In this document: piece by piece, positions 1 through 64,000 of the stretch
How the letters are laid out: each line of letters starts with the position of its first letter
How positions within the stretch are numbered: the first letter of the stretch is position 1
Source of the DNA: Pseudomonadota bacterium
Lineage (GTDB): Bacteria; Pseudomonadota; Alphaproteobacteria; Dongiales; Dongiaceae
Length of the DNA: 64,000 nt
NCBI GenBank assembly: GCA_016183985.1
Contig: JACPDN010000006.1
Span: 1,116,001-1,180,000, forward strand
Direction: 5' to 3'
Position numbers and translations under genes: made by a program
Notes under the pieces: model-generated
Databases searched by the model: none
What the model was told of the DNA's origin: nothing
Seen by the model: the letters and a program-made list of their open reading frames with translations, nothing else

Positions 1-1
1 C

Positions 2-697
2 GACAATTTCACGCTGGAGGTCCAGCCCGGCGAGACCGTCGCGATTGTCGGTCCATCTGGCGCCGGCAAGACCACGGTCATGCAACTTCTCATGCGCTTC
101 TATGATCCGGATGAGGGCGGCATCACACTCGACGGCATCGACATCCGCGACGTGGTGCCGCAAGACTTGCGCAGCGCCATGGGGCTGGTGCCGCAGGATC
201 CGGTCATCTTCTCGTCGAGTGCCGCCGAGAACATCCGCTATGGCCGGCCCGATGCCGACATGGCGGCTATTCGCCAGGCAGCCGATGCCGCCCATGCCAG
301 CGAATTCCTGGACCGGCTGCCGCAGGGTTTCGACACGCATCTCGGTGAACGCGGCGTGCGCCTTTCCGGCGGTCAGCGCCAGCGCATCGCTATCGCGCGA
401 GCGGTCTTGCGCAACCCCACCCTTCTCCTGCTCGATGAGGCAACCTCGGCGTTGGACGCCGAAAGCGAGCAACTGGTCCAGGCGGCACTCGACAAGCTGA
501 TGGTCGGGCGCACGACGCTGGTCATCGCCCATCGCCTGGCAACGGTTCTCAAGGCGAACCGTATCGTCGTCATCGACAAGGGGCGCATCGACGCCATTGG
601 CACCCATGCCGAGCTCATCCGCCAGGGGGGGCTCTATGCGCGCCTCGCCGAACTGCAATTCGATCAGCCGAGCAACAAACCGGAGGCGGCCGCGTGA
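2..697 (+). CDS. ABC transporter ATP-binding/permease protein, C-terminal nucleotide-binding domain (5' truncated)
   Basis: Only the ATPase domain of what is probably a fused transmembrane-ATPase exporter (MsbA/LapB-like) lies in the window; the reading frame is open from base 2. The Walker A motif GPSGAGKT comes about 18 codons in. It is followed by a Q-loop (LVPQDPVIF), the signature LSGGQRQR, Walker [13 protein letters not shown] and the H-loop IAHRLAT. This order and the [10 protein letters not shown] wording are typical of type-I exporters rather than importers. The stop overlaps the GTG of the pseudouridine kinase gene (GTGA), so the three genes are probably co-transcribed. The substrate cannot be read from this part. 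Confidence 0.93.
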
Positions 698-1638
698 AAG
701 CCCCGCATATCATTGTCGTCGGTGGCGCCAATCTCGACATCAAGAGTCGCATCGCGGGCAAGACCGTACCGGGCACGTCCAATCCCGGCTGGACCGAAAC
801 CAGCCCCGGCGGTGTCGGGCGCAACATCGCCGAGAGTCTGGCGCGGCTCGGCGCGCATGTCGGACTTCTGACCGTCATCGGCGAGGATTCCACCGGCGAC
901 CGGCTGCGCCGCCACGCCAGGACCGCCGGCATCGATACCAGCCTGATGCTGCGCCGCAAGGGGCCTTCCGGCACCTACAGTGTAACGCTCGATGCCGCGG
1001 GCGAGATGCTGATAGGTGTCAGTGACATGCGCCTCATCGATGCGATGAAGCCCAGCGATATCACACAAGCCAAGGAAGCCCTGGGCGCTGCCGATCTGCT
1101 GGTAGCTGACGGCAATCTGCCACTGCCCTGCCTCAAGGCGCTGCTGCAGATCGCCAAACGTGCGGCGGTCCCGTTGGTGCTGGAACCGGTCTCCGTGCCG
1201 AAGGCCAAGCGCCTGAAGCCGCTGCTGCAGGAAGGCCTGCCCATCGCAGCGCTAACGCCCAATCGCGACGAACTGGCCGAACTTGCCGGCTTTGCGGTGA
1301 AGAATGAACGCGATCTTGCCCGTGCCGCAGCGCGCCTTCATGAGCGCGGAGTCGCTCATGTTCTGGTGGGGCTCGGTGCCGATGGCTGTTTCCTCTCGTC
1401 AACCGAGGAAGGGCCGCACGCTATCCCGGCGCGCAAGAGCCGCGGCATCAAGGACGTGACCGGTGGCGGTGACGCGATGGTGGCAAGCCTCGCTTACGGC
1501 CTTGCCAGCGGCAAAACGGCCTTGGCAGCTGCCCGCAAGGGCCAGGAACTGGCGGCGCGTGTCGTGCGTTCCATGGAGAGCGGCCCAGGCAACAAGACTG
1601 GCAACAAAAAGGCCACCAACGGAAAGGGCTCGGCATGA
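694..1638 (+). CDS. psuK: PfkB-family kinase, probable pseudouridine kinase
   Basis: A ribokinase/PfkB-fold sugar kinase of 314 aa. It has the N-terminal [12 protein letters not shown] strand, the [11 protein letters not shown] substrate-binding turn and the C-terminal [11 protein letters not shown] motif, which carries the catalytic Asp (the usual GAGD is GGGD here). The assignment to pseudouridine rests on the next gene, a clear pseudouridine-5'-phosphate glycosidase whose ATG overlaps this stop. In known pathways PsuK makes pseudouridine 5'-phosphate and PsuG splits it to uracil and ribose 5-phosphate. It starts with GTG inside the stop of the ABC gene. The last ~20 residues are a Lys/Asn/Gly-rich tail with no known role. 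Confidence 0.88.
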
Positions 1639-2543
1639 ACCAGTATCTCGATCTTGCCCCCGAGGTAGCCGCAGCCCTTTCGCGCCGTCAGCCGGTGGTC
1701 GCCTTGGAATCGACCATTGTCGCCCATGGCATGCCGTTCCCTCAAAACCTGGAAACCGCGCAGGGTGTCGAGGCGATCGTGCGCGAGGGCGGTGCTGTGC
1801 CGGCAACCATCGCCATTCTCGACGGGCGTTTGAAGGTCGGCCTCTCGCCTGAGGAATTGCAGCGCGTCGCGCAGTCGCCGGACATGGTGAAGGCCAGCAT
1901 CCGCGATATGCCGGTGCTGGTGGCCGGGCGAGGCAATGGTGCCACCACGGTTGCCAGCACCATGCGGATCGCCGCCATGGCCGGGATCCATGTTTTTGTC
2001 ACCGGCGGCATCGGCGGTGTGCATCGGGGCGCGACGAAGAGCTTCGACATCTCAGCCGATCTCGAGGAGATGGCGGAGAGCAATGTCGCGGTGGTTTGTG
2101 CCGGAGCGAAGTCGATCCTCGATATCGGCCTGACCCTAGAATATCTGGAAACCGCCGGTGTCCCCGTGATCACGGTGGGATCGGAGACCTTTCCCGCCTT
2201 CTATTCGCGCGAGAGCGGTCATAAATCGCCCTTCACGGCGGCCGGTGCGGCGGAAGTCGCGGCCATCGCACGGGCGAAATGGGAGATGGGCCTCAAAGGC
2301 GGCATGGTCATCGCCAACCCGATCCCGGCCGCCGACGAAATCCCCGCCGATGAGATCGACCGCCAGATCCAGGGTGCGCTCATTGAGGCCGATACGCTGG
2401 GCTATCGCGGCAAGACCGTAACCCCCTTCCTGCTGAAGCATGTGGCAACCCTGACCGAGGGCCGCTCGCTCACCGCCAACATCGCTTTGGTGCGCAACAA
2501 CGCGCGCCTGGGTGCAGCGATTGCGGTGGCACTGGCGGGGTAG
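1635..2543 (+). CDS. psuG: pseudouridine-5'-phosphate glycosidase
   Basis: A 302-aa PsuG/IndA-family enzyme, full length for the family. It opens with the highly conserved ALESTIVAHGMPFPQN segment. It also has GATTVASTM, the glycine-rich VTGGIGGVHRGA stretch and the GAKSILDIGLTLEYLET block, whose lysine I match to the Schiff-base lysine of the E. coli enzyme. It reversibly cleaves the C-glycosidic bond of pseudouridine 5'-phosphate to uracil and ribose 5-phosphate. ATGA overlap with psuK implies translational coupling. It is followed by a large GC-rich inverted repeat that may end the transcript. Confidence 0.96.
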   Translation: MNQYLDLAPEVAAALSRRQPVVALESTIVAHGMPFPQNLETAQGVEAIVREGGAVPATIAILDGRLKVGLSPEELQRVAQSPDMVKASIRDMPVLVAGRGNGATTVASTMRIAAMAGIHVFVTGGIGGVHRGATKSFDISADLEEMAESNVAVVCAGAKSILDIGLTLEYLETAGVPVITVGSETFPAFYSRESGHKSPFTAAGAAEVAAIARAKWEMGLKGGMVIANPIPAADEIPADEIDRQIQGALIEADTLGYRGKTVTPFLLKHVATLTEGRSLTANIALVRNNARLGAAIAVALAG

Positions 2544-2557
2544 AGCCGTCAGTCGCT

Positions 2558-2679
2558 CCCCCTCTCCCTAACCCTCCCCCACGTTGGGGGGAGGGGACTA
2601 GAACCAGTCTGATGCCGCCCTCTCAGCACACTCGGTGAACTCCCTCCTCCCAACGTGGGGGAGGGTCGGGGAGAGGGGG
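2558..2679. repeat. long imperfect inverted repeat (family B), C/G-rich arms
   Basis: Two ~37-base arms (2558-2595 and about 2642-2679) read roughly CCCCTCTCCC...CCCCCACGTTGGGGG on one side and the complement on the other, with ~45 bases between. The unit could form a large stem downstream of psuG. It resembles the dispersed intergenic palindromes common in alphaproteobacteria, but its sequence differs from the four other copies in this window. It may stop or stabilise the psu transcript. Confidence 0.75.
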
Positions 2680-2756
2680 CCTTGGCGCCACCAATCTCTC
2701 CCACCCCACTTGGACCCGACCCTTGCCAACCGTCCTTAGGACCGGGGCGCCAAGCC

Positions 2757-2839
2757 ATTGATTCTTTTCAATTTTGATTGAACCATCATTCAATATATTA
2801 ACTCTATTAACATGAAATAATTGACTTTATTGATTCAAT
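2757..2839. promoter_or_regulatory. AT-rich leader with three ATTGA/TCAAT inverted repeats, probable operators of a BetI-like repressor
   Basis: In a markedly AT-rich island upstream of the Rieske gene there are three inverted pairs: ATTGA-N6-TCAAT at 2757-2772, ATTGAA-N6-TTCAAT at 2777-2794 and ATTGA-T-TCAAT at 2829-2839. BetI-type TetR proteins are known to bind ATTGAA/TTCAAT-type palindromes, and a BetI-like regulator is encoded just downstream at 4195. The third site overlaps or adjoins a possible TTGACT -35 box at 2821. The operator role is inferred. Confidence 0.55.
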
Positions 2840-2886
2840 CACATAGAAATCATCTCATATAAACGCGAACGACAAATCGGAGTGGG

Positions 2887-4122
2887 ATGATGTCGATGAT
2901 GACGGAAATCAAATCGGGCAGCCTCAACGCCAATCAGCCGCAGCGTCATGGCGGCCTGCCGGTCAGCCTGCCGGCCTGGGCCTATGCCAGCGACGAGCTC
3001 GCCGACCTCGAATACGAGCATGTCATCCTCCCCTCCTGGCAGTTCGTCTGCCACGTGTCGCAGGTGAAGAATCCCGGCGACTTCATGACGCTCGACATGA
3101 AGAAGGATTCGGTACTGGTCATGCGCGGCAAGGACATGGTGCTGCGCGCCTTCATGAATGTCTGCCGCCACCGGGCGGCGAAGCTGCTGAACGGCAGCGG
3201 CAATTGCCGCGCGCGCATCACCTGCCCTTATCACGGCTGGAGCTACGATCTCTCAGGCGAGCTCAAAGGCGTGCCGGCGGAAAAGACCTTTCCCGGCGTC
3301 GAGAAGGACAAGCTGGGCTTGAAGGAGATCGAGATCGAGATCCTCGCCGGCATGGTCTTCGCCCGGGTCATCGGCGGCGGCCCGACCTTGCGCGAGAGCT
3401 TCGGCGCCATGGCCGACATCGTCGACAGCTATCGGCTGGAGGAGATGGTGCCGGGCGGTGAGCCCTGGATCGATACCTGGGACTGCAATTGGAAGATCGC
3501 GGTCGATAATAACCTGGAGAACTATCACATCACGATCGGCCATCCCGGCCTCAACCGCATGTTCGACAGCGATTTGACCGGTGTCATCAACGAACATGGA
3601 ATCGCCTATAGCAAGAGCGTGCTCAAAGGCATTCCCTCGCCCAACCGGGCCGAGCGCATGTACCAGCATCTCGCCAAGAATGCCTTCACCCAGCTGCCCG
3701 AAGAGGCGCGCCGCACCTGGACCTTCTTCTCGCTGGCGCCGAATATCGGCCTCGACATCTATCCGGACAGCTTCGACATCTTCCAGATCCTGCCCCGGAG
3801 CGGCACGACCTGCGTCATGCGCTATCCCATCTATGTCCGCCCGGGCGCCAACCGGGAGGAGAAGGCGATGCAATACCTCAACGCCCGGATCAACCGCCAG
3901 GTGGGCCTCGAGGACCGGGAACTCTGCGAACGGGTGCAGGCCGGCATGGGTTCCCACGGTTACGAGCCGGGTCCGCTTTCCAATTACGAGCATGCGGTGT
4001 TAGATTTCCACAATCGGATTCGCGCCGCCTGCCCCGTCGTCAACGACGCCAAGGCGCCGGTGTCCGGTACGTTGCGGCAGCGTAACGACACTCTTCGCGG
4101 CGACACCCGGTCGGCGGCATGA
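2887..4122 (+). CDS. Rieske non-heme iron oxygenase, quaternary-amine type (choline/carnitine/betaine/stachydrine oxygenase-like alpha subunit)
   Basis: A 411-aa aromatic-ring-hydroxylating dioxygenase-type subunit. The Rieske [2Fe-2S] ligands are Cys93/His95 (VCRHR) and Cys113/His116 (CPYHGWSYD). The mononuclear iron site is in DNNLENYHITIGH, with His214 and His219. The bridging residue is Glu211, not Asp; Glu is what carnitine monooxygenase CntA has and marks the quaternary-ammonium group of Rieske enzymes. Such enzymes oxidatively demethylate or hydroxylate betaine-like substrates and need an electron-donating reductase, which is not encoded next to it. The start is the first of clustered ATGs behind GGAGTGGG. 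A BetI-like regulator and an acyl-CoA dehydrogenase follow on the same strand. The exact substrate is open. Confidence 0.88.
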   Translation: MMSMMTEIKSGSLNANQPQRHGGLPVSLPAWAYASDELADLEYEHVILPSWQFVCHVSQVKNPGDFMTLDMKKDSVLVMRGKDMVLRAFMNVCRHRAAKLLNGSGNCRARITCPYHGWSYDLSGELKGVPAEKTFPGVEKDKLGLKEIEIEILAGMVFARVIGGGPTLRESFGAMADIVDSYRLEEMVPGGEPWIDTWDCNWKIAVDNNLENYHITIGHPGLNRMFDSDLTGVINEHGIAYSKSVLKGIPSPNRAERMYQHLAKNAFTQLPEEARRTWTFFSLAPNIGLDIYPDSFDIFQILPRSGTTCVMRYPIYVRPGANREEKAMQYLNARINRQVGLEDRELCERVQAGMGSHGYEPGPLSNYEHAVLDFHNRIRAACPVVNDAKAPVSGTLRQRNDTLRGDTRSAA

Positions 4123-4194
4123 CCTGAAACCCGCACCGACATGGACGTCGATGCCTGGAAGCGCCTGCCGCCCTTGAAGGGGATTGGAACCGGC

Positions 4195-4833
4195 ATGAGC
4201 CGCGAATTGGCCAAAGAGGCTCGGCGCAGACAGCTTATCGAAGCCACCATCGACGGTATCGCCCGCAAGGGCTTTGCCGAATTGAAGATTGCCGATGTGG
4301 CGGCAGCGGCTGGTCTTTCGGTGGGCATCGTCAATTTCTATTTCAAGAGCAAGGATGCGCTGCTTATCGCGACCCTCAAGCATCTGGTCGAGGATTACGA
4401 GCAGCACATGCAGGGCATCCTTGCCCGTGCCGGCAAATCGGCCGCCGAGCAGATCGATGCCATGATCGAAGGGGATTTCGCCCGCACCCATGCCAACCGG
4501 AAGCATGTGACGGTCTGGTACGCCTTCTGGGGCGAGACGCGCTGGCGCCCGGAATTCCTGAAACTATGCGCCGATCTCTCGACCTCGTTCCAGAAATCGA
4601 CCGCCGCGAGTTTCCAGGCGCTGATCGACGAGGGCGGCTATCAGGGCCTTGATGCCGGGCTCATCGCCCGCGGCTTCAACGCCATGATCGACGGGCTGTG
4701 GCTCGACATGCTCCTCAATCCCAAGCAGACCGACCGCGATGCCGCCAAGGCCAGCGTCCGCGTGTTCCTGGCTGGCCTCTTCCCACGCGAATTCGGCGGC
4801 AAGGTCGCTGCCAACGGCAACGCCGCCGCCTGA
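4195..4833 (+). CDS. TetR-family regulator, BetI-like
   Basis: An N-terminal helix-turn-helix (IADVAAAAGLSVGIVNFYFKSKDALL) is followed by the BetI-type C-terminal ligand domain (HANRKHVTVWYAFWGETRWRPEF). BetI itself is the choline-responsive repressor of glycine-betaine synthesis; relatives control quaternary-amine catabolism. An in-frame ATG at 4141 has no ribosome-binding site, whereas AAGGGG lies well placed before the ATG at 4195, so the shorter 212-aa form is preferred. It sits 73 bases after the Rieske gene and probably regulates the upstream ATTGA/TCAAT palindromes. Confidence 0.88.
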   Translation: MSRELAKEARRRQLIEATIDGIARKGFAELKIADVAAAAGLSVGIVNFYFKSKDALLIATLKHLVEDYEQHMQGILARAGKSAAEQIDAMIEGDFARTHANRKHVTVWYAFWGETRWRPEFLKLCADLSTSFQKSTAASFQALIDEGGYQGLDAGLIARGFNAMIDGLWLDMLLNPKQTDRDAAKASVRVFLAGLFPREFGGKVAANGNAAA

Positions 4834-4855
4834 CCTTTCATTTCCGGAGCTTCCA

Positions 4856-6043
4856 ATGACCCTGCCCTTGCCGCCACGTGCCCGCGAGATCCAGGCGCGC
4901 GTCCGCGCCTTCGTCGATGCCGAGCTCATCCCTTGGGAGGTTCATGCCGAGATGCATGACGGGCTGGTGCCGGAGGATGTCTGGAAGCGGATGAAGGCCA
5001 AAGCCAAGGAAGCCGGGCTCGACAATATGGACATGCCGGTCGCGATCGGCGGGCGCGGCTATTCGACGCTCGAACAGGTCGTGGCGCAGGAACAGACGGG
5101 GCGCGTCACCAATGCGCTGGGCTGGTGCGCCAACAATCCACAGAAATGGATGCTGGAAGCCTGTTCACCGGCCCAGATCGAGCGCTGGATCAAACCGCTG
5201 ATGAATGATGAGCGGCATGAATGCTACGCCATCACCGAAGCCGAAGCGGGCTCGGATGTCGATGCGATCAAATCGACCGCGCGCCGGGTCAGTGGGGGCG
5301 ACGGCGATCATTACGTCCTCAACGGCGAAAAGTGGCATGTGACCAGCGCCAATCTTGCCGATTACATGTTCTTCCAGGCCAAGATCGAGGGTGGTCCCAA
5401 TGCCGGCGCCCATGCGCTGTTCTTCGTCGATCATGGGACACCCGGCGTCGAGATCGTGCGCACCCCGGCCTATACCCATAACTACCGCGCCCATCACCCG
5501 ATCTATCGCTTCACCGATGTGCGCGTGCCGGCGGACCACCTGATCGGCAAGGAAGGCGACGGCATGGGCTTCACCTATGCCTGGTTCCGCCATGAACGCC
5601 TGATGATCGCCGCACGCTGCTGTGGTGCGGCCGAACGGCTGATCGATGAAGCGACGGCCTTTGCCAAGCAGCGCATCGTCTTTGGCGCCGCTCTGGCCGA
5701 GCAGCAGGCGGTGCAGTTCATGCTGGCGGACAGCGTGACGGAGCTCTTCGCCGCCCGCCTCATGACGTATGAGACAGCGCGTGCGATCGACTCCGGCGCG
5801 GATATGAAGACAGCCCATGCGCAATGCAGCATGGCCAAGCTCTATGCCTCCGAGATGGCCGGCCGCGTCGCCGACCGCGCCGTGCAGATCTTCGGCGGCC
5901 GCGGCTATATGCGCGAAAACGTCGCCGAGCGGTTCTTCCGCGAACTCCGCGTCGACCGCATCTGGGAGGGGGCCAGCGAGATCCAGCGCATCATCATCGC
6001 CAACGGCCTGCTCAAACGCGGAACGCAGAGCCTGGTGGGGTAA
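4856..6043 (+). CDS. acyl-CoA dehydrogenase family protein
   Basis: A 395-aa FAD-dependent acyl-CoA dehydrogenase. The signatures are AITEAEAGSDVDAI (flavin/substrate binding), the C-terminal QIFGGRGYM loop and RIWEGASEIQR, whose Glu matches the catalytic base of medium-chain enzymes. The frame is open further upstream, but the ATG at 4856 follows a GGAG and matches the family N-terminus. It is 22 bases downstream of the BetI-like gene and so probably belongs to the same transcript. A dehydrogenation of a CoA-activated acid derived from an amine substrate (as in carnitine breakdown) would fit but is inference. Confidence 0.92.
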   Translation: MTLPLPPRAREIQARVRAFVDAELIPWEVHAEMHDGLVPEDVWKRMKAKAKEAGLDNMDMPVAIGGRGYSTLEQVVAQEQTGRVTNALGWCANNPQKWMLEACSPAQIERWIKPLMNDERHECYAITEAEAGSDVDAIKSTARRVSGGDGDHYVLNGEKWHVTSANLADYMFFQAKIEGGPNAGAHALFFVDHGTPGVEIVRTPAYTHNYRAHHPIYRFTDVRVPADHLIGKEGDGMGFTYAWFRHERLMIAARCCGAAERLIDEATAFAKQRIVFGAALAEQQAVQFMLADSVTELFAARLMTYETARAIDSGADMKTAHAQCSMAKLYASEMAGRVADRAVQIFGGRGYMRENVAERFFRELRVDRIWEGASEIQRIIIANGLLKRGTQSLVG

Positions 6044-6062
6044 GGCGAGACAATTCGCAAAC

Positions 6063-6152
6063 TGTCATCCCCCGCGAAGGCGGGGGATCCATGAGTTACT
6101 TTCTTCGGTTACAGGCAAACTCGTGGATGGCCCGCCTTCGCGGGCCATGACA
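6063..6152. repeat. dispersed intergenic palindrome, family A copy 1
   Basis: Begins TGTCATCCCCCGCG and ends CGCGGGCCATGACA. Each half contains its own small hairpin around GCGAAGGCGGG / CCCGCCTTCGCG, and the two halves are complementary to each other. The same design recurs at 36037, 46851 and 51484. It lies between the acyl-CoA dehydrogenase and MFS genes. Confidence 0.8.
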
Positions 6153-6258
6153 AGGGAGAATTTACCCCCTGCCCTAGCCAAACCCCCAAGCCCCCAGCTA
6201 CAGTCCGCCTGCGACCGTTGGTCTTGGGGAGACGGCGCAATTGGCAGGGGTAATCAAC

Positions 6259-7536
6259 ATGCTTCAGGGCGTTTGGCGGGCGATGCAGCCGGTTCTGCCG
6301 GTCCTCATCGGCATCACGCTGATCGAGACGGCACTGGGCGTGCTGATGCCGCTTATCGGCATCCAGCTCTCGCGCTGGGGTGTCTCGTCGATCGTCGTGG
6401 GTATTGCCGCCTCGGCCTATTTCGTGGGCTTCCTGGCCGGCACCCTCTTCTGCCAGCGCATCATCAAGCGGGTCGGGCACATCCGCGCCTTCGGCGTCTT
6501 CGTCGTCCTGGCAGCGGATGCCACGGTGCTGCATCTCGTCATCCAGGACGCCTATTTCTGGATTCTCTTCCGCGCCATCGCCGGCTTCGCGCTGGCCGGC
6601 GGCTTCGTGGTGATCGAGTCCTGGCTCAACGACAAATCCACCGACGATACCCGCAGCAAGATCTTCGCCATCTACACGGCGGTGAGCTGGGGCGCTTCCG
6701 GCGTCTCGCCGCTGCTCCTCAACATCGATGACCCGACCGGTGTGCTGCTCTTTGCGCTCTGCACCGTCTGCATGGCGAGCGCGATGATCCCGCTGGGCCT
6801 CACCAAGATCGGCAATCCGGTCATTGCCGAGCATGTGCACCTCTCCATCCCGCGCCTCTTCAAGGCGTCGCCCTTGGGCGTCGTGTGCTGTTTCGGTGCC
6901 GGTTTCTTGAACGGCGCGCTTTACGGCCTGCTGCCCAATTACATCGATGGCCTTGCGATGGGGGAAAAGGAACTGTCCTTCCTGATCCTCATCGGCACCA
7001 TCGCGGTACTGCTGTCGCAATTCCCGATCGGCCATGCCGCCGACGTCTATGGCCGCCGCCCGATCATCATCGCGACCGTCGCGGCCTCGTGCCTGCTCTG
7101 CTTCATCATCTTTGCGACGCCGGAGCTCCCCTATATCTTTCTGCTCTGCCTCTTTTTCCTCCTCTCGGCCTTCCAATCGCCGCTCTATGCGCTGGGGATC
7201 GGCCAGACCAGCGACTATGTGGCGAAGAAGGAATTCGTCGCCGCCTCGTCCGGCCTGCTCTTTGCCTGGGGCCTCGGCGCCTCGATCGGGCCGTCGCTCG
7301 CCGGTGTCACGATGAACGAGATGGGGCCGCGCGGGCTGTTCCTGTTCGTGGGCTGCGGCTACGGCCTCATCGCCGCCTTCGCCCTCTATCGCACGCTCAG
7401 GCGCAAGGCCAAAACACCGGAGGAGCAGAGCAACTTCGTCGCCGTGCCGGCCGTGCAAGGCGCTTACGGTGCGCCGGAACTCGATCCCCGCGGCGAACAC
7501 ATGCCGCATGTCGGCGCAAGATCCATGCCGGATTGA
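6259..7536 (+). CDS. MFS transporter, 12 transmembrane segments
   Basis: A 425-aa hydrophobic protein with the major-facilitator layout of two six-helix halves. The cytoplasmic motif between helices 2 and 3 is FCQRIIKRVGHIR, and the matching one in the second half is HAADVYGRRPIII. It resembles the YcaD-like branch, whose substrates are poorly known. A TTG 18 bases upstream (6241) is also possible; the ATG at 6259 is preferred because AGGGG lies ~9 bases before it. It follows the Rieske/dehydrogenase block but is separated from it by a dispersed palindrome, so co-transcription is uncertain. Confidence 0.85.
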   Translation: MLQGVWRAMQPVLPVLIGITLIETALGVLMPLIGIQLSRWGVSSIVVGIAASAYFVGFLAGTLFCQRIIKRVGHIRAFGVFVVLAADATVLHLVIQDAYFWILFRAIAGFALAGGFVVIESWLNDKSTDDTRSKIFAIYTAVSWGASGVSPLLLNIDDPTGVLLFALCTVCMASAMIPLGLTKIGNPVIAEHVHLSIPRLFKASPLGVVCCFGAGFLNGALYGLLPNYIDGLAMGEKELSFLILIGTIAVLLSQFPIGHAADVYGRRPIIIATVAASCLLCFIIFATPELPYIFLLCLFFLLSAFQSPLYALGIGQTSDYVAKKEFVAASSGLLFAWGLGASIGPSLAGVTMNEMGPRGLFLFVGCGYGLIAAFALYRTLRRKAKTPEEQSNFVAVPAVQGAYGAPELDPRGEHMPHVGARSMPD

Positions 7537-7549
7537 GGCGGCACGCCTT

Positions 7550-8209
7550 CTACCGGCACAGCTCCTTGGCCACCTCGCAGGCGGGGTCCGAACCTGAGAA
7601 GCCCGGCACGGCGTCCTTCGATGTTTGCCAGGGCTTTGATGGCAGGTCCTGTAAGCCATCCATCCATGCCATGAGATCGAGATAGCCCGCCGGTACGAAA
7701 TCTCGCATCTGGGGAAACTCCCGCCATAAATCCCCGGCATAGACAGAAATGCCCTTGTAGGACACGCCATCTGGCCGCTGAAGGATAAGGTTTGCTGTAC
7801 CGGCGTCATAGATACAGTTGGCGGGTACACTTCGTCCGTCCTCGTCAACGCTCCAGCAATTGAAGCCATATGTCGGCGCTGCATTGGCAAGGCCGTCATA
7901 GAATTTTCGGAATCGCGCTTGCACAATATCGGCCGGGACGTTGATCATGCGCAGGTTGAGAGGCAAGCGCATCATCTGCGCGTCTGCTATCAACACCGTA
8001 CCGTCGCTGTAGATGGCGATACCAGGAACAGCCTTCAACACTCCACCCGGTTGGGCAAGAATGCTCATCCCGCCTGTGGCATATCTCGCCATCAGCAACT
8101 GGGCATCGGATGCCGGTAGCGGCTCATCCGCATGCGCAAAGGTGATTGCCACAACGACCGCCAATGCTGACGCGAGACCAAGATTTCGAAGCAACGAATG
8201 CACAGCCAC
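7550..8209 (-). CDS. exported hypothetical protein
   Basis: An unrecognised ~219-aa protein with a clear secretion signal: a short basic start, the hydrophobic stretch LGLASALAVVVAITF and a likely cleavage after AHA. The mature part has Cys in NCWSVD, NCIYD and CEVAKELC, which may form disulphides in the periplasm. The start is GTG; a second GTG at 8203 sits better behind GGTGAG. It begins 21 bases after the flavin-dehydrogenase stop on the same strand, so it may be its operon partner. No function can be assigned. Confidence 0.7.
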   Translation of the reverse strand: MAVHSLLRNLGLASALAVVVAITFAHADEPLPASDAQLLMARYATGGMSILAQPGGVLKAVPGIAIYSDGTVLIADAQMMRLPLNLRMINVPADIVQARFRKFYDGLANAAPTYGFNCWSVDEDGRSVPANCIYDAGTANLILQRPDGVSYKGISVYAGDLWREFPQMRDFVPAGYLDLMAWMDGLQDLPSKPWQTSKDAVPGFSGSDPACEVAKELCR

Positions 8210-8230
8210 CTCACCTTCAAGGGCGAAGGA

Positions 8231-10297
8231 TTACGACGTCGCCATCAGCGGCAAGGGCCGGCGGAATTTCACCTCGCCCATGTCGTTGGTGTCGAGTTCG
8301 CGGGCGTAGCGGTGGCCGCTATAGACGGCGTAGGCGATGAGGCCGGGGGCGAGGCAGTCGCCGATGCGGGTGACGGATTTGATGCCGGCATCTTTGAGTG
8401 CATCCGGATTGGCAATCAGCGACTGATAGAGCGCTTCTTCCGGCAGACGCGCCGTGACCGGCACGATCGCATCGACAGGGATGAATTCCGGGTCTTCGCC
8501 ATATGAATGATCGAGCTGTGCCACGCCGTCCTTCACCGCCACCAGATCGCGTGAGGGAATGACGCGGATGCCGAGCTTGCGCAAATGCTTGTTGATGACC
8601 AGGAGTTCGAGCGTGTTGGTGGTCCAGCTCGAGGCTGTGTCGCCGGTCGTCACATAGATGACCTTGAGGCCCGCCTTGGCGAGGCGCTCGGCCAGCACGC
8701 CGGCCAAGTAGAAGAGATCGTCGTCATAGACCAGGACCGTGCCGGAGGCCGGCAGCTTTCCCGCCATGATGTCGTCGGGCGAGAAAACACTGGCCTTGTC
8801 GAGGCCGGGGATCGGGTAGGCGTGCGAGCGCCCCACGCCATCGGCGCGCCAATGGCACCCCGTGGCGAGCACGACGCGCTCGAAGCCGTATTCGAGGATG
8901 TTAGCGGCGTCGAGGCGGCTGTCGAGATAGGTCTCGACATTGGTCATCTTAGCAATCTGGCCCAAGCGGTAGTCGCGCACGCGTCCCCAGGCGGAAAGAC
9001 CCGGCAGACGGGATTCCTTGTTCACGCGGCCGCCGAGTTCGGTCGAGCTTTCGGCGAGTGCCACGTCGTAGCCGCGCAGGCCCAGTGCGCGGGCGGCTTC
9101 GAGGCCGGCCGGGCCACCGCCGACGATGAGCACGCGGTCGTTCGAGGCCTTCGGCGTGATCAGTTCCGGGTGCCAACCCTTGCGCCATTCCTCGCCCATG
9201 GTCGGGTTCTGGGTGCAACGGAGCGGCGTGATGGTGTAATCGCCCGAAACGCAGATATTGCAGCCGATGCATTCGCGGATGTCTTCGAGGCGGCCTTCCT
9301 CGATCTTCTTTGGGAGGAACGGATCGGCGATCGATGGCCGCGCCGCACCGATCATGTCGAGCACACCCTTCTTGATCAGCGAGACCATGCGGTCGGGCGA
9401 GGTGTAGCGCCCCACCCCCACCACCGGCTTGGTGGTCAGCGTCTTAACGAAGGCCGTGAACGGTTCCTGGAAGCCTTCTTCCGAGAAGCGCGAGGTCTGG
9501 CTGTCATATTTCCAGGTCGAGAGGTTGACGTCCCAAAGATCGGGGAGTTCCGCCAGCATGGCGACGATGTCGCGCGCCTCGCCATCCGAAGCGATGCCGT
9601 CCTTCCCCATCATCTCATCGACGGCAAAGCGCACGGCAACACCGCAGGTATCGCCCACGGCGGACTTCGCATCCTCGATCACTTCGCGGAACAGGCGGAT
9701 GCGGTTCTCGAGGGAGCCGCCATACTCGTCGATGCGCTGGTTGCGGCGCTTCTGCAGGAAATGCATCGGCATGGAGAGATCGTGGCCGGCATAGACATAG
9801 ACGATGTCGAAGCCCGCTTTCTTGGCGCGAATCGCGGCGTCGCGATGCCAGCGGCGATAATCACGGATGTCCTGCCGGTCCATGGCGCGGGCCTGGAACG
9901 GATAATAGCTCGTCGGCTGATGCACCGGGCCGATCGGCACCTCGCGGCTGTAGAGGTTGGAGGCGGACGGGCCGTTATGGACCAGTTCCACCGCCGCCAG
10001 CGAGCCATGACGATGCACCGCCTCAGTCATCATGGAGAGATAGGGGAGATCATGTTCGTCCCAGATGCGCGCCTCGACATAGGGCGTCACATCGCCACTG
10101 GGATGGATCTCGCATTCCTCGGTCGAGACGACAGCCCAGCCGCCTTCGGCCTTCATGCCGCGCATGGCGGCATGGCCATGCGGGTGCTGGTGGCCCATGC
10201 CGTTGCAATGCGGCACCTGGAAGAAGCGATTTTTGGCCGTGACCGGGCCGATTTTTACCGGCTCGAACAGGATATCGTAACGTGGGTCGCGGGCCAT
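8231..10297 (-). CDS. trimethylamine-dehydrogenase-family FMN/[4Fe-4S]/NAD(P)-fold oxidoreductase (amine demethylase-like)
   Basis: A 688-aa protein with an N-terminal old-yellow-enzyme barrel, an iron-sulphur motif and two nucleotide-binding domains (VLIVGGGPAGLEAARALG at ~395). Cys31 in QVPHC matches the cysteine that links FMN covalently in trimethylamine dehydrogenase. Tyr169, His172 and Asp265 match its catalytic residues, and Cys343/346/349/361 match its [4Fe-4S] ligands. From my memory of that enzyme, two of three aromatic-bowl residues that bind trimethylammonium differ: Tyr60 becomes Glu61 and Trp355 becomes Asp353. This argues against trimethylamine and for another amine, such as dimethylglycine, N-methylproline or histamine. 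Relatives DgcA and StcD act downstream of Rieske demethylases. Confidence 0.9.
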   Translation of the reverse strand: MARDPRYDILFEPVKIGPVTAKNRFFQVPHCNGMGHQHPHGHAAMRGMKAEGGWAVVSTEECEIHPSGDVTPYVEARIWDEHDLPYLSMMTEAVHRHGSLAAVELVHNGPSASNLYSREVPIGPVHQPTSYYPFQARAMDRQDIRDYRRWHRDAAIRAKKAGFDIVYVYAGHDLSMPMHFLQKRRNQRIDEYGGSLENRIRLFREVIEDAKSAVGDTCGVAVRFAVDEMMGKDGIASDGEARDIVAMLAELPDLWDVNLSTWKYDSQTSRFSEEGFQEPFTAFVKTLTTKPVVGVGRYTSPDRMVSLIKKGVLDMIGAARPSIADPFLPKKIEEGRLEDIRECIGCNICVSGDYTITPLRCTQNPTMGEEWRKGWHPELITPKASNDRVLIVGGGPAGLEAARALGLRGYDVALAESSTELGGRVNKESRLPGLSAWGRVRDYRLGQIAKMTNVETYLDSRLDAANILEYGFERVVLATGCHWRADGVGRSHAYPIPGLDKASVFSPDDIMAGKLPASGTVLVYDDDLFYLAGVLAERLAKAGLKVIYVTTGDTASSWTTNTLELLVINKHLRKLGIRVIPSRDLVAVKDGVAQLDHSYGEDPEFIPVDAIVPVTARLPEEALYQSLIANPDALKDAGIKSVTRIGDCLAPGLIAYAVYSGHRYARELDTNDMGEVKFRRPLPLMATS

Positions 10298-10414
10298 GGT
10301 CTTCCCCCTGCCTTAGATATGGGTATGCGGGTTGCGGGCGGACTTTAGACGCGCCGCCGAGATGGACGCAAGCCATGCTTTCCGGCTATTTTCTGCCTTT
10401 CGCCCTCTCGACAA

Positions 10415-11923
10415 ATGTCTGATGAAATGAAGAAGAAACTGGCAGTTGCGCGGCTGTGGTATGAGGGTAATTCCTTTTCGCCCATCACCACCGACCTCGA
10501 TATTTTCCAAGCACGCGAGTGGGTCGAAGGCGACGCGGCCTTGGCCGTGTACCGCGATACCGCAACGGAAATGGGCGCGGTCATCGCCTTTGCCGATGCC
10601 CATGACGATTGGGAGGTCACGTTCCTGCGGTGCACCGCCGCACCGCCCGGCGGGCCGGTCACGGATTCAGCCTTTGCCGTCATCCGCGGCGACATTCTCG
10701 ATGGTCTGCAACGGCAGAAATGGGATGCAGTCTATCTGTCGCTCCACGGCGCCATGATCACCAACGGTAACCCGACGCCGGAGCTTGATCTGCTGCGCGA
10801 CGTACGCGGTGTCATCGGCAAGACGCCGCTGGCTGCCACCTTCGACCTTCATGCCAATATCGGTCAGCCGATGATCGATCTGGTCGATATCGCCATCGGC
10901 TACAAGACCTATCCCCATATCGACATGGACAAGGTCGCCGCCCGGGCCCTCGACCTGCTCGACCAGATGGTGCAAGGCAAGGTGAAGCCGGTCGGCGCCA
11001 TCGCCAAAGTGCCGGCGATCTATACCAGCTTCAACATGCGCACGACCGACGGGCCGATGGCGGAGATGGCAGCGGCCGCCGCCAAATGGCGCGCCGAAGA
11101 AGGTGTGCTCGAAGCAACCGTCTTTGGCGGCTTTGCCTATGGCGATTCCCCGTTTGCCGGCCCCACCGCCATGGTCTTTGCCGACGGTGACCGCATGCTG
11201 GCGCAGCGCGCCGCCAAGGCGCTCGCCGCGGACATGGCAGCACGGCGCGAGCGCTTCGCCCTCAAGCTGCCAAGCGCCGTGGAGGCGATTGCCGAGGCGT
11301 TGCAGACCAAGGGAGACAAGCCGGCAGCGATCACGGATCCGGCCGACAACCCGCTATCGGGTGGGATCGGCGATACGCCGACCTTGTTCCGGGCCTTGCT
11401 GGAGGCGAAGCCGGATGTGCCTTGCGTCTTCGGCTTCTTCTGGGATCCCGATCTTGTGATGGAAGCGCGACGCGCCGGTGTGGGTGCAAAGCTGGATGTC
11501 GCCTTCGGGGGCCGCGTCAGTGCGGCCTTCGGCAAGCCGGTCCGCATCAGCGCCAAGGTTCTGGCGCTCACCGACGGCAAATTCCGCAATGTGGGGCCAT
11601 TCGAAAACAACTTTGCCATCGACGTCGGCAATACTGCGATGTTCGATGTTGAGGGTATCAAGGTGATCGTGACGTCAAGCTGTCAGACCCCCAACGATCC
11701 GGCCTATTTCACGCTGCACGGCATCAACCTTGCGGAGGTAGGATTGCTTTGCGTCAAGGCAAAAAACCACTTCCGCGCGGGCTTCGCGCCGCTCACACGC
11801 ACAATCATCGAATGCGACGCGCCGGGACCGGCTGCCGCTTCACTGCAGCATTATCGTTTTCGCTACATCCCGCAGGGCGTCGTGCAGTCCTTCAGCGAAT
11901 ACGGCGTACGGACGCCAAATTAG
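10415..11923 (+). CDS. M81-family metallopeptidase, MlrC-like
   Basis: A 502-aa protein of the MlrC/DUF1485 family. It begins with the typical LAVARLWYEGNSFSP and has the conserved SLHGAM and ATFDLHANI motifs, which carry likely zinc ligands, and ends with the family C-terminal domain (TSSCQTPNDPAYFTLHGINL). MlrC is known for the last step of microcystin linear-peptide breakdown, but most homologues sit in amino-acid or amine catabolic clusters with no known substrate. It is divergent from the trimethylamine-dehydrogenase-like gene with 117 bases between. Its stop overlaps that of the EAL gene on the other strand. Confidence 0.9.
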   Translation: MSDEMKKKLAVARLWYEGNSFSPITTDLDIFQAREWVEGDAALAVYRDTATEMGAVIAFADAHDDWEVTFLRCTAAPPGGPVTDSAFAVIRGDILDGLQRQKWDAVYLSLHGAMITNGNPTPELDLLRDVRGVIGKTPLAATFDLHANIGQPMIDLVDIAIGYKTYPHIDMDKVAARALDLLDQMVQGKVKPVGAIAKVPAIYTSFNMRTTDGPMAEMAAAAAKWRAEEGVLEATVFGGFAYGDSPFAGPTAMVFADGDRMLAQRAAKALAADMAARRERFALKLPSAVEAIAEALQTKGDKPAAITDPADNPLSGGIGDTPTLFRALLEAKPDVPCVFGFFWDPDLVMEARRAGVGAKLDVAFGGRVSAAFGKPVRISAKVLALTDGKFRNVGPFENNFAIDVGNTAMFDVEGIKVIVTSSCQTPNDPAYFTLHGINLAEVGLLCVKAKNHFRAGFAPLTRTIIECDAPGPAAASLQHYRFRYIPQGVVQSFSEYGVRTPN

Positions 11924-13164
11924 GCAATACCGTCAGACCGGCCGTCCTGTTCCGGTGGGTAGACGACGCGCTTGCCGGTGACGCTGCGCAGTGATTCCTG
12001 CCGCCATCGCCACGTCTTCAGAAAGCCTTGGATGTCCTGGGCCGGCATTGGTTTGGCAATGAAATAGCCCTGTGCCTCGTCGCATCCATGCATCGCGGCA
12101 AAGGCAAGGCTGTCCTCGCTTTCGACACCTTCGATCACGCAGTGCAGCCCCATATCCTGTGCCAGATGGATGATCGACGCGACAATGACCATGTTATCGC
12201 GGGATTCCGCGAGGTTGTTGACGAAAGATTTATCCACCTTGATTTCGCTGAAAGGCAGTTGTTTCAGCCGGATCAGGGACGAATAGCCGATGCCGAAATC
12301 ATCGATCGACAGCCTGAAGCCTTTCAGGCGCAATCGAATTAACGCCTCCATGCCTAATATCTCGTCATTCATCACCGCCGTTTCGATGAGCTCGATCGTG
12401 ACGGCGCCGACTGGTACCTGTGCATCGGCACAGAGTTCGCCAAGGAGATCCGGCAGGTGGCGATCGAACGAACAGCGTGGCGACAAATTCACCGCCAGTC
12501 CAAATTCAGCGCCGGATTCACGCCAACTCCGGCATTGCCGTAGAGCCTGGCGAAAGACCGTTTCGGTTATCTCATCGATCATGCCGCTCGTTTCTGCCAG
12601 TTCGACGACTTCCGCTGCCGAGATCGATCGGCCGATTTCGTCCTGGCATCGCAACAGCGCTTCGAAGCCGACGATCTGCAGCGAGGTGAGCGACAGCTTG
12701 GGCTGGAAATGCACGCCGACAAGCCCTTTGTCTATGCATCTTCGCAGCGTGTCAGCGCTGAAAGGCGCGCGCCGCAGCGCCAGAGTGCGAAGGCGCTCAA
12801 TCAGATCGGCGCGCCGCACCGGCTTCTGCAGCAGGGCCGAGATCTTCAACCCCTGCCGCAAAGCGATGTCGCGCGTGCTTTCCAGAATCCGCATATCCGC
12901 GCCGGAACAGAGGAAGATGTCGGCACCCGTGCCACGTTGTGCCAGGCCACGGATAGCCTGGATGCCATCGCCATCCGACATCTGCAGGTCGAGGATGATA
13001 ACCGCAGCGACGACACGGTCGAGTATTTCCAGCGCGCCGAGCCCATCGCGCGCCTCCAGCACGTCGAAGCCTGCCTCCGCGACCGCGAGACCGATGACCT
13101 TGCGAATCTCGGGTTCGTCATCCACGACGATCGCTATTGGCCTTGTTCCAGACGAGACAGACAT
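11920..13164 (-). CDS. response regulator with EAL domain, probable c-di-GMP phosphodiesterase
   Basis: About 414 aa. The N-terminal receiver has the acidic pair VVDDEPE, the phospho-acceptor Asp in VIILDLQMSDGDG and a conserved Lys in LLQKPVRR. The C-terminal EAL domain keeps the catalytic set: FEALLR, NLSP, ELIETAVM, DDFGIGYSSL, KVDKSFV, EGVES and the GYFIAKPM end. It should be an active c-di-GMP hydrolase controlled by phosphorylation. The frame extends 87 bases upstream, but GAGG before the ATG at 13164 and the normal receiver start fix this one. It lies 92 bases after the hybrid kinase gene, its probable partner. Confidence 0.9.
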   Translation of the reverse strand: MSVSSGTRPIAIVVDDEPEIRKVIGLAVAEAGFDVLEARDGLGALEILDRVVAAVIILDLQMSDGDGIQAIRGLAQRGTGADIFLCSGADMRILESTRDIALRQGLKISALLQKPVRRADLIERLRTLALRRAPFSADTLRRCIDKGLVGVHFQPKLSLTSLQIVGFEALLRCQDEIGRSISAAEVVELAETSGMIDEITETVFRQALRQCRSWRESGAEFGLAVNLSPRCSFDRHLPDLLGELCADAQVPVGAVTIELIETAVMNDEILGMEALIRLRLKGFRLSIDDFGIGYSSLIRLKQLPFSEIKVDKSFVNNLAESRDNMVIVASIIHLAQDMGLHCVIEGVESEDSLAFAAMHGCDEAQGYFIAKPMPAQDIQGFLKTWRWRQESLRSVTGKRVVYPPEQDGRSDGIA

Positions 13165-13256
13165 GACTGGCACCTCATGCAATGTCGAACTTATCTGCGA
13201 TAAAAACCAACCGGCCAGAATCGAAGCGATTCTGCCTGATCCGAGCCGCAATATGT

Positions 13257-15494
13257 TCAGGCGGTATCCTGCGAGCGCATCTCCGCTCCACCTTCAATGG
13301 CACTACCGATCGCCGCGGCGAGTGCATCGGCGCGGTAAGGCTTGGCGATGAAACTGAAGCCCTGGCTATGGATATCCGCGGCCGCCCGCGAATAGCCGGT
13401 TGCCAGCAGAATCGGCTGTCCTGGAAAGTGCTGCCTGATCTTGCGGGCGAGTTCCAAACCGCTCATACCGCCCGGCATCACGATATCGGAGAAGACGAGA
13501 TCAAAAACGCGTCCGCCGAGGAGCAATGCTAAGGCAGAACCGGCATCCAGGACGTGCGTTGAATCATAACCGATGCTCGCCAGAATCGCGGTCGCCGTCT
13601 TGGCGACCTGTTCATCATCTTCGACCAATAGGATATTGCCGCGCCCGGTGGGGTAACCCGGCCGACTTTCCTCCGCCGCCGTCATCGGAAGCGTCAATGA
13701 TCGCGGCAGATATAATGTGACCGTCGTTCCCTTGCCGATCGTGCTGGTGATGCCAACGCGCCCGCCAGCCTGTTGTGCAAATCCATAGACTTGGCTGAGG
13801 CCCAGGCCAGTACCCTTGCCAACCTCCTTCGTCGTGAAGAAAGGATCGAAGACCCGGCCGAGGTCTTCTGGCATGATGCCCGTTCCCGCATCCGATAGTG
13901 CGAGTGCCACGAAGTCGCCTGGAACGTGCCGGCTGCTGATAACCGTGCCGGCTTTGTCCAAAGATGGCGCCGCCTCATGCTCGGTGATCGTGACATTGCA
14001 CCCGTCGAGGCACACCAATCCACCGGCTGACATCGCGTCGCGCGCGTTGACGCAGAGATTCATCAAAGCAAGCTCCAGTTCGGCGGCATCGCATGCGATC
14101 GCCCACAGATCGGGTGCGAAACTGACGACAATCTCGACATCACCGCGAACGGTTCGGCCCAGCATCTCGGCAAATTCGTCGGCTCGCTGCGTCAAGTCGA
14201 TCACTTCCGGATTGATCGATTGGCGGCGCGAAAAGGTGAGGATCTGCCGAATCAACTGCACGCCGCGCTCTGCCGCCCGATCGATGGCTCGTACCGCCTG
14301 CAACTCCGCCGGCGATTGTATCGTCGATTGCAGAATTTCGGCATTGCCGAGGACGATCGTCAGTAGATTGTTGAAGTCATGGGCGATACCGCCGGCCATG
14401 CGGCCGATGGCCTCGACCTTCTGCGTTTCGCGCAACGCATCTTGAACGCGGGCACGGGCCGCGACTTCCTCCTCCAATTGCCTGGAGCGTTCCGCAACAC
14501 GTTGTTCGAGGGTCTCGTTGAGGGCCTGCAGGTGGCTTTCGCTCTGCCGCAAAGCCAAATTGGCCTGCTGGCTGTCGCGTGCCCGGCGCTCAGCCTCCAT
14601 CCGCTCCGCATCGAGGGAGTGCGCAAGTCGCGCATAAAGTGCGCGCGTCTCGAGCAGCAGGGATGCGAGCACGAAACTAGCGGCGCACAATCCGTAAATC
14701 CGGCCGACATAAAATCCTAGGTCGAAGCGACCGGCATTCAACAGCCCGCTGAGGGCGATGTCGAGCAACCATGCACAGAGCGAGACCATCAGCCAGAGAT
14801 CGAGCACGCAATGCGACCCGCGACGCCATACCAGCAGCAATGCTGCCGCCGTGGTCGCCCAGGCGATCGTGATGACGCCGAAAAAGGCCGGCACCATCTT
14901 GTTGCCGGCCATCGCCGGCGGCAGCAGCGAATGACCCAGCGTCGTAAACATAAGGGCGCCGATGACGCAGACGACGACGAGGACGACGGATGTGGCGATA
15001 CCGGCGCGTGCGCTGGTGCGTGAGGCCCCACCCTGCTCGGCCGCCAGACCATCGGATAGCGGTGTCAGCGCGTAGGCCATGACAAGAAGCGGAAACCCGC
15101 TATGCCAGATCACGTAGAGCCAGGCGGTTGTGTGCGGTCCTGCACCAAACAGGCCGGTTGGCGCGAAAGCACCGGGAAAACTCAGCAGGTGGGCAATCAC
15201 CATCAACGAGGTGAAAAGGTAGGCGCCGGCCAGAAAGAGCAAACCGCGCCAACGCATGATGGAGAACTGCCCGAAGAGCAGGATGGCGGTGATGAAGTCG
15301 TTGAGTGCGAGCGCCGATTGATAGATCGGAATGAACGCATCGATCCGGACCAATGGCATCTTGGCGAAGGGTGCCGCGGCAGCAAAGCCGATCAGCGACA
15401 GACCAATGACGACAACAGCGAGTTTCTTCTCACTGGCGCTTGCCGGCAGCAGCGAAAGGAAGACACGACGATCACCTGATATGCCGTAAGCCAT
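13257..15494 (-). CDS. MASE4-type membrane hybrid sensor histidine kinase
   Basis: A 745-aa protein. About eight hydrophobic segments over residues 25-285 look like a MASE4 integral-membrane sensory domain. A coiled coil follows (~290-350), then a phospho-acceptor domain with His372 (GGIAHDFNNLL), an ATPase domain (NLCVNARDAM, DAGTGI, FFTTKEVGKGTGLGL) and a C-terminal receiver from ~625 (LLVEDDEQ, VFSDIVMPGG, IAKPY). MASE4 is usually joined to GGDEF or kinase outputs; its ligand is unknown. The downstream receiver-EAL gene suggests that this kinase controls c-di-GMP breakdown. Confidence 0.9.
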   Translation of the reverse strand: MAYGISGDRRVFLSLLPASASEKKLAVVVIGLSLIGFAAAAPFAKMPLVRIDAFIPIYQSALALNDFITAILLFGQFSIMRWRGLLFLAGAYLFTSLMVIAHLLSFPGAFAPTGLFGAGPHTTAWLYVIWHSGFPLLVMAYALTPLSDGLAAEQGGASRTSARAGIATSVVLVVVCVIGALMFTTLGHSLLPPAMAGNKMVPAFFGVITIAWATTAAALLLVWRRGSHCVLDLWLMVSLCAWLLDIALSGLLNAGRFDLGFYVGRIYGLCAASFVLASLLLETRALYARLAHSLDAERMEAERRARDSQQANLALRQSESHLQALNETLEQRVAERSRQLEEEVAARARVQDALRETQKVEAIGRMAGGIAHDFNNLLTIVLGNAEILQSTIQSPAELQAVRAIDRAAERGVQLIRQILTFSRRQSINPEVIDLTQRADEFAEMLGRTVRGDVEIVVSFAPDLWAIACDAAELELALMNLCVNARDAMSAGGLVCLDGCNVTITEHEAAPSLDKAGTVISSRHVPGDFVALALSDAGTGIMPEDLGRVFDPFFTTKEVGKGTGLGLSQVYGFAQQAGGRVGITSTIGKGTTVTLYLPRSLTLPMTAAEESRPGYPTGRGNILLVEDDEQVAKTATAILASIGYDSTHVLDAGSALALLLGGRVFDLVFSDIVMPGGMSGLELARKIRQHFPGQPILLATGYSRAAADIHSQGFSFIAKPYRADALAAAIGSAIEGGAEMRSQDTA

Positions 15495-15648
15495 GTGGCC
15501 TCCAGCCGATTTGCACCGCGCTTACTTACAAGGAAGCGACATGATCACGAGTGTCCAGAATGCACTCTTACTAGCACATTGCGTGCAAGCCAGATAGTAA
15601 TAAGTGTTACCGAGAGACGGCCTGCTCTGTCGGAGAAATTGTCCAGGA

Positions 15649-16566
15649 CTAAATGCTGCTGGGTAAATCCGAAAGCCTTGCTTCAATCGCGGAAAGAAGC
15701 GGCAGGCTGGGTTGAGCGCCGGGATGGAGACAGGCAAGCGCGCCGCCGACCGAGGCATAGCTGAGGGCCTCGGCGAGTGACTTGCCGCGATCCAGTGCAG
15801 CCGCGAAACCGCCGACGAAAGAATCCCCGGCGCCCACGGTATCAACCGGCTGGATCTTCAGGGCGCCGACGCTGAGGCTGCCACCGTCCTTGAGATAGGC
15901 CGCAGCACCAGCCGCACCCAGCGTCACGATAACGGTCGTCTTGCTTTCACCGGCGATGAACTTGGCCGCAATACGTGCGTCATCGATCTTTTGACCGAGG
16001 CTCTCTGCAATCTGCCGTGCTTCATTTTCATTGACGATCAGCCAATCGACCAGCGGTAGCACGTCGGCCGGGATCGGCGCGGCCGGGGCCACATTGAGCA
16101 GAATGCGTGTGCCCTTCGCCCTGGCGCGCCGGATGAGCGCCCAGTTTTCGGTGAGCGGCACTTCCATTTGCAGTACCAGCACCGTCTCCGGCCCAAGCAG
16201 GGTGTCGGCAAGCTGTGATGCTTTCGTTTGGCGATTGGCGCCGGAGGCCACGACAACGTGATTTTCGCCGAGCTTGTCGACGCAGATGGCGGCAAGGCCG
16301 GTCGGATCGGCAACAGTGGTGAGGTGGTTGAGATCGACGCCCGCCACACGCAGATCGGCAAGCGCCGTTTCCGCCAACGGATCCCCGCCGATGCAGCCGA
16401 TCATCGTGACGGCACCACCGGCGCGCGCCGCAGCCAGCGCCTGGTTGGCTCCCTTGCCGCCTGCCGTCAGCTGATAGCCCGGCCCCAGCACGGTTTCACC
16501 CGGCAGCGGCAAATGATCGACAGCGATCATCACGTCGACATTGAGAGAGCCGAAAACAACGATCAT
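15649..16566 (-). CDS. rbsK: ribokinase
   Basis: A 305-aa PfkB-family kinase with the full ribokinase motif set: FGSLNVDVM, LTAGGKGANQALAAARAGG (substrate binding), NENEA, and PVDTVGAGDSFVGGF with the catalytic Asp. It phosphorylates D-ribose to ribose 5-phosphate if truly RbsK; closely related sugar kinases look alike. Its ATG overlaps the stop of the upstream glycosidase gene (ATGA), making it the last gene of a seven-gene ABC-transporter operon. No RbsD or ribose-type ABC genes are next to it. Confidence 0.9.
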   Translation of the reverse strand: MIVVFGSLNVDVMIAVDHLPLPGETVLGPGYQLTAGGKGANQALAAARAGGAVTMIGCIGGDPLAETALADLRVAGVDLNHLTTVADPTGLAAICVDKLGENHVVVASGANRQTKASQLADTLLGPETVLVLQMEVPLTENWALIRRARAKGTRILLNVAPAAPIPADVLPLVDWLIVNENEARQIAESLGQKIDDARIAAKFIAGESKTTVIVTLGAAGAAAYLKDGGSLSVGALKIQPVDTVGAGDSFVGGFAAALDRGKSLAEALSYASVGGALACLHPGAQPSLPLLSAIEARLSDLPSSI

Positions 16567-18806
16567 GATTTGACCTCGATCACGCAGCGCCGCGGCACGG
16601 TGGCGACGGGCAATTCGATGACGGTTTCACCTTTCACCTCGATGAGGTCAAGCGATTCATCGCCGAATCTTGCAGCGCGAACCTTGCCCGGCATGAAGAT
16701 GTGTCCACCGCTCGCGGGTGCGTCGAAGGCCACGCCGTCCGCCGCGATCTCGATCCGACGGAAACGGCCGACGATATCGGTCCCGAAAACAATGCGGTCA
16801 TTGACCGTCAGTGTCATGCGACCGCCCTTCGACACGATCAGCGCCTTGCCGCCGAAAGCATTCAGGGGACCGAGCTGCCAATCGCCCGGCTGGTTGGTAA
16901 GCTCCCAGCCGGCCCAAGGCGTCACATCGACGATCTCGTTAACGGCGAGCAGCGGTAGTAACAGGCCCCAGCCGTAGAACAGATCCGTGTCCGGTTGATC
17001 GTCGGCACCGCCCGTATCGGCGTTGAAGTTTTCCGGGCATTGGCGCTTCGCCCAGGCGGTGCCGAAGAGTGCGGTGCTGTCAGCCGCAAGATGGCTCGCC
17101 TCGCCATCGATCCCGGCGCGTTTCAGGCCCTGATAGGCGAGGTAATTGAGCGGTGGCCAGGCGCGGCCGCGCCAATAGACATTGTCATGATAGGCCGGGT
17201 CATCGCGCGTGATCGATGGCAAGCGCCATTTGCCGCCGAATTTCGTCGGGTCATTGAGAGCCGTGAGCAACCCCTGCTGCTGAGCCTTGTCGGCGGCATC
17301 CGCCAGCATCGGATAGAAGCTGGTGGGAGCGAGCGGCTTCACGAAGGCGCCGGACCAGCGGCGGTTCGCGAAGATCTTGCGGCCATCGTCCCAGAGGTCG
17401 TCGTGGATGCGTGTGCGCAAAGCCTTGGCGCGGTCGCGCAAACGCGCGGCGACGGCCGTCTCCCCGAGCTTGTCGGCAAAGAGCGCCAGAACCTCGGCGT
17501 CAACGACCAGCGCGGAATTTAGCGCTACATCCACGGCATCGAGACAGCCGGTCGCAGGATCAAACACCGTTTCATCGTGAAGCGGTGAGTTGTCCATGGT
17601 CGATTCGTTCTTGGCGCCGAGTTTCGTGCCCTTGTAGAGACCGCTCCCCACATTGGCCGAGGTGCCCCAGCCCATGAGGCCCTGAACAGGAGAGGATTTG
17701 GGCGCGCCGGAGCGGCGCTCGCACCACCAATCATGATTCTTCAGCAGGCGCCGAAAGCTCGGCTCGATCAAGCTGTCGTCGCCGGTATGCTGCCAGATCT
17801 TCCAGATGACGAAGGAGCAGACCGGCAATTGCGAGCGGTCGATCCAGGCGTCGTTGCCGGTGATGAGACAGGCGAGATTGCCTTCCGGCGTCTCGGTCGC
17901 CAGCACCGCCTTGACGCTTTCCTTCGCCATCTCGGCATTGAACAGCGCGGTGCCGAGGGCATGATAGCAGATATCGTCGAGCCACAGGCCGAAACCGCCG
18001 AATTTCTGTGCGACCCAGGCGCGGCTCAGCGACATGTAAGGCCAGTCGTTGATGAAATCGTGGACCGAGTTCCAGCCGACGATATCGCGGATGGCATCCA
18101 GGCTGCCGGCATCACGGCCGGATTGGCGCTGCGGCAGGAGATCGGCTGCGGGTGCTGCCAAGGTCGCCTTCGCCTGCGCCAACGCCTCGCCCACCGTGCC
18201 GCCGAGGCCGATGGCAAAGCGCATCGTCGGCGTCTCGTCGAAATTATAGCGCAGAGCCGGGACGCGGCCGCTGGTGCCGCGGGAGGCAAGATAGAAATAC
18301 CCCTTGATGCGATATTCTTCCGCGAGCTGCGCGCGGTCGGGATGGAAGGTCGCCATCAGCGGCTTCTCGTCACCGATGACGGCCACATGCGTGCCGTCGA
18401 TCGCGGTCGAGAGTACACCGCTCAGCTCGTCATATTGCCACTCGATGTCCGACCGGCCTTCCACTTCGAACACCGGCTGCACCCAGAAGCGTAAGCCCCA
18501 TTCGGCATTTTCCGTGTTGCGCCAGGAGCCGCGGAGGCCCAGCCCTGCCGGCCGGTCCCATTGCCAGCCGAAAGCGGTGCCGCAATGCTTGGCGTCGAAC
18601 GTCACCTGCTTGGCGCCCACATCGCGCGGGCCATAGGTGATGCCGCCTTCATTGGCCGGAAAATCGGTGAAGCTGTTCTTGGCGCCGGAATAGGCGCAGA
18701 TCGTCACGGTCAGCCCCAACGGCAGATGCATCATCTGCGCCGGGTATTCGGCGCGCCAGGTATTCCAATGCCGGTCCTTGGCCAGACCGGGGTAACGCGA
18801 ACTCAT
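16563..18806 (-). CDS. GH63/GH37-clan (alpha/alpha)6-barrel glycoside hydrolase
   Basis: About 747 aa. An N-terminal beta domain is followed by an (alpha/alpha)6 barrel with motifs of the trehalase/mannosylglycerate-hydrolase clan: WNSVHDFINDWPYMSLSRAW, the acidic NESTMDNSPLHDETVF region, YFYLASR, and YWRGRAWPPLNYLAYQGL. It probably hydrolyses a small alpha-glucoside or -mannoside. No signal peptide is seen, so it should act on an imported sugar in the cytoplasm. Two in-frame ATGs are close; the second (18806) has GGAG at the right distance and overlaps the upstream stop (ATGA). It sits between a hydrolase and a ribokinase in an ABC importer operon. The exact family number is from motifs only. 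Confidence 0.82.
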   Translation of the reverse strand: MSSRYPGLAKDRHWNTWRAEYPAQMMHLPLGLTVTICAYSGAKNSFTDFPANEGGITYGPRDVGAKQVTFDAKHCGTAFGWQWDRPAGLGLRGSWRNTENAEWGLRFWVQPVFEVEGRSDIEWQYDELSGVLSTAIDGTHVAVIGDEKPLMATFHPDRAQLAEEYRIKGYFYLASRGTSGRVPALRYNFDETPTMRFAIGLGGTVGEALAQAKATLAAPAADLLPQRQSGRDAGSLDAIRDIVGWNSVHDFINDWPYMSLSRAWVAQKFGGFGLWLDDICYHALGTALFNAEMAKESVKAVLATETPEGNLACLITGNDAWIDRSQLPVCSFVIWKIWQHTGDDSLIEPSFRRLLKNHDWWCERRSGAPKSSPVQGLMGWGTSANVGSGLYKGTKLGAKNESTMDNSPLHDETVFDPATGCLDAVDVALNSALVVDAEVLALFADKLGETAVAARLRDRAKALRTRIHDDLWDDGRKIFANRRWSGAFVKPLAPTSFYPMLADAADKAQQQGLLTALNDPTKFGGKWRLPSITRDDPAYHDNVYWRGRAWPPLNYLAYQGLKRAGIDGEASHLAADSTALFGTAWAKRQCPENFNADTGGADDQPDTDLFYGWGLLLPLLAVNEIVDVTPWAGWELTNQPGDWQLGPLNAFGGKALIVSKGGRMTLTVNDRIVFGTDIVGRFRRIEIAADGVAFDAPASGGHIFMPGKVRAARFGDESLDLIEVKGETVIELPVATVPRRCVIEVKS

Positions 18807-19390
18807 GACCATTGCTCCAGAATTTCATCGACCGTGGCGCAGAAGACTTGGGATTTGAGGCGCCGCGGAATGACGTCGAGAATCTGGCGGTGACCGTCAG
18901 GATCGCTGCTGGTCAGTGCATCGGTCGGCAAGACGACGAAGTAGCCGCGATCCACCGCCTCCATGAGCGTCCCCAATACGCAGACATCGGTTTCGACACC
19001 CGAAAGGATGAGCGTATCCGCCTGGCGTCGCTTCAATTCTGCGACGAGAAGCGGACTGTGGAAGGAGGAATAGGTCGGTTTGTCAAAAACGGCTTTCGGG
19101 TCGGCGAGCGGCAACAGATCGGCGAGGATATCCATCTGCGCGCCGGCCGAGAGGGTGGCCCCCGGCCACATGCGGTAAAGTGCGGCCCAGGATCCTTCCG
19201 CCTCCTCCGCCGAATGCGCGGAGATGAAGCGGGTCCACAGCGTGTTCTTCGGCTTGGCCTTCGCCAGCCGCGAGATCGCCGGGACGATGTCATAGATGCC
19301 GGCAAAGCCCCATTGCGGATTCGTTGCAAAGACTTCTTGCATGTCGACAACGATATGTTGGCTGCACGTGCTAAGGGGAAGCTTAGTCAC
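18803..19390 (-). CDS. isochorismatase-family cysteine hydrolase
   Basis: A 195-aa protein with the catalytic triad of the family: Asp in IVVDMQEVF, Lys in FDKPTYSSF and Cys in LSGVETDVCVLGT, next to the usual cis-peptide. The family includes nicotinamidase, ureidoacrylate, N-carbamoylsarcosine and oxamate amidohydrolases; nothing here picks one. Start choice: GTG at 19390, overlapping the stop of the ATPase gene as GTGA; an upstream ATG would run deep into that gene. Translational coupling to an ABC importer suggests that it processes the imported molecule. Confidence 0.87.
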   Translation of the reverse strand: MTKLPLSTCSQHIVVDMQEVFATNPQWGFAGIYDIVPAISRLAKAKPKNTLWTRFISAHSAEEAEGSWAALYRMWPGATLSAGAQMDILADLLPLADPKAVFDKPTYSSFHSPLLVAELKRRQADTLILSGVETDVCVLGTLMEAVDRGYFVVLPTDALTSSDPDGHRQILDVIPRRLKSQVFCATVDEILEQWS

Positions 19391-20457
19391 GGCTGCACCA
19401 CCACATTGTCGGCCGTTTCCCACTCCAGGGTGACAGCACTCTGCTCCACCAATGGAGCGCGGTTCTTATTCTGCTCAAATACAACGAATAGCCGGTCGCC
19501 GACACTCACCCGGTAGGTCAGGCTTGAGCCGGAGAAGATCGCCGCCTGCACGCGCCCGATGACGCGGTTGAGGCGTGGCGCCTGGCTACCGCCGGGTTCG
19601 ATGCTGATCTTTTCAGGGCGTAGAGCCACCAGAACATTGGCACCGTTGGCGATACCCTGATGGGTGACGACGATCTCGCTGCCATCCGGTATCGCAACGC
19701 GCGCTTCATGACCGAGGACGCCGACCACTTTTCCTTCGAGGAAATTGGCCTCGCCGAGGAAGCCGGCGGCAAAACGATTGACCGGCCATTGATAGACCGT
19801 GCGCGGGGCACCCGCCTGCACCACCTGCCCCTTGTTGAAGATGGCGACGCGGTCGGAGAGCGTCAGCGCCTCCTCCTGATCGTGGGTCACGAAGATGGTG
19901 GTGATGCCGATCTGGCGCTGGATGCGGCGCAACTCCACCTGCATTTCCTGCCGCAGATGCTTGTCGAGCGCCGAGAGCGGTTCATCGAGCAGCAGCACCT
20001 TTGGCCGCGTCACCAACGCGCGCGCGAGGGCCACGCGCTGCTGCTGCCCGCCGGAAAGCTGCTTGGGCCGGCGCGCCTCAAGACCGGTGAGGCGCACGAG
20101 ATCCAGGCTCTCGCCGACGCGCTCCCGGATCTCCGACGCCGGCACGTTGCGCACGTCGAGCCCAAAGGCGACGTTCTCTGCGACGCTCATATGCGGGAAC
20201 AGCGCATAGTTCTGGAACACCATGCCGATATTGCGCTGGTGCACCGGAATGCGGGAAATATCGGTGCCGTCTATGCGAATCTCGCCGGCATCGAGTTCGA
20301 TGAAGCCCGCGATGGAGCGCAGCAAGGTGGTCTTACCGGAACCCGACGGCCCCAGCAGACCAAAGAATTCGCCATCGGCAAAGGTCAGGTCGACACCATC
20401 CAAGGCAGCGATGCTACCATAGCGTTTGACGGCGCCCTTGACGGCAACTTCACTCAT
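19387..20457 (-). CDS. spermidine/putrescine-type ABC importer ATP-binding protein
   Basis: A 356-aa PotA-like ATPase: Walker A GPSGSGKTT, Q-loop MVFQNYALFPHM, signature LSGGQQQR, Walker B VLLLDEPLSALD, H-loop FVTHDQEEALT. A C-terminal TOBE domain (~280-356) is present. The ATG at 20457 lies within the last codons of the upstream permease gene (ATGAGTGA), typical tight coupling. Class: polyamine/opine/thiamine importer ATPases; the true substrate of this operon is not known. Confidence 0.93.
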   Translation of the reverse strand: MSEVAVKGAVKRYGSIAALDGVDLTFADGEFFGLLGPSGSGKTTLLRSIAGFIELDAGEIRIDGTDISRIPVHQRNIGMVFQNYALFPHMSVAENVAFGLDVRNVPASEIRERVGESLDLVRLTGLEARRPKQLSGGQQQRVALARALVTRPKVLLLDEPLSALDKHLRQEMQVELRRIQRQIGITTIFVTHDQEEALTLSDRVAIFNKGQVVQAGAPRTVYQWPVNRFAAGFLGEANFLEGKVVGVLGHEARVAIPDGSEIVVTHQGIANGANVLVALRPEKISIEPGGSQAPRLNRVIGRVQAAIFSGSSLTYRVSVGDRLFVVFEQNKNRAPLVEQSAVTLEWETADNVVVQP

Positions 20458-21265
20458 TTCCGGATCTTTCCCCACCAAAGCGATAGAACCTGGCCACGAT
20501 CAGCATCAACCCCATCGAGACCGCGATGATGATGGTCGAGATGGCGTTGATCTCCGGCGTGAAACCCTTGCGGATCGAGGTATAGATCTCGACCGGCAGG
20601 GTGGTGACGCCCGGCGGGGCCAGGAAATAAGAGATGACGAACTGGTCGAACGAGACGGCAAAAGCAAAGAGCGCTGCCGCCACCACGCCCGGCGCCAGGA
20701 TCGGCACCGAGACGCGTCGGAAGACCTGCCAGGGTGTGGCCCCCAGCGTCGCCGCCGCCTCTTCCAGCACCTTCGGATAATCGTTGAGCCGGGCGCCTAC
20801 GACGAAGATGACATAGGGCAGTGACAGCGCCACATGGCCGAGCAGTATGGCGTGCAGGCCGCGCGCCATACCGGGCACCCCCATGGCCCTGGCTGTCCAG
20901 AAAAAGAACACCAGCATCGCCGTGCCGATGACCAGCCAAGGAATGGCGATCGGCGGAAAGAGCAGAGCCTGCAGCAAGGTCTTGCCGCGGAAGGCGTAGC
21001 GGCCGAATGCCACCGCCGCCATGGTGCCGAACGAGGTCGCGATCACTGTGTTGGCCAAGGCGATCAGCAGGCTGTTGAGGCCCGCCTTGAGCAGCTTGTC
21101 GTTCTCGGCCAGGGCACGGAACCAGACCAGGTCGAATTCGAAGGGCAAGGCATAGAGCGGTGATTTGTTGAAGGCGAAGAGCGCCATCACCAGGATCGGC
21201 AGATAGAGAAAGACCAGCACCAGGACCAGATAGAAGCGGATGCCGCCGTCGAGAAGTCGCTTCAT
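20450..21265 (-). CDS. ABC importer permease, PotC-like
   Basis: A 271-aa permease with about six transmembrane segments and the cytoplasmic EAA loop EEAAATLGATPWQVFRRVSVP, which docks on the ATPase. It starts at the ATG at 21265, overlapping the stop of the first permease gene (ATGA). The frame is open further upstream, but that part is antisense to nothing and lies within the neighbouring gene. It pairs with the PotB-like permease as the heterodimeric channel. Confidence 0.92.
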   Translation of the reverse strand: MKRLLDGGIRFYLVLVLVFLYLPILVMALFAFNKSPLYALPFEFDLVWFRALAENDKLLKAGLNSLLIALANTVIATSFGTMAAVAFGRYAFRGKTLLQALLFPPIAIPWLVIGTAMLVFFFWTARAMGVPGMARGLHAILLGHVALSLPYVIFVVGARLNDYPKVLEEAAATLGATPWQVFRRVSVPILAPGVVAAALFAFAVSFDQFVISYFLAPPGVTTLPVEIYTSIRKGFTPEINAISTIIIAVSMGLMLIVARFYRFGGERSGNE

Positions 21266-22125
21266 GCCTCGCCTCCCTGCTTGCGAAGGAAGGGATAGAG
21301 GATGCCGAAGATGATGAGCACGATGGCGAGCAGAATGAAAGATAGGGCCGAGCCCAGCGGCCAATTGGCCGTCACGGTGAATTGTTCCTCGATATTCATG
21401 CCAAGCGTCGCCCCCTTGGTGCCGCCCAGAATGCGCGGCTCCATGAACGACCCGATCACCGGCACGAAAATGAGCGCCGCACCCGAAATGATGCCGGGCA
21501 AGCTCAACGGCAGAACAACACGGCGGAAGGTCGTGAACGCCGTAGCGCCCAGGGACCGCCCCGCTTCCATCAGGCTGTCATCGATCGCCTGCAAGGCGAT
21601 GTAGCAGGTGAGGATCATATAGGGCAGGTAGGAATGCGTGAGGCCGATGATGACGGCCGGATAGCTGTAGAGCAGGTCGATGCTCGGCGCCCCCGGGAAC
21701 ATCGCCTGCACGCTCATATCGACGATGCCGTTCGAGCGCAGCACCATGGTCCAGGAGAAGATGCGCACCAAGGCATTCGACCAGAAGGGCAGCACGATGA
21801 GGAGAAAGATCGCCTCGCGCCAACGTCCCTTGATGCGTTTGGCCAGCGCATAAGCCGCTGGATAGCCGATCAGCAGGCAGAAGAACGTGACCCAGAAGCC
21901 GAGCTGGATCGACCACAGGGTCAACGGCCAATAGAAGCCCTTGCTGAAATAGGCGCCGTAATTGTCGAGCGTGAAACTGGCCGGCTTTGGAACGAGCGGT
22001 GATTTATCGAGGAAGCTCAAGGCCAGCATGGCGAGAAGCGGCAGGAAGATTGTGCAGGCGAGCCACAGATAGGCCGGCCCGGTGAGGGTCAAAATGGCCC
22101 AGCGTGTGCGCGTCGTCGGTGTCAT
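21262..22125 (-). CDS. ABC importer permease, PotB-like
   Basis: A 287-aa integral membrane protein with six predicted helices, a first one at ~12-37 (LTGPAYLWLACTIFLPLLAMLALSFL), and the EAA motif DSLMEAGRSLGATAFTTFRRVVLPLS. It belongs to the spermidine/putrescine permease family. It begins 76 bases after the binding-protein gene, from which it is separated by a stable hairpin, and overlaps the second permease by ATGA. Confidence 0.93.
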   Translation of the reverse strand: MTPTTRTRWAILTLTGPAYLWLACTIFLPLLAMLALSFLDKSPLVPKPASFTLDNYGAYFSKGFYWPLTLWSIQLGFWVTFFCLLIGYPAAYALAKRIKGRWREAIFLLIVLPFWSNALVRIFSWTMVLRSNGIVDMSVQAMFPGAPSIDLLYSYPAVIIGLTHSYLPYMILTCYIALQAIDDSLMEAGRSLGATAFTTFRRVVLPLSLPGIISGAALIFVPVIGSFMEPRILGGTKGATLGMNIEEQFTVTANWPLGSALSFILLAIVLIIFGILYPFLRKQGGEA

Positions 22126-22145
22126 ACCACTCCCCTTGAACGAGA

Positions 22146-22180
22146 GACGCCGCCCAACCTTTCACGGTTGGGGCGGCGTC
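22146..22180 (-). other. intercistronic hairpin between binding protein and permease genes
   Basis: GACGCCGCCCAACC and GGTTGGGGCGGCGTC flank a six-base loop, giving a ~14-bp stem with a single bulged G. There is no T-run behind it in the transcription direction. Such stems after a periplasmic-binding-protein gene usually protect the upstream mRNA and partly reduce downstream expression, giving more binding protein than permease. Confidence 0.75.
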
Positions 22181-22201
22181 CTGACGTTCACCCCAAATTC
22201 G

Positions 22202-23317
22202 TTATTTCGCGAACTCGGTCTTCACTTCGGTCCAGAGATCCGAATAGGCCTGACGCTCCTCATCGGTGAGCGGCGCCATGAATTGCAGCCGCTTGATGGC
22301 CGCCTGGTCCGAATAGAGGGTCTTGTCGTCGCCTTCCGGCATCGCCGCCATCGCCGCATTGTTGGCCGAGGCCGGCGCGCCGATCTTGGTGGCCCATTCG
22401 ACGTAGAAGGTGGGGTCGATCATGAAGTCGATGAACTTATGGGCGCCCTCGGCATTAGGGGCATCCTTGCCGATGGCAAGGCCGTCGAACCAGCCGACCG
22501 CACCTTCTTCCGGCACGACGAAACCAACTGGCAGCTTGAAGTTGTTCTTCGAGCGCAGGGCCGAGCCCGACCAATAGACCGAGATGTCGAAGGTCTTGGC
22601 CTGGAACGACTTGTTCCATTCGTCTTCCGAGGACCACAGCATGGCGATATTGGGCTTCAGGGCGAGGAGCTTTTCCTTCACCTTGGCAAGATCCTTCGGG
22701 TGGTTCATGTCCTGGCCCGTGGCGATGGCACCGAAGCTCACCGCCTCGATCGCGTCATCGCGCAGCGAAACGCGCTTGGCGAGCTTGGCATCCCACAGGG
22801 TTTCGAGCGATTTCGGCGCTTCCTTGAAGACCTCGGTCGAATAGCCGATCGCGGTGATGCCCCAGACCCATGACACGCCATAGACCTTGCCGTCGGCTTC
22901 GAGCAGCGGCGAGTCACGGAAGGCAGGGTTGAGATCGCCGTAATGGCTGATCTGCGCGGTATCGATCGGCTGGATGACGCCCAGATCCGAGGCGCGATCG
23001 TTCCAGGCGGAATTGGTGACGATGACGTCATAGGTGCCCGGATTGGTCTGCAGCTTGGTGATCATCTCCGATTCGGAGTTGTAATAATCGTGCACGACAT
23101 CGAGGCCGGTCGCCTTCTTGAAGATCTCAAGCGCCCATTTCTCGTCCGTGCCGTAGCCCTGCCAGTTCAGAACCTTCACTTCGCCGGCCGCCATCGCCCG
23201 ACGGCTGATGAATGGCGCCACACCCGCGCCGAGGGCCAGAGCTGAGGCCCCCGCCACGAATTTGCGCCGCGACACAATGCCGAGGCCGCCATTAAGCCCA
23301 CGCGTCTTCCCAGTCAT
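22202..23317 (-). CDS. Tat-exported extracellular solute-binding protein, PotD/PotF-like
   Basis: A 371-aa periplasmic binding protein. The signal is of twin-arginine type: SRRKFVAGASALALGAGVAPF with cleavage probably near AMAAG. The mature protein opens with VKVLNWQGYGTDEKWALEIFKKATG, the polyamine-binding family pattern, and has DVIVTNSAW and VSWVWGITAIGYSTEVF. It is the first gene of the ABC importer operon, with a long palindrome ~80-100 bases upstream. The family also binds non-polyamine ligands, so the substrate is left open. Confidence 0.92.
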   Translation of the reverse strand: MTGKTRGLNGGLGIVSRRKFVAGASALALGAGVAPFISRRAMAAGEVKVLNWQGYGTDEKWALEIFKKATGLDVVHDYYNSESEMITKLQTNPGTYDVIVTNSAWNDRASDLGVIQPIDTAQISHYGDLNPAFRDSPLLEADGKVYGVSWVWGITAIGYSTEVFKEAPKSLETLWDAKLAKRVSLRDDAIEAVSFGAIATGQDMNHPKDLAKVKEKLLALKPNIAMLWSSEDEWNKSFQAKTFDISVYWSGSALRSKNNFKLPVGFVVPEEGAVGWFDGLAIGKDAPNAEGAHKFIDFMIDPTFYVEWATKIGAPASANNAAMAAMPEGDDKTLYSDQAAIKRLQFMAPLTDEERQAYSDLWTEVKTEFAK

Positions 23318-23395
23318 CTTTCGTCCTCCTCACGGGCACACGAAGCGGTGCCTTCGGAATCGAGCAAAACATGGTTTATGCTGACATTCAAGGGA

Positions 23396-23419
23396 AGATC
23401 GTTTGCATGCAAACAATCT
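23396..23419. promoter_or_regulatory. near-perfect 24-bp palindrome, candidate operator of the ABC importer operon
   Basis: The core GTTTGCATGCAAAC (23401-23414) is a perfect 14-bp palindrome. It is flanked by AGAT on the left and ATCT on the right, one mismatched pair away, so 22 of 24 positions are symmetric. It lies 79 bases upstream of the binding-protein start and ~170 bases upstream of the divergent cysteine desulfurase gene. It looks like a site for a homodimeric repressor (LacI- or GntR-like), but no regulator gene is adjacent. Confidence 0.6.
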
Positions 23420-23586
23420 TCCAGTCGCCTCTGCTTGAGGTAGGCCGGTCCGCCGGATGGCTTGACCGATCGAAAAGATTTTTGCATTGCAGCGTAGATG
23501 ACGTTCGCCCCCTTGACTAATACCGGGGTCACCCGCGTGATGGTTGCGGTCGATTTCGCGCCAGTTCAGGAGTTCCGGCAACACCC

Positions 23587-24840
23587 ATGTCGTACCCGCA
23601 GCATCTTACGGCCGGTACCAATGCGCCCCGCTCAAGTGGCCAGCCGCTGGTGGCGCGGGCGCGCTTTCCGCTGCTCCACAATCAGCCGGACCTCGTCTAT
23701 CTCGACAGCGCCGCCAGCGCCCAGAAGCCGGATGTCGTCATCGATCGCTTGATGCGCTTCTACAGCGGTGAATACGCGAACATCCATCGCGGCCTCTATC
23801 CTTTGAGCGAGACGGCGACCGAGGCCTATGACGCAGCGCGTGGACGCATCGCCCGCTTCCTCGGCGCCGACAAGGACGAGATCATCTTCACCCATAACGC
23901 GACCGAGGGCGTAAATCTGGTGGCTCATGCCTTCGGTGACGCCAATCTGCGGCCCGGCGATCTCATCCTCACCACGCTGCTGGAGCATCACGCCAATATC
24001 GTGCCCTGGCAGCTCCTTAAGGAGCGCCGCCGGCTGCGCCTTGCCGCGGTGCCGGTCGACGCCAATGGCGATCTGGATCTCGCCCGCTACGAAATGCTGC
24101 TTTCACGCGAGCCGAAGCTGGTCTGCGTCACCGCCGCCGCCAATACCATCGGCACGGTGACGCCGCTCAAGAAGATTATCGAGCTGGCGCATCGGTTCGG
24201 TGCCCTGGTGATGGTGGACGCCGCCCAGGCGACACCGCACTTTCGCCTCGACGTCAAGGATCTCGATTGCGATTTCCTGACCATCACGGGCCATAAGCTT
24301 TACGGCCCCGACGGAATTGGCGCGCTTTACGTGAAAGAGTCTCTGCTGGCCGATCTGCCACCCTTCATGGGTGGCGGCGGCATCATCCGCTCGGTCACCA
24401 TCGACCACACCGATTTCGCCGACGGGCCCCGCCGCTTTGAAGCCGGCACGCCGGCGATCGGCGCTGCTATCGCCTTCGGCACGGCGCTCGATTTCATCGA
24501 CGAGATCGGCTTCGACGCGATCGCCGCCCATGATGCGTGCCTCACCGATTATGCTGCCGGCCGCCTTGCCGAGATCGGCGGCCTCAAGATCCTTGGACAT
24601 CCAAGGCAGCGGATCGGTATCTTGTCTTTCGTCATGGATGGGCTGCATCCCCATGATATCGGTACATTGCTGGGGGAAAGCGGCGTCTGCATTCGCGCCG
24701 GGCATCATTGCGCACAGCCGTTGATGGAGCATTTCGGCGTTACCGGCACAGCCCGCCTCTCCTTCGGCGTTCACAACACGACCCATGATGTCGACCGCCT
24801 GGTTGACAGCCTCGCCCGGGTGCGGCAGATGCTGCGCTGA
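23587..24840 (+). CDS. sufS: SufS-type cysteine desulfurase
   Basis: A 417-aa class-V, PLP-dependent enzyme. It has the group-II (SufS/CsdA) features: YLDSAASAQKP, NIHRGLYPLS, LLEHHANIVPWQ, PLP lysine in TITGHKLYGPDGIG and the active cysteine in RAGHHCAQP on a short loop. It takes sulphur from cysteine to alanine and a persulphide for Fe-S assembly. It is not next to sufBCD, so it may be a second desulfurase; the symbol is by type, not by context. Followed after 29 bases by a PKHD hydroxylase gene. Confidence 0.9.
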   Translation: MSYPQHLTAGTNAPRSSGQPLVARARFPLLHNQPDLVYLDSAASAQKPDVVIDRLMRFYSGEYANIHRGLYPLSETATEAYDAARGRIARFLGADKDEIIFTHNATEGVNLVAHAFGDANLRPGDLILTTLLEHHANIVPWQLLKERRRLRLAAVPVDANGDLDLARYEMLLSREPKLVCVTAAANTIGTVTPLKKIIELAHRFGALVMVDAAQATPHFRLDVKDLDCDFLTITGHKLYGPDGIGALYVKESLLADLPPFMGGGGIIRSVTIDHTDFADGPRRFEAGTPAIGAAIAFGTALDFIDEIGFDAIAAHDACLTDYAAGRLAEIGGLKILGHPRQRIGILSFVMDGLHPHDIGTLLGESGVCIRAGHHCAQPLMEHFGVTGTARLSFGVHNTTHDVDRLVDSLARVRQMLR

Positions 24841-24869
24841 TCCCTTTTCCATCGCTTGAGTGAGCTTCC

Positions 24870-25544
24870 ATGATCGTCATCATTCCCGACGTCCTGACTG
24901 TGGACGAGCAGTCGCAGCTCCGCCTGCTTGCCTCGCAATCGAACTTTGTCGACGGCAAGGAGACCGCCGGTTTCCGCGCCAAGCTGGTCAAGAACAACGA
25001 ACAGGTTGCCAAGGATGCCGCCTCCAAGCGGCAGTTGCAGGAAATCGTGGTGACCGCGCTCAACCGGTCGAAGGATTTCCGTCGTGGCGCCATCCCGTTC
25101 CGCATCCGGCCGCCGCTGATTAGTCGCTATCGGCCGGGCATGACTTACGGACCGCATATCGACGATGCCTTGATGGGATCGACGACCAGCCGTGACCGGA
25201 CTGACGTCTCCTGCACCGTCTTCATCAATGATGCCAACGAATATGAAGGCGGCGAATTGGTTATCCACTCGCCTTTCGGCGTCCAGGAAGTAAAGCTGCC
25301 GGCCCGTTATGCCGTGATTTATCCTTCTGGCACGCTGCATGAGGTCGCCGAGGTGACGAAAGGCGAGCGCCTGGTCGCAGTGACCTGGATCCAGTCCTAC
25401 ATACGCGACGAGCGGCACCGGCAATTCCTGTCGGACGCATTGGAAGTGCGCGACAAGCTGCACACCATTGATCCTAAAATGCCTGAAGCGGATACCGCTT
25501 CGCGCCTCTATACCAATCTCTTGCGCATGTGGGCAGAAAACTGA
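24870..25544 (+). CDS. Fe(II)/2-oxoglutarate-dependent PKHD-type hydroxylase (PiuC/YbiX-like)
   Basis: A 224-aa 2-oxoglutarate/Fe(II) oxygenase of the PiuC group. The iron ligands are in YGPHIDDAL (His-X-Asp) and in YPSGTLHEVAEV (distal His); an Arg in KGERLVAVTW is the likely 2-oxoglutarate binder. PiuC genes are often iron-regulated and sit beside TonB siderophore receptors; none is present here. It probably shares a transcript with the desulfurase gene upstream. Confidence 0.92.
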   Translation: MIVIIPDVLTVDEQSQLRLLASQSNFVDGKETAGFRAKLVKNNEQVAKDAASKRQLQEIVVTALNRSKDFRRGAIPFRIRPPLISRYRPGMTYGPHIDDALMGSTTSRDRTDVSCTVFINDANEYEGGELVIHSPFGVQEVKLPARYAVIYPSGTLHEVAEVTKGERLVAVTWIQSYIRDERHRQFLSDALEVRDKLHTIDPKMPEADTASRLYTNLLRMWAEN

Positions 25545-25548
25545 GGCG

Positions 25549-27393
25549 TTAGCTGCGGAAGGCTTCGGCAAAAAATAGAGCGATCCGCCGGTAGAGTGTG
25601 CGCTGGTTTGCCGGCCGGCCGATACCGTGACCTTCGTCATCGAAGGTCAGCAATTCATAATCGATACCGCCGGCTTTAAGCCGCGTCACCACATCGGTCA
25701 CGTTCTGCGGCGTCACATTCGGATCGTTCTCACCCTGCACGATCAGCAGCTTGCCCTTGATGTCGCCGACGAAGTGAATCGGCGACCGCTCGTGAAAGCG
25801 CTGCGGTGCCGTTTCCGGCGAGCCGCCCATCATTTCCTCGGAATAGGGTCGCAGGTCCGGTCGTGTCGTCTCGTAATCGACGACCAAATCCGTCATGCCG
25901 CAGATAGGGGCCGCCGCCGCTATCGTCTCGATCGGGAAATGCGTGATCGCCCACCAGGATGAATAGCCGCCATATGACGTGCCGGTAATGCCGACCCGCC
26001 CCTTTTCAGCAATGCCGTCGCGGATCAGCGCTTCGGCCCCGGCGCGGATATCCTCCTGCTCCAGACCGCCCCAGCCTTCGATCTTGATCGATTCCTCGAA
26101 GGCGAGGCTGAAGCCGGTCGAGCCGCGATAATTGGGCGTCATCACATTGAATCCGCAGGCCAGATAGTATTGGATCTCGGGATCGAATGCGTCCTCGTCG
26201 TGATGCGTGGGGCCGCCATGGATCAGCAGGATGGTGCCGCGCGCAGGCGCTTTGGCACGAAAGAGCCAGCCTTGAATCTCGAGCCCATCCACCGACTTCC
26301 AGCGATAGTCTTCAGCCGGCACCAATTCATCCGCGGCAATGCCAGGCCGCGTCGGATGCTCGGCGAGCGTGCCCACGATCTGATAGGGCGATGCTGATTC
26401 GAGGCGCAGCAAGCGCCCAGGTGTCCGTGCGTCGTAATGCCAGCTGATCCAGTGCCCATCCGCTGACAGCCCGATCGGGTCATAAGTGCCCGGGCCAGGT
26501 GAAAAAGGCGTTTCTTTCCGCGTCACTGGGTCCAGAAAGGTCATGTGCGTGCACGCCGCGCGCGCCTCTTCAATGACGACGCGATCCGTACGCCTCAACC
26601 AGACAGCATCCTCGACATTGCGCGCCGGATCATCGACCAACCAATCGGTCTTCCGATCAGCGAGATGCCACAAGCCGATGCGCCGGTGTGGCTTTCCCTC
26701 CGCCGCCAGGACGACATGCTGGGCATCCGGCGACCAAGCGCCATCTGCCTTTGCCGCCGCGCCGACATTGACAATCTCCTCGTCAAAACTGCCATCGACA
26801 GCGGCAAGCCATAATTGAACACCGGCGGGATCGAGATCCTTGCGTTCATAGAGCACATATTTATCGTCCGGCGATACCAGGGGCCACATGAAGGCGGCCT
26901 TTTCCGGCCGCGCGATCACATGCCTGGCGCCCGTTTCAATGTCATGGCGATAGACCAGCGCCGTTTCGATCTCCTCGCCGCTTTCAAGCTCGACATTGGC
27001 GGCGTAGATCAGGGTCCGGTTGTCGGCAAGGAGCTCGCCGCCATGGATGTAGTAGTCCGGCCGCTCGGGCGTCAGGCGTCTTGGCGGACGATTGTCGAGA
27101 AAGACCTGCAGCAACGAGACTCGTTCATCGCCGCCATTCGACTGACCGACCACAATCGATTGGCCGTCCCGTGCCCAGGTAAAGTAGTCGCAATCCCATC
27201 CGTCATCGACCAGGCAACGCGGCGCAGCGCTTCCATCCGCCGGCTGCAGCCAGAGTTGCGTGGTGGCACCCAGTTTCGCCCAGATCCAGGCAAGCCGCGC
27301 GCCATCCGGCGAAAGGCCAGCCGAGTAGATCGTCGGCAAGTCGAGCAGACGGTCCAGGAAGGCATCATGGGCGGAAAGATCGGGTAGCGTCAT
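25549..27393 (-). CDS. S9 prolyl-oligopeptidase-family serine peptidase
   Basis: A 614-aa cytoplasmic peptidase with an N-terminal beta-propeller (repeated SPDG/ARDG-type blades over ~20-350) and a C-terminal alpha/beta-hydrolase domain. The triad is visible: Ser in GITGTSYGGYSSW, Asp in GENDPNVTP and His in DDEGHGI. It resembles acylaminoacyl peptidases/dipeptidyl peptidases, which remove N-terminal residues from short peptides. No signal peptide. It converges on the PKHD gene with only a few bases between. Confidence 0.92.
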   Translation of the reverse strand: MTLPDLSAHDAFLDRLLDLPTIYSAGLSPDGARLAWIWAKLGATTQLWLQPADGSAAPRCLVDDGWDCDYFTWARDGQSIVVGQSNGGDERVSLLQVFLDNRPPRRLTPERPDYYIHGGELLADNRTLIYAANVELESGEEIETALVYRHDIETGARHVIARPEKAAFMWPLVSPDDKYVLYERKDLDPAGVQLWLAAVDGSFDEEIVNVGAAAKADGAWSPDAQHVVLAAEGKPHRRIGLWHLADRKTDWLVDDPARNVEDAVWLRRTDRVVIEEARAACTHMTFLDPVTRKETPFSPGPGTYDPIGLSADGHWISWHYDARTPGRLLRLESASPYQIVGTLAEHPTRPGIAADELVPAEDYRWKSVDGLEIQGWLFRAKAPARGTILLIHGGPTHHDEDAFDPEIQYYLACGFNVMTPNYRGSTGFSLAFEESIKIEGWGGLEQEDIRAGAEALIRDGIAEKGRVGITGTSYGGYSSWWAITHFPIETIAAAAPICGMTDLVVDYETTRPDLRPYSEEMMGGSPETAPQRFHERSPIHFVGDIKGKLLIVQGENDPNVTPQNVTDVVTRLKAGGIDYELLTFDDEGHGIGRPANQRTLYRRIALFFAEAFRS

Positions 27394-27589
27394 CTTGCAG
27401 GCTGGTCGGTATGGTAATGGGCTGCCGGATGACTCCGGCTATCGCGTCACCTTAGCGCCCCTCGCCCAACTTGCACAAATGGGCTACAAGAATGCGGCCG
27501 CGGCCATTGTTGCGTCGCAGCAATGAAATATGTCTGCTGTATATCGATGCTGGGGCGCTGCCAAGCCGGCCCCGAACTTGAGGTCGCCG

Positions 27590-28900
27590 ATGAACGTCTC
27601 GCTCGATGCCGCCCTTGCCGAAGCCGAAGGCCGCTACACCGCCGCCAATCCCGCGAGCCTTGCGCGTCATGAAGGCGCGCGTTACGCCATGCCTGGCGGC
27701 AACACACGCACGGTCCTGCATTATTCGCCCTTTCCCCTCGCCTGGAGTAAGGGTGAAGGTGCCACGCTGACCGATCTCGACGGTCACAGCTATACCGATT
27801 ATCTCGGCGAGTATTCCGCCGGGCTCTACGGCCACTCCAACCCGAAGATCCAGGCAGCGCTCAAAAAAGCCATTGAGGACGGCACCGTATTGGGCGGTCC
27901 CAATGTCTATGAGGCGGAACTGGCCGGCCTGCTCAAAAGCCGTTTCCCATCGCTGCAATCCTTGCGTTTCTGCAATTCCGGCACGGAGGCCAATGTCTTT
28001 GCGCTGATGACGGCGCAAGCACATACCGGCCGCAGGAAAGTGATGGTGTTCGACGGCGGTTATCACGGCGGCGTGCTCTATTTCGGCCATGGCGGTATCC
28101 CCATCAACCTGCCGCTCGATTGGGTCATCGCTCCCTACAATGACGTCGAAGGTACGCTGGATCTCATTCGCAAGCACGGCACGGAGCTTGCGGCAATTCT
28201 GGTCGAGCCGATGCTGGGCAGCGGCGGGTGTCTGCCAGCACGCAGGGATTTCCTCAGCGCGCTGCGACAGGCGGCGAGCGAGCTTGATATCATTCTGATC
28301 TTTGATGAGGTCATGACCTCGCGCCTTTCGTCCGGCGGCCTTCAGGCGGCACTCGGCGTCACGCCGGATATGACGACGCTGGGAAAATATCTCGGCGGCG
28401 GTTCGTCCTTCGGCGCCTTCGGCGGTCGCACCGACATCATGGGGCACTACGATCCCGAAAAGCCCGGCTATTGGCCGCATGCCGGTACCTTCAACAACAA
28501 CGTGCTATCGATGGCAGCCGGGCTCACGGGCCTGCGCGATATCTACACGCCGGAAGCCGCGATGGCACTCAACGCCAAAGGCGATCGCCTGCGTGACGGA
28601 TTGAATGCACTGGGCGAGAAGCATGGCGTGCCGCTGATCTCGACCGGCTGCGGCTCATTCATCGGCATCCATTTCACCAAGGAAATCGTCGACCGGCCGG
28701 TCCATGAGGATGCTGATGAGGAGGCACGGCAAAGCAAGCTTCATAAGCTGATGCATCTCGACTTCATCGCTGCAGGCCTTTTCTTCGCAAGGCGCGGCTA
28801 TATGGCGCTGAGCCTTGCCCTCACCGACAGCGATATCGATCGCTTCGTCGCGCAGGCTGAAGAGTTCGTCAGCGCGCGTCGGCCGCTGCTGGCGAGTTAA
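27590..28900 (+). CDS. class-III PLP-dependent aminotransferase, glutamate-1-semialdehyde-aminomutase-like
   Basis: 436 aa. The motifs are GGNTRTVLHYSPFPL, RFCNSGTEANVFALMTAQAHTG, the PLP Asp region ILIFDEVMTSRLSSGG and the PLP Lys in TTLGKYLGGGSSFGAFGG. It resembles HemL in sequence but lacks context for haem synthesis, so it is probably an omega-type transaminase or a mutase acting on another substrate. The ATG at 27590 has GAGGT in front; an earlier ATG (27530) lacks one. Its TAA overlaps the stop of thiQ on the opposite strand. Confidence 0.88.
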   Translation: MNVSLDAALAEAEGRYTAANPASLARHEGARYAMPGGNTRTVLHYSPFPLAWSKGEGATLTDLDGHSYTDYLGEYSAGLYGHSNPKIQAALKKAIEDGTVLGGPNVYEAELAGLLKSRFPSLQSLRFCNSGTEANVFALMTAQAHTGRRKVMVFDGGYHGGVLYFGHGGIPINLPLDWVIAPYNDVEGTLDLIRKHGTELAAILVEPMLGSGGCLPARRDFLSALRQAASELDIILIFDEVMTSRLSSGGLQAALGVTPDMTTLGKYLGGGSSFGAFGGRTDIMGHYDPEKPGYWPHAGTFNNNVLSMAAGLTGLRDIYTPEAAMALNAKGDRLRDGLNALGEKHGVPLISTGCGSFIGIHFTKEIVDRPVHEDADEEARQSKLHKLMHLDFIAAGLFFARRGYMALSLALTDSDIDRFVAQAEEFVSARRPLLAS

Positions 28901-29604
28901 GTGCCGAGATAGTCGCGGATCGTCGGGTGCTGTGACGCCAGCACCGCGGCGGTCGGGCCGCTGGTAATGACCTTGCCAATGGCGATGAAGGCCGTGTGAT
29001 CGGCGGCAAAGAGTGCATCCGCCGGATCGTGTGTCACCATCAGCACAGTCAGGCCCTTCTGGGTTCGCAGCGAGAGGACAAGTTCCAGCATCTCGCGTCG
29101 CAAAGCGGGGCCGAGGGCTGCAAAGGCTTCATCGAGCATCAATACGGGCCGCTTGCGCAGGATGCAGCGGGCGATGGCCACGCGCTGGCGTTCGCCACCG
29201 GAAAGCTGGCCGGGCAGGCGTTCCTCGAAACCGGTCAACCCGACCTCGCCCAGCGCCCAACTCACCTGCTCCCGCTCCGAAGGTGTCAGCCGCAGTCCCG
29301 GATGCAGGCCGAGGCCCACATTCTGGATGACATTGAGATGGGCAAAGAGGTTGTGGTCCTGGAACAGCGTTGTCACCGGCCGCGCATCGGGCGCCAGATC
29401 CGTGATATCGGCGCCGCCGATAAATATGCGCCCAGCCAGAGCTGCCTCAAAACCGCCAACGAGGGCAAGCAATGTACTCTTGCCGGCGCCGCTCGGGCCG
29501 ATGACCGCCATGACCTCACCGCGCTCGACCGAGAGGTCGAAATGCATCCGCAGGTCTTCATAGGTGAATTCGACACCCTTGATCTCAATGTAGCTCACGC
29601 CCAC
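28897..29604 (-). CDS. thiQ: thiamine ABC transporter ATP-binding protein
   Basis: A 235-aa ATPase: Walker A GPSGAGKST, Q-loop LFQDHNLFAHL (the usual ThiQ wording), signature LSGGERQR, Walker B VLMLDEAFAALG, H-loop VTHDPADAL. It starts with GTG within the thiP stop region; a second GTG at 29598 is possible. Third gene of thiBPQ, under a TPP riboswitch, importing thiamine or its phosphates. Confidence 0.94.
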   Translation of the reverse strand: MGVSYIEIKGVEFTYEDLRMHFDLSVERGEVMAVIGPSGAGKSTLLALVGGFEAALAGRIFIGGADITDLAPDARPVTTLFQDHNLFAHLNVIQNVGLGLHPGLRLTPSEREQVSWALGEVGLTGFEERLPGQLSGGERQRVAIARCILRKRPVLMLDEAFAALGPALRREMLELVLSLRTQKGLTVLMVTHDPADALFAADHTAFIAIGKVITSGPTAAVLASQHPTIRDYLGT

Positions 29605-31225
29605 CTACCCAGCGTTCCAATATGGCATATGTCGCCAGAGTCAGCGCCAGCAGCAGCAGCGCCGTGCTGGCCGCGCCGTCCAACCGGTAGGCGCCGAGTT
29701 GGCCATAGAGCAGCAGCGTCAGGTTCGTGAGATCCTGGCTGCCGAAAAGGGCGATGGCGCCCAGATCACCCATGGCGATGACACTGGCAAAGGCAAAGGC
29801 GCTGCCCAATGGCCGCCGCAGGGTCGGCCAATCGATCTCGCGCCAGCGATGCCAGCCTTTGATCCCCAAAGCGGCGCAAAGCTTGTCATGGCGTTCCGCA
29901 GCTGTGGCCATGGCGGGTTCCAACAGGCCCAGCACGAATGGCAGCGCCATGACGGCATTCAGCAGGATGACCCCCGGCACCGCCAGATCGTAAAGGTCGA
30001 TCCGACCGCTGGCCGCAAGGAAGATGCCGGTACCGATCACCATGGGCGATACGAAGAGGCCGAGGCGGCCGGCAAGGCCGATCAGCATCGCCATGCGACG
30101 ATGGCCCAGTAACATCAAGCTCTGGCGCGCCTGCGCCAACAGATATCCACATAGCGTGGCGACTGCACCACCACTGAGGCCGAGTGCCATACTGATGAGC
30201 GCTGCCTTGGACAAGCTGGCAACAGAGGCCGCGGCATGCAGGCCGCTCAACCCTTTCTGCACCAATGCCGCCATTGGCAATGCTAGGAACAGCGAGACCA
30301 GAAGAATGAGGCTGTAATCGACGAGCCGTGAGGCATTGGAGGCGCCGTCGTAGCGGCGGATGATCAATCGCGTCACGGACCCCATCGCCATCTCGCGTCC
30401 GGTGCGCCAGACGGTCCAGGCACCGCCAGCGCACAGCACCACCTGTAGAAGCGCCAGCATTGCACCAAGGCCAAGATCGAAATCGAAACGCAAGGCCTGA
30501 TAGATTGCCACTTCCAGTGTCGTGGCAGCCGGCCCGCCGCCCAAGGTCAGCGCCACGGCAAAGGTCGTAAAGCACAGCATGAAGACAATGATGGCGATGC
30601 CCGGCAATTGCTGCCTGAGCAGCGGCATCTCGATGAAGCGAAAGACATCGCGCCCGCGCATGCCGAGCTGTGCCGCCAGCCGCCAGCTTTCCGCCGGCAC
30701 CGCAGCATAGGCCGGCAGCAGCAGCCGGATCGCCAGCGGCAAGTTGAAAAAAACATGCGCGATGAGAATGCCAGGGAGGCCATAGATATGAGGCCGCCAA
30801 TCGGAACCGAATGCCGTTGCCGCCGCGGTCAGATAGCCGCTGCCGCCGAAGACAGCGACGACACCGAAAATGCCGACGATTGTCGGCATCACCATCGGCA
30901 GGGCGCAAAGCTGTAACAACCAGCTGCGACCGGGAAAATGCGGTTGCCGCGCCAGAGCCCGCGTGGCCGGAATGGCAGCGAGGAGCGTCAGCAGCACCGA
31001 GAGCAGCGCTTGCCACAAAGTGAAAGCCAGCACCTTGCCGAGATAATAGGTCGATATGCCGGCGATTTCGCCGCCGCCCGCTTGCAACAGCAATGCAAAG
31101 ACGGCGACGGCCGCTACCACCAGAACCGCGGCCAGACCGCAACCGGTCAGAACGGTAGCGGGCCAGCCGGCGATTCCGGTCGCAGGACCGCGCCGCGACG
31201 GGCGCGATCCAGCAGCCATCGACAT
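29585..31225 (-). CDS. thiP: thiamine ABC transporter permease
   Basis: A 546-aa permease with about twelve transmembrane helices in two similar halves, each carrying an EAA-type loop (ESWRLAAQLGMRGRDVFRFIEMPL and the HDKLCAALGIKGWHRWREIDWP region). The fused two-half structure is typical of ThiP and ferric-iron permeases. It starts at the ATG inside the thiB stop (TAATG), so translation is coupled. The ATPase ThiQ overlaps its end. Confidence 0.94.
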   Translation of the reverse strand: MSMAAGSRPSRRGPATGIAGWPATVLTGCGLAAVLVVAAVAVFALLLQAGGGEIAGISTYYLGKVLAFTLWQALLSVLLTLLAAIPATRALARQPHFPGRSWLLQLCALPMVMPTIVGIFGVVAVFGGSGYLTAAATAFGSDWRPHIYGLPGILIAHVFFNLPLAIRLLLPAYAAVPAESWRLAAQLGMRGRDVFRFIEMPLLRQQLPGIAIIVFMLCFTTFAVALTLGGGPAATTLEVAIYQALRFDFDLGLGAMLALLQVVLCAGGAWTVWRTGREMAMGSVTRLIIRRYDGASNASRLVDYSLILLVSLFLALPMAALVQKGLSGLHAAASVASLSKAALISMALGLSGGAVATLCGYLLAQARQSLMLLGHRRMAMLIGLAGRLGLFVSPMVIGTGIFLAASGRIDLYDLAVPGVILLNAVMALPFVLGLLEPAMATAAERHDKLCAALGIKGWHRWREIDWPTLRRPLGSAFAFASVIAMGDLGAIALFGSQDLTNLTLLLYGQLGAYRLDGAASTALLLLALTLATYAILERWVGGRELH

Positions 31226-32232
31226 TACTGACTGACGGCCTCGACCCATGTCTTGATCCAATCGTCGCGATGCTTGGCGGCCTCGTCGGCCGGCAGCAAC
31301 AGCGATTTTTCAGGAACCGGCAATGCGGTGAATTCCGGCGGCAGGTCGGCACCGATATCGCGCACCGGATACATGTAATTGGTGGTCGGAATGACCTTCT
31401 GAGCTTCTGGCGAGATCAAGAAGGCCAGGAAAGATTTCGCCAGATCGGCATGAGCCGAGCCAGCAATGGCACCCGCCACTTCAACCTGCATGTAATTCCC
31501 TTCCGGGAAGACCAGTGCCTTGTAGCGGTCGGTCTTCTCGACGATCTGATGATAGGCAGGCGATGTCGTGTAAGAGAGGACCAGCGGCGCTTCACCTTGC
31601 GTGAAGAGGCCATAGGCCTCGCTCCAGCCCTTGCTGACGGTGAGGATCTTCGGCTTCAGCCCGGCCCAGGCCGCGGCGGCCTTCTCGCCATAGACCTCAC
31701 CCATCCACATGACCAGACCGAGACCCGGCGTGCTGGTGCGCGGATCTTCCAGCAGCACTTTCGGCCCATCCTTGCCGTCGACAAGGTCGGCAAGGCTCTT
31801 CGGCGGATCCTTCAGCTTTTCGCTGTCGTAGACGAAGGCGAAATAGCCCCAGTCATAGGGGACGAAATCGGCATCCGCCCACGTGATCGGCAGCTTCAGC
31901 GCCGAGACATCCGTGCCGTGCGGCGCAAAGAGACCCGTCGCCTTCGCTTCCGCCGTGAGGTTGGTATCGAGGCCGAGGACGACATCGGCCTTGGTGTTCT
32001 TGCCTTCAAGTTTCAGCCGCGCAAGCAGTGCGGCACCATCTTCCAGCGCCACCCAATTGATGTCGCAGGCACAAGTCGCCTCGAACGCCTTTTCAAGCAC
32101 GGGGCCGGGGCCCCACTCGCTGGTAAAGGAGTTATAGGTATAAACGGTCAGGACTGGCTTCTCATCGGCCCAGGCAGCGGGTATCGCTGCCGTGGCCAGA
32201 AGGGTCGAAAGCAATAGATCGCGCAGCTGCAT
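31225..32232 (-). CDS. thiB: periplasmic thiamine-binding protein
   Basis: A 335-aa binding protein with a Sec signal (LLLSTLLATAAIPAAWA, cleavage before DEK) and the TbpA/ThiB opening LTVYTYNSFTSEWGPGPVLEKAFEA. Family motifs ADVVLGLDTNL, PYDWGYFAFVYDSEKL and DPRTSTPGLG are present. It captures thiamine, thiamine phosphate and TPP. A good GGAGGAG lies 8 bases before the ATG. First gene of the riboswitch-controlled operon; overlaps thiP by TAATG. Confidence 0.96.
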   Translation of the reverse strand: MQLRDLLLSTLLATAAIPAAWADEKPVLTVYTYNSFTSEWGPGPVLEKAFEATCACDINWVALEDGAALLARLKLEGKNTKADVVLGLDTNLTAEAKATGLFAPHGTDVSALKLPITWADADFVPYDWGYFAFVYDSEKLKDPPKSLADLVDGKDGPKVLLEDPRTSTPGLGLVMWMGEVYGEKAAAAWAGLKPKILTVSKGWSEAYGLFTQGEAPLVLSYTTSPAYHQIVEKTDRYKALVFPEGNYMQVEVAGAIAGSAHADLAKSFLAFLISPEAQKVIPTTNYMYPVRDIGADLPPEFTALPVPEKSLLLPADEAAKHRDDWIKTWVEAVSQ

Positions 32233-32311
32233 GATGTCATCTCCTCCGCAAGGGCGCCGGAAGAGAATGAAAGTCGTGATTGGGGCTGACCTGCTGCAAT
32301 CGCTGACTCAT

Positions 32312-32402
32312 ATCCCTCCGCCGGCATGACCCGGATCAGGTTCCGCGGGTTGAAGCGCGCTTTCGCTTCTCTCAGCCCCTGCAAACTGGGGCACCCCGTT
32401 GA
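32312..32402 (-). promoter_or_regulatory. TPP riboswitch (THI element)
   Basis: Read on the minus strand it shows the THI-box landmarks in order: GGGGTGCCCC, GGCTGAGA (32370-32377), a variable P3 arm rich in GCG, GAACCTGAT (32335-32343), CCGGGTCATGCCGGCGGAGGGA-like closing helix. It precedes thiB by 80 bases. No stem followed by a T-run is seen in that gap and the thiB Shine-Dalgarno is strong and GC-flanked, so control of translation initiation is more likely than of termination. High TPP should turn the importer off. Confidence 0.97.
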
Positions 32403-32411
32403 GTGGCGGCC

Positions 32412-32440
32412 AATGTCGTCAGCTTGGGCGGGCTTGTCAA
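32412..32440 (-). promoter_or_regulatory. sigma-70-like promoter of thiBPQ
   Basis: On the minus strand a perfect TTGACA (32440-32435) is followed after 17 bases by GACATT (32417-32412). The predicted start near 32405 falls exactly at the 5' edge of the riboswitch. The kinase gene ends 14 bases upstream, so thiBPQ need not depend on readthrough. Confidence 0.65.
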
Positions 32441-32453
32441 GCGGGCCTTATAG

Positions 32454-33341
32454 TCAGGCCTTCCGCAGCCAATCTTGATATTGCGGATCATCGAGCCGCT
32501 CATGCAGGCGCGACAGCCGGTCATCCCGTAAGGCGACGAGGTCTGGGGAATCGTTGGCGGCGACCAGTTCCGCCTCGCACCAACTGGCGGCGACCAGATA
32601 GAGCGCCGTCTTGTAGAGCTCAAAACGCGGCCACTGCGCCGGGCCGATCAGCGGCTCGATCTGCCCCCGCGCCATGGCTGGATCGACGCCGGCTTCCATT
32701 GTCACGGCGGCGAGATCCCAGAGCGGCTCCTCCGTGGCCGCGAATTCCCAATCGATCAGATAGAGCCGCCCGGTTTGATCGCGCAGAAAATTCGCCGGGT
32801 TGGGATCGATATGGCAGGCTACGCGCGGCATGGAACTGCGCGCCAAGGCAACACGAACCGGCTCGAGCGCGCGCCGCACATCCTGCATTAACGGCGTCGG
32901 GGCCAGATCGATATAAAGGTCGATCGCCTTGAAGAGACCCTGCTGAAACGGGAACGACACAGCCGAGCGGTGCAGTCGGGTCAGCACATCCACCACGGTG
33001 GCAAATGTCGCCGGGTCAGCTACATCGTCGGCGTTGAGCGCTTCTGCACCCGCCACGAAGGCCGTGATGTACCAGCCGGCATCCGGCTCCGCGGCCAGTA
33101 CCGGCGGCGCCAGGCCCAGTTCGGCAACGGCGCTGGCATTGACCGGCTCGGCGCGGCGGTCGAGATAGCGCGAGGCGCTGGCACCGGGCCAGCGCAGCAC
33201 GAGATCGCGTCCCTCCGCTTGCAGCCGATAGCTGCGGTTGGTGATGCCACCCAAAACGGAAATGCGCCAGGCTCCGCGAGGAACCGCCGCCAGAAGCGGC
33301 ACGCTGGCAAACAAATGTTCGATATCGTCGTCGAGGCGCAT
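32454..33341 (-). CDS. choline/thiamine-kinase-like phosphotransferase (APH fold)
   Basis: A 295-aa protein kinase-like phosphotransferase. The nucleotide-binding part has LGGITNRSYRL and a Lys/Arg-containing LVLRWPG strand. The catalytic loop CHIDPNPANFL (Brenner motif) and the metal-binding IDWEFAATEEPLWDLA are well conserved, as in LicA-type choline kinases and in E. coli thiamine kinase ThiK. It lies directly upstream of the riboswitch and thiBPQ on the same strand, which hints at thiamine as substrate, but it lies before the riboswitch and may be unrelated. Confidence 0.8.
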   Translation of the reverse strand: MRLDDDIEHLFASVPLLAAVPRGAWRISVLGGITNRSYRLQAEGRDLVLRWPGASASRYLDRRAEPVNASAVAELGLAPPVLAAEPDAGWYITAFVAGAEALNADDVADPATFATVVDVLTRLHRSAVSFPFQQGLFKAIDLYIDLAPTPLMQDVRRALEPVRVALARSSMPRVACHIDPNPANFLRDQTGRLYLIDWEFAATEEPLWDLAAVTMEAGVDPAMARGQIEPLIGPAQWPRFELYKTALYLVAASWCEAELVAANDSPDLVALRDDRLSRLHERLDDPQYQDWLRKA

Positions 33342-33443
33342 GTCGTCCGCTTAGCCCAGCACTGCCATGCTTGGCAAGCAGCCTTGCCACGAGCATCGGC
33401 CTCTGTCACCGTTCGGACAATGTAATTGGCAAGAGAGTCCACA

Positions 33444-34367
33444 ATGCCCGGCGACACCACTGTTTTTTCCACAAACGACGTGGCCGTGACGCTGGTGACC
33501 TTGACCGGCGATGCAACTTTGGCCGGCCAGATCGAGCGCTACACGCGTGAAGCGGGGCAGGAGCCCTTGGTTGCTCTGGTTGCGGGCGATCCGGAAAAGG
33601 CGTCGAAGGCCCTTGCCGAAGCCGGCATCCAGGGCGTGGCGCTTTACGACCTGCGGGGTGGCGGCAGCAGCCATCACAATCTCCTGGCGGCCATCCCCAT
33701 CATTTCTCGCAATGGCCCGGTCATCGGCCTGGTCGATAGCGAATCGTCACCGGTTGCCCAGGGTGCATTGGCAGCGGGAGCGACCGATGTCGTCGCCATC
33801 GCCGATCTTTCCGCTGCCTTGCTGCGGCGCGCCGTGCGCTATGCGCTGGCACGACGTGAGTCGGAACGGAAGCTCACGCGGCTGCGTCTCTTCGATCCCA
33901 TCACCAGCCTGCCCAGCCAGATTCTCTTCTGGGAGATCCTGTCGCTGGCGGTCCGCCGCGCCAAGCGCAATCGCGATTTCTTCGCGGTGCTGCTGGTCGA
34001 TATCGAGAACCTGCCCGATGGCCATGGTGAGGACGGCCCCTATCGCGATCTTGCCGTGCGCGAGCTGGCGGAACGCATCACGCCCATCCTGCGTGGCAGC
34101 GATACGATCGCGCGCTTCGAGCAGCAGCAATTGGCGATCCTCGCCGATTCCATGCCGCGCGTCGAAGACATCCAGATCGTCGCGGAAAAGATTATCGAAG
34201 AGTTCGCCAAGCCGCTCGATGCCGGCGGCCCGCTCTCGGTCAACGTGGCGATCGGCATCGCGCTTTATCCGACCAGCGCCACCGGCGCGGAAGGGCTGCT
34301 TTCCCGCGCCACGGACGCGATGCTTCAGGCCCGCGAACACGGCAGCAATCTCTTCGTCTTCGCCTGA
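33444..34367 (+). CDS. receiver-like plus degenerate GGDEF domain protein
   Basis: A ~307-aa protein. Residues ~1-125 look like a receiver-type alpha/beta fold (VTLVTLTGD, GVALYDLRGGG, GPVIGLVDSE) without the usual acidic pocket. A GGDEF domain follows (LRLFDPITSLPSQILF, FFAVLLVDIENL) but its active-site loop reads RFEQQQLAIL in place of RxGGDEF. Diguanylate cyclase activity is therefore not expected; it may bind a nucleotide or act as a scaffold. The ATG at 33444 follows AAGAGAG and is preferred to one 18 bases upstream. Confidence 0.82.
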   Translation: MPGDTTVFSTNDVAVTLVTLTGDATLAGQIERYTREAGQEPLVALVAGDPEKASKALAEAGIQGVALYDLRGGGSSHHNLLAAIPIISRNGPVIGLVDSESSPVAQGALAAGATDVVAIADLSAALLRRAVRYALARRESERKLTRLRLFDPITSLPSQILFWEILSLAVRRAKRNRDFFAVLLVDIENLPDGHGEDGPYRDLAVRELAERITPILRGSDTIARFEQQQLAILADSMPRVEDIQIVAEKIIEEFAKPLDAGGPLSVNVAIGIALYPTSATGAEGLLSRATDAMLQAREHGSNLFVFA

Positions 34368-34448
34368 CGCCTGCGAACTCTGGCCCAAGACGGCATACCC
34401 CTTGCATCGTCACGGCATGACCTCAAGAGCAAGGGGAAGATTCTGCCC

Positions 34449-34961
34449 ATGTTGTCCATGTTCTCAAAGCGCTCGGACGCAGAAAAACCGAATGATCGCA
34501 GCCACATAGAGGTAAATCTCGGGCGGCCGGAAAGTGCCGGCAACGTGACCCCCTTGAAGGTGCCGCAGGCAGGCTTTGCCGAGGCCCGGCCAACCCGGGC
34601 CGCGCCACTGCCGCAAGGGCGCGCCAAGGTGTTCGAGAACGTACCGAGCGTCGGCCAGTATCTCTATCACCTCAACTCGGACGTCCGTGCCTTCACTCGG
34701 GCCGAGACGGCCCATGCCGTCAGCTCCTGCACCCCGATCGAGGTGCAGCGCGTCGCACGGCTGCTTGCCAAATTGAAGGGCCGATACCTCGCCCAGATCG
34801 TCGACTTGGCGAGCGGCAAGCGCGGGCCGATCGGCGAGATGGATGTCGCCGATATCCGACGGGCGCGCGAAATGGCGGAGGAGGTCGAATTGGGCCTCGC
34901 CGCCTTGCGCCAGGCGATCGAAATCGGCGATCTGACGCTCGACGGGGTGAAGGCGGAGTAA
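34449..34961 (+). CDS. conserved hypothetical protein, helical C-terminus
   Basis: A 170-aa protein I do not recognise. The first ~60 residues are polar and Pro/Arg-rich, probably unstructured. Residues ~65-165 are predicted helical (VQRVARLLAKLKGRYLAQIVDLAS, VADIRRAREMAEEVELGLAALRQAIEIG). Codon use matches its neighbours and the frame is clean. It follows the GGDEF-like gene by 81 bases on the same strand. No function proposed. Confidence 0.65.
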   Translation: MLSMFSKRSDAEKPNDRSHIEVNLGRPESAGNVTPLKVPQAGFAEARPTRAAPLPQGRAKVFENVPSVGQYLYHLNSDVRAFTRAETAHAVSSCTPIEVQRVARLLAKLKGRYLAQIVDLASGKRGPIGEMDVADIRRAREMAEEVELGLAALRQAIEIGDLTLDGVKAE

Positions 34962-35042
34962 TCAACTTCGCCTTTTGCATCGCACCCTTGTCATTCGGGC
35001 GCCTTGCCCGTTTTGGCAAGATCGCCTAATCCTGACGGCTGA

Positions 35043-36023
<981 letters not shown>

Positions 36024-36036
36024 GCTGCTAATAATA

Positions 36037-36117
36037 CCGTCATCCCCGGGCGAAGACCCGGGGATCCACTGGTGCAGTTGAGAGAGTGGATGCCCGGGTC
36101 AAGCCCGGGCATGACGG
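36037..36117. repeat. dispersed intergenic palindrome, family A copy 2
   Basis: CCGTCATCCCCGGG at the left and CCCGGGCATGACGG at the right are complementary, with an inner spacer of ~20 bases. It sits between the convergent ends of pip and secA and may act as a bidirectional terminator. Confidence 0.8.
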
Positions 36118-36126
36118 AAAGATATG

Positions 36127-38763
<2,637 letters not shown>

Positions 38764-38979
38764 GCTGAGAAACCCTTAAAAATCCTGAATGTGGTTGCGC
38801 AACAGATAGGTCGCGGGCGTCCCCCTGTCAACTTGGGGTGAAGTACCGGAAATCCTTGACCTTTCCGCTTGTAAGGGCCGGAAACGCGCGGCATAGTCCC
38901 CGGCGCTTGGCGGCTTGGCGGCCCAAAATGGCCCACCCCGCCCGGGCATTTTCAGGCACCAAAGGATACCCCTAATCCC

Positions 38980-39912
38980 ATGGCCACTCCGACCTTCCGC
39001 CAGGCCCTGACGGCCGGCGTCCTCCTCGCCCTCAGCCACAGCATCGCCTGGGCGCAGGACAATGCGACCACCACCCAACCCGCAGCACCCGCCGCCCCGG
39101 CGCAAGCCGGCCAGCCGGACCCCAAGCTGGTGGTAGCCAAGCTCGACGGCGTCGACATCACCCGCCAGGACATCATCGAATCCGCCTCGGGCCTCGACCC
39201 GCAGATCCGCAATAATGTCGACCAGTTCTTTCCCCAGCTGCTCGACCGCTACATTTTCCTCAAATTGGTCGCCGCCAAGGGCCGCGCCGACGGTCTCGAC
39301 AAGGATCCGCAGGTCACCAAGCTGGTCGAGGAATCGGTCCGCCAGATTGAAGACAATGCCATCCGCCAGGTCTTCTTCCAGAAGCAGATCGAGCAGAAGG
39401 TCACAGATGCCACGGTCGACGCCAAATACAACGAACTCAAGGCGAAGTTCGACGAGGACGTGAAGAAGCTGCCACCGGAGCGCGAGATTTCCGCCAGCCA
39501 CATCCTGGTGAAGACCGAGGATGAGGCAAAAGCCATCATCGCCGATCTGGAAAAGGGCGGCGACTTCGCCAAGATCGCCGCTGAAAAGTCGATCGACCCC
39601 AGCGCCAAGAGCAACAGCGGCGCGCTTGGCTGGTTCGCCAAGGGCATGATGGTGAAGGAATTCGAAGAAGCCGCCTTCGCCATGAAGGATGGCGAGGTCA
39701 GCAAGGCCCCGGTGAAGTCGCAATTCGGCTATCACATCATCAAGGTCACCGGCGACCGTACCAAGCCGCTGCCGACCTTCGACAAGTCGAAGGAAGATGT
39801 GCGCCTCGACCTGGTCGAGGAACTGCGCCAGCAGGTCGCCAAGGAATTGAAGGATGCCGCCAAGCTCGACATCGTCGATCCCAATGGCGGCGTGAAGCCG
39901 GCCCAGCAGTAA
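38980..39912 (+). CDS. periplasmic peptidyl-prolyl cis-trans isomerase, parvulin type
   Basis: A 310-aa protein with a signal peptide (LTAGVLLALSHSIAWAQ), an Ala/Pro/Gln-rich linker, a SurA/PrsA-like N-terminal helical part and one parvulin domain at ~165-270 (ISASHILVKTEDEA, GGDFAKIAAEKSIDPSAKSNSGALGWF, VKSQFGYHIIKV). It should assist folding of exported proteins. Divergent from secA with a 216-base shared upstream region. The gene end overlaps the first unit of a 13-bp tandem repeat by two bases. Confidence 0.93.
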   Translation: MATPTFRQALTAGVLLALSHSIAWAQDNATTTQPAAPAAPAQAGQPDPKLVVAKLDGVDITRQDIIESASGLDPQIRNNVDQFFPQLLDRYIFLKLVAAKGRADGLDKDPQVTKLVEESVRQIEDNAIRQVFFQKQIEQKVTDATVDAKYNELKAKFDEDVKKLPPEREISASHILVKTEDEAKAIIADLEKGGDFAKIAAEKSIDPSAKSNSGALGWFAKGMMVKEFEEAAFAMKDGEVSKAPVKSQFGYHIIKVTGDRTKPLPTFDKSKEDVRLDLVEELRQQVAKELKDAAKLDIVDPNGGVKPAQQ

Positions 39913-39949
39913 CGATTCCCAGAAACGATCCTCAGAAACGATCCCAGGA
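39911..39949. repeat. three tandem 13-bp repeats
   Basis: AACGATTCCCAGA, AACGATCCTCAGA and AACGATCCCAGGA follow each other without a gap between the parvulin stop and argJ. Units differ by one to three bases. May simply be slippage, or a binding array controlling argJ. Confidence 0.8.
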
Positions 39950-39963
39950 AAGGCCGACGACAG

Positions 39964-41199
39964 ATGGCCACTAAGGTCTCGCCGCTTGCACCGAATGTGA
40001 TTCATCCGTTGCCGGCCCTTCCCGGGGTCAGGCTTACCGCCCGCGAATGCGGCGTCCGATACAAGGGCCGCAAGGACGTCATGCTGATGGAGATTGCGCC
40101 TGGCAGCACCATCGCCGGCGTCCTCACCCGGTCGCTGACCTGCTCCGCCCCGGTCGACATCTGCCGCAAGCATCTGAAAGGCGGCAAGGCGCGGGCCATT
40201 CTGGTCAATGCTGGCAATGCCAATGCCTTTACCGGCAAGGTGGGCATCGAGGCGGTCGACCGCTGCCTCAAAGCGACGGCGAAGTCGCTGGGCTGCAAGG
40301 TCTCGGAGATTTTCATCGCCTCGACCGGCGTTATCGGCGAACCCTTGAACGACAAGCGCATCACCGACAACCTGCCGGCCCTGATCAAGGATCTCCAGGA
40401 AGACGCCTGGAACGCCGCCGCCCGCGCCATCATGACCACCGATACGTTCGAGAAAGTAGCCTATCGGACTGCGAAGATCGGCGATGCGGAAGTCACCATC
40501 AACGGCATCGCCAAAGGCTCCGGCATGATTGCGCCGGATATGGCGACCATGCTGGCATTCGTCGCGACCGACGCCAAGATCCCGGCCGCCATCCTGCAGA
40601 CCCTGCTCTCCAAGGCGGCCGACAAATCTTTCAACTGCATCACCGTCGATGGCGACACCTCGACCAGTGACACGCTGCTCCTGGTGGCGACGGGCCAGGG
40701 GCCGAAGCATAAGAAACCGGCTTCGGCCACGGACCCGATCCTCAAGGAGTTCCGCGCCGCCCTTGAATCGCTCCTCACCGACCTTGCCGTGCAGGTGGTG
40801 CAGGATGGCGAAGGGGCTGAAAAGCTCGTCACCATCAATGTCTCGGGCGCTGCCAGCGCCGGTGCCGCCCGCCGCATCGGCTTGGCCATCGCCAATTCGC
40901 CGCTGGTGAAGACCGCCATCGCCGGCGAAGACGCCAATTGGGGCCGCATCGTCATGGCGGTCGGCAAATCCGGCGAGAAGGCCGATCGCGACAAGCTTTC
41001 GATCAGCATCGGCGGTGTCGAGATCACGCGCAACGGCCAGCGCCGCCCCGACTACGACGAGGCGCCGGTTGCCGCCCACATCAAGACGCGTGATATCCAT
41101 ATCGGCGTCGATGTCGGCATCGGCAACGGCAAGGCCCGCGTCTGGACCTGCGACCTCACCCATCGCTATATCGAGATCAATGCCGATTATCGTTCCTGA
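39964..41199 (+). CDS. argJ: bifunctional glutamate N-acetyltransferase / amino-acid acetyltransferase
   Basis: A 411-aa ArgJ. It is made as a precursor and cuts itself before the nucleophile threonine in KGSGMIAPDMATML (Thr195), giving alpha and beta chains. Family motifs NAGNANAFTG and DGDTSTSDT and the C-terminal GEDANWGRI are present. It transfers acetyl from acetyl-ornithine to glutamate in the cyclic arginine pathway. It heads a run of overlapping genes (GNAT, Nudix). Confidence 0.98.
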   Translation: MATKVSPLAPNVIHPLPALPGVRLTARECGVRYKGRKDVMLMEIAPGSTIAGVLTRSLTCSAPVDICRKHLKGGKARAILVNAGNANAFTGKVGIEAVDRCLKATAKSLGCKVSEIFIASTGVIGEPLNDKRITDNLPALIKDLQEDAWNAAARAIMTTDTFEKVAYRTAKIGDAEVTINGIAKGSGMIAPDMATMLAFVATDAKIPAAILQTLLSKAADKSFNCITVDGDTSTSDTLLLVATGQGPKHKKPASATDPILKEFRAALESLLTDLAVQVVQDGEGAEKLVTINVSGAASAGAARRIGLAIANSPLVKTAIAGEDANWGRIVMAVGKSGEKADRDKLSISIGGVEITRNGQRRPDYDEAPVAAHIKTRDIHIGVDVGIGNGKARVWTCDLTHRYIEINADYRS

Positions 41200-41764
41200 T
41201 ATCGTTACGGAACGCCTGCGCCTGCGACCGCTCGACGTTGCCGACGCACCGGAGGTCACGCGCCTGGTCGATGATTTCGAAGTGGCGCGCTATACCGCCA
41301 CTATTCCCTATCCTTACGACATCCAGATGGCGCTCGACTTCATCGCGACACCCGAGGCGGCCCCCGACGCCGCCTCGCGCTTCATCGACGATCCGGAAGC
41401 GGCGCTGGTCCTTGCTGTCGCGCGCAGGGACAATGACAAGCTATTGGGCTGTGTCGGCCTGCAGAAGACGCCGGAAGGGCCGGAACTCGGCTATTGGATT
41501 GGGCGCGAACACTGGCGCCAGGGCTATGCCTTCGAAGCGGCCGGCCGCCTGGTGCGCCTCGCCTTCGAGAATTTCGCCTTGCCGGAACTGATCGCCTCGG
41601 CCGTCACGGTCAATGACGCCTCGCACCGCGTGTTGGAGAAGATCGGCTTCACCATCTGCGGCACGGGCGAAATTCATTCTCGCGCCCAGAACTGCCATCT
41701 TCCGGTCATTCACCGGCGTTTGAAGCGCAATGACTGGCTGCGCGCCACGGGCCGCGCCGCATGA
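41180..41764 (+). CDS. GNAT-family N-acetyltransferase, RimJ/RimL-like
   Basis: A 194-aa acetyltransferase. It opens with IVTERLRLRPLDVADAPEVTRL, typical of the RimJ/RimL group, and contains the acetyl-CoA loop WIGREHWRQGYAFEAAGRLVRLAF and the NDASHRVLEKIGF signature. The ATG at 41180 lies inside argJ (20-base overlap); the open frame further upstream is an argJ shadow. Substrate unknown: protein N-termini or a small amine. Confidence 0.9.
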   Translation: MPIIVPDIVTERLRLRPLDVADAPEVTRLVDDFEVARYTATIPYPYDIQMALDFIATPEAAPDAASRFIDDPEAALVLAVARRDNDKLLGCVGLQKTPEGPELGYWIGREHWRQGYAFEAAGRLVRLAFENFALPELIASAVTVNDASHRVLEKIGFTICGTGEIHSRAQNCHLPVIHRRLKRNDWLRATGRAA

Positions 41765-42168
41765 CCATCAAGAAGATGGTTCTGGTGGTGGCCGTCGCGC
41801 TGGTCGATGCCGACGGCCGTGTACTGCTCGCCCAGCGGCCCATGGGCAAGAGCATGGCAGGCCTTTGGGAGTTTCCCGGCGGCAAGGTGCATGATGGCGA
41901 AACGCCGGAGGCGGCCCTCATTCGCGAGTTGCATGAAGAGCTTGGCATCGACGTCAAGGAAAGCTGCCTCGCCCCCCTCACTTTCGCGTCGCATACTTAC
42001 GAGACATTCCATCTGCTGATGCCGCTTTATGTCTGCAGGCGTTGGGAGGGCCAGGTCCATGGCGCGGAAGGCCAGCAATTGGCCTGGGTCCGACCGGCCA
42101 GACTCGGCGATTACCCCATGCCGCCCGCCGACAAGCCGCTCATTGCCATGATCTGCGATTTGCTGTGA
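41761..42168 (+). CDS. mutT: Nudix hydrolase, MutT-like 8-oxo-dGTP diphosphatase
   Basis: A 135-aa protein with the complete Nudix box: GGKVHDGETPEAALIRELHEELGI (42 residues into the protein; given here in two overlapping parts, GGKVHDGETPE and AALIRELHEELGI). It follows the MutT pattern of ALVDADGRVLLAQRP and WEFPGGK. It should clean the nucleotide pool of oxidised dGTP. ATGA overlap with the GNAT gene. The argJ-GNAT-mutT order is common in alphaproteobacteria. Confidence 0.93.
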   Translation: MTIKKMVLVVAVALVDADGRVLLAQRPMGKSMAGLWEFPGGKVHDGETPEAALIRELHEELGIDVKESCLAPLTFASHTYETFHLLMPLYVCRRWEGQVHGAEGQQLAWVRPARLGDYPMPPADKPLIAMICDLL

Positions 42169-42206
42169 GAATGCGCCCCGTTCGAGACAGACTCGGGGAA
42201 TCACAC

Positions 42207-42920
42207 ATGCGCCTTACGCCCAAGACCTGCGTCGCCATCGGTAGCCTGGCCGTTTTCCTGCTCGGATTCGGCGCGCCGGTATTGGCGGCCGATCCTGTGG
42301 GTCTGGTGCAACGGGTGCAAAACGCGGTCTACGGCACCGAGCCACAGGGAAGCCGCGTGCCAAAGCAGCGCCGGGACGGCGTCGTTTCCAACGAGATCAT
42401 CGAAACGACCCAGCACAGCGCCATTGAAATCGGGTTCATCGATGGCTCCGACCTCGTCATCGGTGCCGAGGCGACGGTGACGATCGACAGTTTTGCTTTT
42501 GACGCCGACGCCGGCAAGGGTTCCGCTGCTCTGACACTCAGCCGAGGCGCCTTTCGCTGGGTCACCGGCATCATGCCCAAGGGTGGGATCAATTTCGAAA
42601 CGCCGACCGCCACAATTACCATTCGCGGCACAAATTTGAAGCTCAGCGTGCGAGCCAATGGCGATACCCAGCTGGGCCTCGTCGACGGCGAGGTTGAAGT
42701 CCGCGCCAAGGGCAACGGCGCCAGCGCCACGCTCTCGGCCGGTCAAAGTGCGCGCATCACCCGGCAGGGAATCGAGATCCTCGACGATGTCATCTCGGTC
42801 ACCGACGCAGTGGTGGATGACGGCTGGTTCAATGCCATCGGCCACGACGGCTCGAACCGCTCACGCGATAACGACAAGAAGAGCGGTGGCAGCGGCGGTG
42901 GCGGCAGCGGCAACCCGTAA
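42207..42920 (+). CDS. exported FecR-domain protein
   Basis: A 237-aa protein with a signal peptide (VAIGSLAVFLLGFGAPVLAA). It has a FecR-like beta domain: QHSAIEIGFIDGSDLVIGAEATVTID, GAFRWVTGIMPKGGINFETPTATITIRGT and LVDGEVEVRA. Unlike iron-signalling FecR it has no cytoplasmic anti-sigma part or transmembrane segment after the signal; such stand-alone domains are periplasmic and of unknown role. The C-terminus is a Gly/Ser-rich tail. The ATG at 42207 has GGGGAA upstream. Confidence 0.85.
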   Translation: MRLTPKTCVAIGSLAVFLLGFGAPVLAADPVGLVQRVQNAVYGTEPQGSRVPKQRRDGVVSNEIIETTQHSAIEIGFIDGSDLVIGAEATVTIDSFAFDADAGKGSAALTLSRGAFRWVTGIMPKGGINFETPTATITIRGTNLKLSVRANGDTQLGLVDGEVEVRAKGNGASATLSAGQSARITRQGIEILDDVISVTDAVVDDGWFNAIGHDGSNRSRDNDKKSGGSGGGGSGNP

Positions 42921-42943
42921 TATTTTCGCCGCGCGACCCTACA

Positions 42944-43819
42944 TCAGCATTTGATACCGAAGACCTGCGTCAGACTGACTTCACCGCTGCCACGCCTTGC
43001 CGGCTGCTGCTGATTGGCTGACGGCGCCCAGCCGGTGAGGAAGATTGCCTGGAACGTGGCGCGGACGCGACCGTCGCTATCGGCAAAGCGCTCCGCGTAA
43101 AGGGCGCAGGCCCGCGCCATGACATTGCGGCTGACGGGGCGCCGCGATCTTGCCGCGAGTGCGTTCCCCTCGCCCATGCCCCGCAATTCGCGCATCAAGG
43201 CAAGCGCATCCTTATAGGTCACGTTGATCGTCTCAGCATCAGCCACCGGCAAGGCGAAAGATGCACGCTGCAACAACCCAGCCGCATCGCGCATGCCGAC
43301 CATGGGCGAGACGCGCGGGCTGGCGCCGCCGCTGGCGGCGAGTTCGGCTTCCATCAGGCACTGCCGCAACTCGGTCAGTGTATCGCCGCCCAGCAACACG
43401 CCGAGGAACAGCCCATCCGGCCGCAACGCGTCGCGGATCTGTACCAAGGCGCCCGGCAGATCATTGACCCAATGCAGTCCCATGCAACTGAGAATGAGGT
43501 CGAGGCTCCCGGGCTTGAAAGGCAAGGCCTCCTCTTCACACAGGATGCCGCCGGCAGAGGGCATCACCGGTGCGGCCGAGATCAATGTCTTGATCCCGCC
43601 TAGCGCCGGATCGATCTCCCGCCGAGCGACGCTCAGCCGACCCGGTTGCGGCGAAAGGTCCGCGGCCAGCGGAAAGCCCTGGCGGATATCGGCCAGCCGA
43701 TCGAGCAGCCTTTCGGCCAGTTCGCAAAAAAGGAAGTCATGCTGGCCGAAGCCAGCCTCGGCCCGGTGGCGCTGCCGGCGCAACTGCACGCGGTCAAAAA
43801 CGAGACGGTTATCGTTCAT
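42944..43819 (-). CDS. SAM-dependent methyltransferase, NDUFAF5/BioC-like
   Basis: A 291-aa class-I methyltransferase. The N-terminus (VFDRVQLRRQRHRAEAGFGQHDFLFCELAERLLDRL) matches the mitochondrial complex-I assembly factor NDUFAF5 and its alphaproteobacterial homologues. The core has EALPFKPGSLDLILSCMGLHWVNDLPGALVQI and LRPDGLFLGVLLGG. NDUFAF5 hydroxylates an arginine of complex I; that role in bacteria is inferred. The usual glycine-rich motif I is weak here. Divergent from comF; this pairing recurs in alphaproteobacteria. Confidence 0.87.
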   Translation of the reverse strand: MNDNRLVFDRVQLRRQRHRAEAGFGQHDFLFCELAERLLDRLADIRQGFPLAADLSPQPGRLSVARREIDPALGGIKTLISAAPVMPSAGGILCEEEALPFKPGSLDLILSCMGLHWVNDLPGALVQIRDALRPDGLFLGVLLGGDTLTELRQCLMEAELAASGGASPRVSPMVGMRDAAGLLQRASFALPVADAETINVTYKDALALMRELRGMGEGNALAARSRRPVSRNVMARACALYAERFADSDGRVRATFQAIFLTGWAPSANQQQPARRGSGEVSLTQVFGIKC

Positions 43820-43881
43820 GGCGCCGGAGTATGCCGATAGAGGCTTGGCGCGCAACCGCCTTTGATGCACACGACTGTCGA

Positions 43882-43908
43882 TTGACGAAATGCCGGACAA
43901 TTCGTCAA
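43882..43908. promoter_or_regulatory. perfect 8-bp inverted repeat (TTGACGAA-N11-TTCGTCAA), candidate operator
   Basis: Two perfect 8-base arms with 19-base centre-to-centre spacing lie between the divergent methyltransferase and comF genes. The repeat covers the possible comF ATG at 43890, which favours the next ATG (43917) as the true comF start if a regulator binds here. Confidence 0.5.
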
Positions 43909-44672
43909 ATGGCTTTATGGATCTTCGCCTCAATATCGCCGCTCCGCTGAAGCGCAGCTTCGGCCGTGTGTTGGATGCCGTCCTGCCGCCGCGCTGCCTC
44001 AAATGCGGCGAGGTGGTCGCCGCTCCCGGCGCTCTCTGCCCCAGCTGCTGGCAACAATTGAGCTTCCTGGAACCGCCCTGCTGCGCCTGTTGCGGCCAAC
44101 CCTTCGATTTCGACCTGGGACCGGATGCCCTGTGCGGCGCCTGCACCGCAAGCCCGCCGGCCTTCGACCGGGCTCGGTCGGTGTTGCGCTACGATGAGAC
44201 GAGCCGCGATCTCATCCTTGCCTTCAAACATGCCGACCGCACGTCCCTCGCGCCGACCTTCGGCGCCTGGCTGCACCGGGTGGGCCGGGACTTGCTGGCC
44301 GATAGCGATCTCATCGTGCCGGTGCCGCTGCACTGGTCCCGCCTGTTTGCGCGCCGCTACAACCAGGCGGCCCTGCTCGCGCAGAGCCTCGGCACGGTTT
44401 CGGGAAAACCCGTTCTCCCAGACCTTCTCATGCGGCGCCGCGCCACGCAAAAGCAGGGGCATCTCGGGCGCCTCGCGCGCCAGCGCAATGTTGCCGGCGC
44501 CTTTGTGCTCCATCCCGGGCGGGCAAAGGCGCTCGCCGGCCGGCGGATCCTCCTTATCGACGATGTCATCACCACCGGCGCGACGATCAGCAATTGCGCC
44601 AAGATCTTGCGGAAAGGCGGGGCTGAAAAGGTGAATGTCCTGGCGGTGGCCAGGGTCATTCAGGAGGATTAA
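43890..44672 (+). CDS. comF: ComF-family phosphoribosyltransferase-like protein
   Basis: A 260-aa ComF/GntX protein (251 aa if it starts at 43917). An N-terminal zinc-ribbon part has CLKCG, CPSCW, CCACCGQPF and CGAC pairs. The C-terminal phosphoribosyltransferase fold has VPVPLHWSRLFARRYNQAALLA and the PRPP loop ILLIDDVITTGATI. ComF helps single-strand DNA in natural transformation and replication restart in some bacteria. Start uncertain: neither ATG has a good ribosome-binding site. Confidence 0.9.
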   Translation: MPDNSSNGFMDLRLNIAAPLKRSFGRVLDAVLPPRCLKCGEVVAAPGALCPSCWQQLSFLEPPCCACCGQPFDFDLGPDALCGACTASPPAFDRARSVLRYDETSRDLILAFKHADRTSLAPTFGAWLHRVGRDLLADSDLIVPVPLHWSRLFARRYNQAALLAQSLGTVSGKPVLPDLLMRRRATQKQGHLGRLARQRNVAGAFVLHPGRAKALAGRRILLIDDVITTGATISNCAKILRKGGAEKVNVLAVARVIQED

Positions 44673-44730
44673 TGTCTTCCATCGCTTAAATGCTGCCGCC
44701 AAAACCTTGTTTCGGCGAAAATTCCACGCC

Positions 44731-44768
44731 CTTTCTTGAGGAAAGCCATACTCTTTCTTGAGGAAAGC
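44731..44768. repeat. two direct copies of a 16-base hairpin unit
   Basis: CTTTCTTGAGGAAAGC occurs at 44731-44746 and again, identical, at 44753-44768. Each copy is itself an inverted repeat (CTTTC/GAAAG around TTGAG). Located between comF and grxC. Confidence 0.8.
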
Positions 44769-44840
44769 TTGTGCGGCAAGGGAACCCTCCCCCTTGTCAA
44801 CCGGCAGTCAAAGCCTGACATTACCTGCATGGTGGTTGCC

Positions 44841-44892
44841 TGTGCGATCGGGCCTGTGCGATCAGGCCGTGCGATCGGGCTGTGCGATCGGG
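44841..44892. repeat. four tandem copies of a ~13-base unit around TGTGCGATCGGGCC
   Basis: TGTGCGATCGGGCC, TGTGCGATCAGGCC, GTGCGATCGGGC and TGTGCGATCGGG lie head to tail 33 bases before grxC. The unit contains the palindrome CGATCG in three copies. It may be slippage-generated or a multi-site binding array. The surrounding 252-base gap (44673-44924) has no gene. Confidence 0.8.
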
Positions 44893-44924
44893 TGGCCCCT
44901 GGTTAATCTCGTATCGGTGTGTAA

Positions 44925-45188
44925 ATGGCCAAGATTGAGATCTACACCACAATGCTGTGCGGTTACTGCTACCGCGCCAAGAAATTGCTGCAGGAACGCG
45001 GCGCCGAGTTCACCGAAATCGACGTGATGACCGACGGCAAGCTGCGCGACGAAATGCGCAAGCGTGCCGGCGGGCGCACCTCGGTTCCACAGATTTTCAT
45101 CGACGGGCAACATGTCGGCGGCTGCGACGATCTTTATGCCCTTGACCAGGCAGGCAAGCTGAAGCCATTGCTCCAGGCCAGCCACTAA
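44925..45188 (+). CDS. grxC: glutaredoxin 3
   Basis: An 87-aa dithiol glutaredoxin. The redox site is CGYC (usual CPYC), with the glutathione-binding TSVPQIFIDGQHVGGCDDLY. It reduces protein disulphides and ribonucleotide reductase with glutathione as donor; gshA at 50102 supplies that thiol. The Pro to Gly change in the active site may raise its redox potential. Confidence 0.96.
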   Translation: MAKIEIYTTMLCGYCYRAKKLLQERGAEFTEIDVMTDGKLRDEMRKRAGGRTSVPQIFIDGQHVGGCDDLYALDQAGKLKPLLQASH

Positions 45189-45253
45189 GCACCATTCGCC
45201 AGGACCGGCTGTCGCCGCAAGGGCCGGTCAGTTGACATGAGGGGAACGAAATC

Positions 45254-46117
45254 ATGACGGAAAGCCAATCGGCCGTCTTCACCGCCGCCTGCGTGCAGAT
45301 GAATTCAGTGCGCGACGTCGAACCCAACATCAAGGCCGCGAGCGACCTCATTCGCGCAGCCCATGCCAAAGGCGCCAAGCTGATTGTAACGCCCGAGAAC
45401 ACGACGATCATCGAGCCTGACAGGAAAGCGTCACTTGCCAAGACACCGACGGAGGCCGAGCATCCCGGCCTGCCGGCCTTCAGCCAGCTCGCCAAGGAAT
45501 TGGGCGCGTGGCTCGTGATCGGCTCGATGCCGGTGCGCGCGGAACCGACGCGCATCGCCAACCGGCAGTTCGTTTTCAACCCGCAAGGCGATGTCGTGGC
45601 ACGTTACGACAAGATCCATATGTTCGATGTCGACCTATCGACCGGCGAAAGCCACCGTGAATCGGCACAGGTGCGCCCCGGCGTCGAAGCCGTCATTGCC
45701 GACACGCCCTGGGGTGGGCTCGGCCTCACCATCTGCTACGACGTACGCTTTGCCTATCTCCATCGCGCCCTCGCACAAGGCGGCGCCAAATATCTGACCG
45801 GTTCCGCCGCCTTCACCGTGCCCACGGGTGAAGCGCATTGGCATGTGCTGTTGCGCGCCCGCGCGATCGAGACCGGCTGCTTCATGTTCGCGGCCGCCCA
45901 GACCGGCATGCATGCCGACGGCCGCGGCACCTATGGCCATTCGCTGATCATCGATCCCTGGGGCAAAATCCTCGCCGATGCCGGTGCCGATGTCGGCATC
46001 GTGACGGCCGAGATCGATCCGGCACTCGTCACGAAAGCACGCTATGCCGTGCCGGCCTTGACCCATGATCGTTCCTTCACCAAGCCGCAGGTAGCGTTGA
46101 GCGCCGCCGGCGAATGA
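45254..46117 (+). CDS. carbon-nitrogen hydrolase, Nit1/Nit2-like (deaminated-glutathione amidase type)
   Basis: A 287-aa nitrilase-superfamily amidase. The triad is visible: Glu in VTPENTTI, Lys in YDKIHMFDVDL and Cys in LTICYDVRFAYLHRAL. The DKIHMFDVDL and DVRF pattern is that of Nit1-type enzymes, which hydrolyse deaminated glutathione or omega-amides of keto acids. Its place beside grxC and a peroxiredoxin fits a glutathione-repair role; this is inference. Confidence 0.9.
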   Translation: MTESQSAVFTAACVQMNSVRDVEPNIKAASDLIRAAHAKGAKLIVTPENTTIIEPDRKASLAKTPTEAEHPGLPAFSQLAKELGAWLVIGSMPVRAEPTRIANRQFVFNPQGDVVARYDKIHMFDVDLSTGESHRESAQVRPGVEAVIADTPWGGLGLTICYDVRFAYLHRALAQGGAKYLTGSAAFTVPTGEAHWHVLLRARAIETGCFMFAAAQTGMHADGRGTYGHSLIIDPWGKILADAGADVGIVTAEIDPALVTKARYAVPALTHDRSFTKPQVALSAAGE

Positions 46118-46153
46118 CATCATCAAAAGCAGATTGAAACAGAGGAGACTGAA

Positions 46154-46789
46154 ATGAGCCTTCGACTTGGCGATACCGCCCCGGATTTCGAACAGGATTC
46201 GACCGACGGCAAGATCAAGTTCCATGACTGGATCGGCAATTCCTGGGCGATCCTGTTCTCGCACCCCAAGGATTTCACCCCAGTCTGCACCACCGAGCTC
46301 GGCGAAGTCGCGCGACTGAAGCCGGAATTCGACAAGCGCAATACCAAGGTGATCGGTCTCTCGGTCGACGGCCTCAAGGAGCATCAGGGCTGGGTCGCAG
46401 ACATCAAGGAAACCCAGGGCCATGCCTTGAACTTCCCGCTGCTCGCCGATTCCGACCGCAGGGTCTCCGAGCTCTATGACATGATCCACCCGAACATGGA
46501 CCAGACCGCCACCGTGCGCTCGGTCTTCATCATCGGCCCGGACAAGAAGGTGAAGCTGCAGATCACTTATCCGATGAGCACCGGCCGCAATTTCGACGAG
46601 ATCATCCGCGTCCTCGACTCGTTGCAGCTCACCGCGAACTTCAAGGTGGCGACGCCGGTCAACTGGCGCGACGGCCAGGATTGCATCATTCCGCCGAGCA
46701 TCGCCGATGCCGAAGCGGACAAGCTCTTCCCCAAGGGCTACAAGAAGATCAAGCCGTACCTGCGCGTGACGCCGCAGCCGAACAAGTAA
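46154..46789 (+). CDS. 1-Cys peroxiredoxin (Prx6 type)
   Basis: A 211-aa peroxiredoxin. The peroxidatic Cys is in HPKDFTPVCTTELGEVA; the long C-terminal part (VATPVNWRDGQDCIIPP, FPKGYKKIKPYLR) is diagnostic of the Prx6 subfamily. It reduces H2O2 and alkyl hydroperoxides. It is 36 bases after the amidase gene and ends the grxC-amidase-peroxiredoxin run; a strong terminator follows 17 bases after the stop. Confidence 0.95.
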   Translation: MSLRLGDTAPDFEQDSTDGKIKFHDWIGNSWAILFSHPKDFTPVCTTELGEVARLKPEFDKRNTKVIGLSVDGLKEHQGWVADIKETQGHALNFPLLADSDRRVSELYDMIHPNMDQTATVRSVFIIGPDKKVKLQITYPMSTGRNFDEIIRVLDSLQLTANFKVATPVNWRDGQDCIIPPSIADAEADKLFPKGYKKIKPYLRVTPQPNK

Positions 46790-46806
46790 GCTGCCCACAG
46801 AAAGAC

Positions 46807-46836
46807 AAAAGCCCCGCAGGAAACTGCGGGGCTTTT
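46807..46836 (+). terminator. intrinsic terminator after the peroxiredoxin gene
   Basis: AAAAGCCCCGCAG, a GAAA tetraloop and CTGCGGGGCTTTTT form a 13-bp stem ending in a T-run. The A-run on the other side makes it partly bidirectional, serving the convergent MOSC operon too. Confidence 0.95.
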
Positions 46837-46850
46837 TCTTCGGCTGGCAC

Positions 46851-46890
46851 TGGATGCCCGGGTCAAGCCCGGGTCTGTCCCGGGGATCCA
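46851..46890. repeat. dispersed intergenic palindrome, family A copy 3 (shortened)
   Basis: TGGATGCCCGGGTC and the mirrored CCGGGGATCCA bracket an inner CCCGGG. The outer GTCAT/ATGAC ends of the other copies are missing, and the spacer is shorter. Confidence 0.7.
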
Positions 46891-46900
46891 CGCTCTCCAC

Positions 46901-47623
46901 CTACTCCACCACCCTCACAACATCCCCAACCCTCACCGTGCCTTGGCTAGCGACCGTGCCGTAGACGCCGGCGATGGTCTTGTTGGCGATGGTGGAATGA
47001 AGAATGCCCGGATCGTCAGGCAGATCGCCTTGCGCCCGCGTGGTGAGGGCGCAGCGCTTGCAGACATCGTTGACATCAAAAGTGGCGCCGCCGATCCGCA
47101 CCTGACTGCCGAGCCAATCCTGCTCGAGGAAGCCCGCCGCCGCGCCGGCATTCAGCATGATATTGGGACGAAAGCGCGCCGGGGCGAAATTGCCACTGGG
47201 ATGCTCCTCAGCCAAACGCCTCAAGGTGGCGGTGGTGAGAAGATGGCAAGGGCTCGCCTCATAGAGCTTGGGCACGCGCGACCCGTCGTTCTTCACGAAG
47301 GCCGCCGGCATGCCGAGCCTTTCGCTGATGACGGCGTCGAATGTCGCGTCATCGCTGCGCAGCGTGCTGCCATCGGCGAAGTCGAATTCGAGAACCGGGG
47401 CCAGAGCATCAATGGCGGTGAGATAGTGGGCACTCCAGGTGATGAGTGGCCGATAGCTCCTCTTGGCACGGCTGGCATGGGCGACGACACCAAGATCCAG
47501 ATCGGCGATGGCGAAGGCCCGGTCGCCGGGAATGCCCGCCGGACCGAACGCAACTTCCGGCAATGCTTCGCCGCGCACACTCTGCACCGGATAGCGATAG
47601 AGACCGCTCACTTTGACGCTCAC
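46901..47623 (-). CDS. MOSC-domain protein
   Basis: A 240-aa protein with an N-terminal MOSC_N beta-barrel (VSGLYRYPVQSVRGEALPEVAFG, GDRAFAI) and a C-terminal MOSC domain (FRPNIMLN, DWLGSQVRIG, DVCKRCALTTRAQG). The Cys pair in VCKRC is the molybdenum-sulphur site. Such proteins handle sulphurated molybdenum cofactor or reduce N-hydroxylated compounds (YcbX-like). It starts with GTG overlapping the methyltransferase stop (GTGA); third gene after ubiA. Confidence 0.9.
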   Translation of the reverse strand: MSVKVSGLYRYPVQSVRGEALPEVAFGPAGIPGDRAFAIADLDLGVVAHASRAKRSYRPLITWSAHYLTAIDALAPVLEFDFADGSTLRSDDATFDAVISERLGMPAAFVKNDGSRVPKLYEASPCHLLTTATLRRLAEEHPSGNFAPARFRPNIMLNAGAAAGFLEQDWLGSQVRIGGATFDVNDVCKRCALTTRAQGDLPDDPGILHSTIANKTIAGVYGTVASQGTVRVGDVVRVVE

Positions 47624-48279
47624 GCCTCAACTCCCTTAGCGATGCGCCAGACGATGGTGAGGCGCATGTCCTTGTCTTCCAGGTCGATCGAGGTCGGCAC
47701 CTGATAGCGCGCAACCTCGGTAAGGCCTTTTCTCGGCAGATAGGCGCGGCCAGGATCGCCCATCAACACGGTCACACCCGCTTCGGCCATTTGCTCGAAC
47801 CAGGCGAAGACACGTTCCGCCATCGGCCTCTCGTAGCACACGTCCCCGGCAAGGACGAGATCGAGGCCTAAATCCATCCGACCGACAAGGTCTTCCATCA
47901 TGACCTCGACCCGCGCCTTGTTGAGATCGGCATTGAGACGGATCGCCTCGGCGGCAAAATCATCGATTTCAGTCGCGATGACCGACGCGGCACCGGCCCG
48001 GGCGGCAGCAATGCCTGAGAGGCCGCTGCCCGCTGCGAAATCGAGCACGCGCTTAGCCTTGACCCATTCCGGATGGTCGATCAGGAAGCGCGTCAGCGCT
48101 TGGCCCCCCGGCCAGCAAAACGCCCAATAAGGCGGCGGCAGGCCAAGATCATCCAGCTCCGTCTGCGTCGCGCGCCAGATCGGGCTGATTTCGGTCGCCA
48201 GATGCAATTTGAGCTCCGGCACCAGGCTCGGCCGGGCGATCTTGGTCTGGGCGCGGATGAAGCTTGTCGGATCGCTCAC
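47620..48279 (-). CDS. protein methyltransferase, ETFB-lysine-methyltransferase/family-16-like
   Basis: A 219-aa class-I methyltransferase: motif I VLDFAAGSGLSGIAAARAGA, acidic loop IATEIDDFAAEAIRLNA, and DLVLAGDVCYERPMAERVFAWF with the DxxY-type motif of seven-beta-strand lysine methyltransferases. PPPYWAFCWPGGQALTRFL is close to human ETFBKMT and its bacterial relatives, which methylate electron-transfer flavoprotein. The start is GTG at 48279, five bases after the ubiA stop; the frame's upstream extension lies inside ubiA. Confidence 0.87.
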   Translation of the reverse strand: MSDPTSFIRAQTKIARPSLVPELKLHLATEISPIWRATQTELDDLGLPPPYWAFCWPGGQALTRFLIDHPEWVKAKRVLDFAAGSGLSGIAAARAGAASVIATEIDDFAAEAIRLNADLNKARVEVMMEDLVGRMDLGLDLVLAGDVCYERPMAERVFAWFEQMAEAGVTVLMGDPGRAYLPRKGLTEVARYQVPTSIDLEDKDMRLTIVWRIAKGVEA

Positions 48280-48284
48280 CTGGC

Positions 48285-49202
48285 TCAAAGCCGATCCACG
48301 ACGATACCGATGAGCAGGATCCAACCGACGAAGCGGTTGGAACGGAACTTCGCCAGGCAATCCGGCGCGTCGTCGATGTCGACGTCGTAAAGCTGCCAGG
48401 CGAGATGCGCGGCAACGCCGGCAAGGCCGAGATAAGCGACAAGACCGCTGCCAGCGCCCATCAATGCGGCGGCAAAGCAGAAGAGCGTCAGCAGGCCGAA
48501 ACCGGCGAGCCATTTCTTGGTATCGGTACCCAAGCGCAGGGCCGTCGATTTAATGCCAATCAGCGCGTCATCAGCCTTGTCCTGATGCGCATAGATCGTG
48601 TCGTAGAACAGCGTCCAGAAGAGCCCGCCGACATAGAGCCAAACCGGCGCCGGGGTGAGGCTGCCGGTGACCGCCGCCCAACCCAACAGCGCGCCCCAAT
48701 TGAAAGTGAGGCCGAGGAAAGCCTGCGGCCACCAGGTGATGCGCTTCATGAAGGGATAGGCGGCCACCAGCGCCAGGGATGCGACGCCGAGCAGGATGGC
48801 AAAGAGCGGCAACTGTATCAGGATGATGAAGCCGATGATGAGCTGCAGCGCCAGGAACGCCAGCGCCTGTTTAAGGCTCAAAGCGCCGGAGGCGAGCGGC
48901 CGTGTCGCCGTGCGCGCCACCTTGGCATCGAACTCGCGGTCGGCGATGTCATTGACCGTGCAACCCGCCCCGCGCATCACCAGCGCGCCGATGCCAAAAA
49001 GCACGATCAGCTTGATATCCGGCACGAAGCCGCCCGGCATGCCCCTGGGCCCGGCAAGTGAGATCGACCACCAGCAGGGAAAGAGCAGCAGCCAGGTGCC
49101 GATCGGCCGGTCGTATCGTGCGAGGCGTGCATAGGGGCGCAGATTGACCGGCACATAGCGGTCGATCCAATCACCCTGGCGGATATCGCTGGCATCGTTC
49201 AT
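48285..49202 (-). CDS. ubiA: 4-hydroxybenzoate polyprenyltransferase
   Basis: A 305-aa membrane prenyltransferase with ~8-9 helices and both Asp-rich motifs: NDIADREFDAKVARTATRPL and YDTIYAHQDKADD. It attaches the polyprenyl tail to 4-hydroxybenzoate in ubiquinone synthesis. First gene of ubiA-methyltransferase-MOSC; divergent from rsmE with 88 bases between. Confidence 0.97.
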   Translation of the reverse strand: MNDASDIRQGDWIDRYVPVNLRPYARLARYDRPIGTWLLLFPCWWSISLAGPRGMPGGFVPDIKLIVLFGIGALVMRGAGCTVNDIADREFDAKVARTATRPLASGALSLKQALAFLALQLIIGFIILIQLPLFAILLGVASLALVAAYPFMKRITWWPQAFLGLTFNWGALLGWAAVTGSLTPAPVWLYVGGLFWTLFYDTIYAHQDKADDALIGIKSTALRLGTDTKKWLAGFGLLTLFCFAAALMGAGSGLVAYLGLAGVAAHLAWQLYDVDIDDAPDCLAKFRSNRFVGWILLIGIVVDRL

Positions 49203-49290
49203 CGGTTTATCATGTCATGAATTGCCGCTAATTTGCGCCCAGCCATTTTCTGGCCAAACCATAGTGATCCACGGGAATTAGCTCAAGAAC

Positions 49291-50073
49291 ATGATCCCAC
49301 GCCTTTATGTGACGGTCGATCTCAAACCCGGTACGCGTTTCGCGGCCGAGGAGCGGGCGGCGCATTACCTGAAGAACGTCATGCGGCGGACGCCGGGCGA
49401 TCCGCTCATCCTCTTCAACACCCGCGATGGCGAATTCAACGCCACCATCGCCGATGTCTCGAAAAAAAGCGTCGAGATCGAAGTCACCGATCTTCGCCGG
49501 CCCCAGTCCAGCGTGCCGGATGTCTGGCTCTGCTTTGCACCTTTGAAGAAGGATGCGGTCGATTTCCTGGTCGAAAAGGCGACCGAATTGGGTGTCGCGG
49601 CCTTTCAGCCAGTCTTCACCAAGCACACGGCGTCGACCCGCCTCAATCTCGAGCGGCTCGAAGCCAATGCCATCGAGGCCGCCGAGCAGACCGAACGCCT
49701 GACGCTTCCGCAGATTCGCGCGCCACTTTCCCTGGCCGAACTCATTCAGGGCTGGGATCCGACGCGCCGTATCATCCTCTGCGCCGAGGCCGGACCCGTC
49801 CTTCCCATCGGGGAAGCGTTATCCGGTCTCAAGCAGGATGTGAGACAAACTAACGCATGGGGCATACTTTGTGGGCCAGAAGGGGGATTTGCCCGTTCCG
49901 AGCTTGACCTCCTCTCAAAACTGCCATTTGTTACCCCGGTCGGGCTGGGGCCTCGAATCCTGCGCGCCGACACCGCGGCTCTCGCAGCACTCGCGGTCTT
50001 TCAAAGCATCCTGGGCGACGGCGCAGAGCGGCCACCGGCACCTCTACTGCCGATCGGCCAATCGCCGGCCTGA
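49291..50073 (+). CDS. rsmE: 16S rRNA (uracil1498-N3)-methyltransferase
   Basis: A 260-aa SPOUT methyltransferase with the PUA-like N-terminal domain ([25 protein letters not shown]) and the knotted C-terminal domain: [30 protein letters not shown] and [18 protein letters not shown]. It methylates N3 of U1498 in 16S rRNA using SAM. gshA follows after 28 bases. Confidence 0.97.
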
Positions 50074-50101
50074 GAAGCGTTTAGGTCATAGGGGGAACGA
50101 C

Positions 50102-51466
50102 GTGTCAGCACCGCCCAAATCGCGCGGCGAGCCGGTGACGGCCAAGAGCCAGCTCGTGGAATGGATCGCCGAGGGCAACAAGCCCAAATCCGATTGGCGC
50201 ATCGGGACCGAGCACGAGAAGTTCGTCTACGATCTCAAATCGCTGCGCCGTGTCAGCTATGACGCCCCGAACGGCATCGGCGCGCTCCTCAAAGGTCTCA
50301 CCCGTTACGGCTGGGAACCGATCGATGAGAACGGCAAGACGATCGCACTCGCCCAGAACGGCGAGAGCATCACGCTGGAGCCTGGCGGACAGTTCGAATT
50401 GTCTGGCGCCCCCTTGCGCACGATTCACGAAACTTGCCGCGAGGTCGGCGAGCACCTGAAGCAGGTGAAGGAAGTTTCGCAGGAACTGGGTATCGGCGTG
50501 TTGGGCATGGGCTTCGATCCCAAATGGTCGCGTGCCGACACGCCCTGGATGCCCAAGGGTCGCTACAAGATCATGGGCGATTACATGCCCAAGGTCGGCA
50601 AGCTCGGCCTCGACATGATGCTGCGCACCTGTACCGTACAGGTCAATCTCGACTTCTCCTCCGAAGCCGACATGGTGAAGAAGTTCCGCGCGAGCCTCGC
50701 TCTACAGCCGATCGCCACCGCGCTCTTTGCCGATTCGCCGTTCACGGAAGGCAAGCCCAACGGCTTCCTCTCCTATCGCTCGCATATCTGGACCGATACC
50801 GATCCCGATCGCTGCGGCATCCTGCCCTTCGTCTTCGAAGGCGGCATGGGTTTCGAGCGCTATGTCGATTACATGCTCGATGTGCCGATGTATTTCGTCT
50901 ATCGCGACGGCCAATATATCGACGCCTCCGGCCAATCCTTCCGCGACTTCCTGAAAGGGAAATTGCCGGCGCTGCCGGGCGAGATTCCGACGACCGGCGA
51001 TTGGGCCGATCACATGACGACCGCCTTTCCCGAAGTACGCCTGAAGCGCTTCCTCGAGATGCGCGGTGCCGATGGCGGTCCGTGGGAGCGTCTTTGTGCG
51101 CTGCCGGCCCTGTGGGTCGGTCTGCTTTATGACCAGACGGCCCTCGATGCCGCCTGGGATCTGGTGAAGGATTGGTCTATCGCCGAGCATGAGCAGCTCC
51201 GCCGCGACGTGCCGCGCCTTGCCTTGAACACGCCGTTCCGGGGCGGCACCGTCCGCGACATCGCGCGCCAGGTGCTTGCCATCGCCCGCGCGGGCCTGCA
51301 GAAGCGCGGCGCCACCGATCTCGGCGGCATGGACGAATCCGGTTTCTTGAACCCGCTGCAGATCATCGCCGACAGCGGCAAGACACCGGCAGAACTGAAG
51401 CTCGACCTCTATAACGGCAAATGGGGCGGCTGGGTCGATCCGGTGTTCAAGGAATTTGCGTATTGA
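50102..51466 (+). CDS. gshA: glutamate-cysteine ligase, plant/alphaproteobacterial type
   Basis: A 454-aa GCS2-family ligase. The conserved pieces are [68 protein letters not shown] and [15 protein letters not shown]. It makes gamma-glutamylcysteine, the first step of glutathione synthesis. The GTG at 50102 sits six bases after GGGGGAA, a strong ribosome-binding site, and matches the family N-terminus; the frame stays open upstream inside rsmE. Two Cys residues could form the redox switch known for this type. Confidence 0.96.
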
Positions 51467-51483
51467 GTTCGGATATCCAATTC

Positions 51484-51571
51484 CGTCATGCCCGTGCTTG
51501 GCCCGGGCATCCACGAGTTTGGAGCCGCTGAAAGAAAGTCGTGGATCCCCGGGCCAAGCCCGGGGATGACG
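51484..51571. repeat. dispersed intergenic palindrome, family A copy 4
   Basis: CGTCATGCCCG at the left and CCCGGGGATGACG at the right frame GGCCCGGGCATCCACGA and its mirror GTGGATCCCCGGGCC. Lies between gshA and the LysE-type gene. Confidence 0.8.
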
Positions 51572-51595
51572 AGACTACTTGGGAGAAACAAGGCC

Positions 51596-52228
51596 ATGTT
51601 CGACCTGATGCATTTCGCGATTTTCTTCGGTGCGGCCGTCGCCCTCGCCATCGCGCCGGGGCCGGGCATGCTTTATGTCGCGGCGCGCTCCATCTCCGGC
51701 GGTCGAGCCGAAGGGCTCGCATCAAGTTTCGGCACGGCACTGGGCGGCTTCGTCCATGTCATCGGCGGCGCCATCGGCGTCTCGGCGATCCTGATGGCAA
51801 GCGCAGAAATCTTCACGGTGCTGAAACTTGTGGGCGCCGCCTATCTCGTCTGGCTGGGCATCCGCACCTGGCGCCAGGCCGGCTTCGACCTCACCGACAT
51901 CGCGGTGAAGCCGGCCGGAATCCGCCGCGCCTTCCTGGAAGGGATCGTCGTCGAAGTTTTCAACCCGAAGACGGCGGCCTTCTTCCTCGCCTTCGTCAGC
52001 CAGTTCGTTGACCCGGCACATGGCAATGTGGCGCTGCAGTTCATTGCGCTCGGCGCCATTTCGGTCACCCTCAATACCACGCCCGATATCATCATCGCCT
52101 TTTCGGCGGGCCGCGTGCGCAAGGGCCTGCTGGCGCGGCCGCGCCTGATGACCCGGGTGCAGAAAGCCTCCGGCGCCTTGCTGGTGAGCCTTGGGCTTGC
52201 CCTGGCCTTTGCCCGGCGCCCTGCCTGA
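51596..52228 (+). CDS. LysE/RhtB-family amino-acid exporter
   Basis: A 210-aa membrane protein with six predicted helices. It opens with FAIFFGAAVALAIAPGPGMLYVAARSISGGRAEGLASSFG, the LysE-family signature, and has FNPKTAAFFLAF. Relatives export homoserine, threonine, lysine or other amino compounds; the substrate here is not known. The ATG at 51596 has GGGAGA upstream. Confidence 0.93.
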   Translation: MFDLMHFAIFFGAAVALAIAPGPGMLYVAARSISGGRAEGLASSFGTALGGFVHVIGGAIGVSAILMASAEIFTVLKLVGAAYLVWLGIRTWRQAGFDLTDIAVKPAGIRRAFLEGIVVEVFNPKTAAFFLAFVSQFVDPAHGNVALQFIALGAISVTLNTTPDIIIAFSAGRVRKGLLARPRLMTRVQKASGALLVSLGLALAFARRPA

Positions 52229-52239
52229 GCGCTAATCCA

Positions 52240-52269
52240 TTGATCCGGCGAATTTATTAACGATATAAT
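52240..52269 (+). promoter_or_regulatory. sigma-70-like promoter upstream of the J-domain gene
   Basis: TTGATC (52240-52245) and a perfect TATAAT (52264-52269) are 18 bases apart in an AT-rich gap. A second TACAAT at 52298 may serve a later start. Confidence 0.6.
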
Positions 52270-52316
52270 TTTATTCCCGTCGTCAGCAAATTTTTAATAC
52301 AATGGCAGCAAGCTGA

Positions 52317-52330
52317 TACTAGTCCTAGTA
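52317..52330. promoter_or_regulatory. 14-bp palindrome TACTAG-TC-CTAGTA before the J-domain gene
   Basis: Two perfect 6-base arms around TC end 16 bases before the start codon, in the 5' leader. It may be an operator or a leader hairpin that covers the ribosome-binding region; no other Shine-Dalgarno is obvious. Confidence 0.45.
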
Positions 52331-52346
52331 ATGGTTGCTGCCGGGC

Positions 52347-52817
52347 ATGTTCGATAGCTCATCCACCAAAAAGACCCGCCACAAGGTCATGATGCATGTC
52401 GAACTCGACGACGGCATCGAGCGCCTGATGGCGCTGTTCGTCGCCCCGGGTACGCGCGTCAGCGACACGCTCAACGACAACCGCATGTTCCTGCCCTTCG
52501 AGGCGGCGGACGGCTCGGTCGAGATTATCCGCAAGGAAGCGATTCGCCGCGTCATCCCGATGGAAAGCGCCACCCAGGTGATACGCAGCCCCTATGACAT
52601 CCTGGGCGTTCCCGACACGGCGAGCGATGCCGAGGTAAAGGCCGCCTACCACAAAGCGATGATGGCGATCCATCCCGACAACATCGCCGCCAAGGATCTA
52701 CCGCCCGATTTCGTGAGTCTGGCCAACCGCATGACGGCACAGGCCAACGACGCCTATGCCAAGATCAAGAAGATGCGCGGGCGTGCCCCGCTCAGTGTGG
52801 CCGCCGCAGTTCCTTGA
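52347..52817 (+). CDS. J-domain (DnaJ-like) protein
   Basis: A 156-aa protein. Residues ~1-75 form an unnamed beta-rich domain (KVMMHVELDDGIERLMALFVAPGTRVSDTLNDNRMFLPFEAADGS, in pieces), and residues ~80-150 are a J domain with YDILGVPDTASDAEVKAAYHKAMM and the essential HPD tripeptide in IHPDNIA. It should stimulate an Hsp70 ATPase. It converges on the VWA gene and the two 3' ends overlap by 26 bases. ATG 52347 chosen over a TTG at 52335. Confidence 0.88.
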   Translation: MFDSSSTKKTRHKVMMHVELDDGIERLMALFVAPGTRVSDTLNDNRMFLPFEAADGSVEIIRKEAIRRVIPMESATQVIRSPYDILGVPDTASDAEVKAAYHKAMMAIHPDNIAAKDLPPDFVSLANRMTAQANDAYAKIKKMRGRAPLSVAAAVP

Positions 52818-53976
52818 GTGCGCTGTCGAGCCCGTCCAGGGTCAGAGGGAACATCCGTTCCCCCATCATCTGCTTCAGCAGTTTCAGGGACGCCGTATAA
52901 CCCCAGTGATGGGTGTCGCGCGGGTTGATCCAGGCTGCCTTGGGATAATGCTTCAGCAGCCGCTCCATCCAGAGCGCACCCGCTTCCTCATTCCAATGCT
53001 CGACCGAACCGCCGGCATGGGTGATCTCATAGGGGCTCATGGTGGCATCGCCGACGACGATCAGGCACCAATCCGGCCCATAGGTATTCATGACCTGCGT
53101 GGTCGCGGTGAAATCGTCATAGCGACGGCGGTTGGAGCGCCAGAGCTTCTCATAGACGCAATTATGGAAATAGAACGTCTCGAGATGCTTGAACTCTGAC
53201 TTGGCGGCCGAGAAGAGCTGCGCCGATTCCTCGATATGGTCGTCCATCGACCCGCCGATATCGAGGAGGAGGAGCACTTTCACCTTGTTGCGCCGTTCGG
53301 GCCGCAAATGCAGGTCGAGCACACCGCCATTCGCTGCCGTGGCCCGGATCGTACCACCGAGGTCGAGCTCACTCGCCTCACCCTCGCGGCCCCAGCGGCG
53401 CAGGCGGCGCAAGGCGAGCTTGATGCCGCGCGTTCCAAGCTCCACCTCACCGTCGAGATCCTTGAATTCGCGTTTGTCCCAGACCTTCACGGCACTGCGA
53501 TGGCGCGATTCACTCTGACCGATGCGCACCCCTTCCGGGTTGTAGCCATAGGCGCCGAAGGGCGAGGTGCCGGCGGTGCCGATCCATTTCGAGCCGCCCT
53601 CATGGCGTTTCTGTTGTTCCTGCAGACGCTCACGCAACGTCTCCATCAGCTTCTCGAACCCGCCCAGCGATTTGATCGCCGCCATTTCCTCAGGGCTCAG
53701 ATACTTCTCAGCGAGCTTCTTGAGCCACTCCTCCGGGATCTCGGCCAGCAGATCCTGCGACACGCCGGAAAGGCCCTGGAAATAAAGTGCAAAGACGCGG
53801 TCGAAACGATCGACCAGCCGTTCATCCTTCACCAAGGTGGCACGGGCGAGGTAATAGAAATCCTCGACATCGAGCATTGCCACCTGATGCCGCATCGCTT
53901 TCAGCAGCGTCAGATATTCGGTGAGGCTGACCGCCACACCTTCATTGCGCAGGGATGTGATGAAGCCGGCGAACAT
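52792..53976 (-). CDS. VWA-domain protein, CoxE/YehP-like
   Basis: A 394-aa protein. The N-terminal half is helical (CoxE-like: YLTLLKAMRHQVAML, DRFDRVFALYFQGL). The C-terminal half is a von Willebrand A domain starting KVKVLLLLDIGGSMDDH. The metal-binding DxSxS motif is changed to DIGGS, which weakens the first serine ligand; this variant recurs in related proteins as I remember them. It follows a MoxR ATPase by three bases; such pairs act as metal-insertion or complex-assembly chaperones. Its 3' end overlaps the J-domain gene on the other strand. Confidence 0.9.
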   Translation of the reverse strand: MFAGFITSLRNEGVAVSLTEYLTLLKAMRHQVAMLDVEDFYYLARATLVKDERLVDRFDRVFALYFQGLSGVSQDLLAEIPEEWLKKLAEKYLSPEEMAAIKSLGGFEKLMETLRERLQEQQKRHEGGSKWIGTAGTSPFGAYGYNPEGVRIGQSESRHRSAVKVWDKREFKDLDGEVELGTRGIKLALRRLRRWGREGEASELDLGGTIRATAANGGVLDLHLRPERRNKVKVLLLLDIGGSMDDHIEESAQLFSAAKSEFKHLETFYFHNCVYEKLWRSNRRRYDDFTATTQVMNTYGPDWCLIVVGDATMSPYEITHAGGSVEHWNEEAGALWMERLLKHYPKAAWINPRDTHHWGYTASLKLLKQMMGERMFPLTLDGLDSALKELRRPH

Positions 53977-53979
53977 GGA

Positions 53980-54834
53980 TTACTGGCCGCGGCGCGCCAG
54001 GAACGCCACGCGCTCGAACAGATGCACATCCTGTTCGTTCTTCAAAAGCGCGCCATAGAGTGGCGGTACGACCATCTTCGGATCATTCGATTTGAGGATA
54101 TCGGCCGGAATGTCATCCACCATCAGGAGCTTCAGCCAGTCGAGCAGCTCCGATGTCGCCGGCTTCTTCTTCAGACCCGGCACTTCGCGAATATCGAAGA
54201 ACAGATTCAAAGCCTCGCGCACCAGGTCATGTTTGATATTGGGGTAATGCGCCGCGACGATCTTCTCCATCGTGGCGCGTTCCGGGAAACGGATGAAGTG
54301 GAAGAAGCAGCGGCGCAGGAACGCGTCCGGAAGTTCCTTCTCATTGTTCGAAGTGATGATCACCAACGGCCGGAATTTGGCTTTCACTGTCTCCTTCGTC
54401 TCGTAGACGAAGAACTCCATGCGGTCCAGTTCCTGCAGCAGGTCGTTGGGAAACTCGATATCGGCCTTGTCGATCTCGTCGATCAGCAACACGACCTGAG
54501 TGTCGGAAGTAAAGGCCTCCCACAACTTGCCCCTGACAATGTAATTCGAAATGTCGTGGACCTTGGCCTCGCCCAGTTGCCCGTCGCGCAGGCGCGCCAC
54601 AGCGTCGTATTCGTAAAGCCCCTGCGCTGCCTTGGTGGTCGACTTCACATGCCATTCGATGAGCGGCATCTTCAAGGCCTGCGCCACCTCGCGCGCCAGC
54701 ACGGTCTTCCCCGTTCCCGGCTCGCCCTTCACCAGCAATGGCCGCTCAAGCGTCATCGCCGCATTCACCGCAATCTCCAGATCGCGCGTCGTAATGTAGC
54801 TGTCGGTCCCGGTGAATTTGGCAGGCTTGGTCAT
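53980..54834 (-). CDS. MoxR-family AAA+ ATPase
   Basis: A 284-aa AAA+ protein: Walker A VKGEPGTGKTVLAREVA, Walker B VVLLIDEIDKADIEFPNDLL, sensor 1 VIITSNNEKELPDAFLRRC with the arginine finger, and a sensor-2 helical lid. CoxD-like MoxR proteins work with a VWA partner, here the next gene, to activate metal enzymes (for example CO dehydrogenase). No coxLMS genes are in the window, so the client is unknown. Confidence 0.95.
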   Translation of the reverse strand: MTKPAKFTGTDSYITTRDLEIAVNAAMTLERPLLVKGEPGTGKTVLAREVAQALKMPLIEWHVKSTTKAAQGLYEYDAVARLRDGQLGEAKVHDISNYIVRGKLWEAFTSDTQVVLLIDEIDKADIEFPNDLLQELDRMEFFVYETKETVKAKFRPLVIITSNNEKELPDAFLRRCFFHFIRFPERATMEKIVAAHYPNIKHDLVREALNLFFDIREVPGLKKKPATSELLDWLKLLMVDDIPADILKSNDPKMVVPPLYGALLKNEQDVHLFERVAFLARRGQ

Positions 54835-55092
54835 GATCAGGATGGTCCTTAGGGCGATATTCCGGTGATGGCATTCTACATGGGGCCGTATGATCTACAG
54901 CTTTGCACCGTCCGACAAGCTGCCTGCGGGGGTATCCGCAAGACCGACTGTTTTGTCATTTTTCGGAGAAAGTCACATCGCGGGTAGGGTTATGGTCATG
55001 GCCGAGATATCGCGCCTGGAATGTCCTTGGACTTAGCCATTCCACAGCTATAATTCGCAAGACCTTCCATAAGGGGGGAGACCCTCGGCAGC

Positions 55093-57696
55093 ATGCGTTC
55101 GACCCTTCGCCTTCGGCTTCTGGTGATGATCCTGTTGGTGCTGCTGCCAGCCGCCGCCATCATCGCGTTCGACGTCTTCGAAGCGCGCAGCCGCCAGGTC
55201 AGGGATGCCGAGCAGCAGGGCCGACAGCTTGCCCAGGCGATCATCGGCACCATGGAGCGAACCATCTCGCATGTCGAAGGCATGCTCGATCTCCTCACCC
55301 AGATCCCTGAGATCCGCGACCTCAGCGCGCCGAACTGCTCCGGCCTGCTCACCAACATCGCGCAGAGCCAGCCACGCTATGCCACCATCATCGCCGTGGA
55401 CAGGACCGGCATGGCACGCTGTGCCAGCAATCCCAAGGCAGTGGGTGTCTCAGCCGCCGATCGGCCCTGGTTCAAACAAGCGCTCGGCGCAGGCAGTTTC
55501 ACCATCGGCGAATATACGATCGGGCGCGTGTCACAGCGCCCGATCCTGGGCTTTGCTTTGCCGATGATCGCTGACGGCAACGCGACCGGCGTCGCCTATG
55601 CCTCGATCGACCTGGCCTGGTTCGGCGCCCATGACGCCGCCCAGACCCTGCCAAAAAATGCCAGCTTCACCTTGATCGACCAGACCGGATTGGTCATGGC
55701 GCGCTATCCGGATGGTGGCGCCTGGGCCAAGAAATCCGTGGCGGACACGCCCCTTTTTGCTGCCCTGAAAGAAGCAGGTGGTACGGGCGACCGCGCCCTC
55801 ACGGATCTCGACGGTGCCGAGAGCTTCTTTCATCTCGTCAAGCTGCAACGCGGCCCGAACAGCGCGCCGATCTATCTGGCACTCGGCCTCCATCTCGAAG
55901 ACAGCCTGGCGGTCATCAACCGCAACATGGCGATCAAGGCGGCAATCCTGTTGGCCATTGCCGGCGCCGTCACCCTGCTCTCCTACTTTACCAGCGCGCA
56001 GCTGATCTCACGCCCGGTCGAGCACATGGTCCGTCTCAGCTCACGCATCGCCGGTGGCGATCTGAGCGTACGCAGCGGCCTCACCCATGACGAAAGCGAG
56101 TTCGGCCGTCTTGCCGAAAGCCTCGACAGCATGGCCGAGGAATTGGAGCGGCATCAGCAGGAGCTCGATCTCCAGCAGCGTTATATGCGCGCCGTCCTCG
56201 ACAACACGGCCGAGATGATCTTCTGCTTCGACAATGACGGCCGCCTCGCCTTCATGAACGGCGCTGCGCGTGCCCTGGGGTTGCCGGAAGGCGCGCTCAG
56301 CTATCAGGAACTGGTCGCGGCCAATGAATCGATCTTCGATGCCCGCATGACGCCGCTTCCCTACGACCAGATCCCCATCGTGCGCGTCATGAACGGCGAA
56401 ACCGTCATTAACGCCGAGGTCGTGGTCCAGGTCCACAAGGACGATCCTTTGATCACCATGCTGGTCAACGGGAAGCGGATCTCGGATGAAGGGGGCCATT
56501 CACTGGGCGTCGTGCTGGCAGCGCGCGATGTCACGGCGTTGCGCGCGACCGAATCGTCCCTGCGCCAGGCGCAGAAGATGGAAGCGGTGGGCCAGCTCAC
56601 CGGTGGCGTTGCCCATGACTTCAACAATCTGCTCGGCGTCGTCATCGGCAATATCGACACATTGCTGCCGCATCTCACCCAACCCGGCGATATCGAGCTT
56701 GCCAATGAGGCGATGAACGGCGCGCTGCACGGTGCCGACCTCACCCGCCAGATGCTGGCCTTCGCGCGTCGCCAGGCGCTCAACCCGGCCTCCCTGCAAC
56801 TCGACCAGCATTTGCCGCAGCTTGCCACCATGCTGCGCCGGACCCTGGGCGAAACCATTACCGTAACCGTGCATTGCGCCGAGAATCTATGGCCGTGCTT
56901 CGTCGATGCCGGCCAGCTCGACAGCGTGCTGCTCAATTTCGCGATCAATTCCCGCGATGCCATGCCCAAAGGCGGCCATCTCACAATCGAAGCCAGCAAT
57001 GCGACGCTCGACGATCAATACGCGGCCAGCAATGCCGAAGTGGCGGCCGGCGAATATGTCCGCATCAGCGTGTCAGATAACGGGACCGGCATTCCCCCTG
57101 AGATTCTCAACCGCGTGATGGAGCCCTTCTTCACCACCAAGGAGCCCGGCAAGGGCACCGGCCTCGGGCTCAGCATGGCCTTCGGTTTTGCCAAGCAATC
57201 GGGCGGCCACCTCAAGATCTATAGCGAGGTCGGCCACGGCACGACGATCAATCTCTATCTGCCGCGCGGTGGCAGTATCAAATCTGCCGTCTCGAACGAT
57301 CGTATGGCCGCCCCCGCGCCGGAAGGCGTCGAACGCATCCTGCTGGTCGACGACAACGAAGCGGTGCGCAAGACCGCGGCACGCCAGCTCCGCGACCTCG
57401 GTTATGAGGTGGTCGAGGCGGAGAGCGGTCCCATGGCCTTGCAGCAATTGCAATCCGGCCTCCACATCGATCTCCTCTTCTCAGATATTATCATGCCGGG
57501 GGGCCTCAGCGGCTTTGACTTGGCCACAAGGGCTGCGGAACTCTATCCGCAGCTCAAGGTTTTGCTCGTAACCGGCTTTGCCGAGGCGGCGATCCGCAAT
57601 GCCAACGCGCCGGATCAGAATATCGCCCTGATGAGCAAGCCCTACCGGCGCCAGGAATTGGCCGAACGCATCCGGGCATTGCTCGACAATACTTGA
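55093..57696 (+). CDS. membrane hybrid sensor histidine kinase (dCache-HAMP-PAS-HisKA-HATPase-REC)
   Basis: 867 aa. One helix (7-27), an extracellular double-Cache domain with DRPWFKQALGAGSFTIGEYTIGRVSQRPILGFALPM, a second helix (~282-302), HAMP, a PAS domain (AVLDNTAEMIFCFDNDGRLAFMNGAAR), a phospho-acceptor domain with His508 (GGVAHDFNNLL), ATPase (NFAINSRDAMPKGG, FFTTKEPGKGTGLGLSMAFGF) and a receiver with Asp798 (LLFSDIIMPGG). It senses a small extracellular ligand. The next gene is a stand-alone receiver, its likely phosphate acceptor. The 258-base gap before it (54835-55092) shows no gene. Confidence 0.95.
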   Translation: MRSTLRLRLLVMILLVLLPAAAIIAFDVFEARSRQVRDAEQQGRQLAQAIIGTMERTISHVEGMLDLLTQIPEIRDLSAPNCSGLLTNIAQSQPRYATIIAVDRTGMARCASNPKAVGVSAADRPWFKQALGAGSFTIGEYTIGRVSQRPILGFALPMIADGNATGVAYASIDLAWFGAHDAAQTLPKNASFTLIDQTGLVMARYPDGGAWAKKSVADTPLFAALKEAGGTGDRALTDLDGAESFFHLVKLQRGPNSAPIYLALGLHLEDSLAVINRNMAIKAAILLAIAGAVTLLSYFTSAQLISRPVEHMVRLSSRIAGGDLSVRSGLTHDESEFGRLAESLDSMAEELERHQQELDLQQRYMRAVLDNTAEMIFCFDNDGRLAFMNGAARALGLPEGALSYQELVAANESIFDARMTPLPYDQIPIVRVMNGETVINAEVVVQVHKDDPLITMLVNGKRISDEGGHSLGVVLAARDVTALRATESSLRQAQKMEAVGQLTGGVAHDFNNLLGVVIGNIDTLLPHLTQPGDIELANEAMNGALHGADLTRQMLAFARRQALNPASLQLDQHLPQLATMLRRTLGETITVTVHCAENLWPCFVDAGQLDSVLLNFAINSRDAMPKGGHLTIEASNATLDDQYAASNAEVAAGEYVRISVSDNGTGIPPEILNRVMEPFFTTKEPGKGTGLGLSMAFGFAKQSGGHLKIYSEVGHGTTINLYLPRGGSIKSAVSNDRMAAPAPEGVERILLVDDNEAVRKTAARQLRDLGYEVVEAESGPMALQQLQSGLHIDLLFSDIIMPGGLSGFDLATRAAELYPQLKVLLVTGFAEAAIRNANAPDQNIALMSKPYRRQELAERIRALLDNT

Positions 57697-57736
57697 TCAT
57701 CGGCCAGCCGGCATGAAGGAAGAAGAGACAGGAACA

Positions 57737-58126
57737 ATGCAAAAATCCGTTATGGTCATCGATGACGATGAGGCCATTCTGCGTATGATCGACCGCATGT
57801 TGTCGGGGACGGATTATCACTGCCTGACCTTCAACGACGCGCAGGAGGCACTCGACAGCCTTGCACGTCAGGCGGTCCATCTCATCATCACGGACATTAT
57901 CATGCCCGGCATTGAGGGGATCGAGGTCATCCTCAATCTGCGCGCCACATTCCCGGAATTGCCGATCCTCGCCATTTCTGGCGGTGGGCGCACCGACCGC
58001 GGCGACGTTCTGTATCTCGCGAAGCAATTGGGTGCCAACGCGATTCTGCCCAAACCCTTCACGCGGGCCGCATTGCTGGCGGCGGTCGATGCGCATATCG
58101 GCCCGGGTGCCGCCGCGGCCTCGTAA
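57737..58126 (+). CDS. single-domain response regulator
   Basis: A 129-aa receiver: acidic pair VMVIDDDEAIL, phospho-acceptor Asp in LIITDIIMPGIEGIE, conserved Thr/Ser in ILAISGGGRTD and Lys in ILPKPFTRAAL. It has no output domain and so probably relays phosphate or acts by protein contact. It starts 40 bases after the hybrid kinase; the ATG at 57737 has AGGA before it and is preferred over one at 57713. Confidence 0.92.
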   Translation: MQKSVMVIDDDEAILRMIDRMLSGTDYHCLTFNDAQEALDSLARQAVHLIITDIIMPGIEGIEVILNLRATFPELPILAISGGGRTDRGDVLYLAKQLGANAILPKPFTRAALLAAVDAHIGPGAAAAS

Positions 58127-58148
58127 CGCCTCTACTTTTTTTAGGGGG

Positions 58149-58175
58149 CTTGACCCGCGCTCGCGTGCATACAAT
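58149..58175 (+). promoter_or_regulatory. possible heat-shock-type promoter of hspQ
   Basis: CTTGACC at 58149 and CATACAAT at 58168-58175 have a spacing like the CTTG-N17-CATAT form used by RpoH in alphaproteobacteria. Weak match. If used, the transcript starts only ~5 bases before the first hspQ ATG. Confidence 0.35.
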
Positions 58176-58186
58176 CTCATGGCGTT

Positions 58187-58549
58187 ATGACAGATCAATC
58201 CGAAGCAATGGCCCGTTCGGGCGTTCCCCGCCTCGCCCGTTTCAAAATCGGCGACATCGTCAAGCACCGGGTCTATCCGTTCCGCGGCGTTGTCTTCGAT
58301 GTCGATCCGGTCTTTGCCAATACCGAGGAATGGCTGCAATCGATCCCGGCGGAAATCCGCCCGCGCCGCGACCAGCCCTTCTATCACCTGCTCGCCGAGA
58401 ATGCCGAGACGACCTATGTCGCCTATGTCTCGGAACAGAATCTGCTGCCGGACAACAGCGGCGCGCCCTGCCGCCACCCCAAGATCCGCGACCTCTTTAC
58501 CGGCCCCGAAGGCGGCGCCTATTGCCGCAAGGAAACGCGGCTCAACTGA
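58187..58549 (+). CDS. hspQ: heat shock protein HspQ (YccV-like)
   Basis: A 120-aa protein of the HspQ/hemimethylated-DNA-binding-domain family: FKIGDIVKHRVYPFRGVVFDVDPVF, RDQPFYHLLAE, TYVAYVSEQNLLPD. In E. coli it adjusts Lon specificity and DnaA stability. The first ATG has no ribosome-binding site; a second at 58208, seven codons in, is possible. A heat-shock-like promoter motif lies just upstream. Confidence 0.94.
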   Translation: MTDQSEAMARSGVPRLARFKIGDIVKHRVYPFRGVVFDVDPVFANTEEWLQSIPAEIRPRRDQPFYHLLAENAETTYVAYVSEQNLLPDNSGAPCRHPKIRDLFTGPEGGAYCRKETRLN

Positions 58550-58566
58550 TTGCTCCAGTATCCCCC

Positions 58567-58595
58567 TTGACGTTGGAACAAGAATGGAACATAAA
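58567..58595 (+). promoter_or_regulatory. sigma-70-like promoter of the small ORF
   Basis: TTGACG (58567-58572), 17 bases, then CATAAA (58590-58595). The expected start near 58602 is followed by GGGAG at 58616 and the ATG at 58628. Confidence 0.6.
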
Positions 58596-58627
58596 GGGTC
58601 CATAGACGATACAACGGGAGCATGATC

Positions 58628-58714
58628 ATGGCCTACAGCCTCAAGAACGCCGTCGAAGCGATCGCCTTCTCCGCCCTGATGATGCTCATCCTGGCCCTGC
58701 CGAGCTTTGCCTGA
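58628..58714 (+). CDS. putative 28-aa membrane small protein
   Basis: The frame ATG-GCC-TAC-AGC... to TGA encodes 28 residues: a short polar start (MAYSLKNAVEA) and one hydrophobic segment (IAFSALMMLILALPSFA). It has a well placed GGGAG eight bases upstream and its own promoter-like element. The end PSFA looks like a signal-peptide cleavage site, but nothing follows, so it is probably a single-pass membrane micropeptide. Alternatively the region only serves as a leader of nhaD. An ATG six bases earlier is too near GGGAG. Confidence 0.5.
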   Translation: MAYSLKNAVEAIAFSALMMLILALPSFA

Positions 58715-58868
58715 GGTCGGCGCTCCTGCTCTCGGTCGAATAAAATAATTATATAACAATGCGTTAACTGAATTCCATCTGTTTGACGGCCTGTTTTGGG
58801 CGACAGAATCAGGCGGGCTTCGTTATCTTGGCGCCGACAAGCCAATGAACGAATAGGGCCCCGCCGTG

Positions 58869-60164
58869 ATGGATCTGACGACGCATTGGAGCGGCCTTGC
58901 CGTTCTCTTCATTTTTGTCGCCGCCTATTTCCTCGTCATCTGCGAGGAAGCCATTGAGATGCGCAAGTCGAAGCCCGTCCTGGTGGCGGCGGGCCTGATC
59001 TGGGCGCTGGTGGCGATCGGCTATCAATCCGTCGGCGCTGGTGAGGCTGCCCATGAAGCTGTCAACCAGATCATCCTCGAATATGGCGAGTTGCTGCTCT
59101 TCCTGTTGGTCGCCATCACCTATGTGAACACGCTGGAGGAACGGCGCGTCTTCGACGTGCTGCGTGCAAGGCTCGTGGTGCTGGGCCTCGGCTATCGCTC
59201 GCTCTTCTGGCTGACCGGCGCCATCGCCTTTCCGCTTTCGGCGGTGCTCGACAATCTCACCACCGCTTTGGTGATGGGGGCGGTCGTCCTGGCACTGGGG
59301 ATGGGTTCGCGCGCCTTCATCGCCCTGGGCTGCATCAATATCGTTGTTGCCGCCAATGCCGGCGGCGCCTTCTCGCCCTTTGGCGACATCACCACGCTGA
59401 TGGTCTGGCAGGCGGGCAAACTCCACTTCTGGGAGTTTTTCGACTTGTTCCTGCCGTCACTCGTCAACTGGCTGGTGCCGGCGGCGCTGATGCATATGGC
59501 ATTGCCTGCAGGCAAGCCGGAGCCGCGCCAGGAACGCGCGCGGCTGAAGCCCGGGGCGCTGGGTGTCATGCTGCTTTTTGCGGCGACCATCGCCACCGCC
59601 GTTGCTTTCAAGAATTTCCTCTATCTGCCGCCTGCGATTGGCATGATGCTGGGGCTCGGCTATCTGCAGATATGGGCCTACTACCTCAATCGCAAGGGAA
59701 AGCGGCAAGACGATTCCGATATGCTGTTGGACTCTTTCAAGGAGATACAGCGCGTCGAGTTCGATACCTTGCTCTTTTTCTTCGGCATCATCTTTGCGGT
59801 AGGTGGGCTCGGCGCCATGGGCTATCTCGCCGTCACATCCGAGATTCTCTATCAGGGCCTCGGTCCCACGACGGCCAATATCGTCATCGGCGCCCTGTCG
59901 GCAATCGTCGACAACATCCCGCTGATGTTCGCGGTTCTCAAGATGGACCCGGCGATGTCCGACGGCCAATGGCTGCTGGCGACCCTCACCTGCGGCGTCG
60001 GCGGCTCGATCCTGTCGATCGGGTCGGCGGCCGGTGTCGCATTGATGGGACAGGCACGCGGCAGCTACACCTTCTTCGCGCATTTGAAATGGAGCTGGGC
60101 CGTAGCGGCTGGCTATGCCGCCTCGATCCTCGTCCATCGCTTCGTCAATGCAGGTCTTTTCTAG
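58869..60164 (+). CDS. nhaD: NhaD-type Na+/H+ antiporter
   Basis: A 431-aa membrane protein of the ion-transporter superfamily with ~12 helices. The conserved NhaD stretches FPLSAVLDNLTTALVMGAVVLALG, NIVVAANAGGAFSPFGDITTLMVW and IVDNIPLMFAVLKMDP are present, each with the repeat Asp-Asn pair of the two inverted halves. It expels Na+ or Li+ at alkaline pH. GTG three bases before the ATG is also possible. nhaA follows after nine bases. Confidence 0.94.
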   Translation: MDLTTHWSGLAVLFIFVAAYFLVICEEAIEMRKSKPVLVAAGLIWALVAIGYQSVGAGEAAHEAVNQIILEYGELLLFLLVAITYVNTLEERRVFDVLRARLVVLGLGYRSLFWLTGAIAFPLSAVLDNLTTALVMGAVVLALGMGSRAFIALGCINIVVAANAGGAFSPFGDITTLMVWQAGKLHFWEFFDLFLPSLVNWLVPAALMHMALPAGKPEPRQERARLKPGALGVMLLFAATIATAVAFKNFLYLPPAIGMMLGLGYLQIWAYYLNRKGKRQDDSDMLLDSFKEIQRVEFDTLLFFFGIIFAVGGLGAMGYLAVTSEILYQGLGPTTANIVIGALSAIVDNIPLMFAVLKMDPAMSDGQWLLATLTCGVGGSILSIGSAAGVALMGQARGSYTFFAHLKWSWAVAAGYAASILVHRFVNAGLF

Positions 60165-60173
60165 GGGGACGGC

Positions 60174-61337
60174 ATGAATCCGCTACGCCAGTTTCTGCAG
60201 CTAGAATCGAGCGGCGGCATCCTGCTGCTCATCGCCGCCATCCTGGCCCTGATCTGCGACAACACCGCGCTCTCGAGCGTCTATCAGGACTTCCTCAGCC
60301 TGCCCTTCGGCGTGACTCTGGGCAATGACGGCCTGGTGAAGCCGCTGCTGCTCTGGATCAATGACGGCCTGATGGCGGTCTTTTTTTTCCTGGTGGGATT
60401 GGAAATCAAGCGCGAGGTTCTGGCGGGCGAGCTTTCATCCTCCGCCCAGGCGAGCCTGCCCGGCATCGCGGCCCTCGGCGGCATGGCGCTGCCGGCCCTC
60501 GTTTATTGGCTGGTCACCAAAAACAGTCCTGAATATCTGGGCGGCTGGGCGATTCCGGCGGCCACCGACATCGCCTTTGCACTCGCCGTCCTGACGCTTC
60601 TCGGCGATCGGATACCGCAAAGCCTCAAGGTCTTTCTGCTGGCGCTCGCCATCATCGACGATCTCGGCGCCATCATCATCATCGCCTTCTTCTATACCGA
60701 CCACCTGTCGCTGATGTCGCTGGGGCTTGCCGTGCTCGGGCTCAGCGGCCTCCTCATCCTCAACCGGACCGGTGTCCGGCGCATCACGCCCTATGTGCTG
60801 ATCGGCGTCTTCATCTGGGTCTGCGTGCTGAAATCCGGCGTCCATGCGACATTGGCTGGCGTCGCCATTGCCTTCTTCATCCCCTTCCGGGGCGATGGCG
60901 ATACCGAGCATAGCCCCTTGCGCCGCGCCGAGCATGGCCTCCACCCCTGGGTCAGCTTCGCCATCATGCCGATCTTCGCCTTCGCCAATGCCGGCGTCAG
61001 CCTTTCCGGTGTGTCACTGGAGACGCTCCTGCATCCGCTCACCCTCGGCATTGCGCTGGGTCTTTTCATCGGCAAGCAGGCGGGCGTGCTGCTGGCGGTT
61101 ATTGCCGGCGTGATGCTGGGACTTTGCCAGCGTCCCGCCGGTGCCAGCTGGGCGCAGATCTATGGCGTGGCGCTATTGACCGGTATCGGCTTCACCATGT
61201 CGCTCTTCATCGGCGGCCTTGCCTTCCCCGATCCAGCGCTGGCCGCTGAAATCCGCCTCGGCGTCATCGGCGGCTCCGTACTCTCGGCTGTGCTAGGCTA
61301 TCTGGTACTGCGCCTCAACGCGGCACGGACGACCTGA
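60174..61337 (+). CDS. nhaA: NhaA Na+/H+ antiporter
   Basis: A 387-aa antiporter with 12 helices. The transport aspartates are conserved: Asp in AATDIAFALAVLTLLGDR (E. coli Asp133) and the pair in ALAIIDDLGAIIIIAFFYT (Asp163/164). It exchanges two H+ for one Na+ and is pH-regulated. It is nine bases downstream of nhaD, so the two are one transcript. Its end overlaps the convergent protease gene by 23 bases. Confidence 0.97.
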   Translation: MNPLRQFLQLESSGGILLLIAAILALICDNTALSSVYQDFLSLPFGVTLGNDGLVKPLLLWINDGLMAVFFFLVGLEIKREVLAGELSSSAQASLPGIAALGGMALPALVYWLVTKNSPEYLGGWAIPAATDIAFALAVLTLLGDRIPQSLKVFLLALAIIDDLGAIIIIAFFYTDHLSLMSLGLAVLGLSGLLILNRTGVRRITPYVLIGVFIWVCVLKSGVHATLAGVAIAFFIPFRGDGDTEHSPLRRAEHGLHPWVSFAIMPIFAFANAGVSLSGVSLETLLHPLTLGIALGLFIGKQAGVLLAVIAGVMLGLCQRPAGASWAQIYGVALLTGIGFTMSLFIGGLAFPDPALAAEIRLGVIGGSVLSAVLGYLVLRLNAARTT

Positions 61338-62085
61338 AGACCCAGACCGGCACAGCGGCCCCTCTCTCGCTCTTGTTCTTGAGCTGCAGCACGCCGCTGA
61401 GCACGCCGACGATCTCGGCCTTATCGCCGTCGATACGCAGCAAGGGCCCGCCGGACGCACCGAAGGTGGTGTCACAGTCATGAATCATCAGCGGTCGTTC
61501 GGCGAGCATGCCGAGCAAGCGGCAACCGCTATGGATCATCAGGATTTCCGACCAATCGCCGTTATAGCCTGCGGCATTCACGCCGGCCTTGCCCTGGGCG
61601 GCGAAGATTTCCGGCTTTGATCCCGACGCCAAGGGCACGGGCTTCACTTTGAGCGGCTGGTCGAGCGTGATGATGGCCCAGTCCCGCGCCATCTGCTGCA
61701 CATTCGTGGCCCGCTTCGGGTCGTATTCCGGGTCGTGGGTGAAACTCTTCGCTCTGGCATGGGCTGCGAATGAGCCGCGGTCATAGCCCGTCACGAAATG
61801 CACCTCGAACGGCACGGTCCAGCGCCCGTCGTCGCGATTGTAGAGGCAATGCGCTGCAGTCAGCACCTTGTCCGGCGCGATCAGCGTGCCGGTGCAATGG
61901 CCGCCAACCTCGCGGTTGATGCGGCCAATGGCGATCCAGGGCCAGGTCTTTGAATCGACCCGCGTCCGGTTGTCCTCGCCCTCGATCCCGATCTTAGGCA
62001 GAGGCGGCAAGCCGGATGTCTGCGCGAAGGCCGTTCCGACCGCAATGAACGCCAGGCCGGCCAGCAAAAGGAAACGGAAAGCCAC
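61315..62085 (-). CDS. secreted trypsin-like serine protease (S1)
   Basis: A 256-aa protein with a signal peptide (FLLLAGLAFIAVGTAFA). The chymotrypsin fold is shown by His in VLTAAHCLYN, Asp in ARDWAIITLDQPL and Ser in CDTTFGASGGPLL; two pairs of Cys fit family disulphides. It should act in the periplasm or outside. A 117-aa membrane protein gene lies nine bases upstream on the same strand. Confidence 0.93.
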   Translation of the reverse strand: MAFRFLLLAGLAFIAVGTAFAQTSGLPPLPKIGIEGEDNRTRVDSKTWPWIAIGRINREVGGHCTGTLIAPDKVLTAAHCLYNRDDGRWTVPFEVHFVTGYDRGSFAAHARAKSFTHDPEYDPKRATNVQQMARDWAIITLDQPLKVKPVPLASGSKPEIFAAQGKAGVNAAGYNGDWSEILMIHSGCRLLGMLAERPLMIHDCDTTFGASGGPLLRIDGDKAEIVGVLSGVLQLKNKSERGAAVPVWVFRSSVPR

Positions 62086-62094
62086 GAGCTCGAC

Positions 62095-62448
62095 TTACGG
62101 CGCCAGTACCGCATTGTGGAACAGGAGGGCGATGAACGCCGCCAGCGTGAAGGCCGCCAATCCTAACCCGAAGACGACGATCTGGCTCAGGCGGTCGGCC
62201 GGACGCAGCTGCCGGTCGAGATGCCGGCGGGCGTTCGAGCGTTTCTCCTTGCCGAGCAGGAAGACCAGATAGGCCCGTTCGCCGAAGGGCAGCGGCAGGG
62301 ACATGCGGAAATCGACCGGATGCCGGCGCTGGATCGTGCCTTGCGCCACACGGCCGATCGCCTCGGTCTGCGCCGGTGTCAGGCTGTCGCGGATGTTCTG
62401 CGGCAGCTTACGCAGAAAGGCTTCGCCGCGGACCTCGTCCATCAGCAT
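62095..62448 (-). CDS. hypothetical membrane protein
   Basis: A 117-aa protein. Residues 1-~80 are soluble (LRKLPQNIRDSLTPAQTEAIGRVA, then a Pro/Leu-rich PVDFRMSLPLPFGERAYLVFLLG) and a C-terminal helix (VVFGLGLAAFTLAAFIALLFH) anchors it in the membrane, N-terminus inside. It has AGGAG seven bases before its ATG and precedes the trypsin-like protease gene by nine bases, so the two are probably one operon. Function unknown. Confidence 0.75.
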   Translation of the reverse strand: MLMDEVRGEAFLRKLPQNIRDSLTPAQTEAIGRVAQGTIQRRHPVDFRMSLPLPFGERAYLVFLLGKEKRSNARRHLDRQLRPADRLSQIVVFGLGLAAFTLAAFIALLFHNAVLAP

Positions 62449-62747
62449 GGGTCATCTCCTAGCATTTACCATCGGAGACAGCGCTGGCATCCTGGACGGA
62501 CACCGTCCCAGCCGTCCCCCGACTTCTCTTTTCAGGAGAATGACGCCCGATGGTTTAAATTTTCTTTACCAAAACAGGACTAGAAGCGTGAAAACGGGTC
62601 CAAAGACCCACGAAACAATCGATTGGGCGGCTTTTTGCAGGGCCCGGCCGGCCTTGTGCCGGATTGGCTCTTTTGTGGCGCTTGGGCTAGAATCGCAAAT
62701 AATTACAACAACTAATCACCAATCACTGTCATCGGGGATATTGCTAT
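62449..62747. other. 299-base intergenic region, no gene seen
   Basis: The stretch lies between divergent genes and must hold promoters for both. It is AT-richer around 62550-62580 (GGTTTAAATTTTC) and 62695-62730. No convincing -35/-10 pair, terminator or conserved RNA was found by eye. Confidence 0.5.
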
Positions 62748-64000
62748 CATGCGAGCGGAAAAGCTGAAAACCCAGCTGATCGACGAAGTCGTGCGCTATG
62801 TCGGCGAACGAATTGAGCGCAAGCGCGCCACACTCATCGAAAACTTCATCCGCCAATTCTACGCCTATGTCCCGCAATCGGACATTGCCGGTGACAGCGC
62901 CGAGGATCTCTTCAGCGCGGCACTCTCGCTTGCCAATTTCGCGCAAACGCGCGGTCCCGGCCAGGCGAAGGTCCGCGTCTTCAATCCGCGTATCGATGAG
63001 CATGGCTGGCGCTCGCCCCATACCGTGGTCGAAGTCGTCAATGACGACATGCCGTTCCTGGTCGATTCACTGACGGCCGAGCTCAATCGCCAGGATCTCG
63101 GCGTCCATCTCGTGATCCATCCGATCATGAAGATGAGCCGCGATGCCAAAGGCCAACTCACCGCCATCGGTGCCCCCGATGGTCAATCTGCGGACGGCAA
63201 ACCTGAATCCGTCATGCAGCTCCGCGTCAACCAGGTGGCGACGCAGGAACAGCTCGATGCCGTGAAGGCGCGAATTGAAATCGTCCTGCGCGACGTCCGC
63301 CTTGCCGTCACCGACTGGCAGAAGATGCGCGCCAAGCTCGCCGCCGTCATCGCCGATGCGACCAAGCGCAAGTTGCCGCTGCCCAAGGAGGAAGTGACCG
63401 AGGTCTCGGACTTCCTCAATTGGATCAATGACGACCATTTCACCTTCCTCGGTTACCGCGAATACACCTTTGCCGGCGATGGTGATGCCGTCACCTATCA
63501 CATCAAGAAGGAAGCCGGCCTCGGCGTCCTCGCCGATCCCGAGACGCGCGTCTTCGAGGGCATGCGCAATCTCGACGCCCTGCCGCCCGATGTCAGGAGC
63601 TTCCTCACCCAGCCCAAGATGATCCTGGTCACCAAGGCCAATCTACGCTCGACAGTGCACCGCAACGTGCATCTCGACACGATCGGCATCAAGATCTTCA
63701 ACGACAAGGGCGAGGTCGTTGGCGAGCATCTCTTTGCCGGCCTCTTCACCTCGGTCGCCTACAATCGCTCGCCCTGGGAAATCCCGCTGCTGCGCCACAA
63801 GGTCGAAACCGTCAGTAAGCGCGCCGGCTTCAACCCGCAGAGCCACGACGGCAAGGCGCTGGCTCATATCCTCGAAATCTATCCGCGCGACGAACTATTC
63901 CAGATCGACATTGACGAATTGCTGGAAACCTCGCTCGGCATCCTCAATCTGCAGGACCGCCAGCGCGTCGCCCTCTTCGTGCGCCGCGATCCTTATGAGC
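62748..64000 (+). CDS. gdhB: large NAD-specific glutamate dehydrogenase, N-terminal part (runs off the window)
   Basis: The first ~417 residues match the GDH-180 family (about 1,600 residues when complete). Diagnostic parts: RFNPRIDEHGWRSPHTVVEVVNDDMPFLVDSLTAEL-type segment, HPIMKMSRD, DFLNWINDDHFTFLGYREY, HLDTIGIKIFNDKGEVVGEHLFAGLFTSVAYNRSPWEIPLLRHKV (in pieces). This N-terminus carries ACT-like regulatory folds; the catalytic domain lies beyond the window. It converts glutamate to 2-oxoglutarate for catabolism. ATG at 62748 follows GGGGAT. Confidence 0.95.

Follow-up and report, generated by a model that had tools for sequence, protein, structure and literature searches.

A conserved acidic-pocket clade of the trimethylamine/histamine dehydrogenase family often encoded near Rieske oxygenases and peptidases

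The window analysed here, a 64,000-nucleotide stretch of DNA from a Dongia-like alphaproteobacterium (Dongiaceae), contains an intact open reading frame on the minus strand (8231–10297) that starts with ATG, has no internal stop and codes for a protein of 688 amino acids, predicted to be an FMN/[4Fe-4S] amine dehydrogenase of the trimethylamine dehydrogenase/histamine dehydrogenase (TMADH/HDH) family. Judged from its sequence, this protein (the target) belongs to the HDH branch of a known family and is not a new kind of enzyme, and its predicted substrate pocket is acidic, with one tryptophan and three carboxylates (Glu61, Glu75, and Asp353). The new finding is that genes for peptidases and for Rieske oxygenases bearing quaternary-ammonium-type signatures occur in the neighbourhood of target-clade genes. 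In the TMADH/HDH family, FMN oxidises the carbon next to a nitrogen, and electrons are transferred one at a time to the [4Fe-4S] cluster and then to an external acceptor.

The target was compared with solved structures by phmmer and matched over its full length the HDHs 6DE6 (825 bits, E 4.8e-247) and 3K30 (814 bits), 6L6J (752 bits), and TMADH 1DJN (566 bits, E 9.4e-169). These E-values make a chance match to TMADH/HDH structures a non-issue, and by bit score the target is nearer to HDH than to TMADH (825 and 814 versus 566 bits). Pfam recognised an Oxidored_FMN domain at residues 10–336 and a C-terminal pyridine-nucleotide-type domain, and no NCBIfam model exceeded its cut-off against the target. 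An AlphaFold model computed from the target protein and 51 of 57 selected rows (mean pLDDT 91.1, pTM 0.90) aligned to 3K30 with a Z of 59.9 and an rmsd of 1.6 over 676 residues, and likewise over its full length to 2TMD (Z 58.5), 6DE6 (Z 58.5), and 6L6J (Z 58.1). The full-length fold was shared with the five listed family entries (Z 57.6–59.9 across 666–685 residues), values so nearly equal that the relatives of the target cannot be ranked by structure. The features on which family membership was judged were all found: the FMN cysteine with the Tyr/His/Asp residues, the four Fe-S cysteines, and the full-length fold.

An earlier note on this DNA had described the cofactor and catalytic residues as kept, and the alignments bear this out. 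Both phmmer and MAFFT pair Cys31 (10205–10207, minus strand), Tyr169, His172, and Asp265 of the target with Cys30, Tyr169, His172, and Asp267 of TMADH, which places Cys31 at the position of the covalent 6-S-cysteinyl-FMN. The four Fe-S cysteines C343, C346, C349, and C361 (Fe-S region at 9215–9271, minus strand) showed no variation across a 52-row alignment. As regards the substrate pocket, the aromatic bowl of TMADH (Tyr60/Trp264/Trp355) is not preserved in the target, which has Glu61, Trp262, and Asp353, with the pairing of Asp353 and Trp355 being gap-dependent. Glu61 (10115–10117, minus strand) lies opposite Tyr60 without gaps in phmmer, MAFFT, and hhalign alignments, and Trp262 (9512–9514, minus strand), the bowl residue that is kept, aligns with TMADH Trp264 and HDH Trp267. 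Asp353 (9239–9241, minus strand, inside the Fe-S region) and TMADH Trp355 are each 4 positions after the third Fe-S cysteine and are paired in the profile-profile hhalign alignment, whereas phmmer and MAFFT set Trp355 against a one-residue gap and Asp353 against Glu356. The equivalence of these 2 residues is thus alignment-dependent, as it hinges on gap placement. The proposal that acids replace Tyr60 and Trp355 therefore stands for Glu61, and for Asp353 in hhalign but not in the other 2 alignments; that the bowl is lost save for Trp262 and that the pocket is acidic was confirmed.

Asp353 also pairs, gaplessly, with the documented pocket aspartate of HDH (Asp358 in Nocardioides simplex, Asp354 in Rhizobium). 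Because it is this known HDH residue, the loss of the aromatic bowl belongs to the HDH branch. For N. simplex HDH, PMC10180351 proposes Gln65, Ile74, Phe77, Glu79, Asn115, Tyr181, Trp267, and Asp358 as the sites at which histamine binds, a list that agrees with the statement in the earlier note of a similar bowl loss in HDH, and describes a saturation library at Asp354 of Rhizobium HDH in which every active clone found was unsubstituted. The target has Glu61, Val70, Tyr73, Glu75, Ser111, Leu174, Trp262, and Asp353 at the 8 sites. HDH (N. simplex 3K30 and Rhizobium sp. 4-9 6DE6) shares with the target the full-length fold, the Cys-FMN, the four Fe-S cysteines, and Glu79/Trp267/Asp358, so that in the pocket set Gln65/Glu79/Trp267/Asp358 only the glutamine (Gln60 in Rhizobium) is changed, to Glu61. 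The 2 proteins differ further by Phe77 to Tyr73, Asn115 to Ser111, and Tyr181/Phe176 to Leu174, as well as in tree group and gene neighbourhood. Glu75 (10073–10075, minus strand), which aligns with HDH Glu79/Glu74, is a third pocket acid overlooked in the earlier note.

The 6-hydroxypseudooxynicotine amine oxidase HisD (6L6J) and NdpC resemble the target in having Glu at the Tyr60 position, Leu174, and Trp262, but differ from it at the FMN cysteine (Ala), position 75 (Asp), and position 353 (Val). The nicotine enzyme Pno is 46–48% identical to HDHs and binds one FMN and one [4Fe4S], according to PMC5500553. The annotated N-methyl-L-proline demethylase HpbA of Paracoccus is a distant homologue over most of its length (approximately 24% identical) in which neither the FMN cysteine nor the pocket letters are kept.

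The prevalence of this pocket was analysed in 170 rows, non-redundant at 99.5% and including the target, four solved references, and HpbA. In this sample, which was fetched by similarity to the target and is hence biased to close relatives, the combination Glu61/Glu75/Trp262/Asp353 with Cys31 was the commonest state (101/170 rows). A quick IQ-TREE tree was built from the FMN/Fe-S region of 84 rows, with 36 of its 81 inner branches open, and clade membership was assigned by the nearest tree row. The target grouped with members from Dongiaceae, Kiloniellaceae, and Xanthomonadales-type bacteria, all of which have E61/E75/W262/D353. These 4 letters and the catalytic and cofactor residues, Cys31 included, were invariant in all 57 non-redundant members of the target clade (the target among them), and Glu61 was present in 24/24 members of a second, rhizobial/rhodobacterial clade. 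Both HDH references fell apart from the target, in a separate group of 13 members of which they are 2 (the annotated HpbA row was left out); in this quick tree, support was only moderate for both the HDH group (93) and the groups of the target (84–86). TMADH and three other rows were split from the remaining tree by a branch with support 100. Two members of the HDH group, L160 and L195 (L195 being the sister of N. simplex HDH, support 98), also have E61/E75/W262/D353. Glu61 is thus not peculiar to the target clade, as it is present in HisD and in HDH-group members, and because 2 members grouping with HDH have Glu at this site, Gln65 may not be strictly defining for HDH. The earlier note had presented the target as a TMADH homologue with a rebuilt pocket in which 2 acids replace aromatics. 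Both acids are present; however, Asp353 corresponds to HDH Asp358, and Glu61 is shared with HisD and with whole clades. Since the altered letters are found throughout the clade, the idea of a TMADH remodelled at its pocket only in this gene was rejected, and the target is placed in the HDH branch. The pocket combination of the target clade is distinct, conserved and, as far as our literature coverage reached, uncharacterised: this clade is named in none of the titles and abstract openings among the matches listed.

The same genome encodes other close members of the family. The paralogue G000:C9 groups with Rhizobium HDH, scores 1203 bits against 6DE6 (the target scores 825), and is 81% identical to it over 403 compared columns. 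C9 is thus a separate HDH orthologue in this genome, and the candidate role of the target as its histamine dehydrogenase was rejected as unlikely. For the same reason, the target probably does not act mainly on histamine. There are two further close paralogues, one of them beside an MttB-family methyltransferase gene.

The divergent neighbour of the target in the window is a plus-strand gene for an M81/MlrC-like metallopeptidase (10415–11923; Pfam DUF1485 and MlrC_C, far under the NCBIfam MlrC cut-off). On the other side of the target, beyond a gene for a small unassigned protein, are the plus-strand genes of an MFS transporter (6241–7536) and an acyl-CoA dehydrogenase family protein (4739–6043), both of which recur beside the target in many loci of Dongiaceae, of a BetI-type TetR regulator (4141–4833; above the cut-off of the BetI model PRK00767, under that of TIGR03384), and of a Rieske oxygenase (2887–4122; best NCBIfam match GbcA, below cut-off; motif DNNLENYH). 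The target and the Rieske gene are thus on opposite strands with four genes between them. We searched 13 Dongiaceae genomes (G000–G012) for these neighbours. The M81 gene was kept near the target in most of them: within 150 bp in 7/13 (G000–G003, G005, G006, and G009), at approximately 0.7 kb in two (G004, and G012, where a NUDIX-cluster ORF intervenes), and at 8–12 kb in G007, G010, and G011, with no M81 match in G008. The M81 frame of G009 contains one stop. Of the 12 genomes in which the contig allowed the test (all but G001), 10 have a PF00848 Rieske gene no more than 10 kb from the target (G000, G002–G008, G010, and G011), and G009 and G012 have none in this interval; the genomes searched contain 4 to 22 PF00848 matches each.

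Neighbours were counted in the 132 loci whose flanks totalled 9 kb or more, after merging copies of at least 99.5% identity. A Rieske gene was found within 8 kb in 23/47 target-clade loci versus 8/85 loci of other clades (Fisher p 7e-7, uncorrected for descent, and the loci are not independent because they are related by descent). The scan was negative in 24 of the 47 target-clade loci and undercounts, since the Rieske of L141 was excluded for its overlap with a target ORF that extends too far, and that of L140 is located at the border of its stretch. Peptidases of the M81, S9, M38, and S58 families were detected in 24/47 target-clade loci and in none of the 85 others, a contrast that is circular and descriptive only because these families were picked from target-clade neighbours. 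None of the tested neighbour families was found in 9/47 target-clade loci, and an oligopeptide-type ABC operon was directly upstream in 4/47. The neighbour sets differ between groups, with M81, acyl-CoA dehydrogenase, and MFS in Dongia and S9, S58, M38, and APC in Xanthomonadales. The fullest order in Xanthomonadales and allies, of which there are many variants and losses, is peptidase S9, Rieske, amidohydrolase, APC permease, and target, and an S58 peptidase is also present in such loci. The amidohydrolase exceeds the NCBIfam "Xaa-Pro dipeptidase" model and has the L-arginine carboxypeptidase Cc2672 as its nearest solved relative.

The Rieske oxygenases themselves carry the letters expected of enzymes acting on quaternary ammonium compounds. 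As set out in PMC7948474, position 203 splits these enzymes into group Va, with an aromatic residue (carnitine, choline, and benzalkonium), and group Vb, with Asn (glycine betaine and stachydrine); a Cys-x-x-Cys pair like that of CntA occurs in some of them, according to PMC10952381. The Rieskes nearest target-clade genes have the motif D-N-[F/Y/N]-x-E-x-Y-H-x4-H in 31/31 rows (some genomes being represented twice), with Glu at the position of CntA E205 and, at position 203, Asn in Dongia and Phe or Tyr elsewhere, that is, the Vb and Va states. Those of L017, L018, and L141 also have the CntA-like Cys-x-x-Cys. Ten Rieske rows nearest other family members had the bridging Glu in 5 cases (L058, L090, L091, L133, and L187) and Asp in 5, and two other Rieskes of the same genome (L199 and L202) carry Glu as well. 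Because it is found beside other clades and elsewhere in the genome, the bridging Glu is no specific marker. The Rieske at 2887–4122 has the group V letters when aligned with CntA (Asn at 203 and Glu at 205), in a motif that recurs in its Dongia relatives. Among solved proteins it matched CntA (113.6 bits) and 3-phenylpropionate dioxygenase (113.8 bits) equally well, over its N-terminal half only, and scored 132.7 bits against the GbcA model, the cut-off of which is 670. The Xanthomonadales-type Rieske has the carnitine monooxygenase CntA as its nearest solved relative (171 bits, most of the length). Because the neighbours and the letter at position 203 differ between groups, no single substrate fits all target-clade loci.

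Altogether, we somewhat favour the reading that the target is a soluble HDH-branch enzyme that dehydrogenates or demethylates a cationic amine coming from a Rieske/peptidase module; the reaction type, the substrate class, the order of steps, and the union of the neighbours in one pathway are what we infer. In the proposed module, a precursor would be processed by peptidases (M81 in Dongia; S9, S58, and the arginine-carboxypeptidase-like amidohydrolase in Xanthomonadales) and by the quaternary-ammonium-type Rieske oxygenase, yielding the amine for the target. It is the gene neighbourhood that would put the origin of the substrate downstream of these enzymes. The amine would dock over FMN in the pocket formed by Trp262, Glu61, Glu75, and Asp353, and the carbon next to its nitrogen would be oxidised, by oxidative deamination or N-demethylation, the sequence being compatible with either. 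Because three carboxylates and one tryptophan would line the site, the substrate is predicted to be a cationic amine, most likely other than trimethylamine or histamine, and the expectation in the earlier note that the substrate has more cationic or hydrogen-bonding groups than trimethylamine remains reasonable. Electrons would exit via the [4Fe-4S] cluster to an acceptor. ETF, the genes of which are present in the genome, was considered as one candidate, with changed letters at the interface: at Val344 and Tyr442 of TMADH, surface positions that form part of its ETF contact, the target has Glu342, which is also present in HDH and HisD, and Arg439.

A possible, if rather unlikely, explanation is that the target is an HDH-like biogenic-amine dehydrogenase that deaminates primary di- or polyamine cations such as agmatine, putrescine, cadaverine, or histamine, with the Rieske and the peptidases as bystanders. 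Glu75, Trp262, and Asp353 are common to its pocket and that of HDH, the pocket of the target being the more acidic, the 4 letters recur in L160 and L195 of the HDH group, and HDHs oxidise agmatine and putrescine (PMC10180351). In addition, an APC permease adjoins the target in Xanthomonadales-type loci (14/47 target-clade loci), with polyamine and arginine/agmatine antiporters as best NCBIfam matches, all below cut-off. However, a PotF-type polyamine binding protein was near 0/47 target-clade genes versus 5/9 HDH-group loci, an HDH orthologue is already encoded in the genome, and the enrichment in Rieske genes would be left unexplained.

The preferred Rieske/peptidase reading can be given a more specific form, which we put forward tentatively and as a rather doubtful proposal. 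Quaternary or methylated basic amines derived from peptides (e.g., trimethyllysine or homostachydrine-type compounds) would be broken down by a route not yet described, with the target clade as its dehydrogenase, in which peptidases would release the compound, the group V Rieske would open the quaternary ammonium, and the target would oxidise the resulting cationic amine. It is improbable that the target is instead, by analogy, an N-demethylase of a tertiary amine left by Rieske betaine demethylation, such as dimethylglycine, N-methylproline, or N-methylpipecolate. The pairing of a Rieske enzyme with a demethylase has analogues in GbcA/DgcA and Stc2/StcD. StcD of Sinorhizobium meliloti is described as an N-methylproline demethylase in PMC12239276. 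The group Vb-like Rieske (Asn203) and the BetI-type regulator of Dongia agree with such a role, as does a DAO-type enzyme near other Dongiaceae targets (5/47 loci; best NCBIfam match L-pipecolate oxidase, below cut-off; no solved relative at E 1e-20). The three pocket carboxylates, however, should repel the carboxylate of such substrates, and the low identity of the annotated HpbA to the target argues in the same direction. That the target is a trimethylamine or dimethylamine dehydrogenase with an altered pocket is very improbable: its fold, cofactor residues, and catalytic triad are as in TMADH (2TMD), and trimethylamine is a product of group Va Rieskes, CntA among them (PMC7948474 and PMC10952381), but two of the three bowl aromatics are missing in 57/57 target-clade members, and the TMADH group is set apart by its fully supported branch.

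To our knowledge, a handful of substrates are known for FMN/[4Fe-4S] amine dehydrogenases, namely trimethylamine, dimethylamine, histamine, and a nicotine intermediate. The conserved branch described here, with its different pocket and its repeated link to quaternary-ammonium-type Rieske oxygenases and peptidases, would suggest that soil bacteria degrade methylated or cationic amines with a step that is still unassigned, and the four close paralogues with different pockets in one genome may offer a natural set in which to test amine selection by this fold.

On the same strand as the target gene (minus), 21 bp downstream of it, lies a gene for a 219-aa protein (window 7550-8209), which in the context set of loci holding target-family genes clusters with one other locus only, L014. 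Its N-terminus resembles a signal peptide by eye, and scanning it against Pfam and NCBIfam gave no match. On the plus strand at 694-2543, an ORF that resembles a sugar kinase by eye overlaps the next ORF, which by eye resembles a pseudouridine-5'-phosphate glycosidase; the two possibly form a pseudouridine salvage pair. Within the context set, such an ORF pair likewise adjoins the block of the target and its neighbours in L012, L014, and L147. At four loci of other Dongiaceae (L140, L141, L142, and L145), a co-directional oligopeptide-type ABC operon, comprising SBP_bac_5, permeases, and a fused ATPase, leads into the target gene.

Target-family genes also occur in tandem, two or three per array, in L090 (8001-14205), L053, L056, L058, L071, L076, L077, and L082. 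Pocket residues vary among the members of these arrays, and those of L077 and L090 adjoin Pot-type ABC transporters and BetI-type regulators. The genome of the window itself (G000) encodes a third target-family paralogue (G000:C13:600055-602103, corresponding to L122 8541-10607), the pocket of which carries Tyr61, Val262, and Asn353. An MttB-family trimethylamine methyltransferase gene directly adjoins this paralogue.

The family member at L195 (8453-10816) was placed in the tree as sister to the N. simplex histamine dehydrogenase (support 98), and its pocket already contains the set found in the query, Glu61/Glu75/Trp262/Asp353. For the Gln/Glu switch, L195 offers a useful naturally occurring comparison.
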